Shown piece by piece: positions 1 through 39,374 of a stretch of DNA of 39,374 nucleotides (the stretch's first letter is position 1; every line of letters begins with the position of its first letter). A program made the position numbers and the translations under genes. Below the pieces are notes generated by a model that saw only the letters and a list, made by a program, of their open reading frames with translations, was not told where the DNA came from and ran no database searches. Origin of the DNA: Acidimicrobiales bacterium (GTDB lineage Bacteria > Actinomycetota > Acidimicrobiia > Acidimicrobiales > MedAcidi-G1); contig JAERSW010000046.1 of the NCBI GenBank assembly GCA_016845305.1, positions 1-39,374 on the forward strand, given 5' to 3'.

Positions 1-696
1 GAAGCTCCGGTTCCGGTACTGGAAGAGCGGGAGCCTGGAGGGATCCCGTCCCAGCGCCTCCACGAGGCGGGCCATCCTGGCCAAGGGCCAGTACAGGCCG
101 ACGGCCAGCACGTCGGCCACCAGGTGCCGGAGTACCCGCGGCAGGCGAGACACGATCGTACGGACGACGGTCACCAGACGGAGCAACGACCGGCGGACGA
201 TCCCCACCCCCTCCAGGTCGTAGTAGAGGTAGACGAGGAAAGGTGCCCCCGGCCGGAGACGCCGGACGCACGATCGGAGGGCGTCGGCGGTGTCCGGAAC
301 GTGGTGGAGGACGCCGAGCGAATAGCCGAAGTCGCAGCTGCCCTCCTCGAGGGAGATCCCGCTCAGGTCCTCATGGTGGAACGACACGTTGTCGTGGCCT
401 GCCAGGACCCGTCGAGCCACCCGGAGGGCTTCTTCGCTGGCGTCGACGCAGTGCAGATGGCCGACCCTGGGGGCGAAGAAGGCCGCCCACCGTCCTGACC
501 CGCACCCGGCGTCGAAACCGACCGGATCCTCCGGAAGCTCGTCCCACGGGAAGATCGCCGCGTAGTCCTCGAACATGGCATGCAGCTCGTCGGCCTCGAG
601 GTTCGCGTTGGTGAAGCGGGACCATTCCTGTCCGAACGCCTCGACCACCTTCGGATCGACGTTCCCTTCCGTGGGGGACGGCTCGGCTCGGCTCAC
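1..696 (-). CDS. SAM-dependent methyltransferase (partial, 3' end outside window)
   Basis: Class I S-adenosylmethionine-dependent methyltransferase, probably modifying a sugar or lipid in surface-glycan synthesis; the acceptor cannot be read from sequence. From the GTG at 696 the frame stays open for 232 codons to the window edge, so the C-terminus is missing. The SAM-binding motif I reads FDAGCGSG (residues 61-68), followed by an acidic strand end (CVDAS) and the typical post-motif segment LGVLHHVPD, as in Methyltransf_11/25 family members. The start overlaps the stop of the upstream ligase-like gene by four bases (GTGA), so the two are probably translationally coupled and co-transcribed. 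Family assignment is firm; substrate and role in the glycan pathway are inferred from neighbours. Confidence 0.85.
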   Translation of the reverse strand, partial: MSRAEPSPTEGNVDPKVVEAFGQEWSRFTNANLEADELHAMFEDYAAIFPWDELPEDPVGFDAGCGSGRWAAFFAPRVGHLHCVDASEEALRVARRVLAGHDNVSFHHEDLSGISLEEGSCDFGYSLGVLHHVPDTADALRSCVRRLRPGAPFLVYLYYDLEGVGIVRRSLLRLVTVVRTIVSRLPRVLRHLVADVLAVGLYWPLARMARLVEALGRDPSRLPLFQYRNRSF

Positions 697-2729
697 GGCT
701 TCGCCTCGGCCACGACCGGACCGGACGCCAGACCCGCAGCGGGGCCGGGGGCCGCCAGGACGTCGGTGGCGCGATCCATCCTCCCGATGGCCCGGAGGAA
801 CCCCGCCACCTCGGCCCGGTGGGGTCCCAGCGGATCGGCCGCCAGAGCCGTCTCGTACCAGGCCGTGGCCCGCTCCAGGTAGCCCGGCCGAGCCAGGAGG
901 ACCACGGCGTCCCGAGCCGCCCGGAGGGCCATCACCGGGTCGCCGGGCCGGAGCTCCGCGGCCAGGGCGCTCGCCCGGTACGCCTCCTCGGCCCGACCGG
1001 CGCCGCGGTGGACCTCGCCCTGCAGGCTCCAGAGGATGCCGTCGGTGGGGACCGCCCTCAGGGCCTCGGCCAGGTGCCGGTCGACCTCCTCCGCCTCACC
1101 CCGGACCAGGGCGACCATGGCCTGATGGTGGGCACGGTCCGCCCGGAGCGGCCGCAGTGCCGGACCCACCAGCAGGCCGACCACGACCAGACCGGTCAGG
1201 ACGCCGACTCCCGCCCGGACCCCTGTCGGGCGGTGGCGCCACCAGGACAACGGGGGGGTGTCCGGCCCGGCCGCACCCGGCCCGGCACCGATGCCCAGGA
1301 GGGTCCCGGCCAGGACTGCGTGCAGGACGATGAGCGCCGGGAGGTCGACGGAGACCAGGGACTGGAGGTGGAAGGCGGTCCAGGCCGAGCAGAGTCCGGC
1401 GACCAGGACGCGTTCGTTCCCCTTCGTCCGACGGAACGCCCGCACGCCGGCCAGACCGGTGACGGCCACCAGAAGCCCGTAGGCACACGCCAGGACGATG
1501 CCACCGCCCGCCAGGAGGCCGAAGGGCACCGAGTGGGGCGAATCGCTGAGGTGGGCGGCCGAGATCTGGACGTGCTCCGGGCCCCGGAGTTCCGCGAACC
1601 GGGTCCCGAACGTCTCCAGGCCGAGGCCGGTCAGGGGACGGTCGGCGAAGACCTCCAGCGCCACCCGCCAGAACTCCCAGCGTTCCCCCAGCGCCGACAG
1701 GATCCGGTCCCGGGCCATCCACACGATCCCACCAACCGCCACGAATGCCACCACGACGGCGACCGTCCACCTGGCCATGTTCCCCGGCAGCCACCGCGCT
1801 CGGCGCGACGCATCAACCTCCGTCTCGACGCCCGGACAGGCCGCACACCATCCGCCGACCACCAGGGACAGGCCCACCATCTCGGCCACCCCGAATCGCC
1901 CGCCGACCAATGGCAGGACCACCACGGCCAGCCCGACCGGAAGCGGCCACAGCGAGGCCAGGAGGCCGGACCGTCGCCGTTCCGAGACTCCCACCGCCAC
2001 CACGAGCAGCGACGCCACGACGGCGATCTGGCCCTGGAGCGACGCCAGATGCCCGATGCAGGCCAGGGCCAGGCCGGCGACGACGCCGGTCAGGCCACGG
2101 ACGATCGGGTGGGCGCCGAGGCGGAGGGCGAGAGACAGGGCGAGGGGCACTGTCATGGCGAGGAAGGCGGAGGAGAAGTTCGGGTTCCCGAAGGTCGACA
2201 TCACGCTCACCCCGAAGGACAGGGATGCCGCCCACTCGAAGGGATCCCGTCCCGCCACCTGCACGAGGGCGTAGCCGACGACGGGAAGGGCACCCACCAC
2301 CCCGGCCACGACGGCAGGCAGCGGACTGCGATCCCTGAAGGTCCCCGACGTGGCGGCGATGACCACCAGGAAGGCCAGATAGGTCCAGGCACCCGACCAC
2401 CGGACGCCGACGCCCCACCAGGCGAGATGCCCGGCTGGCGAGGTGACGGCCGAGACGACCACGGCGACCCCGAACAGGACGAGAACGCCCTCCACCGTCC
2501 ATCGCGGTCGATGGAAGGAACCCCGGGCGACCAGGCGTCCCAGTCCCAGGCCGGAGAGGAGGACGGCCGACATCCAGACCACGCTCGCCTTGGGCACCGT
2601 GAAGACGGTGAACGCCGACCGGTGGAACAGGCCGGGAACGACCAGGAGGGGCAGGAGACAGAGGCCCAGACGGACGTCCCCCAGGTGGTCGACCCGACCG
2701 GTGGATGGGCGACGCCGACCGGGAATCAC
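693..2729 (-). CDS. O-antigen ligase / O-oligosaccharyltransferase-like membrane protein with C-terminal TPR-like region
   Basis: 678-residue polytopic membrane protein of the Wzy_C/WaaL superfamily. Family members transfer a lipid-linked glycan to an acceptor (lipid A core, protein, or another glycan) on the outer face of the membrane. About a dozen hydrophobic segments fill residues 18-525. GNPNF (181-185) and DSPHS (396-400) in the large outer loop match the positions of conserved ligase motifs. Residues 530-665 are soluble, Ala/Leu-rich helical pairs resembling TPR repeats, as in some protein O-glycosylating ligases. The GTG start at 2729 has a TAGGTT hexamer six bases upstream and no ribosome-binding site, suggesting leaderless expression. 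It lies downstream of the CWB2 surface-protein gene, making that protein a plausible acceptor (inference). A Wzy polymerase role is the main alternative. Confidence 0.8.
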   Translation of the reverse strand: MIPGRRRPSTGRVDHLGDVRLGLCLLPLLVVPGLFHRSAFTVFTVPKASVVWMSAVLLSGLGLGRLVARGSFHRPRWTVEGVLVLFGVAVVVSAVTSPAGHLAWWGVGVRWSGAWTYLAFLVVIAATSGTFRDRSPLPAVVAGVVGALPVVGYALVQVAGRDPFEWAASLSFGVSVMSTFGNPNFSSAFLAMTVPLALSLALRLGAHPIVRGLTGVVAGLALACIGHLASLQGQIAVVASLLVVAVGVSERRRSGLLASLWPLPVGLAVVVLPLVGGRFGVAEMVGLSLVVGGWCAACPGVETEVDASRRARWLPGNMARWTVAVVVAFVAVGGIVWMARDRILSALGERWEFWRVALEVFADRPLTGLGLETFGTRFAELRGPEHVQISAAHLSDSPHSVPFGLLAGGGIVLACAYGLLVAVTGLAGVRAFRRTKGNERVLVAGLCSAWTAFHLQSLVSVDLPALIVLHAVLAGTLLGIGAGPGAAGPDTPPLSWWRHRPTGVRAGVGVLTGLVVVGLLVGPALRPLRADRAHHQAMVALVRGEAEEVDRHLAEALRAVPTDGILWSLQGEVHRGAGRAEEAYRASALAAELRPGDPVMALRAARDAVVLLARPGYLERATAWYETALAADPLGPHRAEVAGFLRAIGRMDRATDVLAAPGPAAGLASGPVVAEAKP

Positions 2730-2735
2730 CCGGCA

Positions 2736-2741
2736 AACCTA
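2736..2741 (-). promoter_or_regulatory. -10 element TAGGTT, leaderless start of ligase-like gene
   Basis: On the minus strand TAGGTT lies six bases before the GTG at 2729. This fits the actinobacterial TANNNT -10 consensus with transcription starting at or next to the start codon. No -35 match and no Shine-Dalgarno sequence are visible. Confidence 0.5.
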
Positions 2742-2790
2742 CCGGTTCGCCGGCCCCCGGCCGGGCCAGGACTCGGTCGGGAAAACGCGG

Positions 2791-2820
2791 AGGGGCCCCG
2801 CACCGGAGTGCGGGGCCCCT
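2791..2820 (-). terminator. Intrinsic terminator after CWB2 surface-protein gene
   Basis: A perfect 11-bp GC-rich inverted repeat (2791-2801 with 2810-2820, 8-base loop) lies 38 bases beyond the stop of the CWB2 gene. On the minus strand it is followed within four bases by TTTT. It separates the highly structured CWB2 transcript from the ligase gene. It is the only strong stem-plus-T terminator found in the window. Confidence 0.85.
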
Positions 2821-2858
2821 CTCGGGATTCTCGCCGCGTCAGCGGCGGGGATCAGGAT

Positions 2859-5444
2859 CTAGTTGATCGTGACCCGGACCTTGGACGAACCGATGGCGTT
2901 GCCCTTGAAGTCCTGGATCGACGTGCCGATCCCGAGCTTCGAGGTGCCCTTGGTGATGTCCATGGCAGACGTGGTCGCCGTGTACTTGAACTGGAACGTA
3001 CCGGCGATCCAGCTGTTCGACCCGGTGGCCGAGGCACAGCCGGCAGCCGTACGGGTCTCGCTCGACGAGGTCGGCGTGCAAGCCGTCTCGCGAACAGCCT
3101 CGGTGCCGTCGTCCGAGTAGACGGTGTCCGCATCGGCGTCCACCGTGTACTGGCCGATGGCCGAGAAGTTGGCCGCGATCGGGCTCATCGTCTCGCTGAA
3201 GGTCACGTCGATGCTGTGGACCGCCTGACCACCGGTCAGCGACGTCGCAGCGATGACTGCCCCGCTCGTCCCACCGGTCACGACCTCGCAGAGGAAGTTT
3301 CCGGTCACGTCGGCGTTGGCGTTGACGGCCTCGCAGATGCGGTGGGCCGTCGGCGTCGAAGCCGAGGTCGGAGACGTGAAGTCAGCAGCGATGACCATGT
3401 TCCGGTTCGTGGTGTCGAACAGCGACACAGACGGCAGCACACCAGCGCTGCCCTCGATGGCCTGGACCGACCACAGGTTGCCGACGGTGCCCTCGGCGAT
3501 ACCGCCGGCGACCGCGGTGACCTTGAAGGTACCGGTGGTGCCGATCTCGCCCGTGGTGCCGCGGGTGTAGGTCGTCGAGGCGACCGCTGCCGTGGCGGTG
3601 GGCGCCGTGGTGTCGGTGGTGGCCGTCTTCGTGGCGTCGGTACCGGCCGACGAACCCATCTTCAGCGAACCGAGGTCCGTGAACTCCGAGGCGTCGACGG
3701 TCAGGATCTCGCCGGAGGCGATGTCCGTGCCGTCGGCACGCTCGAACCAGTGGTAGTTCGTGCCGGCCACGTTGGTGGCCACGAAGGTGGACAGGCCGCC
3801 CGTCGTCTTGTTGGACGACAGCGAGTCCGAGGTGTTGCCGGTGAAGCTGGTGACCTTCTCGCTGAAGTGGAGGAGGCCGTACTTGCCACCGATCGGGAAC
3901 TTGTCGAACGTGACCGTCGGACGGGTGGCGTCGTTGGCCACCGTCGTCGAGCACGAAGCGATCGTGTTCACAGCACCGGAGTCGGTGATCGTGGCGGCCG
4001 GAACCGACCAGACGTCGCCCGTGGCGTTCGCCGTGACGTTCCAGATCGACGCAGCCGTGACGGCAGCGACCGAACCCACGACCTCGGTCAGGGACGGAAC
4101 GTCCGACATGCCGGCGGTGGTCGCAGCCGTCGCCGTGCTGTCCGAGATGGTCAGGGCGGCGTTGTTCTTCTTGTAGCTGGCCAGGGTGCCCGCACCGGTG
4201 CCGTTGGCGATGGTGCCGGTGTACTGGTTGCCCTCGGTGCCCAGCACGGCCGACGAGAACGTGATGGTGACGTAGTTGTCACCCTCGTTCGCGGTGATCG
4301 TGCAGGTGTTGGTCGTCGTGGTGGCCGCGGCGTCTGCAGCGGTCATCTCGGCGGCCGACAGGTCGGCGGTCATGCCGATGGCACGGACCGTCGAGATGCT
4401 CGAGGCCTTGGCCGTCAACGCAGCGCTCGTGGTGGCGTTCAGCGTGCCCGTGCCGTCCGTGAGGAGGGTCATGGTCGCCGAGGCGCCGGCCAGAGCGGTA
4501 GCGCTCATGCCGTCCTCGTGCGAGGTGCCGTTCACCAGGATGATGTTGGTGGCGGTCTCGCCGAAGCCGTTGAGCGTCGTGGCCTTGGTGCGCAGGTTCA
4601 GCAGCTCCTTGGCGGTGTCGTACCGGTCGGTGCCACCCACGCGGGTGACCTCGATGGCGGTGGTACCGGCCGAGCCGTTCTTGATCGTCTTCACCTCGGC
4701 CTCGACGGCGGCGGAGACCGCGGCCGTGCCACCGAGGATGATGACGTGCTCGATGCTGTTGACCGCGCTGTCGAGGACGGCCTTGGTGCCGGCCGACAGG
4801 GCGTCACCAGGCTCCACGAGCAGGATCGGCATCTTGTTCTTCCAGGCGATGCCGGAAGCGGCCACGGCGTCCGCGAAGTTGCGGGCCGTGGTCAGGAACA
4901 CGGTGGTGTCCGAGTCCCAGTTGGTGCCGAAGTCCTGCAGGGTGCGGATCTTCGTGGCCACGGCGTCGGCGGTGGCGACACGGTCGGCACCCGACACGCG
5001 GGTCACGGTGTACCCGAGGTCGGTGAGCGACGTGGCGACGCCAGCGCTGACCGCAGCGGTTCCACCGACGATGTAGACGGTGTGGCCGGCGGCCGTGGTC
5101 GAGTTGATCTGACCGATGGCCAGCGACGTCGAGCCCTTCAGGGTGTCCGGGTCGGTGAGGATCACCGGAGCGGACACAGCACCGGCGAGGGCGGCGGCCG
5201 ACAGGGCGTCGGCGTAGCTCTCGCCGCTGACCAGGACCGAAGCCGTGGCGGCGTTGTTGTGCGACGTGATCGCGGCCGAGGCCGAGGTCGCGTACTTGTC
5301 GACGCCGGAGACCCGGGTCGACTGGGTCACGGTCTGCGTGGCAGACGCCGTGCCCGAGGTGAGCGCGAGGCCGGCACCAGCCACGAGGACGGCCAGGAGG
5401 CCGGCAACGAGGCGAGTGGAGACCCGCTTCCGTTCATTCTTCAA
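2859..5444 (-). CDS. Secreted CWB2-repeat cell-wall-binding protein, S-layer candidate
   Basis: 861-residue exported protein. The TTG start at 5444 is chosen because AGGGAG lies six bases upstream and because it gives a classic signal peptide (KNERKR, hydrophobic core, cleavage after ASA at 35); an ATG at 5540 in the same frame would put a long charged stretch before it. Three tandem CWB2 (PF04122-type) repeats begin at RVSGVDKY (44), RVSGADRV (149) and RVGGTDRY (268), each with the usual VxIxGGTAAVS-like strand. In clostridial S-layer proteins such triplets bind an anionic wall polymer non-covalently. Residues of about 380-861 are Thr/Ser/Ala-rich, with Ig-like segments such as FSSAVLG and VTFSETMS that recall SbsA-type domains. 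Size, leader, terminator and surrounding glycan genes suggest an abundant, possibly glycosylated, S-layer-like protein; abundance and glycosylation are inference. Confidence 0.85.
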   Translation of the reverse strand: MKNERKRVSTRLVAGLLAVLVAGAGLALTSGTASATQTVTQSTRVSGVDKYATSASAAITSHNNAATASVLVSGESYADALSAAALAGAVSAPVILTDPDTLKGSTSLAIGQINSTTAAGHTVYIVGGTAAVSAGVATSLTDLGYTVTRVSGADRVATADAVATKIRTLQDFGTNWDSDTTVFLTTARNFADAVAASGIAWKNKMPILLVEPGDALSAGTKAVLDSAVNSIEHVIILGGTAAVSAAVEAEVKTIKNGSAGTTAIEVTRVGGTDRYDTAKELLNLRTKATTLNGFGETATNIILVNGTSHEDGMSATALAGASATMTLLTDGTGTLNATTSAALTAKASSISTVRAIGMTADLSAAEMTAADAAATTTTNTCTITANEGDNYVTITFSSAVLGTEGNQYTGTIANGTGAGTLASYKKNNAALTISDSTATAATTAGMSDVPSLTEVVGSVAAVTAASIWNVTANATGDVWSVPAATITDSGAVNTIASCSTTVANDATRPTVTFDKFPIGGKYGLLHFSEKVTSFTGNTSDSLSSNKTTGGLSTFVATNVAGTNYHWFERADGTDIASGEILTVDASEFTDLGSLKMGSSAGTDATKTATTDTTAPTATAAVASTTYTRGTTGEIGTTGTFKVTAVAGGIAEGTVGNLWSVQAIEGSAGVLPSVSLFDTTNRNMVIAADFTSPTSASTPTAHRICEAVNANADVTGNFLCEVVTGGTSGAVIAATSLTGGQAVHSIDVTFSETMSPIAANFSAIGQYTVDADADTVYSDDGTEAVRETACTPTSSSETRTAAGCASATGSNSWIAGTFQFKYTATTSAMDITKGTSKLGIGTSIQDFKGNAIGSSKVRVTIN

Positions 5445-5642
5445 GGTTTTCTCCCTGAGTTGGATGTGTCTTGGTTCAAGGCCTGGCCTGCGAAAACCGT
5501 GGAAGCGGACGAACCGCCGCGACACGCAGCCCTCCACCACCCACCCTCCTCGGGAGGCTCCACGAGGGAGCTCCGTCGGACGATGGACGCCGGAGAACTG
5601 CGTGACGAAAGCCAGATTGTGCGCCGCCCACGAAGGGCGACG
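5445..5642 (-). other. Long structured 5' leader of the CWB2 gene
   Basis: About 198 bases separate the predicted transcription start (near 5642) from the TTG start. The RNA contains short hairpins, including CGCCC/GGGCG near 5626-5641 and CCTCC/GGAGG around 5541-5553, and ends with the ribosome-binding site AGGGAG. No ORF or known riboswitch core was recognised. A stabilising leader for an abundant surface-protein mRNA is a reasonable guess. The remaining part of the gene-free stretch (5643-5913) holds only the promoter candidates listed separately. Confidence 0.4.
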
Positions 5643-5648
5643 CCCGAA

Positions 5649-5677
5649 AGGGTATCGGGCCGGTCAACGGGTCACAA
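5649..5677 (-). promoter_or_regulatory. Candidate -35/-10 promoter of CWB2 gene
   Basis: On the minus strand TTGTGA (5677-5672) and TACCCT (5654-5649) are separated by exactly 17 bases, a standard sigma-70-type spacing with 4/6 match to the -35 and TANNNT at the -10. Predicted start near 5642. Confidence 0.45.
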
Positions 5678-5837
5678 GCATTTCCACCACCACGGTGACG
5701 GATGGCTCATTTCGCCCGGAACGACGGGCCTGGCGCCCCTTCACGGCAAATCACAGTAGCGGACCGACCACCAAGGGTGGCCGGAAAACCCGCGATCCGC
5801 GGGCATCGGGGGACCGGGACCCAGCGGGCCGAAGATG

Positions 5838-5843
5838 TAGGTT
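5838..5843 (+). promoter_or_regulatory. Weak -10 candidate TAGGTT for the 5914 glycosyltransferase
   Basis: TAGGTT fits TANNNT and would give a start near 5850 and a leader of about 64 bases. No -35 is evident, and no ribosome-binding site precedes the ATG at 5914, so this is tentative. Confidence 0.25.
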
Positions 5844-5913
5844 CTCCCGGGAATTCTCTGAGGAATCGCCCGATGCCCGGAATTCCAACGATCTCCAGCC
5901 CACCCCCAGCCCG

Positions 5914-7086
5914 ATGACGCCGCCACCGACTCCCTCCGAAGGGGCCCCAACCCCTGGACAGCCGCCGGACGGCGGTCGGCCGGTGGCCCTGCTGTGCACC
6001 TCCAACGGGGTCGGCCTGGGCCACCTGACCCGCCAGATGGCCGTCGGGCGCTTCCTGGCCGACACCCACGACGTGGTCGTCTTCACCCTGTCGCCGGCCG
6101 CCCAGCTGGCGGTCGACGCTGGATTCCACGTGGAGTACCTGCGCTCGCACGAGTACGGCACGGTCGGCAACCGGGCCTGGAACGGCTTCTACGCCACCCG
6201 CCTCGAGCACCTGCTCGACCAGTACCGGCCCGACGTGATGGCCTTCGACGGCGGCCACCCCTACGCCGGGCTGTGCGCCGTGCTCCGCCACCGCATGGGC
6301 CTCCGCTCCGTGTGGAGCCGCCGGGGCCTGTGGCAGCCCGGCAAGGGGCACGACGCCTTCAGCCGGTCGACGCTGTTCACCCACGTCGTCGAACCGGGGG
6401 AGTACGCGGCCGAGATGGACCGTGGCCTGACCGCCGGCGGCGCCGACGCCTCCCTCGTGGCCGCCCCGGTCTCCGCGGTGCGGCCCGAGGACCTGCGCCC
6501 GGCCGACGAGGTGCGGGCCGAGTTGGGGCTCGACCCGGCGCGCCCGGCGGTGCTCATGCAGCTCGGCGCCGGGCAGGTCAACGACACCGGCTCGCTCAGT
6601 GCCCGGGTGGTGGCCTCGTTGCGGCGCCGACCCGACGTGCAGGTGGTGGTCACCGAGAGCGTCCTGACCCGCGTGCCGGCCGAGCTGCCGCCCGACGTGG
6701 TCCGGCTCCGGCACTTCCCCATCGGCGAGTACCGGGCGGCGTTCGACGCCTCGGTCATGGCCGCCGGCTACAACTCCTTCCAGGAGGCCATGGCCCTCGG
6801 CCTGCCCACCCTGTTCGTCCCCAACCAGTCCACGGCCAAGGACGACCAGGACGCCCGGACCCGCTGGGCCGAGCAGACGGGCTGTGGCCTGCGGTGGGAC
6901 GACCCCGGCCCCGATGCCGAACCCCACCTGCTGGCCGGACTGGACGAGGCCGTCGACCGACTGCTCGACCCCGACGAACGGGCACGCATGCGGGATCGGA
7001 TGGCCGAGCTTCCGCCGGCCACCGGTGCCGAGGAGATCGCCGGCGCCCTCGCCGACTGGAGCCGCCAGCCCGTCGCCGGCCGCTGA
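5914..7086 (+). CDS. MurG/UGT-like glycosyltransferase (GT-B fold)
   Basis: 390-residue soluble glycosyltransferase-like protein. The N-terminal half opens, after a Pro-rich tail, with VALLCTSNGVGLGHLTR (24-40), the glycine-rich acceptor-side loop seen in MurG and related GT28/GT1 enzymes. The C-terminal half has AAGYNSFQEAMALGLPTLFV (283-302) and KDDQDAR (309-315), matching the nucleotide-sugar-binding region of this superfamily (G-N-S, E, and DQ near the diphosphate/ribose). It probably adds one sugar in the local surface glycan. ATG at 5914 was chosen because the conserved core follows closely and the frame upstream is low-complexity; GTG at residue 24 is an alternative. It is convergent with the coiled-coil gene, with only 15 bases between stops. 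Donor and acceptor are unknown. Confidence 0.75.
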   Translation: MTPPPTPSEGAPTPGQPPDGGRPVALLCTSNGVGLGHLTRQMAVGRFLADTHDVVVFTLSPAAQLAVDAGFHVEYLRSHEYGTVGNRAWNGFYATRLEHLLDQYRPDVMAFDGGHPYAGLCAVLRHRMGLRSVWSRRGLWQPGKGHDAFSRSTLFTHVVEPGEYAAEMDRGLTAGGADASLVAAPVSAVRPEDLRPADEVRAELGLDPARPAVLMQLGAGQVNDTGSLSARVVASLRRRPDVQVVVTESVLTRVPAELPPDVVRLRHFPIGEYRAAFDASVMAAGYNSFQEAMALGLPTLFVPNQSTAKDDQDARTRWAEQTGCGLRWDDPGPDAEPHLLAGLDEAVDRLLDPDERARMRDRMAELPPATGAEEIAGALADWSRQPVAGR

Positions 7087-7101
7087 CCGGACACCGGTCG
7101 G

Positions 7102-7920
7102 CTAGGTGGCGTCCTCGTCCTCGTCCTCGTCCTCAACGCCGTAGCCGAGACGCATGGCGGCCATGCGCTCGTCGACCCACCGGGCGTGGTCGGCCTCGTC
7201 GGTCCACCACGGCTGGTCCGGCCGGTAGGGCGGTAGGTACTCGAACGACAGGCCGAGGGCCCGCAGGCCGGTGAAGTCGGGGGAGTCCACCAGCACCACC
7301 GTGCGGTCCGGCTGGTCCGATGCGGCGATGCGGGCCCACGTGGCGTCACGGGCACCGTCGTCGAGGCCACGGCAGTCCACGAACGACACCGGCCGGTCGC
7401 CGGGCAGGTCCAGGACCTCGTGGCGCCGGGCCGTGGCCATCTGGCCCCGGGTGGCCGCCTGCTGGACCGGCTCGACGACCCGGCCCGGGAGGCGACGCTG
7501 GCCGATCCGGTAGATCCGCACGGCCACCCTCCGGGCGCGACGACCGATCCACCGCAGGGCCTTGACCGGCGACACGGCGATGCGGACCAGCAGGTGGCCG
7601 AGCCGGAACGACTGGCTCTGCAGGGTCCGGTTCAGGCGACGCTCGACGGCGGCCATCTCCTGGGACCGGACCCGGACCTCCGCGGCATGGGCCGTCCGCT
7701 CGGCGACCCGTTCGGCCTCGTGCGCGTCACGCTCGGCGACCCGCTCGGCCTCCCGGTCGCGCCCCACCCGCTCGTGGGCGACCACGGTGCGCTCCAGGGT
7801 GGACGTCCACTCCTGCAGCGCCCGCTTCTCGCGCTCCAGGCGCCGGACCGCGGTGGTCAGGTTCTCCACCTTTCGGGCCTGGGCGTCCGACGGGCCCGGG
7901 GCGATCGGCGGAACGGACAC
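7102..7920 (-). CDS. Coiled-coil protein with acidic tail, possibly glycan-assembly scaffold
   Basis: 272-residue protein with no recognised enzymatic motif. Residues of about 17-110 are strongly charged heptad-like helix with repeated EAERVAER-AH units, so a long coiled coil is likely. It is followed by SQSFRLGHLLVR and a basic amphipathic stretch (KALRWIGRRARR), a combination often seen beside glycosyltransferase domains where a coiled coil meets the membrane. Residues 180-260 form a small mixed domain (VSFVDCRGLDD, VVLVDSPDF). The C-terminus is a run of Glu/Asp. The GTG at 7920 is preferred over one at 8004, which would overlap the divergent exporter gene; TAGTTT lies seven bases upstream. 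Divergent pairing with the Wzm/Wzt-like genes suggests a role in the same export or assembly complex (inference). Confidence 0.6.
   Translation of the reverse strand: MSVPPIAPGPSDAQARKVENLTTAVRRLEREKRALQEWTSTLERTVVAHERVGRDREAERVAERDAHEAERVAERTAHAAEVRVRSQEMAAVERRLNRTLQSQSFRLGHLLVRIAVSPVKALRWIGRRARRVAVRIYRIGQRRLPGRVVEPVQQAATRGQMATARRHEVLDLPGDRPVSFVDCRGLDDGARDATWARIAASDQPDRTVVLVDSPDFTGLRALGLSFEYLPPYRPDQPWWTDEADHARWVDERMAAMRLGYGVEDEDEDEDAT
7111..7134. repeat. Hexanucleotide repeat, 4 x GTCCTC, in coding tail
   Basis: Four exact GTCCTC units encode the alternating Glu/Asp C-terminal tail of the coiled-coil protein. Gain or loss of units would keep the frame and change tail length by two residues. 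Confidence 0.9.
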
Positions 7921-7927
7921 GCCGGTC

Positions 7928-7933
7928 AAACTA
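7928..7933 (-). promoter_or_regulatory. -10 element TAGTTT for coiled-coil gene
   Basis: TAGTTT on the minus strand, seven bases before the GTG at 7920; no ribosome-binding site. Leaderless-type start. Confidence 0.5.
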
Positions 7934-7965
7934 CCGCCCGGCCGCCCGCCGGATCGGGCGACGCC

Positions 7966-7971
7966 TACGCT
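7966..7971 (+). promoter_or_regulatory. -10 element TACGCT for first ABC exporter
   Basis: TACGCT lies eight bases before the ATG at 7980, with no ribosome-binding site between. It forms a divergent pair with the element at 7928-7933. Confidence 0.45.
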
Positions 7972-7979
7972 CGGCGGCG

Positions 7980-8831
7980 ATGGAACCGTCCGAGGAGGCA
8001 CCACCGGCCGACGAGGGCCTCTTCGCCGTCGGGCGGCCGGTCCCCGTCGGCACCTACCTCCGGGACCTGTGGCACCGCCGCGACTACCTGGTCCGGGTCC
8101 CCGTCGAGGACCTGCGGGTCCAGAACGCCCACACGCTGCTCGGCAACCTGTGGCTGCTGCTCAACCCCGTCCTGCAGGTGGCGGTGTACCTGCTGGTGTT
8201 CGGCGTCCTCATCGAGCTGGACCGGGGCGTCGACGACTACCTGGCCTTCCTCACCGTCGGGGTGTTCGTCTTCCACCAGGCCCAGCGCACCGTGACCGCC
8301 GGCGCCCGGTCGGTGGTGGCCAACGTGGGCCTCGTCCGGGCCCTGCGCTTCCCGCGGGCCGCCCTGCCGGTGGGCAGCGCCATCGGACAGCTCCTGTCGT
8401 TCGCCCCGGTCCTGGTCGTCATGCTGGCCGTCACCCTCGCCCACGGCCACCCCCCGGACCTCCGTTGGCTGGCGCTTCCGGCGCTGCTGGCCGCCCTGAC
8501 CGCCTTCGGCCTCGGCGCCGGCCTGCTGGCCGCCCGGGCCACCCACACCTACCGCGACCTCGAGAACCTGCTGCCCTTCCTCTTCCGCCTGCTCTTCTAC
8601 CTGTCGGGCGTCCTGTACTCGGTCGACCACTTCGTCGACGACGGGGCGCTGCGGGCCCTGTTCGCCCTCGACCCCCTCTACTGCCTCGTCACCACCTGGC
8701 GCTGGGCGCTGATCGGCACCGACGCCTCGGGCCTGGCCTGGGCCGGCACCGTGGCCTGGCCCACCCTCTTCCTCGTCGTCGGCTTCGTGGCCTTCCGGGC
8801 CCGCGAGGCCACCTACGGGAGCGGCGCGTGA
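7980..8831 (+). CDS. ABC-2 type polysaccharide exporter permease (Wzm/TagG-like), system 1
   Basis: 283-residue integral membrane protein of the ABC-2 family, the transmembrane half of an exporter for lipid-linked glycans. After a cytoplasmic N-terminus come LRVQNAHTLLGNLWLLLNP (about 42-60), the amphipathic segment typical of Wzm/TagG (compare RSKYKRSALGWTWSVLNP in the second permease here), and six hydrophobic segments. The stop shares GTGA with the start of the ATPase gene, showing the pair is translationally coupled. Family is firm. The exported polymer is unknown, although the nearby glycosyltransferases suggest a local surface glycan. Confidence 0.88.
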   Translation: MEPSEEAPPADEGLFAVGRPVPVGTYLRDLWHRRDYLVRVPVEDLRVQNAHTLLGNLWLLLNPVLQVAVYLLVFGVLIELDRGVDDYLAFLTVGVFVFHQAQRTVTAGARSVVANVGLVRALRFPRAALPVGSAIGQLLSFAPVLVVMLAVTLAHGHPPDLRWLALPALLAALTAFGLGAGLLAARATHTYRDLENLLPFLFRLLFYLSGVLYSVDHFVDDGALRALFALDPLYCLVTTWRWALIGTDASGLAWAGTVAWPTLFLVVGFVAFRAREATYGSGA

Positions 8832-9559
8832 CCGGTCCGACCCCCGCACCCACCGCCATCCGGTGCCGCGACGTCGACGTGCGGTACACGATCCGCTCGC
8901 ACCGGCCGTTGCTGCGCGACCTGCTGCGCGGCAACGCCCCCGAGGCCACCACCGTGCACGCCGTGCGCGGCGTCGACCTCGAGGTACGGGTCGGCGAGAG
9001 CGTCGGCCTCGTCGGGCCCAACGGGTCGGGCAAGACGACCCTGCTGCAGGCCATGACCGGCGTGCTGCCCCTGGCCGGCGGCGAGCTGCTGGTGCGCTCG
9101 CTGCCCACCTTCCTCGGGGTGAAGGCGGCGCTGCGGCCCCGGAGCACCGGCCGGTCGAACATCCGCATCGGCCTGCTGGCCCAGGGCCTGCGCCGCGACG
9201 AGGCCGAGGCCCGGGTCGCCGACGTGGCCGCCTTCACCGACCTCGGCCCGGCCATCGACCGCCCCATGGAGACCTACTCGTCGGGGATGCGGGCCCGACT
9301 CCACTTCGCCATCGCCACCGCCCTGACCCCCGAGATCCTGCTGGTCGACGAGGCGCTGGCCGTGGGCGACCGCGCCTTCCGGGAACGCAGCGCCCGACGC
9401 CTCGACGAGCACCGGGCCTCGGCGGGCACCGTGCTGCTGGTCAGCCACAACCTGGCCGAGGTGCGCCGGTCCTGCGAGCGAACCGTCTGGCTCCAGGAGG
9501 GACGGATCGTGGCCGACGGCCCGACCGACGAGGTGCTCCGGGACTACGAGGCGTCCTGA
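8828..9559 (+). CDS. ABC exporter ATPase (Wzt/TagH-like, short form), system 1
   Basis: 243-residue nucleotide-binding subunit that powers the permease encoded just upstream. Walker A is GPNGSGKT (63-70), the signature is YSSGM (150-154), Walker B is ILLVDE (170-175) and the switch His lies in LLVSHNL. The YSSGM form of the signature and the extended N-terminus (RSHRPLLRDLLRG) are typical of polysaccharide/teichoic acid exporters. Unlike the second ATPase in this window it ends after the ATPase domain, with no C-terminal glycan-binding domain, so export would not depend on recognition of a capped chain end (family knowledge applied by inference). GTG start overlaps the permease stop by four bases. 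Confidence 0.9.
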   Translation: MTGPTPAPTAIRCRDVDVRYTIRSHRPLLRDLLRGNAPEATTVHAVRGVDLEVRVGESVGLVGPNGSGKTTLLQAMTGVLPLAGGELLVRSLPTFLGVKAALRPRSTGRSNIRIGLLAQGLRRDEAEARVADVAAFTDLGPAIDRPMETYSSGMRARLHFAIATALTPEILLVDEALAVGDRAFRERSARRLDEHRASAGTVLLVSHNLAEVRRSCERTVWLQEGRIVADGPTDEVLRDYEAS

Positions 9560-9575
9560 GCCGGCGACCCGGGGA

Positions 9576-10589
9576 TCAGCGCTCCCGGAGCCGTCGGACC
9601 ACGCCCCGGGGCGGACCGGCCAGGAAGCCCACGCCCCACGCTCCGTGCATCGTCGGGTAGACGACCAGCAGGCGGAGCGCCATGCCCGGTGACCGGGCGG
9701 CACACGCCGACGCCACCACCACGGCCGCGCCATAGGCGGCCGGCACGGCCAGGGCCGGCGGCCACCACGCTCCGGCGACCAGCCCGGCCACCACGCCGAG
9801 GACGGCGACCGGGGCGACGAGGTGGCGCCACCGCAACGACCGCGGGTGGAGGGCCAGCACCACCCGCTTCCACCGTCCGTACTGGCCGAACTGGCGGGCC
9901 AGCGCACCCAGCGAACCCCGTGGCCGGTAGCCGACCCGGAGCTCCGGGTCGAACCACACCTCGCCGCCCGCCATCCGCAGACGGTGGTTCAGCTCGTAGT
10001 CCTGGTTGCGGACCAGCCCCTCGTCGTACCCGCCGACCGCCTCGAGCGCCTCGCGCCGGAACACGCCGAGGTACACGGTGTCGACCGGGCCCTCCGGGCC
10101 GCCGTAGTGGAAGCGGGCGTCGCCGGCGCCGAAGCGCGACGCCATGGCCCGTCCCACCGCCACCTCGAACGGGGTCGTGCCCCGGGGATCCTGGATGCCG
10201 CCCACCACCGCCGCGTCCGTGCGCTCCAGGGTGGCCACCGCCCGGACCACGTAGCCCGGCGGCAGCTCGGCGTGGCCGTCGACGCGCACCACCACCGGCG
10301 CCGAGGTCGCCCCGATCGCGGCGTTCAGACCCGCGGGCGTCACGCCGTCCGGGTTGTCGACCACCGTCACCCGACCGTCGGCCGCGGCGAGACGTTCGGC
10401 AACGGCCCGGGTGTCGTCGTCCGACGGCGCCACGGCGAGGCACACCTCGAGCGTCCCGCCGTCCGGCACCTCCTGGGACAGGATCGAGGCCACCGCTCCC
10501 TCCAGGTCGTCGGCCTCGTTCCGGACCGGGAGGACCACGGCCACGGCCGGTGTCCCGCCTCCGGATGCCGCTGGGGCACCGTCGGTCAC
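9576..10589 (-). CDS. GT2 family glycosyltransferase (ExoA-like) with C-terminal membrane segments
   Basis: 337-residue family 2 glycosyltransferase expected to add a sugar from a nucleotide donor on the cytoplasmic face. VAVVLPVRNEADDLEGAV (16-33) is the start of the GT-A fold, VVVRVDGHAELP carries the metal-binding DxD-type motif (here DGH), and RNQDYELNHRLR matches the catalytic base region of ExoA/succinoglycan-type enzymes. The C-terminal third contains about three hydrophobic segments, which would anchor it in the membrane. The GTG start shares GTGA with the stop of the sugar transferase upstream, so the two are coupled: the initiating enzyme first, then this enzyme as a candidate for the second sugar. 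It is convergent with the ATPase gene, with 16 bases between stops. Confidence 0.85.
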   Translation of the reverse strand: MTDGAPAASGGGTPAVAVVLPVRNEADDLEGAVASILSQEVPDGGTLEVCLAVAPSDDDTRAVAERLAAADGRVTVVDNPDGVTPAGLNAAIGATSAPVVVRVDGHAELPPGYVVRAVATLERTDAAVVGGIQDPRGTTPFEVAVGRAMASRFGAGDARFHYGGPEGPVDTVYLGVFRREALEAVGGYDEGLVRNQDYELNHRLRMAGGEVWFDPELRVGYRPRGSLGALARQFGQYGRWKRVVLALHPRSLRWRHLVAPVAVLGVVAGLVAGAWWPPALAVPAAYGAAVVVASACAARSPGMALRLLVVYPTMHGAWGVGFLAGPPRGVVRRLRER

Positions 10590-11926
10590 GAGCCCCGCCG
10601 GAACAGCACCAGCACCGTCCGGGCCAGGATCTGCAGATCCAGGATCGGGGACCACGACATCAGGTACTGGAGGTCGTGGCCTAGCTTGTAGGCCGGATCG
10701 GTGTGGTAGCCGGCCCGCACCTGGGCCAGGCCGGTCAGGCCCGGGGCGATCTCGTGGCGGCGCCCGTAGCCGGGGATGGCCGCCTCGAACTCGGCGATCA
10801 GCTCCGGTCGTTCGGGCCGGGGGCCGACCAGCGACATCTGCCCGCGCACCACGTTCCAGAACTGCGGCAGCTCGTCGAGGCGGGTCCGGCGCAACCAGGC
10901 ACAACCGGCCAGCACCCGGTCGTCACCCCGGGTCGACAGTCGGGCCCCGCCGTCGGCTTCGGCGTCGGCCCGCATGGTCCGGAACTTCACCAGCGTGAAC
11001 GGCTCACCGTCCCGCCCGGTCCGGACCTGGCGGTACAGCACGCCCCGGCCGGCCACCACCCGCAGGTAGGCGGCGAGGGTGGACCCGACGACCAGGACCA
11101 TCGGCGCCAGCAGTAGCACCACCACCCACTCGGCCAGGCGCTTGAGGCGACGCTGGTGGGGTCGCAGGGCCCGGGTTCGCACCGCCACGTAGGGCATGCC
11201 CCCGATCTCGCGGACGTCGCGCAGGCCGAGCAGCGCGGTGGTCGCCGTCACCCGTAGGTACACCCCCCGGTCGGCGGCGTCCAGCGACGCCACCGGCTCG
11301 GGCAGCAGGTCCCCCACCGAGGCGTCGTCCACGAACACCACGTCGGTGGACTCCGTCCGCTCCACCGCGACCAGCACGTCGCCCGCCGCCCGGACGTGGC
11401 CGGCAACCACGGCCTCCCGGTCGCTCTCGCCCAGGTGGGCGGCCGCCAGCTCCGTCTCGGTCGACGATCCGACCAGCAGCACCCGCGGCGGACCGAACCG
11501 TCGGGCCCGGAGGCGACGCGACAACAGGCGGGTGCCGGTGGCCACCAACGCCACGCCCACCCCCACCGCGGCCAGGTTGGCCCGGGGAACGGCGTACCGC
11601 CCGGTGGGCAGGACGACCACGAGCCCCATGGCCAGGCCCACCAGCGTCAGGCCCGCCACCCGGGAGAACCACATGCGGTGCCCGAGGCGGACCTGCTTCT
11701 CGTAGAGGCCCCCGAAGTAGAAGACGGCCTGCAGGGCGACGGTGGCCACCGCCATGCCCACCACCGTGTCGGCCGGCGCCGGCCAGTCGGTCCCGAACCG
11801 GACCAGGTTGACGAGCACCACCACGCCGAGGATGCCGGTGGCGTCGAGCACGTACAGCCACCGGAAGCCGGCCCGCCACGACCGCAGGTAGGCCCGGCGC
11901 AGCGGCCCGTCAGGAGACTGTTCCAC
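10586..11926 (-). CDS. Undecaprenyl-phosphate sugar phosphotransferase (polyprenol phosphoglycosyl transferase, WbaP/WsaP type)
   Basis: 446-residue initiating enzyme that moves a sugar-1-phosphate from a nucleotide sugar to a polyprenyl phosphate carrier, the first step of glycan assembly. It has the long architecture: four or five N-terminal transmembrane segments (25-135), a Rossmann-like CoA-binding-type middle domain starting at RVLLVGSST (148-156), a re-entrant hydrophobic segment (265-290), and the catalytic domain with KFRTMRADAE (314-323), LDELPQFWNV (350-359), SLVGPRPERPE (365-375) and PGLTGLAQV (395-403). GTG at 11926 is preferred over upstream in-frame starts because TACGCT lies six bases before it and transmembrane segments follow at once. 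Sugar specificity cannot be read from sequence. Confidence 0.92.
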   Translation of the reverse strand: MEQSPDGPLRRAYLRSWRAGFRWLYVLDATGILGVVVLVNLVRFGTDWPAPADTVVGMAVATVALQAVFYFGGLYEKQVRLGHRMWFSRVAGLTLVGLAMGLVVVLPTGRYAVPRANLAAVGVGVALVATGTRLLSRRLRARRFGPPRVLLVGSSTETELAAAHLGESDREAVVAGHVRAAGDVLVAVERTESTDVVFVDDASVGDLLPEPVASLDAADRGVYLRVTATTALLGLRDVREIGGMPYVAVRTRALRPHQRRLKRLAEWVVVLLLAPMVLVVGSTLAAYLRVVAGRGVLYRQVRTGRDGEPFTLVKFRTMRADAEADGGARLSTRGDDRVLAGCAWLRRTRLDELPQFWNVVRGQMSLVGPRPERPELIAEFEAAIPGYGRRHEIAPGLTGLAQVRAGYHTDPAYKLGHDLQYLMSWSPILDLQILARTVLVLFRRGS

Positions 11927-11932
11927 CCGGCC

Positions 11933-11938
11933 AGCGTA
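11933..11938 (-). promoter_or_regulatory. -10 element TACGCT for phosphoglycosyl transferase
   Basis: TACGCT on the minus strand, six bases before the GTG at 11926, no ribosome-binding site. Divergent to the element at 11972-11977. Confidence 0.5.
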
Positions 11939-11971
11939 GAAGGCCGCCCGGGCCGGTCCGGGGGCGACCGG

Positions 11972-11977
11972 TAGGAT
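11972..11977 (+). promoter_or_regulatory. -10 element TAGGAT for second ABC exporter
   Basis: TAGGAT six bases before the GTG at 11984. Together with 11933-11938 it makes a compact divergent promoter of under 60 bases between the initiation enzyme and the exporter. Confidence 0.5.
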
Positions 11978-11983
11978 CGGTCG

Positions 11984-12844
11984 GTGCCCGCCTCCCGAAG
12001 GGTCAGGTCGACCACCAGGCGTTCCAGGCGGGACCTCGTCCGCCTGCTCCAGGTCGACCTGCTCGTCAACCTGACGCTGCGCGACCTCCGCTCCAAGTAC
12101 AAGCGCTCGGCGCTGGGCTGGACCTGGTCGGTCCTCAACCCCCTGGTGGCCGTGGTCGTCTACTCGGCGGTCTTCTCGGTGTTCCTGCGCATCCAGCCGA
12201 CCACCGGCGACCCGAGCGGCATCCGCTCGTACGCGGTGTTCCTGCTCGTGACCCTGCTGCCGTGGCAGTTCCACGTGACCAGCCTGACCGAGGCCACCCG
12301 CTCGATCACCGCCAACGGCCCGCTCATCACCAAGATCTGGTTCCCCCGCTGGGTGCTGCCCACCTCGTCGGTCCTGGCCCGGTTCCTGACCCTGCTGGTC
12401 GAGATGGCCGTGCTGCTGGTGCTCATCGCCGTCATCGAGGGCCACTACGCCTTCGCCTGGATCCCCGTCGTCCTCGTCCTGATGGCCCTGCAGTTGTTGT
12501 TCACCATCGGACTGGCACTCATGGTCGGCGCGGCCAACGTGTACTTCCGGGACGTCCAGCACTTCCTCGGCGTGGCCCTCGCCCCGTGGATGTTCCTGAC
12601 CCCCATCCTCTACCCGCTGGACATGGTCCCGACCGACCGGGAGTTCCTGGGCATGGGCTACCGCACGCTGTACCAGCTCAACCCGATGGTCTCGTGGGCC
12701 GAGGCCTACCGGAACGCCCTCTACGACCTCCGCTTCCCGTCGATCGAACGGTGGCTGGCCATCGTGGGAGCCACGGTCGTCGTCCTGGCCCTCGGCGCCG
12801 CGCTGTTCCGCCGGCTGGAGCCCCGTATGGCCGAGGAGGTCTGA
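11984..12844 (+). CDS. wzm: ABC-2 type polysaccharide exporter permease (Wzm-like), system 2
   Basis: 286-residue integral membrane permease for export of a lipid-linked polysaccharide. LTLRDLRSKYKRSALGWTW (about 30-48) followed by SVLNPLVAVVVY is the classic N-terminal Wzm/TagG/RfbA signature. Six hydrophobic segments follow, and a conserved GAANVYFRDVQHFLG loop lies near residue 185. The GTG start is leaderless-like, with TAGGAT six bases upstream. One base separates the stop from the GTG of the ATPase gene. It shares fold and motifs with the first permease but belongs to a separate exporter, paired with a glycan-recognising ATPase. Confidence 0.92.
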   Translation: MPASRRVRSTTRRSRRDLVRLLQVDLLVNLTLRDLRSKYKRSALGWTWSVLNPLVAVVVYSAVFSVFLRIQPTTGDPSGIRSYAVFLLVTLLPWQFHVTSLTEATRSITANGPLITKIWFPRWVLPTSSVLARFLTLLVEMAVLLVLIAVIEGHYAFAWIPVVLVLMALQLLFTIGLALMVGAANVYFRDVQHFLGVALAPWMFLTPILYPLDMVPTDREFLGMGYRTLYQLNPMVSWAEAYRNALYDLRFPSIERWLAIVGATVVVLALGAALFRRLEPRMAEEV

Positions 12845-12845
12845 G

Positions 12846-14108
12846 GTGGACGGCTCGCGGCCGGGTCGGCCGGCCGTCTCGCTGGACGGCCTGGGCAAGA
12901 AGTTCCGCCTCACCCACGACCGGAACTGGACGCTGAAGGCCACGGTGCTGAACGGGCACCGCACCCGCTACGAGGAGTTCTGGGCGCTGCGGGACCTGAC
13001 GCTGGACGTCGACCACGGCGACACCTTCGGGATCATCGGCGGCAACGGGTCGGGCAAGAGCACCCTGTTGAAGGTGCTGGCCGGCATCCTGCGCCCCGAC
13101 GAGGGACGGGCGTCCGTCGACGGCCGCCTGTCGGCCCTGCTCGAGCTGGGCGCCGGCTTCCACCCGGAGCTGACCGGGCGGGAGAACGTGTACCTGAACG
13201 GGGCCATCCTCGGCTTCACCAGCCGGGACATCCGGCGACGGTTCGACGACATCGTGGGCTTCGCCGAGCTGGACCGGTTCATCGACGAGCCGGTCCGGAA
13301 CTACTCGTCGGGCATGTACGTGCGCCTCGGGTTCTCGGTGGCCATCCACGTCGAGCCCGAGGTCCTGCTCGTCGACGAGGTGCTGGCCGTCGGCGACCTG
13401 TCGTTCCAGAAGAGGTGCCTGGACCGGTTCGCCCGCCTCAAGGCCGAGGGCCGCACCATCGTGGTGGTCAGCCACGACCTGGACATGGTGGGCTGGCTGT
13501 GCGACCGCACGGCCTGGATCCAGAACGGCGCCCTGCGGGCCGTCGGTCCGTCGGCCGAGGTGATCGACCGGTTCGCCACCGGCGCCGAGGGGACCGTCGG
13601 CGACGGGGGGAACGGGTCCGACCCGACCGGGGGCGGCCTGGGCCTGGAGCGACTCTCGTCGGACGACCTGGTGCGGTCGGTCGGCCTGGTCGACCCCAAC
13701 GGGCACCCCACCGCGACGGTGGGATCGGGGCGGCCGGTGCGCTTCCGGGTCCGCTACGACGCCGACGCGGCCGGCGAGCCGGTGACGGTGGCCCTCGGCC
13801 TGTACCGGGCCGACGGCACGCACGTGGCCAGCATCAACTCCGGCGCCGCCACCCGCGGCGTGTCCCACGACCGGTCCACCACCGCCGCCGACCACGGCGA
13901 CGGGGCCGGCATCGTCGAGGTGGATTACGACGTACCCACCCTGCCCGTCCAGCCCGGTACCTACGAGCTGTCGGTGGCCCTCCACGACGCCACCATGCGA
14001 AAGGTGCTGGAACGCCACACCCACCTGCTGCGATTCGAGGTGGAGCCCACCGGGGTCGACCCGCAGAACGGCCTCGTCGCCCTCGGCGGCACCTGGGCGG
14101 CCCGATGA
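12846..14108 (+). CDS. wzt: ABC exporter ATPase with C-terminal glycan-binding-type domain (Wzt), system 2
   Basis: 420-residue ATPase. The N-terminal nucleotide-binding domain has Walker A GGNGSGKS (65-72), signature YSSGM (153-157), Walker B VLLVDE (173-178) and switch His in VVSHDL (near 210). After a Gly-rich linker (about 250-265) comes a beta-rich domain (about 270-415; VRFRVRYDADAAG, VTVALGLYRADG, PGTYELSVALHD) that fits the Wzt_C jelly roll. In E. coli O8/O9a this domain binds the chemically capped end of the O-polysaccharide and licenses export. Here the next gene, overlapping by ATGA, encodes a methyltransferase with a kinase-like second half, a strong hint that export of this polymer also depends on a terminal cap (inference). 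Confidence 0.92.
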   Translation: MDGSRPGRPAVSLDGLGKKFRLTHDRNWTLKATVLNGHRTRYEEFWALRDLTLDVDHGDTFGIIGGNGSGKSTLLKVLAGILRPDEGRASVDGRLSALLELGAGFHPELTGRENVYLNGAILGFTSRDIRRRFDDIVGFAELDRFIDEPVRNYSSGMYVRLGFSVAIHVEPEVLLVDEVLAVGDLSFQKRCLDRFARLKAEGRTIVVVSHDLDMVGWLCDRTAWIQNGALRAVGPSAEVIDRFATGAEGTVGDGGNGSDPTGGGLGLERLSSDDLVRSVGLVDPNGHPTATVGSGRPVRFRVRYDADAAGEPVTVALGLYRADGTHVASINSGAATRGVSHDRSTTAADHGDGAGIVEVDYDVPTLPVQPGTYELSVALHDATMRKVLERHTHLLRFEVEPTGVDPQNGLVALGGTWAAR

Positions 14109-15919
14109 GTGGACCGGTGAGCGGGCCGGACGGGACCGCCGACGACCGGCGCTGGCGCGACGGGTCGGAGGACCGGCTGCTCGAGGTCCTGGCCGGGGCC
14201 ACCGACCGGTCCACCGCCTCGGACGAGTTGGCCGGCCACGTCGTGGACTGGCCCACCCGCTACCACTTCGACCGGGCCCGCACGAACCTGCTCCACCCCC
14301 TCGGCCTCGGCCCCGGCCTGCGCGTGCTGGACGTGGGCGCCGGTTCCGGCGTGGCCGCCCGGGCCGCCGCCGAACGCGGCGCCTCGGTGGTCGCCGTGGA
14401 GGGCGACGCCCGACGGGCCGAGGCCGCCGCCCTTCGCTGCGCGGCCCTCGACGTCGAGGTGGTCCACGGCACGGTGGCCGACCTCGGCGAGGCGCACGGC
14501 GACTTCGACGTGGTGCTGTGCATCGGCGTCCTCGAGTACGCCGGCCACGACCCGGCCGCCTTCCTCGACGGCCTCGTCGACCGCCTCGCCCCGCACGGCA
14601 CGCTGGCCGTGGCCATCGAGAACCGCTTCGGCCTCGCCTACTGGTTGGGCGTCGACGAGGACCACCTGGCCCGCCCGTGGGTCGGCCTCGAGGGCTACCC
14701 GGCCCAGGCGGCCACCCCGACCACGGCCACCGTCCGCACCCATGGACGGCGTGACCTGGCCGCCCTGCTCGACGGGGCCGGCCTGGTCTCCCAGCGCTGG
14801 CTGACCCCGTGGCCCGACTACAAGCTGCCCACGGCCATCCTCGCCGAGGCCATCCACGACCAGCCCGACGCCGTGGACCTCGTCGACCAGCTGGTCGGTC
14901 CCCCGCTGGACCGGAGCCGGATGGGTGGCGGGTTCGACGGCGACGAGCGGGCCGTGCTGCGCGGCGCGGTCGACGGCGGCCTCGGCGTCGAGATGGCCAA
15001 CTCGTTCCTCGTGCTGGCGGCCCGGGACGACGGATCAATGGACGCCCGCTGCGACCGGGAGGTCCTCGCCTGGCGGTTCACCGGTGACCGCCGGCGGGCC
15101 CATCTACGGGTACGGACCGTCCGCGACGACGGTGCCGGCGGCCGCACCATCGACCGACGTCCCACGCACCCTGGCAACACCGGCCCCGACCGCCCCGAGA
15201 ACGCCGGCGCCGACGGGTGGCTCCGGATCCGACCGGCTGACGGCACCCCGGAGCCGTACGTGCCAGGACCGACGTTGGAGCAGGTCGCCCTCCAGTGCCT
15301 GCGCGACGGCGACCGACGCGGCCTGGCCGAGGTGCTGGGCCTGTGGGCAGCGATCGCCGAGGCGGCCGCCGAGGAGCGGGACGTGTCGGCGGCGGACGCC
15401 CACCCGTACCTGCCGGCCGGCCGGCGCCGGGTCCTGCCCGGCGACCACCTGGACCTCGGGCTCGACAACCTGGCCGGCGCCCACGGTGACGGCCCGCCGA
15501 CCTTCGTGGACGACGAGTGGGAGGCGGTCGGCGGCGTCGACCTCCAACTGGTGGCCATCCGCGCCTGCTGGAAGCTGGCCTCGGTCGCCGTGCACTCCGG
15601 GACCCGTCACCCCTGGCCGGCCACGACGTCGGTGGACGACCTGGCCGTCGCCTTCTGCGACCTCCTCCCGGTCGACGTGGGGCCAGACCCGCTGGACCGC
15701 CTCCTGCTGGCCGAGGCCGAGCTCCGTTCGGTGGCCCTCGGCGGCGACGTGGCCACCCACGTCGCCCAGCTCCGGGCCGCCGGGCGACGCAGCCTCCGGC
15801 AGCGCACCGTGGGCACCGGCCCGGCCGGTGGCCTCCGGGGCCGCCTCGGACGCCTGCGGCACCTGCCGGTGGTGGGTCCCCCACTGGCTGGGCTGGCCCG
15901 CCTCCTGCGCCGGTTCTAG
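14105..15919 (+). CDS. Methyltransferase with kinase-like C-terminal half (candidate WbdD-like chain-capping enzyme)
   Basis: 604-residue soluble protein. The N-terminal half is a class I methyltransferase: motif I VLDVGAGSG (74-82), acidic VVAVEGD (95-101), VVLCIGVLEYAG (136-147), then IENRFGLAYWLG (171-182) and PWPDYKLP (235-242), a set typical of polysaccharide-cluster methyltransferases. The C-terminal half shows kinase-fold hints: a hinge-like segment YVPGPTLEQV (385-394), catalytic-loop-like HLDLGLDN (448-455, H-D-N spacing) and a metal-site-like FVDDEWE (467-473). I did not find a convincing ATP-binding Lys. WbdD of E. coli O9a combines a methyltransferase and a kinase to cap and terminate O-polysaccharide. 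ATGA overlap with wzt supports a capping role here. Methyltransferase is firm; kinase and cap are inference. Confidence 0.75.
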   Translation: MSGPVSGPDGTADDRRWRDGSEDRLLEVLAGATDRSTASDELAGHVVDWPTRYHFDRARTNLLHPLGLGPGLRVLDVGAGSGVAARAAAERGASVVAVEGDARRAEAAALRCAALDVEVVHGTVADLGEAHGDFDVVLCIGVLEYAGHDPAAFLDGLVDRLAPHGTLAVAIENRFGLAYWLGVDEDHLARPWVGLEGYPAQAATPTTATVRTHGRRDLAALLDGAGLVSQRWLTPWPDYKLPTAILAEAIHDQPDAVDLVDQLVGPPLDRSRMGGGFDGDERAVLRGAVDGGLGVEMANSFLVLAARDDGSMDARCDREVLAWRFTGDRRRAHLRVRTVRDDGAGGRTIDRRPTHPGNTGPDRPENAGADGWLRIRPADGTPEPYVPGPTLEQVALQCLRDGDRRGLAEVLGLWAAIAEAAAEERDVSAADAHPYLPAGRRRVLPGDHLDLGLDNLAGAHGDGPPTFVDDEWEAVGGVDLQLVAIRACWKLASVAVHSGTRHPWPATTSVDDLAVAFCDLLPVDVGPDPLDRLLLAEAELRSVALGGDVATHVAQLRAAGRRSLRQRTVGTGPAGGLRGRLGRLRHLPVVGPPLAGLARLLRRF

Positions 15920-15961
15920 GGACCCGCGCCGCTTCTCGGGACCTGCGCCGCTTCTAGGGAA
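15905..15961. repeat. Three tandem imperfect 19-bp repeats at a convergent gene junction
   Basis: Units at 15905-15923, 15924-15942 and 15943-15961 share the core TGCGCCGCTTCTAGGGA, with two to three mismatches between copies. The first copy supplies the TAG stop of the methyltransferase gene (15917-15919). The third supplies, on the minus strand, the TAG stop of the membrane-protein gene (15954-15956). The middle copy has lost the TAG (TCG instead). Confidence 0.9.
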
Positions 15962-18062
15962 TCGCCCGGACGAAGTACCGGCAGGCGGCGTCGGCGCCGT
16001 CGGCCCGGTAGCCGGCCGCCACCAGCACGTCGGCCACCTCTCCCCCGTCGCCGATCGCCGGCGCTGACCGGAGGCACACCGCGTCGGGACGGAGGCCGTC
16101 GAGCGCGTCGACCACCGCGTCGGCTCCCCATTCGGCCCAGCCGTGGTCCAGGGCGTGGCTCAGGGTCCGCCGGTCGTCGGCCCGGAACGCCGCGTCGACG
16201 TGGCGGCCCCGGAGGTAGGCCGACCGGGGGTTGGTGGCCGTCACCGTCGAGGTGAGGACCGACACGGCGAAGTCGACGCCCTCGGGGCCGGCAACGGTGC
16301 CGCCGTCCGGCGCCCGGTCGATGAGGCCACGGGCGCCGTCCACCTCGGGGCGGGGCAGGTCCACGGCCGGCGGCCAGACCAGCTCGGTCCCCCGGTTGGC
16401 GCTGCTGGTGATGGCCGTCCCGGTCAGCGCCATCACGACGAGGACCACGACGGGGGCCACCACCGGGCCCGTCGACGTCGAGCCCCGGAGGCCCGTGCCC
16501 CACCGGACCTGGGTGAGGACCAGCCCCACCAGGGCGGGCTCCGGCAGGATCCAGACGGTCCGCCAGGCGATGGCGTCGGCTTCCCCCAGCTCGTTCAGCA
16601 CGTCGAGCACGCCCGGAGCCAGGAAGCCCCCGAAGACCACCACCGGGCCGGCCAGCAGCAGGAGCCGGGTCGAGCGATCACCGACCGTGGTCCAGGCCAG
16701 GAGGGCGGCCGCCACCGCCGCAAGGGCCCCCGGACCGCTGCCGAACACCATCCGGACCACCCCGATGGGCTCGGTCCCGCTGTCCAGCCACCGCAGCGGA
16801 TCGAAGGCGGCCACGACGCCCGACGACGTGGCCGCCGCCAGGTCGCCCAATCGCTGCGGATCGGCCAGCAGGGTCCCCAGCCCGACCACCACGGCCGGTG
16901 CCGTGGCCGCCAGGCCCCAGCCGATGCGGTTCCGACGGACGCCGCCCGTCGTGGCGTGGACGGCGGTGGCCGTCGCCGCGGCGACCACCACGGCCGGGGC
17001 CACCAGCACTGCGGTGGACGTCAGGCCGAGGCCGGCCACAACGCCGAGCGCCGTGGCCCGCAGGTGCCGCCGCCGACCGCTCCGCCCCCACGCCGCGGCG
17101 TGGTGCCACAACGTCGGGACGACGAGGACCAGGAACACCACCTTGCCCTGCCACGACCGCCCGGCCGAGAAGTTGCCGAACGAGCCGTGCTCGGCACCGT
17201 CGAGCACCAGGAAGGCCGTCCCCACCCAGGTGGCCAGCGCCGGGGCCCGGGCGCCGAACCCGCGCAGCAGACGCCACGTGGCCACCACCGAGAGGGCGGC
17301 CACCAGCGGAGCGAGGCCCAGGTAGGCCAACGACGCCGCGGCCACCCGGACCAGGGCGGCCATCGCTCCGACGAGGGCCTCCACCGAGGTGGCCAGGCCG
17401 GCCGGGCGCTGGATGGGAAGCACGTCGTCGCTGAACACAGTGTCCCGCTCGGGGAAGGCGGCATCGTGCTCGGCGATCCAGGTCGAGCGGTTGACCACGA
17501 ACACGTCGTCCTGGTCGGGCCGGACCATGACCAGCGACAGCACGGCCATGGCCACCGCCAGGACGAGCACGGCGACGGCCGCGGTCCCCGAGGGCACCCC
17601 GCCCCGTGCCTCCTCCCCACCCGACGACGGTCGGGCCGAGGGGAGGGACCGACGGACGGCGACCAGCAGGAGGAGGGCCAGGCCGGCCCAGAGCACCGGC
17701 CACCACAGGCCGTCCACGTCGACGCAGGCCACCAGCACGGCCACCGCACCCAGGCCGCCGGCGACCCACCCGGCATCGGCGAACCACCGGGCATCGGGAC
17801 CGGAAGCACCGGACGGCGACCCAGACACGGCCTGACCTGATGGCCGACCCGCCGACCCCCGGAGCCGCAGGACGGCCCAGGCGGCGACCACCACGAGCCA
17901 CAGCCCGAGTGCTCCGTCGCGACCCGTCCCGGTCCACCGGGCGAGGTGGAAGACCACCGTCCACGACGCCAGGCCGGCCACCGACCCGTCGAGGACCCGG
18001 TCCGACCACCGGACCACCCCGGCAGCGAGGGACCGGTGGGCACCGGCCGTCGGTCCGGTCAT
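15954..18062 (-). CDS. Large polytopic membrane protein of the glycan locus, function not recognised
   Basis: 702-residue membrane protein with about 13-15 hydrophobic segments, starting at the ATG at 18062, four bases after the rmlD stop, so it is probably the last gene of the rml operon. A hydrophilic outer loop after the early transmembrane segments carries DQDDVFVVNRSTW and FSDDVLP, acidic pairs in the position where GT-C glycosyltransferases keep their DxD/ExD motif. The C-terminal ~110 residues (from about 590) are soluble, with a small alpha/beta domain. This layout fits a GT-C-like lipid-dependent glycosyltransferase or a related uncharacterised actinobacterial membrane family, but I cannot assign a family with confidence. 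Ends within the 19-bp tandem repeat, tail-to-tail with the methyltransferase gene. Confidence 0.65.
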   Translation of the reverse strand: MTGPTAGAHRSLAAGVVRWSDRVLDGSVAGLASWTVVFHLARWTGTGRDGALGLWLVVVAAWAVLRLRGSAGRPSGQAVSGSPSGASGPDARWFADAGWVAGGLGAVAVLVACVDVDGLWWPVLWAGLALLLLVAVRRSLPSARPSSGGEEARGGVPSGTAAVAVLVLAVAMAVLSLVMVRPDQDDVFVVNRSTWIAEHDAAFPERDTVFSDDVLPIQRPAGLATSVEALVGAMAALVRVAAASLAYLGLAPLVAALSVVATWRLLRGFGARAPALATWVGTAFLVLDGAEHGSFGNFSAGRSWQGKVVFLVLVVPTLWHHAAAWGRSGRRRHLRATALGVVAGLGLTSTAVLVAPAVVVAAATATAVHATTGGVRRNRIGWGLAATAPAVVVGLGTLLADPQRLGDLAAATSSGVVAAFDPLRWLDSGTEPIGVVRMVFGSGPGALAAVAAALLAWTTVGDRSTRLLLLAGPVVVFGGFLAPGVLDVLNELGEADAIAWRTVWILPEPALVGLVLTQVRWGTGLRGSTSTGPVVAPVVVLVVMALTGTAITSSANRGTELVWPPAVDLPRPEVDGARGLIDRAPDGGTVAGPEGVDFAVSVLTSTVTATNPRSAYLRGRHVDAAFRADDRRTLSHALDHGWAEWGADAVVDALDGLRPDAVCLRSAPAIGDGGEVADVLVAAGYRADGADAACRYFVRAIP

Positions 18063-18066
18063 CGCC

Positions 18067-18921
18067 TCAGCCGGCCAGGCGGGCCACGGTGGCCGCCACG
18101 GCGTCGCGGTGGTGACGCAGCGGCTCGTGGCCGAGATCTCGCAACACCGTGCAGTCCAGCGCCGACCAGGCGGGCCGGCGGGCCGGTCGGGGCGGCCCCA
18201 GGTCGGCCTCGTCGACGGCCACCACCCGGGTCGGATCGGCGCCCACGGCATCGGCCACGACCCGGCCCACGTCGGCCCACGAGGCGGGCCCCTCGTTCAC
18301 GGCGTGCACCACCCCGGGCACCCGCTCGTCCGCCAGGCGGAGCAGCACCGGCACGAGGTCGGCGATGAAGGTCGGACAGGCCCGGCGGTCGCCCAGCAGC
18401 TCCACCGGCCCGTCGCCGGCCAGGCCGGCCAGGATCCGACCGACCATGCCCGGGCCGTCGGCCGGCTGCAGCCACGTGGTCCGGACCACCGTGGCCGCCG
18501 GACCGGCGGCCGCCTCCCCGGCCAGCTTGGAGGCCCCGTAGGCGTTCAGCGGAAACGTCGGGTGGTCCTCCGGATACGGCACCAGCTCGCCGTCGATCGG
18601 CGATCCGTCGAAGACGAAGTCGGTGGACACCTGGACGAGGTGGGCGTCCACCGCGCCGGCGGCCTCGGCGAGGTGTCCGACGGCCCGGGCGTTGACGAGG
18701 TCCGCACAGTCCGGGTCGAGCTCGCATCCGTCCACATCGGTCCACGCCGCGCCGTTCACGATCACCGACGGTCGGTGGGCCGACACCGCGGCCCGGACGG
18801 CGTCGGCGTCGGTCACGTCCAGGGCGGCGCGGTCGAGGCCGACCACCTCGCCGCGGGCGGCAGCCACCCGGCACACCTCGCGGCCCAGTTGTCCGGCCGC
18901 CCCCACCACGAGGACGGTCAT
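18067..18921 (-). CDS. rmlD: dTDP-4-dehydrorhamnose reductase
   Basis: 284-residue short-chain dehydrogenase/reductase that reduces dTDP-4-keto-6-deoxysugar to the final dTDP-sugar, normally dTDP-L-rhamnose. Visible motifs: NAD(P)-binding GAAGQLG near the N-terminus, LDVTDADAVRAAV, NGAAWTDVDGCE, VSTDFVFDG and the catalytic YGASKLAGE (YxxxK). Length is standard for RmlD. ATG at 18921 overlaps the rmlB stop (ATGA), indicating translational coupling. It is the fourth gene in rmlA-C-B-D order. Because the local RmlC-like protein departs from the canonical active site, the stereochemistry of the product should be treated as open. Confidence 0.9.
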   Translation of the reverse strand: MTVLVVGAAGQLGREVCRVAAARGEVVGLDRAALDVTDADAVRAAVSAHRPSVIVNGAAWTDVDGCELDPDCADLVNARAVGHLAEAAGAVDAHLVQVSTDFVFDGSPIDGELVPYPEDHPTFPLNAYGASKLAGEAAAGPAATVVRTTWLQPADGPGMVGRILAGLAGDGPVELLGDRRACPTFIADLVPVLLRLADERVPGVVHAVNEGPASWADVGRVVADAVGADPTRVVAVDEADLGPPRPARRPAWSALDCTVLRDLGHEPLRHHRDAVAATVARLAG

Positions 18922-19883
18922 CGTCGGGACGACCCGGACAGCAGCGGCTCCCACCACTCGGCATGGGTCCGGTACCACTCGACGGTGGCCGCCAGGCCGT
19001 CGTCGACGTCCACGGTGGGCTCCCACCCCAGCGCCCGGACCCGGCCGGCGTCGACCGAGTACCGGCGGTCGTGGCCGGGCCGGTCGGCCACGTACTCGAT
19101 CGCCGACCCGTCGGCGCCGCACAGGGCCAGCAGGCGGTCGGTCAGGTCGCGGTTGGCCAGCTCGTCGCCGGCGCCCACGTTGTAGATGCCGCCCGCCGCC
19201 CCGTGGGCCAGCACCAGGTCGAGGGCGGCGCAGTGGTCGTCGACGTGGAGCCAGTCCCGCACGTTCAGCCCGTCGCCGTAGAGCGGGACCCGGCCGCCCC
19301 GCAGCAGGGTGGTCACGAACAGCGGGATCACCTTCTCCGGGAACTGGAAGCGCCCGTAGTTGTTGGTGGCCCGGGTCACCACCACGTCGAGGCCGTGGCT
19401 GGCGTGGTACGAGAGCGCGATCAGGTCGGACCCGGCCTTGGATGCCGAGTACGGCGACGACGGCGCCAGCGGGTCGTCCTCGCGAAACGACCCGACCTCG
19501 ATGGAGCCGTACACCTCGTCGGTGGACACGTGCACGACCCGCTCCACGCCGAGCTCGAGGGCCACTCGGCAGACGGTGGCCGTGCCCTCGCAGTTGGTGG
19601 CGGCGAAGGTGGACGGGTCGACCAGCGAGCGGTCGACATGGCTCTCGGCGGCCAGGTGGAACACCGCTTCGTGGCCCCGCATGGCGTCGGCCAGGGTCGC
19701 CCCGTCGCGGACGTCGCCGTGGACGAAGCGGTAGTCGTCGCCCTCGGCCAGACCGTCCAGGTTGGCCCGGTTGCCGGCGTAGGTCAGGGCGTCGTAGACG
19801 GTGACGTCGTGCCCGGCGGCCACGAGCCGGTGCACGTGATTGGCGCCGATGAAGCCCGCTCCGCCGGTGACCAGCAGTCGCAC
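18918..19883 (-). CDS. rmlB: dTDP-glucose 4,6-dehydratase
   Basis: 321-residue extended SDR enzyme that converts dTDP-D-glucose to dTDP-4-keto-6-deoxy-D-glucose. The NAD-binding loop TGGAGFIGAN follows the GTG start; FHLAAESHVDRS, the catalytic STDEVYG (Thr-Asp-Glu triad region) and YSASKAGSD (YxxxK) are all present, as are RATNNYG and RDWLHVDDH of the substrate-binding half. Length matches the family. GTG at 19883 lies one base after the rmlC stop (TGACGTG), and the gene ends in an ATGA overlap with rmlD. Highly confident. Confidence 0.94.
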   Translation of the reverse strand: MRLLVTGGAGFIGANHVHRLVAAGHDVTVYDALTYAGNRANLDGLAEGDDYRFVHGDVRDGATLADAMRGHEAVFHLAAESHVDRSLVDPSTFAATNCEGTATVCRVALELGVERVVHVSTDEVYGSIEVGSFREDDPLAPSSPYSASKAGSDLIALSYHASHGLDVVVTRATNNYGRFQFPEKVIPLFVTTLLRGGRVPLYGDGLNVRDWLHVDDHCAALDLVLAHGAAGGIYNVGAGDELANRDLTDRLLALCGADGSAIEYVADRPGHDRRYSVDAGRVRALGWEPTVDVDDGLAATVEWYRTHAEWWEPLLSGSSRR

Positions 19884-19884
19884 G

Positions 19885-20457
19885 TCAGCCCCCCGTGCCC
19901 GACGGATGTACCGGAACGAGGTCCGCCGGCAGGTCGGCGCGGCGCGGGTTGGCCTCGTCCCGGGCCGACAGCACCGGCCGACGACCGTCCAGACCCCAGT
20001 CGGCACCCACGGCCGGGTCGTCCCACGCCACGCCCAGCTCGTCGGCCGGGTCATAGGTGCCATCCACGAGGTAGGCCACCGTGGCGTCGGTCAGCGCCGC
20101 GAAGCCGTGGGCCACCCCGCGGGGGATGTACAGGCCGCGGTGGCGGTCCGGACCGGCTCCGCCCAGGTCCATGCAGAGGGTGGCCCCGTCGGTCGGCGAA
20201 CCGGCCCGCAGGTCGTGGAGAACGACGCGGATCCGACCCGACGAGACCGTCCAGTAGTCGGCCTGGAACCGGTGGTAGTGGAGGCCGACCAGCGAGCCGG
20301 CACTGCGCTCGGCGCGGTTCGCCTGGACCATCTCCCCGCAGCCCGGGATCCACTCGCGCCGCCACGTCTCCACGAAGGAACCCCGGTCGTCGACGTGGAC
20401 CACCGGGTCGACGACCACCACCCCGTCGATCTCCACCGAAGCCCGGACGTCAGCCAC
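19885..20457 (-). CDS. rmlC: RmlC-like dTDP-sugar epimerase with altered active-site residues
   Basis: 190-residue cupin of the dTDP-4-dehydrorhamnose 3,5-epimerase family. Family landmarks are DRGSFVETW, GLHYH (with the catalytic-type His), IPRGVAHGF and the C-terminal VAWDDPAVGADW. However, the usual LRGLHYQ reads LVGLHYH, so the Arg before the His is Val. The following segment that normally carries an active-site Lys (as in QxKLV) reads QADYWTV. The residues lost are those known in RmlC to bind or polarise the sugar, so it may epimerise only one carbon or act on another sugar. GTG at 20457 overlaps the 3' end of rmlA by eight bases. Family firm; canonical activity uncertain. Confidence 0.78.
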   Translation of the reverse strand: MADVRASVEIDGVVVVDPVVHVDDRGSFVETWRREWIPGCGEMVQANRAERSAGSLVGLHYHRFQADYWTVSSGRIRVVLHDLRAGSPTDGATLCMDLGGAGPDRHRGLYIPRGVAHGFAALTDATVAYLVDGTYDPADELGVAWDDPAVGADWGLDGRRPVLSARDEANPRRADLPADLVPVHPSGTGG

Positions 20458-21505
20458 CGGTCGACTCCTCCGCCGGGCCGTGGACGTCGACCACCGAGTG
20501 GTCGCCCAGCAGGACCGACAGATCCGACGGCACGGCGGCACCCGATCCGACCACGGCCGCCTCCCGCCCGAGGACCGAGGCGGTGACCCGGTGGTGACCC
20601 ACCACCGAGCTCCCCTCCATCAGCACCGAGTGGTCGACGGTCGACGACTCGATGCGGCAGCCGGCGCCCACGGCGACCGAGGGCCCGACCGTGGCGTCCA
20701 CGATCCTCGCCCCGGCGGCCACCACGACCGGTCCGACCAGCGTGGCGTCCACCACGGTGGCCTCGTCGTCAACCACCACCCCGTCGCCCGCCAGGGCGTC
20801 GAGCACCAGGCGGTTGCACTCCAGCAGCGGGTCCTTCTTGCCGGTGTCGATCCACCAGCCCTCCAGCACCCGGTGGGCCACGGGAGCGCCGTCCTCGAGC
20901 AGGCGCTGGATGGCGTCGGTGATCTCCAACTCGCCGCGGGCCGAGGGCTCGATGGCGTCGACGGCGGCGTGGATGCGCGCATCGAACAGGTACACGCCGA
21001 CCAGCGCCAGGTCCGAGGGCGGATCGGCGGGCTTCTCCTCCAGGGCGACGATCCGGCCGGCGGCGTCCACGTCGGCCACCCCGAAGGCCGTCGGGTCGTC
21101 GACGTGGGCCAGCAGCAGGCGGGCCGCCTCGCCGGACTCCTCGAAGCCCGCCACCACCTCGTCGAGGGAGTCCTCGAACATGTTGTCGCCGAGGTACATG
21201 GCGAAGGGAGCGTCCGCGAGGAACGGCCGGGCCACCAGCACGGCATGGGCCAGGCCGAGGGGTGCCTCCTGCTCCAGGTAGGTGACCTCGGCCCCCCACC
21301 GTGACCCGTCGCCCACGCTGGCCCGGACCTCGTCGGCGGTGTCGCCGACCACGATGCCGATGTCGGTGATGCCCACCGAGACGAGGTCCTCGACCACGTA
21401 GTGGAGGATGGGCTTGTTGGCGATGGGGACCAGCTGCTTGGCGCTGGTGTGGGTGAGCGGTCGCAGGCGGCGGCCGCTGCCCCCCGACAGGATCAGGCCC
21501 TTCAC
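20450..21505 (-). CDS. rmlA: Glucose-1-phosphate thymidylyltransferase, long form
   Basis: 351-residue nucleotidyltransferase that makes dTDP-glucose from glucose-1-phosphate and dTTP, the entry step of the rml pathway. The N-terminal GLILSGGSGRRLRPLT matches the sugar-nucleotidyltransferase signature; SAKQLVPIANKPILHY, YLGDNMFED, VALEEKP and GWWIDTGKKD follow in order. Residues of about 240-345 are short Val/Gly-rich turns (left-handed beta-helix), so this is the long form rather than the ~290-residue RmlA of enterobacteria. GTG at 21505 has TACCCT seven bases upstream and no ribosome-binding site. Heads the A-C-B-D operon, probably including the large membrane protein at the end. Confidence 0.93.
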   Translation of the reverse strand: MKGLILSGGSGRRLRPLTHTSAKQLVPIANKPILHYVVEDLVSVGITDIGIVVGDTADEVRASVGDGSRWGAEVTYLEQEAPLGLAHAVLVARPFLADAPFAMYLGDNMFEDSLDEVVAGFEESGEAARLLLAHVDDPTAFGVADVDAAGRIVALEEKPADPPSDLALVGVYLFDARIHAAVDAIEPSARGELEITDAIQRLLEDGAPVAHRVLEGWWIDTGKKDPLLECNRLVLDALAGDGVVVDDEATVVDATLVGPVVVAAGARIVDATVGPSVAVGAGCRIESSTVDHSVLMEGSSVVGHHRVTASVLGREAAVVGSGAAVPSDLSVLLGDHSVVDVHGPAEESTGG

Positions 21506-21512
21506 GTCGCCG

Positions 21513-21518
21513 AGGGTA
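21513..21518 (-). promoter_or_regulatory. -10 element TACCCT for the rml operon
   Basis: TACCCT on the minus strand, seven bases before the GTG at 21505, within the 37-base gap after the LysM-SpoIID gene. Leaderless-type start. Confidence 0.5.
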
Positions 21519-21542
21519 CCGGTGGGCCGGAAACGGGCCCGG

Positions 21543-24116
21543 TCACCGTCCGGCGGCCTTGGCCAGGGCGGTCAGGAAGACCAGCACGGTGACCGACACC
21601 CGCTGGGCCTCCTCGCCGGTGATGCCGAAGCCGTCGGCCACCTGCTCGAGCGCCGTCTGATCGCCCTCGGCGGCGAAGTAGGCGGTCGTCACCCGCTCGG
21701 CGCCGTCCATGGGCGGGACGTCGATGGGCGCCGGGTCGCCGTCGGCCAGGTTCAGCAGGAACGCCACCACCCACACGGCGGCGCGCTGGAACTCGCCGGG
21801 CGACATCTCCAGGTGTTCGGCGGCGGCCTCCACCGAGGCCATGTCCTCGTCGTCGTACCGGGTGGTGATCCGGTACTCGTCGACCCGGGTGGACGGGAAG
21901 GAAGCCCCGGCATCGGGCGGCCCGTAGGCCACCCCGAACCAGTTGGAGCGGAGGCCGAACTCGCGACGGAACCGGTCGCCGGTGACGGTGAACCTCTCGC
22001 CCGTCCGGGTCCGCAGCTCCACCTCGGTGGCCCGCCCGCCATCGTCGCCGAAGCCGTCGCGCTCCACCACCTCGACCTCGTAGAGGGTGCCCAGCCCGAA
22101 CGACTCGGCGACCTCGGCTGCGTCCAGCTCGGTGGACCAGCGGTGGACCGGGTTGATCGAGACGTCGTCGCCGGCGTCCACCACCCCGGGGAAGTCCGCC
22201 GTGATGGTGTGCCCACCGGTCGATGCCGAGAACTCGGTCCGGGACACCACCCCGTCGCCGTCGAGACGGACCAGGCCGGCCGTGGCGGCGATGGCGACAT
22301 CGGTCTCCGGGGCCTCGTGCGACCACTGCTTCGAACCCCGGCGCGCCCGACGGCCGCCATACACCTGGCAGCGGATGGTGTCGCAGGTCTTGGCGTACGC
22401 GTAGCGCACCTCGGCCAGGGCGTAGGACCGGGCGGCCACCGCCTGCACCTCGAGGGCCCGACTGCCCGCACCGTCGCCCAACGAGGCCCAGCTGGCCGAC
22501 ATCTCCCGGGGCACCACGCCGCGCAGGTACTGCTCGATCCGCACCCAGTTCACGGTCCGCTGGGCGCCGCCGTACCTCGCCGCTCGCACCTCGCCGCGGT
22601 ACCACGTGGCCGAGTTCGACCCCGAGCAGACCTGCAGCGTCTGGTCCAGGGGCAGGTCCGAGGCGTCCAGCACCTCGAAGTCGCGCCCCGAGGCGTCGGT
22701 GCCCAGCGTCGGTGCGGTGCCGTCGCCCGGCGCCACCGTGGAGGTGGGCCCGGTGGAGGGGGACACCGTGGTCGAGGTGTTCGACGGGTGGTCGGGGTGG
22801 TCCGGCGGCACCGAGGAACCCGACACGATCGTGGTGGTGGTCGTCGTCGCCTCCACGGCGGCCTCCGTGGTCGACGGCACCGCGGGGATGGTCGAGGTGA
22901 CGTGCATCAGCGGCTTCCGGCTGGCCTCGCGGTCGACCAGGCGAGCGGGCCGGATCCGGGTGATCGGGCTCTCGACGAGGATCCCGGTGTCGGTGAACGA
23001 ACCGCCGCAGCCCGATCCGGTGGCCACCCGGTACCTGTCGGCGTCACCGTCGAGGGTGACCCGGACGGTCGACGCGTCGAGCAGGGTCCACCCTCCGGTC
23101 GATCCGGCCACGGCCAGCAGCGCGTCCTCGACGTGGACGGTGGTGGCCTTCCCGTCGCTGCCCAGCAGGCGCACGCCGATCTCGACGTCGGGGACGACGC
23201 CGGCGATGGTCCCGCCGTAGTAGTGGTCGAGGATGGCGTCCCGGGTCCAGCCCTCGTCGACGGCATAGCCCAGGGCTCCGTACTGGCCCATGCCCCGCCC
23301 GTGACCCCAGCCCCGGCCGTCCACCCGGATCGGCCCGTACACCACCGAGTACTTCGGTGGGGCCGTCCGCCCCGGGATGACCAGTTCCTGGCCCACCGAC
23401 AGCAGGTTCGGGTCGGTGATCGAGTTGGCGGCGGCCAGGGCGCCGACCGTCAGGTCGTAGCGGGCGGCGATGATCGACAGGCTCTCGCCGGACTGCACCG
23501 TGACGACCAGCGGCGGCAGCGTGGTGGTCGGTGCCGCGGTCCCCGGAATGGTCAGCCGTTGGCCGATCTGGAGGCGGTCGGGATCGTCCAGGCCGTTGGC
23601 GGCCATCAGGGCGGCCACCGTCACGCCGTGGGCCGCGGCGATCTTCGAGAGGCTGTCGCCGGACCTCACGGTGACGACGGTCGGACCCTTGGGACGGGCC
23701 GCGGCCGACGCACCGGGAATGACCAGCTCCTGGCCGGGGTGGACCCGGTCGGGGTCGTCGATGCCGTTGGCGGCCACGAGGGAACCGACGCTGACGCCGT
23801 ACTCCGCCGCGATGCCCGACAGGCTGTCGCCGGACTGCACCACGACGACCAGCGGCGGCAGGGTCGTGGTGCCCGGACCCACGCCGGGGACGACCAGCTC
23901 CTGGCCCATGAAGAGCCGATCCGGATCGGTGATCCCGTTGGCGGCCATCAGGGCCGAGACCGACACCCCGTACTCGGCCGCGATCTCCGAGAGGCTGTCG
24001 CCGGCCTCGACCACCACGACCACGTCGGCGGCGGCCGTCGACGCAGTGGCCAGCGATGCCCCGAGGAGTCCGGCCACCACCAGGAGCGCGCCGACGACCG
24101 GGCGGGAGGACGTCAC
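21543..24116 (-). CDS. Secreted LysM x4 / SpoIID-domain cell-wall protein with duplicated C-terminal module
   Basis: 857-residue exported protein. A signal peptide (cleavage near AAA-D, 30/31) is followed by four LysM repeats at about 32-78, 89-135, 145-192 and 203-249, each with GDSLS or GESLS and ending IPG/VPG, which bind peptidoglycan or chitin-like glycans. GRGWGHGRGMGQYGA (267-281) is the motif found in SpoIID/LytB proteins. A Thr/Ser/Pro-rich linker covers about 400-475. The SpoIID domain (about 505-728) includes YLRGVVPREMSASW and QAVAARSYAL. The last 100 residues hold two related 33-residue helical units (759-791, 820-852). GTG at 24116 overlaps the flippase stop by four bases. A role in peptidoglycan remodelling or in anchoring at the wall is likely; lytic activity is unproven. 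Confidence 0.88.
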   Translation of the reverse strand: MTSSRPVVGALLVVAGLLGASLATASTAAADVVVVVEAGDSLSEIAAEYGVSVSALMAANGITDPDRLFMGQELVVPGVGPGTTTLPPLVVVVQSGDSLSGIAAEYGVSVGSLVAANGIDDPDRVHPGQELVIPGASAAARPKGPTVVTVRSGDSLSKIAAAHGVTVAALMAANGLDDPDRLQIGQRLTIPGTAAPTTTLPPLVVTVQSGESLSIIAARYDLTVGALAAANSITDPNLLSVGQELVIPGRTAPPKYSVVYGPIRVDGRGWGHGRGMGQYGALGYAVDEGWTRDAILDHYYGGTIAGVVPDVEIGVRLLGSDGKATTVHVEDALLAVAGSTGGWTLLDASTVRVTLDGDADRYRVATGSGCGGSFTDTGILVESPITRIRPARLVDREASRKPLMHVTSTIPAVPSTTEAAVEATTTTTTIVSGSSVPPDHPDHPSNTSTTVSPSTGPTSTVAPGDGTAPTLGTDASGRDFEVLDASDLPLDQTLQVCSGSNSATWYRGEVRAARYGGAQRTVNWVRIEQYLRGVVPREMSASWASLGDGAGSRALEVQAVAARSYALAEVRYAYAKTCDTIRCQVYGGRRARRGSKQWSHEAPETDVAIAATAGLVRLDGDGVVSRTEFSASTGGHTITADFPGVVDAGDDVSINPVHRWSTELDAAEVAESFGLGTLYEVEVVERDGFGDDGGRATEVELRTRTGERFTVTGDRFRREFGLRSNWFGVAYGPPDAGASFPSTRVDEYRITTRYDDEDMASVEAAAEHLEMSPGEFQRAAVWVVAFLLNLADGDPAPIDVPPMDGAERVTTAYFAAEGDQTALEQVADGFGITGEEAQRVSVTVLVFLTALAKAAGR

Positions 24117-25387
24117 GCCGCGCCCTCCGTCCACCGGGCGGCGGACCGGAGGCGGACCACCAGGAGGAGGGCCATCGCCGCGGCGGCCGTGGACACCGTC
24201 GCCAGCAGGCCGAGCTCCACACGGAGGAACAGGTCGTCGCCGAGGGCCACCACCACCGGGAAGGCGACGAGGCCGGCCACCCAGGCCAGGGCCATCCGAC
24301 CCTGGGCCCGACAGGCGATCAGGGCCTGGGCGAGCGAGAGGGCCACCATCAGCACGGCGCTCGAGGCGGCCAGCAGGACCATGTCGCGACGCTCCACCGC
24401 GAAGCCCTCGCCGAAGGCCACGTCCACCACCGTCGTGCCCAGCACCGCACAGAAGGCGATGGACGCCCCACCCAGGGCGAGCACCAGGACCAGGAGCCGG
24501 AGCAGGGCGTCCCGCATCTCGTCGAGTCGCCCAGCGCCCACCAGGCCCGAGAGCTTGGGGAGCAGCGAGGCCTGGACGGCCTGGAAGAAGAAGAGCGGCA
24601 CCCGGGCGATGAGCAGGGCGTTCAGGAACCGTCCCGGCTCGTCGGCCTGGTCGGGGCCGGCCAGCACCTCGACGGCCAGCGGGCTGACGTTCAGGACCAG
24701 GGCGGTGGACACAGAGGCCACCAGCAGCGCGCCGAGGGCCCGCGACAGGGCACCGGGAGGCTCCGCCGGGCCGGCCAGGGAGCCGGCACGGGCCGCGTCT
24801 CGGCGGCCGACAAGCGCCGTCGCCACGCCCACGAACGGAGCGAGGCCCACGGCCAGCCCGTAGCCGCCGGCTCCCCCGACCACGGCCACCAGGACCAGGG
24901 CCAGGACGAGGCGTCCGAGGCCGTCGCCGATGAAATAGCGGGCGTAGCCACCGAAGCGGCCGATCCCGGCCAACGCCCCCCGGACCAGGTGGCCCAGCCC
25001 GAGGCCGACCAGGACCAGGAGGAGGCCGACCACCAGCAGGCCGTCCCCGTCGAACAGGTCGTGCTGCAGACGGTCGCGCAGCACGAGCGCGGCCACGGCC
25101 AACAGTCCGACCATCCCGGCGCCGATGGCCGCCGCCGTGCGGACGATCGGCCCGAGGCGACCGTCGGCCCGGCTGGCCACCACCCGGGCCACCTCCTGCT
25201 CGAGGGGCTGGAAGAACCCGGGCCCGAGGAGGAAGCTGAGGGCCCACAGCAGGCCGACCGGCGTGTAGGCCTCCGGGCCGAGGTCACGGGACGCCAGGGT
25301 GATGAAGGCGTAGGCCGCCAGGCCGTTGACCACCAGCCCGCCGCCGACCGCGACGGTGCCCTCCGGGAGTCGATCGAGGATCCGCAT
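24113..25387 (-). CDS. MOP-superfamily polysaccharide flippase-like membrane protein
   Basis: 424-residue protein with about 12 hydrophobic segments and a pattern consistent with the oligosaccharidyl-lipid/polysaccharide (Wzx-like) branch of the MOP exporter superfamily: an N-terminal GGGLVVNGLAAYAFITLASRDLGPEAY segment in two parts, a mid-protein break with charged residues, and a long C-terminal hydrophobic block. Such proteins flip lipid-linked sugars across the membrane. ATG at 25387 follows the epimerase stop by 11 bases and was chosen over upstream starts that would overlap the epimerase. Its own stop shares GTGA with the LysM-SpoIID gene, and the upstream partners make UDP-glucuronate/UDP-xylose, so it may flip a glycan carrying these sugars (inference). 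Confidence 0.75.
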   Translation of the reverse strand: MRILDRLPEGTVAVGGGLVVNGLAAYAFITLASRDLGPEAYTPVGLLWALSFLLGPGFFQPLEQEVARVVASRADGRLGPIVRTAAAIGAGMVGLLAVAALVLRDRLQHDLFDGDGLLVVGLLLVLVGLGLGHLVRGALAGIGRFGGYARYFIGDGLGRLVLALVLVAVVGGAGGYGLAVGLAPFVGVATALVGRRDAARAGSLAGPAEPPGALSRALGALLVASVSTALVLNVSPLAVEVLAGPDQADEPGRFLNALLIARVPLFFFQAVQASLLPKLSGLVGAGRLDEMRDALLRLLVLVLALGGASIAFCAVLGTTVVDVAFGEGFAVERRDMVLLAASSAVLMVALSLAQALIACRAQGRMALAWVAGLVAFPVVVALGDDLFLRVELGLLATVSTAAAAMALLLVVRLRSAARWTEGAA

Positions 25388-25398
25388 CGGTCTCGGGG

Positions 25399-26334
25399 TC
25401 AGCCGAGGTCCTCGTTCGACCGGAAGTGCTCGATCATCCGGGCCAGGCCCTCGTCGAGGCCGACCGTCGGCTCCCAACCGAGGACCTCGCGTGCACGGGT
25501 GATGTCGGGGCGCCGTCGAGCCGGGTCGCCGGTCCGCTCGGCCGGCAGGTCCACCAGGTGGACCTCGCTGGCCGAACCGGTCAACTCCACCACCTTCTCG
25601 GCGAGTTCGAGCATCGTGACCTCGACCGGATTGCCGACGTTGAACGGACCTCGGCCGTCGTGTCCGAGGACGGCGAGGAGCCCCGCCACCTGGTCGGACA
25701 CGTGGCAGAAGCTCCGGGTCTGGCTCCCGTCGCCGTAGACGGTCAGCGGTTCCCCGGCCAGCGCCTGGGCGATGAAGGTGTTGACCACCCGTCCGTCGGC
25801 CGGGGCCATCCGCTCTCCGTAGGTGTTGAAGATCCGGGCGATCCCGACGTCGGTGCCGTGCACGCCGGCGTGGGCCACGACGAGTGCCTCCCCGAACCGC
25901 TTGGCCTCGTCATAGCAGCTCCGCGGGCCGTTCGGATCGACGTTGCCGTGGTAGTCCTCGGCCTGCGGGTGGACGAGCGGGTCGCCGTACACCTCGCTGG
26001 TCGATGCCTGCAGGAACCGCGCTCCCTCGGCCGCAGCCAGGTCGAGCAGGTTCCAGGTCCCCCGGCTGCCGACGGCCAGGATCTCCAGCGGCCGCGTCCG
26101 AAAGTCGTCCGGTGATGCCGGGCTGGCCAGGTTCAGGACCGCGTCGAATCGGCCCAGGTCGGGCAGGGATGCCACCACGTCGTGTTCGACGACCTCCACC
26201 ACGATCCCGGCCAGGTTCTCCCGTCGACCCGTGGAGAAGTCGTCCACCACCACGACCTCGTCCCCCCGCGCCACGAGGGCCTCGGCGAGGTGGGACCCGA
26301 TGAAGCCGCCGCCACCGGCCAGGAGCGCCCGCAT
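25399..26334 (-). CDS. UDP-glucuronate decarboxylase-like NAD-dependent epimerase/dehydratase
   Basis: 311-residue extended SDR enzyme. GGGGFIGSHL (NAD-binding), ASTSEVYGDPLVHPQ, GPRSCYDEAKR (YxxxK), RIFNTYGERM, DGRVVNTFIAQAL and YGDGSQTRSFCHVSD are near-diagnostic for UDP-glucuronate decarboxylase (UXS), which converts UDP-glucuronate to UDP-xylose using bound NAD. The upstream gene, only two bases away, encodes UDP-glucose 6-dehydrogenase, which supplies the substrate, and this pairing supports the assignment. ATG at 26334 starts directly at the NAD-binding strand. The alternative is another 4,6-dehydratase/epimerase of the same superfamily. Confidence 0.85.
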   Translation of the reverse strand: MRALLAGGGGFIGSHLAEALVARGDEVVVVDDFSTGRRENLAGIVVEVVEHDVVASLPDLGRFDAVLNLASPASPDDFRTRPLEILAVGSRGTWNLLDLAAAEGARFLQASTSEVYGDPLVHPQAEDYHGNVDPNGPRSCYDEAKRFGEALVVAHAGVHGTDVGIARIFNTYGERMAPADGRVVNTFIAQALAGEPLTVYGDGSQTRSFCHVSDQVAGLLAVLGHDGRGPFNVGNPVEVTMLELAEKVVELTGSASEVHLVDLPAERTGDPARRRPDITRAREVLGWEPTVGLDEGLARMIEHFRSNEDLG

Positions 26335-26336
26335 CC

Positions 26337-27623
26337 TCAGCGACCGATGCCCTGGTGGACGAAGCCGTGCCGCTCCCAGCGGGCCCGGTCCAACAGGTTC
26401 CGGGCATCGACGAGGGCCGGGGCCGTCATGGCCTCGCCCACCGCTGCAGGGTCCTGCCAGCGGAACACGTCCCATTCGGTGAGGACCACCAGGACGTCGG
26501 CCCCACGGCACGCCTCGAGCGGATCGCCGCCGACCGCGACCTCCCCGAGGTCGGCCGGCAGGTCGGCCACCGAGGCCACCGTCGGATCATGGGCCCGGAC
26601 CGACGCCCCCTCGGCGAGGAGTCGGTGGACGACGGCCAGCGACGGGGATTCCCGCAGGTCGTCGGTCCCCGCCTTGAAGGTCAGGCCCCAGACCGCCACC
26701 GTCCGGTCGGCGAGGTCGCCACCAACAGCGGCCCGCACCTTGTCGACGACGCGGGTGAACTGCTCCTCGTTCACGGCGATCACCCCGTCGAGCAACCCGA
26801 AGTCGTAGCCCCCGTCGGCGGCGATCCGGACCAGCGCACGGGTGTCCTTGGGAAAGCAGCTCCCGCCCCAGCCGGGCCCCGGCCGTAGGAACTCGGCGCC
26901 GATCCGGTGGTCATAGCCCAGGCCCAGCATCACGTCCTCGACGTCGGCCCCCACGCCCTCGCAGACCGCGGCGATGGCGTTGGCGAACGACAGCTTGGTG
27001 GCCAGGAAGGCGTTGGCCGCGTACTTGATCGTCTCCGCCGACGCTGGGTCGGTCACCAGGGTCGGCGCCGTGGTCCCCAGGTACAGCGCGAGCACCCGCA
27101 CCGCGGCGGCACGGTCCTCGCAGCCGATGACGATCCGATCCGGGTGGAGGAAGTCGCGGACCGCCGAGCCCTCGCGCAGGAACTCGGGGTTGGAGACCAC
27201 CGTGACGTCCGCCCGGCCCAGCACCCGTTCGACGACCCGGGTCGAGCCCACCGGGACCGTCGACTTGTTGACGACGATCGACTCGGCGGGCAGCACCGGC
27301 CCGATCTCCGCCGAGGCCGCCTCGATGTAGGACAGGTCGGCCGATCCGTCCTCGTCCTGCGGGGTCGGGACGCACAGGAAGGCGAACTCGCAGTCGGCCA
27401 CCGCGGCGGCCGCGCCGACCACGAACGAGAGCCGGCCGTCGTCGAGGCCCTCGCCCACCAGCTTGTCGAGCCGATCCTCGACGATCGGGACCTCGCCGGC
27501 CTGCAGGCGGGCCACCTTGTCGGCGTCGACGTCGGCACAGACCACGTCGTGGCCGAGGTGGGCGAAGCACGCCCCGGTGGTCAGGCCGACGTAGCCGGTC
27601 CCGATGATCGCCAAGCGCGCCAT
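26337..27623 (-). CDS. ugd: UDP-glucose 6-dehydrogenase
   Basis: 428-residue enzyme that oxidises UDP-glucose to UDP-glucuronate with two NAD. It has the N-terminal IGTGYVGLTTG, STVPVGSTR, NPEFLREGSA, the catalytic GWGGSCFPKD (Cys nucleophile), and the C-terminal UDP-binding region AVWGLTFKAGTDDLRESPS. ATG at 27623 starts two residues before the first beta strand; an upstream in-frame start at 27665 would add an unlikely Arg-rich stretch. The gene heads a four-gene minus-strand unit with the decarboxylase, flippase and LysM-SpoIID protein, spaced by 2, 11 and -4 bases. No clear ribosome-binding site or TANNNT element was found. Confidence 0.93.
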   Translation of the reverse strand: MARLAIIGTGYVGLTTGACFAHLGHDVVCADVDADKVARLQAGEVPIVEDRLDKLVGEGLDDGRLSFVVGAAAAVADCEFAFLCVPTPQDEDGSADLSYIEAASAEIGPVLPAESIVVNKSTVPVGSTRVVERVLGRADVTVVSNPEFLREGSAVRDFLHPDRIVIGCEDRAAAVRVLALYLGTTAPTLVTDPASAETIKYAANAFLATKLSFANAIAAVCEGVGADVEDVMLGLGYDHRIGAEFLRPGPGWGGSCFPKDTRALVRIAADGGYDFGLLDGVIAVNEEQFTRVVDKVRAAVGGDLADRTVAVWGLTFKAGTDDLRESPSLAVVHRLLAEGASVRAHDPTVASVADLPADLGEVAVGGDPLEACRGADVLVVLTEWDVFRWQDPAAVGEAMTAPALVDARNLLDRARWERHGFVHQGIGR

Positions 27624-27656
27624 GGGTGTGGATTCTCGCAGGTCGCCGTCCCGACG

Positions 27657-27678
27657 CCGACCCACCCCGGCGGGTCGG
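27657..27678 (-). terminator. GC-rich hairpin between MoeB-like gene and ugd
   Basis: A 7-bp perfect stem (27657-27663 with 27672-27678, 8-base loop) lies 23 bases past the stop of the MoeB-like gene. No T tract follows on the minus strand, so it is a weak terminator candidate only. Confidence 0.3.
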
Positions 27679-27701
27679 GTCCGGCCGTCCGGCGATGCGG
27701 G

Positions 27702-28877
27702 TCAGGCTTCCGGTGGGGCGGAGACGCGGGGCATGCAGAGGCCGTCCAGTTCGGCGATCTCGATGCGGTCCCGGTTCTCCCAGGTGACCTCCAGCGACGG
27801 GTCGCGCTGCAGGCGGTACTCGCGGAAGCTCATGTCCATGGCGTCGAAGGCCACCAGGCGCCCCGACAGCCCCTCGCCCAGGCCGAGGATCAGCTTGATG
27901 GCCTCGAGGGCCTGGATGGAGCCCACGATGCCGGGCAGCACGCCGAGCACGCCGGCCTCGGCGCAGCTCGGGGCGAACTCGGCCGGGGGCGGTTCGGGGA
28001 GCATGTCCCGGTACGTCACGCCGCCCCGCGGGTCGAAGACCGTCACTTGGCCCTCGAAGCGGAAGATCGAGCCGTGCACCACCGGCACCCCGAGCTTCAC
28101 CGAGGCGTCGTTGAGGAGGTAGCGGCTGGGGAAGTTGTCCGCCCCGTCGACCACCACGTCGTACTCGGCGAGGATGTCCATGATGTTGTCGGCGCCGAGG
28201 CGGACGTCGTAGGTGACGACGTCGACGTCCGGGTTGAGCGACGTGAGGGTCTTCTTGGCCGAGTCGACCTTGCGCTCGCCGATCCGGTCCAGGTTGTGGA
28301 GGATCTGGCGCTGCAGGTTGGACTCGTCGACCACGTCCATGTCGATGATGCCGATGCGGCCCACGCCGGCCGCCGCCAGGTAGAGGGCGGCGGGCGAGCC
28401 GAGGCCGCCGGCGCCCAGCATGAGGACCGAGGCGTCCAGCAGCTTCAGCTGGCCCTCCTCGCCGACCTCGGGCAGGAGCAGGTGCCGCTGGTACCGGTTG
28501 CGCTGCTCGGGGCTGAGGGTCCGAGGGGTGCGCCAGTCGCGGCCCTCGTCCTTCCACGTGTTGAACCCGCCGTCCATGGAGACGACGTCGGTGTAGCCCA
28601 GCTGCTGGAGGGTGTCCGCCGCGAAGGCCGAGCGGACGCCTCCGGCGCACATGACGACGATCGGCTGGTCCCGGTCGGTGATGCGGTTCTCGACGGTCGC
28701 CTCGAGGTTGCCCCTCGGGATGTGGATCGAGTCGGGGATCGCACCCTGCTCGTACTCGTCGGGCTCGCGGACGTCGAGCAGCAGGTGACCGTCGGCCAGG
28801 AGCGCCTCGGCGCCCGCCGGGTCGGTCTCGCGGATGCGGGTCCGGGCGTCCCGCAGGAGGTCTCGGAAGGTGGCCAT
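27702..28877 (-). CDS. Rhodanese-ThiF/MoeB-like adenylyltransferase
   Basis: 391-residue protein that would activate the C-terminus of a ubiquitin-like sulfur carrier (MoaD, ThiS or CysO type) by adenylation and pass sulfur to it. Residues 15-115 are a rhodanese domain with LLLDVREPDEYEQGAI and the active-site loop MCAGGVRS (Cys77). Residues 125-355 are the E1-like domain with GAGGLGS (155-161), DMDVVDESNLQRQ (179-191), DGADNF and the catalytic PSCAEAGVLGVLPG (Cys305). In MoeZ the order is reversed, with rhodanese at the C-terminus. The two CxxC zinc pairs typical of MoeB are absent (TYRDMLPEPPP; SLEVTWEN). ATG at 28877 was chosen because TAGGGT lies six bases upstream. Confidence 0.85.
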   Translation of the reverse strand: MATFRDLLRDARTRIRETDPAGAEALLADGHLLLDVREPDEYEQGAIPDSIHIPRGNLEATVENRITDRDQPIVVMCAGGVRSAFAADTLQQLGYTDVVSMDGGFNTWKDEGRDWRTPRTLSPEQRNRYQRHLLLPEVGEEGQLKLLDASVLMLGAGGLGSPAALYLAAAGVGRIGIIDMDVVDESNLQRQILHNLDRIGERKVDSAKKTLTSLNPDVDVVTYDVRLGADNIMDILAEYDVVVDGADNFPSRYLLNDASVKLGVPVVHGSIFRFEGQVTVFDPRGGVTYRDMLPEPPPAEFAPSCAEAGVLGVLPGIVGSIQALEAIKLILGLGEGLSGRLVAFDAMDMSFREYRLQRDPSLEVTWENRDRIEIAELDGLCMPRVSAPPEA

Positions 28878-28883
28878 GGACAA

Positions 28884-28889
28884 ACCCTA
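28884..28889 (-). promoter_or_regulatory. -10 element TAGGGT overlapping the sirtuin stop codon
   Basis: TAGGGT on the minus strand, six bases before the ATG at 28877. Its TAG is also the stop codon of the upstream sirtuin gene (28887-28889). Confidence 0.5.
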
Positions 28890-29705
28890 CCGATCTGGTC
28901 GGGATTCGGCACCGACGATCGTGGGGAGCAGATCGCTGATGGAGCCCTCCACGACCACGTCGGCCAACTCGTCCATCTCGGTGGGCGAACCGTTGAGGAC
29001 GACGACCGACCGTCCGTTGCGCACCGCCTCGGGCACCATCATGTTCACCGGCCCCACGGCCAGGGTCGTCCCCACGGCCAGGAGCACGTCGGAGGTGGCC
29101 GCGGCGAGCAGGGCCCGCTCCAGGTCGCCGGGGAAGAGCGACTGCCCGAAGCTGACCGTGGCCCGCTTCATCAGCCCACCGCAGTCCAGGCACCGCGGGT
29201 CCTCGTCACCGGCCCGGACCCGTTCGAGGACCACCTCGACGGGGGCCTGCACCTCGCAGCCCAGGCACATCGACCGCCGGACCGTCCCGTGCACCTCGAC
29301 GAGGCGGTCGGGGTCCGTGCCGGCCAGCAGGTGGAGGCCGTCCACGTTCTGGGTCACCAGGGCGCGCAGGCGACCCGTCCGCTCCAGGTCGACCAGGGCC
29401 CGGTGGCCGTCGTTGGGTCGGGCCCCGTCCCAGACGCCGCTGGCCATCACCTGCCAGTTGGCCCGCCGGACCTCCGGGTCGGACACGTACACCTGCAGGT
29501 TCGACGCCCGCTCGGCGGCCGGGTTCTTCGTCCAGATGCCGTTCGGTCCGCGGAAGTCGGGGATGCCGCTGTCGGTGGAGATGCCGGCCCCGGTGAGCAC
29601 GGCCACCGACCGGGCCTCCGCCACCAGCGCCGTCGCCTCCTCGAGTCCCGGCACCGGCCCCGTCGCCGGAGAGCCTCCCGCTCCGTCGGTGGTCTCCCCG
29701 GCCAT
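28887..29705 (-). CDS. NAD-dependent protein deacylase (sirtuin)
   Basis: 272-residue sirtuin, removing acyl groups from lysines with NAD consumption. GAGISTDSGIPDFRG, TQNVDGLHLLAG and the catalytic His in VEVHGTV are present. A structural zinc site is given by CLGC and CLDC, 30 or so residues apart, followed by ATVSFGQSL and VGTTLAVGPVN. The start is uncertain: ATG at 29705 gives a compact N-terminus, while ATG at 29744 adds 13 residues. The 167-base gap to the divergent gene at 29873 should contain its promoter, but no convincing element was seen. Its stop doubles as part of the next gene's -10 element. Confidence 0.9.
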   Translation of the reverse strand: MAGETTDGAGGSPATGPVPGLEEATALVAEARSVAVLTGAGISTDSGIPDFRGPNGIWTKNPAAERASNLQVYVSDPEVRRANWQVMASGVWDGARPNDGHRALVDLERTGRLRALVTQNVDGLHLLAGTDPDRLVEVHGTVRRSMCLGCEVQAPVEVVLERVRAGDEDPRCLDCGGLMKRATVSFGQSLFPGDLERALLAAATSDVLLAVGTTLAVGPVNMMVPEAVRNGRSVVVLNGSPTEMDELADVVVEGSISDLLPTIVGAESRPDR

Positions 29706-29872
29706 TGACGGAGCCTCGCAGGTCACCACACCGGGACCCGCCATCGGAGCCGGGGATTGACAGGGAATGAAAGTCCCGTCAGAGTGCTCCTGGCTTCCCC
29801 GCCGGCGCCGCCATCCGGCGGCCCGGACCCCCGGACGACCCGCACGACGGGTCCGCACCACGAGGAGGCCCC

Positions 29873-30535
29873 GTGGCCAGCCAGCCCACCTTTCCGACCG
29901 AACGCCTGCGCATCGAGGCCTGGGACGACCCCCTGGTCGACCGGCTCGGCCACGACCCCCGCTCGGCCTACGTGGAGGCCTACTGGCTGGGGATCCTCGG
30001 CCCGAGCGCCTGCTGGCTGCTGCGCCGCATGGCCGACGGCCTCGACGCGGAGCCGGACGGCTTCGTCCTCGACCTGGCCGAGACGGCGTCGTCGATCGGG
30101 TTGCGCCTCAACGGCGGGCGGCACGCCCCGTTCCTGCGGACCCTGGGTCGGCTGTGCCAGTTCCGGATGGCCCGCCAGTGCGGACCGGAGGTCCTCGAGG
30201 TCCGGCGGCGGATCCCCCCGTTGACCCTCGCCCAGGTGGACCGCCTCCCCACCGCCCTGCGCGAGCGGCACCGGACCGAGGTCGAGGTCCGGCGGCCCGC
30301 CGTGGACGAGGTCACGGTGCGGCGGGCGCGACGCCTGGGCCTGACCCTCGTCCAGCTCGGCGAGGACCGGGGCGCCACCGCCCGCCAGCTGGCCGAGTGG
30401 GGGTTCGAACCGGCGCTGTGCGAGGACGCCGCCGACTGGTCGTGGACGGCACGCCACCGCCTCGCCGCCCGACCCGGCCCACGACGGACCCCGGTCCCGG
30501 CGACCGTCCGGGCCACCCTCGACGGGGTCGCCTGA
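29873..30535 (+). CDS. Unrecognised basic protein, possible winged-helix fold
   Basis: 220-residue protein not recognised. It starts at GTG 29873 with a good ribosome-binding site (GAGGAGG, four bases before), unlike most genes here. The N-terminal half is helical, with YVEAYWLGILGPSACWLLRR and VLDLAETASSIGLRLNG (about 65-81), which then runs into HAPFLRTLGRLCQFRMAR; helix-turn-helix plus recognition-helix spacing suggests a winged-helix DNA-binding fold, by inspection only. The C-terminal part is Arg-rich, and a second helical segment (TARQLAEWGFEPALCEDAADW) follows. It stands alone on the plus strand between two minus-strand units. A regulator is possible but unproven. Confidence 0.7.
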   Translation: MASQPTFPTERLRIEAWDDPLVDRLGHDPRSAYVEAYWLGILGPSACWLLRRMADGLDAEPDGFVLDLAETASSIGLRLNGGRHAPFLRTLGRLCQFRMARQCGPEVLEVRRRIPPLTLAQVDRLPTALRERHRTEVEVRRPAVDEVTVRRARRLGLTLVQLGEDRGATARQLAEWGFEPALCEDAADWSWTARHRLAARPGPRRTPVPATVRATLDGVA

Positions 30536-30711
30536 CCGGACCCGTCGACCCCGTCGGCCGCGGTCCACCCTCCGCCGCGCCGACGGGCCCGCTTCCCCCG
30601 GGTCCGACGCCCGTCCCTCCCGGAGCGTCGGTGCCACACCGCCGGCGGTGCCGCCCGTCCCCCGGGCGCCCGCCGGCGGTTCGCGCCCCGACGCCCGCCG
30701 GGCCGGAGCCG

Positions 30712-32178
30712 TCAGGCGGTGAAGCCGGTCGCCAGGTCGACGAGGAGGCGGACCCCGAAGCCGGTCCCGCCCCGCGTCCGCTCGGCGTCCTCGGCGTCGG
30801 TGAAGGCGGGCCCGGCGATGTCGAGGTGCGCCCACGGGATCCCGTCGGCCACGAACTCTCCGAGGATGATCCCGGCCGTCAGCGCACCCGCATACGACCC
30901 ACCAATGTTCTTCATGTCGGCCACCGGGGACTCGACCATCTTGCGGTAGTCGTCCGGTAGCGGCAGGCGCCACACCCGCTCCCCGGTCCTCGCCGACGCC
31001 GCCTCCACCTGCTCGAGGAAGTCGTCGCCGCGCCCCATGAGCCCGGCGATCCCGGGACCGAGGGCCGCCAGGCAGGCGCCGGTCAGGGTGGCCAGGTCCA
31101 CGATGGCGTCCGGCTTCGCCTCCGAGGCCAGCGACAGGGCGTCGGCCAGGATCAGGCGGCCCTCGGCGTCGGTGTTGAGCACCTCGATGGTCTTTCCGTT
31201 GCGGATGGTCAGTACGTCGCCCGGCCGGGTGGCGTCGCCGCCCAGCATGTTGTCGGTCATGGGCAGGTAGGCCCGGACCCGACACGCCGGGGCGACGGCG
31301 GGGAGCACCGACATGGCGCCGACCACCGCGGCAGCGCCGCCCATGTCCATCTTCATGTCCATCATCCACGCGCCGGACTTGATGGACAGGCCGCCGGCGT
31401 CGAAGGTCAGGCCCTTGCCGACCAGTGCGAGGGTGCCCTTCGGCCGCCCGGGCGGCGAGTAGGTCAACTCCACGAAGCGGGGCGGCTGGGTGGAGCCGCG
31501 GTTCACGCCCAGCAGGCCGCCGAGGCGGGCACGGCGGATGGCCGCCTCGTCCATCACCTTGACGGTCAGGCCCCGGTCGCGGGCCATGCGACGCACCTTG
31601 TTGGCGAACTTCGGCGGGGTCAGGCTGCCGCCCGGTTCGTTGACCAGGTCGCGGGCCAGGGCCACCCCGTCGGCCACCGCACTCCCCCGCTCCACGGCCG
31701 CCCGCACACCGGCCGCGGTGCTGCCGACCAGCGTGGCCCGGCCCAGCCGGTCGCCCCGACGGGTGCCGCCGGTGGAGTGGTACCCGAACCGGTAGAGGGC
31801 CAGGGCGACCCCCTCGACCACGGCTGCGGCCCCGTCCGCCTCGACGGGACCACCGGCCGAGGCTGCCGCCGAAGCCAGGTCGACGGCCAACGACCGTTGC
31901 TTCCGGGCGGCCCGGGCCAGGGACGCCGCGGCACGCCGGAGCCCGTCGGTGGACAGCTCGGCGGCCGGGCCGAGGCCGACGGCGGCCACCAGGCGACCGT
32001 CGACCGGCACCACCTGCACCTGACCGGCCTTCGCCTCGAAGCCCAGGCGGCCCAGGTCCGCGCCGTCCAGACCGGACGGCAGGCCCCCGCCGTCGGCGAG
32101 CGCTTCGGTGGTGAGGCCGTGGGCCACCACCTCGGCGCGGGCCGGGGCGCGACGTGCGGTGGAGAACTGGATGGTCAC
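30712..32178 (-). CDS. pepA: Leucyl aminopeptidase (M17 family)
   Basis: 488-residue cytosolic metallo-exopeptidase that removes N-terminal residues from peptides. The C-terminal catalytic domain shows LVGKGLTFDAGGLSIKSG (Lys and Asp ligands), MKMDMGGAA, the M17 signature NTDAEGRLILADAL, and TLTGA. The N-terminal macro-like domain is more variable, as usual. GTG at 32178 overlaps the stop of the adenosyltransferase gene (GTGA) and has GGAGG five bases upstream. A longer frame to 32520 would overlap that gene and look unlike protein. Stop is tail-to-tail with the 29873 gene; the 176-base gap has GC palindromes but no T tract. Confidence 0.92.
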   Translation of the reverse strand: MTIQFSTARRAPARAEVVAHGLTTEALADGGGLPSGLDGADLGRLGFEAKAGQVQVVPVDGRLVAAVGLGPAAELSTDGLRRAAASLARAARKQRSLAVDLASAAASAGGPVEADGAAAVVEGVALALYRFGYHSTGGTRRGDRLGRATLVGSTAAGVRAAVERGSAVADGVALARDLVNEPGGSLTPPKFANKVRRMARDRGLTVKVMDEAAIRRARLGGLLGVNRGSTQPPRFVELTYSPPGRPKGTLALVGKGLTFDAGGLSIKSGAWMMDMKMDMGGAAAVVGAMSVLPAVAPACRVRAYLPMTDNMLGGDATRPGDVLTIRNGKTIEVLNTDAEGRLILADALSLASEAKPDAIVDLATLTGACLAALGPGIAGLMGRGDDFLEQVEAASARTGERVWRLPLPDDYRKMVESPVADMKNIGGSYAGALTAGIILGEFVADGIPWAHLDIAGPAFTDAEDAERTRGGTGFGVRLLVDLATGFTA

Positions 32179-32732
32179 GGCGCCTCCCGGGCGGTCGTCG
32201 AGGTGCCCTCCTGCCAGCGGGCCAGGGTCCACAGCAGGTCGGACAGGCGGTTCAGGTACGGCACCACCGAGGAGCCCTCGGTGGCCACCGACAGGGCGGT
32301 GCGCTCGGCTCGACGGCAGACGGTGCGGGCCATGTCGAGGCGGGCCGACACCTCGTCGCCGCCGGGCACCACGAACTCGGTGGGCGGGTCGAACCGGGCC
32401 GACACCTCGTCGATCATCTTCTCGAGGGCCTCGACCATGGCCGGCGTGGCCAACGAGCCGCTCTCGGCCAGACGGTCCACCTTGTCGGGGTGGCAGGCCA
32501 GCTCGGCCATGACCAGCCACAGGTCGCGCTGGACGCCGACCAGCATGGCGTCGAGCTCTGCGTCGGCCACCACGCGGGCCAGGCCGATGGCCGCCTGGGC
32601 CTCGTCGACGTCGCCGTAGGCCGACGGCGCGGCGGAGTCCTTGGCCACCCGGCCGCCGTACAGCAGCCCCGTCGTCCCATCGTCGCCCTTCCGGGTGTAG
32701 ACGCGTGCCTCCTCGGCGTTCGACTCGTCCAT
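32175..32732 (-). CDS. PduO-type cob(I)yrinic acid a,c-diamide adenosyltransferase
   Basis: 185-residue enzyme that transfers the adenosyl group of ATP to cob(I)alamin, producing adenosylcobalamin. YTRKGDDGTTGLLYGGRV (11-28) is the family's ATP-binding signature; AYGDVDEAQAAIG, FVVPGGDE, ARTVCRRAERTAL and YLNRLSDLLWTLAR complete the conserved set. Length is typical. TAGGCT lies nine bases before the ATG at 32732. Four-base overlap with pepA downstream suggests co-expression, although no functional link is obvious. Confidence 0.92.
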   Translation of the reverse strand: MDESNAEEARVYTRKGDDGTTGLLYGGRVAKDSAAPSAYGDVDEAQAAIGLARVVADAELDAMLVGVQRDLWLVMAELACHPDKVDRLAESGSLATPAMVEALEKMIDEVSARFDPPTEFVVPGGDEVSARLDMARTVCRRAERTALSVATEGSSVVPYLNRLSDLLWTLARWQEGTSTTAREAP

Positions 32733-32741
32733 CGGCGGCGC

Positions 32742-32747
32742 AGCCTA
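32742..32747 (-). promoter_or_regulatory. -10 candidate TAGGCT for adenosyltransferase gene
   Basis: TAGGCT on the minus strand, nine bases before the ATG at 32732. It sits in the 26-base gap after the membrane-protein gene and may give a short-leader or leaderless transcript. Confidence 0.35.
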
Positions 32748-32758
32748 GGTGCGGACTC

Positions 32759-33610
32759 TCAGGCCAGCGTGGCCCGGGCCACCAGGTCCATCCCGAAGGC
32801 GGTGAGGATGGCCAGGTACAGCAGGCCGGTAGCGGCCATGACCGCCGAGTACTGGCGTTCGCGCAGGGCGGCCCTCGTCGCCGCCACCAGGGCGAGGGTG
32901 GCCACCGTGCAGGCCACCCAGAACCAGCCCAGCAGGCCGTTGTACCCGTCGTCGATCGAGCCGTCGAGCACCGAGGCCATGCCGGTCGGCCACAGCAGGA
33001 CGACCAACTCGAAGGGCCACGTCCAGGCCGTCCACCGCACCAGTTCCAGCAGCGGACCCCGCGCCAGGCCGGGCTGCACCAGGTACCAGTGGCCGAGGAG
33101 CATGGCGTCGCTGACCGCGCCGAGGAACGCCGCTCCGACCAGCATCCGGGCCACCGACAGCAGCGCCGGGTCGCCGGCGTCGATGCCGGCGGCCACGATG
33201 GCCACCAGGCCGAAGGCCGGAGCCAGCAGGTCGAGGTGGGCCGGGAACTCGGGGACGGAACGGTCGAAGGTCCGGCGTTCCCGGTCGATGCCGGTCATGG
33301 CGGCCACCCGGGCCGAACGGCGTTCCTCCTCGTCGCGCTGGCCGGCCACCCCGGCCCGTCGACGCACCACCGAGACGACGGTGGCCACCAGCGTGGACGC
33401 CACCATGGCGATGCCGGCGGCCTCGCGGACCGGGACCGGGTCGAGCACCAGGCCGACCACCACCCCACCGGCCGCCATCAGGCCGAACGTGGCCCGCATG
33501 GTCCAGCCGTAGCCGATCCCCACCTCGCGGCGACGCCCGGTCACCCACAGGAAGAACAGGCCACCGGTGGCCCACTGCAGCAGGACGCTGGCCGCGTCGA
33601 GGTCGATCAC
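32759..33610 (-). CDS. Unrecognised polytopic membrane protein
   Basis: 283-residue protein with about eight hydrophobic segments and a basic cytoplasmic loop in the first half (RRRAGVAGQRDEEERRSAR). No catalytic motif was recognised. A few His, Trp and Tyr residues sit at membrane borders in the second half (LGHWYLVQPG, RWTAWTWPFELV), and HWY might bind a ligand such as heme, but this is only a possibility. GTG at 33610 lies 19 bases after the M24 peptidase stop, so the gene is probably the second of that transcript. No signal peptide beyond the first transmembrane segment. Confidence 0.7.
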   Translation of the reverse strand: MIDLDAASVLLQWATGGLFFLWVTGRRREVGIGYGWTMRATFGLMAAGGVVVGLVLDPVPVREAAGIAMVASTLVATVVSVVRRRAGVAGQRDEEERRSARVAAMTGIDRERRTFDRSVPEFPAHLDLLAPAFGLVAIVAAGIDAGDPALLSVARMLVGAAFLGAVSDAMLLGHWYLVQPGLARGPLLELVRWTAWTWPFELVVLLWPTGMASVLDGSIDDGYNGLLGWFWVACTVATLALVAATRAALRERQYSAVMAATGLLYLAILTAFGMDLVARATLA

Positions 33611-33629
33611 CGGGGTGGTCCGCTGCGGG

Positions 33630-34757
33630 TCAGGCGTCGACGACGGCCAGGCCGTGGTCGATCCGGTTCATCGGGTCCGGCCCGTCGTCGGTGGCGACCA
33701 CGATGTCCTCGAGGCGCATCCCCCACCGGTCGGCCACGTAGATGCCCGGCTCGATGGAGAAGGCGTGTCCGGCGGCGAGCGGCAGGTCGTTGCCGGCCAC
33801 CAGGTTGGGGTGCTCGTGGGCCTCCACCCCGATGCCGTGCCCGAGCCGGTGGACGAAGAACTCGCCGTACCCGGCGTCGTCGAGCACCCGGCGGGCCACG
33901 GCGTCGACCTCGGCGCACGGCGTGCCCACCGTGGCCGCCGCCACCCCGGCCGCCTGCGAGGCGTGCAGGGCCTCGTAGGCCTCGGCGAACTCGGCCGGCG
34001 GCTCGCCGAGGTGGACGCACCGGGTGATGTCGGAGCAGTACCCCACCCCGTCGGCGCCGAACATCGTCCCGCCGATGTCGAACAGCACCGACTCGCCGGA
34101 GCGGAGCACCCGGTCGCCGGCCTCGTGGTGGGGGCTGGCCGCGTTCGGGCCCGAGGCCACGATGGTGAAGTTCACCCGGTGGTGGCCCTCGTCGACGATC
34201 CGACGGGCGATCTCGGCGGCCACGTCGGCCTCGGATCGCCCGACCAGCGGGACGTTCCCGGCCTGGACGTCGGCCAGGATCCGGTCGACAGCCGCTCCGG
34301 CTCGCCGCAGCACGTCGACCTCGGCGGCGTCCTTGACCATGCGGATGGGGGCGGTGACCGTCGACGCCCGGCTGAGCACGAGCCCGGGACGGGCGGCCAG
34401 CAGGTCGACGGCGAAGCCGGCCCACGCCTGGTCGCCGATGGCCGCCGTGACGTCGCCTCCCGGGCCACCGGCCCCGGCGGGCAACCGGTCGACCACGAGG
34501 CGGATCGGGTCCTCGCCGTCCCGCCAGGTGACCAGGTCGAAGACATCCGGGCGCTCCACCACCCGGGGCGCCTCGAGGTGGGGCACGACGAGGGTGGCGT
34601 CGCCGTCGCGGGGGACGACCAGCATGGTGAGCCGCTCCAGCGGCATGGCCTCGTAGCCGCAGAAGTAGGGCAGGTCGGCGCCAACCGACAGGAGGAGCAC
34701 GTCGACGCCCTCGTCGTCCATGTGGGCCCGAACCCGGGCCAGGCGGTCGGCGAACAC
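33630..34757 (-). CDS. M24 family metallopeptidase (Xaa-Pro dipeptidase/aminopeptidase-like)
   Basis: 375-residue cytosolic peptidase acting on peptides with proline at position 2, or a related creatinase-fold enzyme. All five pita-bread metal ligands are present and well spaced: Asp227 (FDIGG), Asp243 (CSDITR), His307 (HRLGHGIG), Glu336 (SIEPGIY) and Glu350 (MRLEDIV). Residues 1-150 form the usual N-terminal creatinase-like domain. GTG at 34757 has TAGCCT six bases upstream and no ribosome-binding site. PepQ/PepP-type activity is most likely from this family; exact specificity is open. Confidence 0.9.
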   Translation of the reverse strand: MFADRLARVRAHMDDEGVDVLLLSVGADLPYFCGYEAMPLERLTMLVVPRDGDATLVVPHLEAPRVVERPDVFDLVTWRDGEDPIRLVVDRLPAGAGGPGGDVTAAIGDQAWAGFAVDLLAARPGLVLSRASTVTAPIRMVKDAAEVDVLRRAGAAVDRILADVQAGNVPLVGRSEADVAAEIARRIVDEGHHRVNFTIVASGPNAASPHHEAGDRVLRSGESVLFDIGGTMFGADGVGYCSDITRCVHLGEPPAEFAEAYEALHASQAAGVAAATVGTPCAEVDAVARRVLDDAGYGEFFVHRLGHGIGVEAHEHPNLVAGNDLPLAAGHAFSIEPGIYVADRWGMRLEDIVVATDDGPDPMNRIDHGLAVVDA

Positions 34758-34763
34758 GGCGAC

Positions 34764-34769
34764 AGGCTA
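34764..34769 (-). promoter_or_regulatory. -10 element TAGCCT overlapping the lipB-lipA stop codon
   Basis: TAGCCT on the minus strand, six bases before the GTG at 34757. Its TAG is the stop codon of the LipB-LipA fusion gene (34767-34769), the second such arrangement in the window. Confidence 0.5.
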
Positions 34770-36455
34770 GGAGCCGACCCGCTGCCCCAGCGTCACCGGC
34801 ACGGCGCCACCCACCGCTTCGGCCGCGCTCCGGGCGTGGTGGCTGGACCGGGTCAGCGGCGACGCCTCCACATGGCCGATCCCTACTGCCCGACCCACGT
34901 CCCGCCACCTCTCGAAGGCGGCCGGCTCCACCCACCGTTCGACGGGCAGGTGGTTGGTGGTGGGACGCAGGTACTGGCCGATCGTCGCGATGTCGCAGCC
35001 CACGGCGGCCAGGTCGGCCAGGCAGCCGTCGACCTCGTCGTCGGTCTCGCCGAGGCCGACCATGATCGACGACTTGGTGGTCAGCCCGGCCGCCTTCGCC
35101 CGGGCCAGCACCGAGAGGCTGCGGGCGTAGCCGGCCGACGGGCGGACCCGCCGCTGCAGGCGGGCCACCGTCTCGACGTTGTGGTTCAGGACGTCGGGGC
35201 GGGCGTCGAAGATGGTGGCCAGGGCCGCCTCGTCACCCTTGCAGTCGGGGACCAGGACCTCCACCGCGGTGCCCGGACGGCGTCGGCGGATGGCGTGGAT
35301 GGTCGCCGCGAAGGCGCCGGCGCCGTGGTCGGCGAGGTCGTCGCGGGCCACGGCGGTGACCACGGCGTGGGCCAGGTCCATCTCGGCCACCGCGGCGGCC
35401 ACCCGTTCGGGCTCGCCGAGGTCGGGGGCGTCGGGCCGACGGGTGTCGACGAGGCAGAACCCGCAGGCCCGGGTACACCGCTCGCCGTTGATCATGAAGG
35501 TGGCGGTCCCGTCGTTCCAGCACTCGAAGACGTTGGGGCAGCCGGCCTCCTCGCACACCGTGACCAGGTCGCTGCTGCGCATCAGCGCCTTCAGTCGGCG
35601 GTATTCCGGGCCGGTGTCGAGCGGGACCCGCATCCACTCGGGCTTGCGTTCGACCGGTGGCACGTCGCCCGGTCCGGCCCCACGGCTGAACGGGGCCAGG
35701 TCCCCGTCGGGGGCGGCCCGCTCGACCGGCCGGGCGACGTCGGCCCGGTCGACCGGTCCGGCCGCCCACCGTTCAGAGGCCCGTGCCGCCACCCGGTCGA
35801 CCACCTCGGCCATCGACGCCCCGATCCCCTCGGCGGCCAGCGACGTGACCCCGTACTCGCTGATCCCGCACGGCACCATGCGGTCGAAGTGGTCGAGGTC
35901 GGGGTCGACGTTGAGGGCGAAGCCGTGCATGGTGCGGCTGCGGGTGAGCTTCACGCCGATGGCCGCCACCTTGCGGGGCCGGGGGCCGTCGGGCTCCACC
36001 CACACGCCCGGGTAGCGGCCGAGGCGACCCACGTCGGCGAGGCCCAGGTCGCGGCAGGCCGCCATCACCACCTCCTCGACGGCGTGGACGTAGGCGGCCG
36101 TGTCGGCCATGCCGCCGCCCCGCTTGCCCGGCAGGTGCAGCAGCGGGTAGCCGACGAGCTGCCCAGGCCCGTGGTACGTGACGTCGCCACCACGGTCGGC
36201 CCGCACCACCTCGGCGCCGATCTCCTCCGGCGGGGCGAGGAGGTTCGCCGGATCGCCGCTCAGCCCCAGCGTGTAGACGGCGTGGTGCTCGAGCAGCAGC
36301 AGGTGGTCCTGCGGCGACGACGCTTCCTCCCCGGCGCGCTCCCCGGCGGCCTCCCCGGCGTGGGCGTGGATCCCCCGCTGGAGGGCCAGGGCGTCCCGGT
36401 AGCGGACCCGCCCCAGCCACCGGACCCGGAACGGCCGTGGCGCCGAGTCGGTCAC
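34767..36455 (-). CDS. lipB-lipA: LipB-LipA fusion: octanoyltransferase joined to lipoyl synthase
   Basis: 562-residue protein containing two consecutive lipoate-pathway enzymes. Residues 1-230 are LipB: RGGDVTYHGPGQLVGYP (88-104), Lys162 in RKVAAIG and Cys196 in VPCGIS, the catalytic pair that moves octanoyl from acyl carrier protein to E2 lysines. Residues of about 270-562 are radical-SAM LipA: auxiliary cluster CX4CX5C (Cys301, 306, 312), radical-SAM CX3CX2C (Cys327, 331, 334), HNVET (425-429) and the C-terminal RSSHHA (536-541), which supplies the conserved Ser. A 40-residue Pro/Asp-rich linker joins them, and there is no stop or restart between. The GTG start overlaps the E2 gene stop by four bases (GTGA), so carrier substrate and modifying enzymes are coupled. 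Confidence 0.93.
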   Translation of the reverse strand: MTDSAPRPFRVRWLGRVRYRDALALQRGIHAHAGEAAGERAGEEASSPQDHLLLLEHHAVYTLGLSGDPANLLAPPEEIGAEVVRADRGGDVTYHGPGQLVGYPLLHLPGKRGGGMADTAAYVHAVEEVVMAACRDLGLADVGRLGRYPGVWVEPDGPRPRKVAAIGVKLTRSRTMHGFALNVDPDLDHFDRMVPCGISEYGVTSLAAEGIGASMAEVVDRVAARASERWAAGPVDRADVARPVERAAPDGDLAPFSRGAGPGDVPPVERKPEWMRVPLDTGPEYRRLKALMRSSDLVTVCEEAGCPNVFECWNDGTATFMINGERCTRACGFCLVDTRRPDAPDLGEPERVAAAVAEMDLAHAVVTAVARDDLADHGAGAFAATIHAIRRRRPGTAVEVLVPDCKGDEAALATIFDARPDVLNHNVETVARLQRRVRPSAGYARSLSVLARAKAAGLTTKSSIMVGLGETDDEVDGCLADLAAVGCDIATIGQYLRPTTNHLPVERWVEPAAFERWRDVGRAVGIGHVEASPLTRSSHHARSAAEAVGGAVPVTLGQRVGS

Positions 36456-37705
36456 GCGTCCCGGCCGGCAGCCCAGCGGGCCGCCCAGTCCGAGTCCTCG
36501 ATCGACCGCTTCAACGCCCGCAGGAAGGCCGCCGCGTAGGCACCGTCGAACGCCCGGTGGTCCCAGGCCAGGGCCAGGACGCCCATCGTCCGGATGGCCA
36601 TCGCCTCGTTCCCGTCGTCGTCGACCACGACGGCCGGGCGACGGGCGATCCCGTCGGTGGACAGGATGGCCACCTGGGGCTGGTTGATGATCGGGAACTG
36701 GAACAGCGTCCCGTACTGGCCCGGGTTGGTGACCGTGAAGGTGCCGCCCGACAGGTCGTCCGGGGACAGCGACCGGCCGCGGGCCCGCGTCGCCACGTCG
36801 ACGACCGAACGGGCCACGTCCTGGATCGTCCGGCCCTCGACGCCGCGGACCACCGGCGCCACCAGCCCCTCGAAGTCCAGGTCGACGGCGACGGCCAGGT
36901 TGACGGTGCCGTGGACGACCAGCTCGTCATCGCCCACCGAGGCGTTGAGGCGGGGGAACTCGGCCAGGGCGTCGCACAGGGCGGCCACGATGAACGGCAG
37001 GTGGGTGAGGCTCGTCCCCTCGGCGTCGCGCCACGCCGCCCGCTCGGCGAGGCGGACCTCGTCGACGGCCGTGTAGTCGACCTCCATGGCGGTCAGCACG
37101 TGGGGCGAGGTGGCCTTCGACGCGACCATGTGGCGGGCCGTGGCCCGACGGATCCCGTTGAACGGCTCGGCCGTCCCCGGGTTGTCGCGCAGGAAGCGCT
37201 CGACGTCGGCCCGCGTGATGCGCCCGGCCATGCCCGTGCCCGTGACCCGTGCCGGATCCACCCCCCGCTCGGCCAGCAGCTTGCGCACCACCGGCGAGAC
37301 CAGCTTCCCACTCCCCGACCGGGGGGCCCGTTGCCTGCCTCCTCCGGCCGGGTCAGCACCCGGGGGCTCCGCCGCTCCGCCCGCCGCAGCGGGCGCGATG
37401 GCGTCGGTCGACTCGGCGTCGCCCCCGTGCTGGTCGGCGACGGGAGACGAGTGGGGCGGTGGCGCGGAACCGGATGGGTCGATGCGGCACAGGAGGGCGC
37501 CCACGTCGACGGTGGCGCCCTCGGGGGCGACGACCTCGACGAGGGTCCCCCCGACGGGAGCGGGCACCTCGGAGTCGACCTTGTCGGTCGACACCTCGTA
37601 CAGCGGCTGGCCCTCGACGACGGTCCCGCCCACGCCGACGAACCACTGGGTGATGATGCCCTCGGTGACCGTCTCGCCGAGTTGCGGGAGGTGGACGTCG
37701 GCCAT
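36452..37705 (-). CDS. Dihydrolipoamide acyltransferase (E2) of a 2-oxoacid dehydrogenase complex
   Basis: 417-residue E2 subunit. Residues 1-78 form a single lipoyl domain with the modified Lys42 in STDKVDSE. An Ala/Pro/Gly linker (about 80-130) follows, then a peripheral-subunit-binding domain (SPVVRKLLAERGVDPARVTG), and the acyltransferase domain with the catalytic DHRAFDG (His383, Asp387). In Mycobacterium the equivalent dlaT/sucB is also beside lipB and lipA. Whether it serves pyruvate, 2-oxoglutarate or branched-chain dehydrogenase cannot be decided. ATG at 37705 has GGAG upstream and lies 13 bases after the lpdA stop. Confidence 0.92.
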   Translation of the reverse strand: MADVHLPQLGETVTEGIITQWFVGVGGTVVEGQPLYEVSTDKVDSEVPAPVGGTLVEVVAPEGATVDVGALLCRIDPSGSAPPPHSSPVADQHGGDAESTDAIAPAAAGGAAEPPGADPAGGGRQRAPRSGSGKLVSPVVRKLLAERGVDPARVTGTGMAGRITRADVERFLRDNPGTAEPFNGIRRATARHMVASKATSPHVLTAMEVDYTAVDEVRLAERAAWRDAEGTSLTHLPFIVAALCDALAEFPRLNASVGDDELVVHGTVNLAVAVDLDFEGLVAPVVRGVEGRTIQDVARSVVDVATRARGRSLSPDDLSGGTFTVTNPGQYGTLFQFPIINQPQVAILSTDGIARRPAVVVDDDGNEAMAIRTMGVLALAWDHRAFDGAYAAAFLRALKRSIEDSDWAARWAAGRDA

Positions 37706-37718
37706 GGCGGTGCTCCGA

Positions 37719-39191
37719 TCAGCCGTGGAGGGATCGGCCGGTCAGCGACAGGACCGTCTCGCCGAACAGCTCGCTGAGCGTCGGGTGGGGTTGGATGAAC
37801 GCCGCCACCTCGTCGACGGTGGCCTCCCAGTTGACGGCCAGGTAGCCCTGCCCGAGCTGCTCGGTGACCCACGGGCCGACCAGGTGGACGCCGAGGATCC
37901 GTCCGGCCCGCCCGTCGGGGTCCTTCTCGGCCACCACCTTCACCAGGCCGTCGACCTCGCCGAGGATCATGGCCCGGCCGTTGCCGGCGAAACGGTGGCT
38001 GGACACCACGACGTCGTGGCCAGCCTCGATCGCCGCCGCCTCGGTCAGGCCGGCGAAGGCCACCTCGGGGTGGCTGTAGATGCACCACGGGACGGTGGCG
38101 GGGTCCAGCGGGGCGGGCGACTCGCCGAGCAGGTCGCGCACCACGAACATGCCCTCGGCGAAGCCCACGTGGGCCAACTGCGGGGTGTCGACCACGTCGC
38201 CGACGGCGTACACGCCGTGCTCGCCGGTCCGCAGCCGGTCGTCGACCTCGACGAAGCCCCGGTCGTCGACGACCACCCGGGTGCCGACGAGGCCGGCCGA
38301 GTCGCCGCGTGGACGGCGCCCCACGGCCACCACCACCAGGTCGACGGCGAGCTCCGTGCCCTCGCCGTCGCCGCCACCGGCCGGTCCGTACCGGACGGTG
38401 GTCCCGTTCTCGCCGGGCTGGTGGCCGGCGACGGCCACCCCGGAGTGGACGTCGATCCTCCGCTTCCGGAAGGACCGCCGGACGGCCTTGGCGGCGTCGG
38501 CGTCGCAGCCGGGGAGGATCTCGGGTGCCGCCTCGAGCAGGGTCACCGTCGAGCCGTAGTCGGCCAACATCGATGCGAACTCGCAGCCGATGGCGCCCCC
38601 ACCGATGACGGCCACCCGGTCGGGCACCTCGTCCAGGGACAGGACCTCGTCGCTGGTCATGACGAGGGTCCCGTCGACCTCGAAGCCGGGGATGGTCCGG
38701 GGCGAGGAGCCGGTGGCCAGCACGACGTGCTCGGACACCACGAGCGTCGGGTCGCCAGCACCGTGGTCGATGGAGACCACGTGGGCGGCACCCAGCCGGC
38801 CGGTGCCGTCGTAGACGGTGACCTCGCGGCCGGCCAGCAGGGACGCCACGCCGCGGGCCAGGCCGTCGATCACCTTCTGCTTGCGGGCCTGGCTGGCGGC
38901 CAGGTCGACGACGGGCTCCAGGGCGCCACCGTCGACGGCGCCGACGCCGAACTCCGCCGCGTCCTGGACGGTCCGGAGCACCGCCGCGGTCTCCAGGAGC
39001 TCCTTGGCCGGGATACAGCCCACGTGGAGGCAGGTGCCGCCGAGGAGGTGCTCCTCGACGAGGGCCACGTCGAGGCCGGACGCCGCGCCGTAGAGGGCCG
39101 CCGCGTAGCCGGCGGGGCCGCCGCCGATGACCACCAGGTCGTGCTGGACCAGCGACGACCCGCCGAGCGCGGCGACGTTCGGCCGGGCCAT
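37719..39191 (-). CDS. lpdA: Dihydrolipoamide dehydrogenase (E3)
   Basis: 490-residue flavoprotein that reoxidises the lipoyl arm of E2 with NAD. FAD-binding VIGGGPAGYAAALYG (21-35), redox-active disulfide GGTCLHVGCIPAK (Cys54, Cys59), NAD-binding VIGGGAIGCEFASML, and the C-terminal dimer-interface PHPTLSE (His-Glu pair) are all present. About 15 residues precede the FAD domain. The ATG at 39191 shares its A with the stop codon of a 28-codon membrane peptide gene (TGATG), so translation is coupled to it. First enzyme of the lpdA-E2-lipBA operon. Confidence 0.95.
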   Translation of the reverse strand: MARPNVAALGGSSLVQHDLVVIGGGPAGYAAALYGAASGLDVALVEEHLLGGTCLHVGCIPAKELLETAAVLRTVQDAAEFGVGAVDGGALEPVVDLAASQARKQKVIDGLARGVASLLAGREVTVYDGTGRLGAAHVVSIDHGAGDPTLVVSEHVVLATGSSPRTIPGFEVDGTLVMTSDEVLSLDEVPDRVAVIGGGAIGCEFASMLADYGSTVTLLEAAPEILPGCDADAAKAVRRSFRKRRIDVHSGVAVAGHQPGENGTTVRYGPAGGGDGEGTELAVDLVVVAVGRRPRGDSAGLVGTRVVVDDRGFVEVDDRLRTGEHGVYAVGDVVDTPQLAHVGFAEGMFVVRDLLGESPAPLDPATVPWCIYSHPEVAFAGLTEAAAIEAGHDVVVSSHRFAGNGRAMILGEVDGLVKVVAEKDPDGRAGRILGVHLVGPWVTEQLGQGYLAVNWEATVDEVAAFIQPHPTLSELFGETVLSLTGRSLHG

Positions 39192-39277
39192 CAGGCGACC
39201 AGCACCTGCACGGTGAAGGCCACCAGCAGCGCCATCCCGCACAGCAGGGCCGAGACGATCAGCATCCGCGTACTCAC
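39191..39277 (-). CDS. 28-residue single-pass membrane peptide, leader gene of lpdA operon
   Basis: Very short gene: GTG at 39277, TGA at 39193-39191, product 28 residues with a basic start (MSTR) and one hydrophobic segment (roughly residues 5-27, MLIVSALL to VQVLVA). Support for it being real: TACCGT lies six bases before the GTG, matching the leaderless start pattern of other operon heads here; the stop overlaps the lpdA ATG (TGATG); and no better start or ribosome-binding site precedes lpdA itself. Predicted to sit in the membrane and perhaps to couple or localise the E3 enzyme, or only to serve as a translational entry point; function unknown. Confidence 0.6.
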   Translation of the reverse strand: MSTRMLIVSALLCGMALLVAFTVQVLVA

Positions 39278-39283
39278 GTTCCG

Positions 39284-39289
39284 ACGGTA
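39284..39289 (-). promoter_or_regulatory. -10 element TACCGT for the lpdA operon
   Basis: TACCGT on the minus strand, six bases before the GTG at 39277, divergent to TACCCT at 39297-39302. Confidence 0.5.
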
Positions 39290-39296
39290 GCCCGCG

Positions 39297-39302
39297 TACC
39301 CT
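39297..39302 (+). promoter_or_regulatory. -10 candidate TACCCT for the right-edge gene
   Basis: TACCCT nine bases before the ATG at 39312 on the plus strand. Short-leader or leaderless start likely. Confidence 0.4.
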
Positions 39303-39311
39303 CAACGGCGC

Positions 39312-39374
39312 ATGGCCCATTCCCCTCGGCTCACCCCCATCGCCACGGCCCTCGCCGCCCTCACCCTCCTCCTC
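39312..39374 (+). CDS. Start of an exported protein (partial, cut by window edge)
   Basis: ATG at 39312 opens a frame of 21 codons to the end of the window, beginning MAHSPRLTPIATALAALTLLL (the product continues). A short polar N-region with one Arg and a Leu/Ala-rich hydrophobic core looks like a signal peptide or membrane anchor. Nothing further can be said from 21 residues. Divergent from the lpdA operon, with two -10 candidates facing apart in the 34-base gap. Confidence 0.5.
   Translation, partial: MAHSPRLTPIATALAALTLLL

Follow-up and report, generated by a model that had tools for sequence, protein, structure and literature searches.

One gene on the minus strand of the stretch of DNA analysed here (39,374 nucleotides; the window) encodes LipB octanoyltransferase and LipA lipoyl synthase in a single chain. 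We read its product as a bifunctional octanoyltransferase-lipoyl synthase, that is, a real fusion of two active domains (probability roughly 0.88); this reading leaves coupling between the domains open. That the fusion itself is genuine is practically certain. The open reading frame (34767-36455, minus strand, as for all features of this gene and its upstream neighbours given below) starts with GTG and contains 562 codons and a stop codon. There is no internal stop, and LipB is followed by LipA in the same frame. The LipB half comprises residues 1-225 (35781-36455), the linker about 43 residues (226-268; 35652-35780) and the LipA half residues 269-562 (34770-35651). Pfam assigned LplA-B_cat to residues 19-224, LIAS_N to 270-306 and Radical_SAM to 325-478. 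The LipB half passes the cut-offs of both PF21948 in Pfam (126.1 bits versus 27) and TIGR00214 in NCBIfam (134.8 bits versus 83.55), and the LipA half passes that of TIGR00510 in NCBIfam (342.5 bits versus 310.25).

The catalytic residues that the earlier note had listed are all in place. The LipB dyad consists of K162 (35970-35972) and C196 (35868-35870); in Escherichia coli, the corresponding dyad is C169/K135 (excerpt of PMC9307952). In the LipA half, the auxiliary cluster motif CX4CX5C is formed by C301, C306 and C312 (35520-35555) and the radical-SAM motif CX3CX2C by C327, C331 and C334 (35454-35477). Both the dyad and the two cysteine motifs are invariant in all 243 aligned fused proteins. 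The serine motif that belongs to the auxiliary cluster is found as RSSHHA at residues 536-541 (34833-34850), and a role of the auxiliary-cluster serine has been described for human LIAS (excerpt of PMC12246082). The RSS motif is present in 234 of the 243 aligned proteins (it is gapped in eight and contains an unreadable residue in one), and S537 is kept in 235, the remaining eight being gaps. Both domains are very probably active.

We then asked how far the fusion extends. Searches at three levels covered 48 genomes in the family, 118 in the order and 119 in the class, which together are 262 different genomes. LipB or LipA matches were found in 244 of them and were absent from 18. In 242 of the 244 matching genomes, LipB and LipA lie in a single stop-free frame; this result rests on open reading frames and a profile scan of the genome DNA (238 genomes, then four more). 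The two exceptions, G099 and G243, have loci that are truncated where their contigs end. Thus, the natural 562-residue fusion proposed in the earlier note holds, with both families above their cut-offs in one frame, and a search for the same domain order in relatives, where two separate genes would have spoken against it, returned fused genes and these two contig-end fragments. Some side observations concern individual class genomes. In eight genomes of one small-genome genus (G011-G018, code g4), the LipB/LipA match is absent in six, one of which is 94% complete; this absence reflects either missing contigs or a loss of lipoate synthesis. Two genomes, G204 (L179) and G005 (L255), possess separate LipB and LipA copies on contigs of 5 kb and 25 kb besides the fusion, and these are either second copies or contamination.

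Outside the class, the fusion was found in none of the 59 genomes of the phylum that were read at sequence level from among the matches listed. Of these 59 loci, 45 hold lipB and lipA as separate genes and 14 hold LipA alone, in agreement with the statement of the earlier note that the two genes are separate in most bacteria. The 59 genomes were made up of 23 and 36, and 35 of the latter had been chosen for the length of the open frame that contains LipA (about 490 amino acids or more). Several candidates for an independent fusion were rejected. In G333 and G293 the LipA and LipB open frames have equal lengths, and in G513 one match spanned both halves, yet inspection revealed separate genes in all three; the 35 further loci with long-frame LipA were likewise not fused at sequence level. 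Among 59 loci with named sources, 12 are fused (L058-L069). These fused relatives come from metagenome-assembled genomes of Acidimicrobiia and other actinobacteria, and their titles are Acidimicrobiaceae, Acidimicrobiales, Acidimicrobiia or Candidatus Microthrix, or the unspecific actinobacterium, Actinomycetota and Actinomycetes. The Nesterenkonia, Arthrobacter and Nanopelagicales loci among these 59 are not fused, and in one Acidimicrobiaceae locus (L071), which lies right where its contig begins, LipA is present without LipB. A plasmid collection contained two joined places with at least 80% query coverage. For one, from Pseudomonas, the annotation gives lipA and lipB as two genes, and the other, from Aeromonas, carries no annotation. 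As a separate observation, a contig titled as a Klebsiella pneumoniae metagenome-assembled genome (L104) contains adjacent, separate lipB and lipA genes, the best segment of which is 51% identical to the query; the title may be wrong.

The fusion is old and is inherited across the class Acidimicrobiia of Actinomycetota (the class being taken from the names of relatives). A tree of concatenated LipB and LipA sequences, with 35 rows for fused and 23 for separate proteins, contains a branch (support 96) that has all of the fused rows on one side. Rows L177_S and L275_F were dropped from this tree because the LipA-only tree had flagged them as long branches. In the LipA-only tree itself (36 fused and 24 separate rows), the fused label changes twice, via weak branches. 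Both trees were built by a quick method from a sample, and a position on one side of a branch leaves the root unplaced. Because the fused rows lie together, the simplest reading is that the fusion arose once.

The gene order in the window is E3-E2-lipBA. Upstream of the fusion lies the gene for a dihydrolipoamide acyltransferase (E2) with one lipoyl domain (36452-37705), and upstream of E2 lies that for a dihydrolipoyl dehydrogenase (E3; 37719-39320; TIGR01350, 448.5 bits versus a cut-off of 408.8), for which alternative starts are possible. The E2 gene ends in GCGTGA and the fused gene begins with GTGACC; therefore, the four nucleotides 36452-36455, which include the E2 stop codon, belong to both, and the overlap reported in the earlier note is correct. 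For 98 fused loci, the sequence extends 700 nt or more upstream of LipB, and an E2 gene is located there in 93 of them; 147 fused loci with less than 700 nt were left out of this count. In 82 of those 93, the E2 stop codon is within 30 nt of the start of the LipB profile. Among separate-gene loci with enough upstream sequence, an E2 gene precedes in 5 of 51. The E2 in the window scores 344 bits against SucB_Actino, below the cut-off of 423. Directly downstream of the fusion, Pfam identified an M24-family peptidase (33630-34757), and 69 of those 98 fused loci have a homologue on the same strand.

The source assembly, a draft in 136 contigs, is 98% complete. It contains one LipA above the cut-off, one full-length LipB and one GcvH, as well as two lipoyl-type domains (that of the E2 in the window and one at C39:87056) and three biotin-type domains. 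The fusion probably serves three carriers in this organism. A second open reading frame with the LplA/LipB fold (L145:1333-2454, minus strand) scores 42.7 bits against PF21948, and its sole NCBIfam match is a weak one to LplAB; it perhaps encodes a lipoate scavenger.

The linker of the window's protein is not featureless: it carries a DLxxFSRGxG-type motif that the earlier note had overlooked. The two domain profiles are 42 residues apart here and 21 to 174 residues apart (median 56) across 254 fused loci, a set that includes copies of the same genes. Two linker stretches are conserved, D-R-x-D-V-x-W and then D-L-x-x-F-[ST]-R-G-x-G. By column conservation, the latter corresponds to DLAPFSRGAGPG at residues 252-263 (35667-35702) in the window's protein, in which the W of DVAW is replaced by R. 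The DLxxFSRGxG motif is seen in about half of the genomes, in many families of the class. In other families, a third element, R-L-L-G-R-L-x-x-A-G, lies ahead of LipA and is a predicted helix in L066; it is absent from the family of the window's organism (0 of 34). When strict patterns were applied to 238 linkers, F[STAV]RG occurred in 115, RLxGRLxxAG in 70, both in 36 and neither in 89. Outside the linkers, F[STAV]RG was found at only 2 sites in a total of 133,126 residues. A linker profile matched 172 fused loci with E below 1e-3, which is partly circular because the profile was built from the fused set. At this threshold, neither LipB nor LipA proteins that stand alone were matched by the profile, and the one non-fused match, L190, is a contig-end fragment of a class genome. 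The dN/dS ratio of the linker was 0.191 versus 0.105 for LipB and 0.125 for LipA (55 close pairs, all from one family and with shared sequences). On the evidence of the sequences, the linker is protein-coding in the fused frame and under selection.

AlphaFold models were obtained for the window's protein (mean pLDDT 88.7, pTM 0.88) and for the fused protein of L066 (mean pLDDT 87.9, pTM 0.86); in both, part of the linker falls below 50. With two domains of this size (about 225 and 290 residues), pTM values as high as these would suggest a confident relative placement, and the models suggest that LipB and LipA take up a defined arrangement. Comparison with solved structures gave a target TM-score of 0.93 and 52% identity between the LipA half and Mycobacterium tuberculosis LipA (5exk), and 0.83 and 45% between the LipB half and M. 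tuberculosis LipB (1w66). None of the 8 solved sequences matched covers both halves. The belt that human LIAS wraps around the lipoyl carrier H protein consists of residues 66-110 (excerpt of PMC12246082). In the structural alignment, residue 264 of the model lies opposite LIAS residue 69; the linker would therefore lead into the carrier-binding belt of LipA.

It can be imagined that two products arise from this one frame, LipA being made additionally from an internal start (GTG265) or being released by proteolysis of the linker. The earlier note had described the linker as having neither a stop nor an internal start signal. The absence of a stop is correct. The claim about starts was too strong: two codons that could serve as starts are in frame, GTG at codon 265 (35661-35663), ahead of LipA, and ATG at codon 275 (35631-35633), which already falls within the LipA profile. 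A scan of the linker starts found no Shine-Dalgarno 4-mer before GTG265, and this codon is probably unused as a start. Two observations favor two products: the linker is poorly ordered in the models, and 218 of 245 fused loci have a start codon of some kind no more than 30 codons away from LipA. However, the position of such a start is not conserved, since V240 (41%) and M275 (65%, inside LipA) are the sole positions to exceed 14% of rows. Moreover, a Shine-Dalgarno 5-mer stands at a linker start in 13 of the 245 fused loci, as compared with 35 of 80 standalone LipA genes. At the level of individual codons, the 5-mer is similarly frequent before linker start codons (2.1% of 703) and before start-like codons inside the domains (1.7% of 8169); in the same two sets, the 4-mer shows a slight excess at linker starts (13.1% versus 8.9%). 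Selection on the linker in the fused frame also argues against separate products, and we regard them as improbable. Still less probable, to the point of being negligible, is a sequencing or assembly error in the linker, concealing both the end of one gene and the start codon of the next. The draft state of the source assembly could allow such an error. However, because the same fused frame is found in 242 of the 244 matching class genomes, including the single-contig assemblies G053, G049 and G078, chance or error can be excluded.

The main rival to coupling accepts the fusion and denies it a catalytic benefit: the stop between adjacent lipB and lipA genes would have been lost in the ancestor of the class, and the resulting protein would have been kept because it does no harm and fixes a 1:1 ratio of the two enzymes. 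In many outside-class genomes, lipB and lipA are neighbors (both are present, separately, in 45 of the 59 loci read), and the wide spread of linker lengths also fits this explanation. On the other hand, the fusion has been retained almost throughout the matching class genomes, elements of the linker are conserved and the pTM values are high. We place this neutral origin a little short of even odds. Coupling beyond co-expression has, in our estimate, about an even chance.

For the bifunctional enzyme that we prefer, the course of the reaction can be proposed as follows. The LipB half would transfer octanoate from octanoyl-ACP via C196 and K162 to the lipoyl-domain lysine of E2 or GcvH, and the LipA half of the same chain would add two sulfur atoms, drawn from its auxiliary cluster, to the octanoyl-lysine at C6 and C8. 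Translation is probably coupled to that of E2 via the GTGA overlap, by which the enzyme and one of its substrates would be produced together and in matched amounts. The E2 context is not special to catalysis and may serve expression alone. In the models, the domains probably adopt a defined arrangement with the linker entering the N-terminal, carrier-gripping belt of LipA, and this arrangement would raise the odds that a fresh octanoylated carrier meets LipA before leaving. Direct hand-over of octanoylated E2 to the sulfur-inserting site, as envisaged in the earlier note, is plausible as a mechanism. However, because the linker varies from 21 to 174 residues, lacks both elements in 89 of 238 cases and is poorly defined in the models, the precise geometry may not matter. 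A more ambitious version, in which the fusion is an obligate class-wide machine with a fixed arrangement, a class-specific linker element (DLxxFSRGxG, in other families RLLGRLxxAG) that helps to steer the carrier from one active site to the other, and E2-coupled translation, all amounting to channelling, is a tentative idea that we consider less likely than not. If true, lipoate assembly would include the channelling of an intermediate bound to a protein, for which we found no description in the literature searched.

LipB and then LipA modify one and the same lysine of the carrier. As long as the two enzymes are separate proteins, it is difficult to test whether the carrier, once octanoylated, is passed on directly or set free between these steps. 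The class-wide natural fusion offers a single-chain system for this question and for a structure with two active sites. In addition, the fusion provides a simple means of recognizing the class, as it is present in 242 of 244 matching class genomes and in 0 of the 59 outside-class genomes read. Such genes may be annotated as one of the two enzymes alone; presumably, UniProt automatically labels some of the proteins as a multifunctional fusion. We found no paper on a LipB-LipA fusion in the openly accessible literature searched, and the two members scanned against NCBIfam release 20.0 matched no LipB-LipA fusion model. The enzymes are already known, and their joint architecture, which we did not find described, is fixed across the class.

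Several known systems can be compared with this protein. The two-step pathway and the lipBA operon have been described (excerpt of PMC4398509). In the operon of Shewanella and E. coli, lipB likewise stands before lipA, and from its families the fusion is expected to carry out the same two reactions in the same order; however, the operon consists of two genes that encode two proteins, whereas here a single chain contains a conserved linker. Likewise, each half of the fusion has the same fold as its M. tuberculosis counterpart (1w66 and 5exk), and those were solved as separate proteins. Gene fusion within the same enzyme superfamily has also produced the Lpl(AB) and Lpl(BA) lipoate:protein ligases (PMC10332631), and the excerpted text of that paper, which deals with the evolution of lipoate assembly, contains no mention of a LipB-LipA fusion. 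These ligases unite catalytic and accessory domains of the ligase without a lipoyl synthase, whereas LipB and LipA are joined here. A related arrangement is that of NF053790 (bifunctional lipoate--protein ligase/lipoyl synthase), in which an acyl-attaching enzyme also stands ahead of LipA. The fused protein misses the cut-off of 800 for this family, with 345.4 bits that come from its LipA part alone (residues 266-543 aligned). The N-terminal part of NF053790 is LplA, whereas that of the protein described here is LipB.
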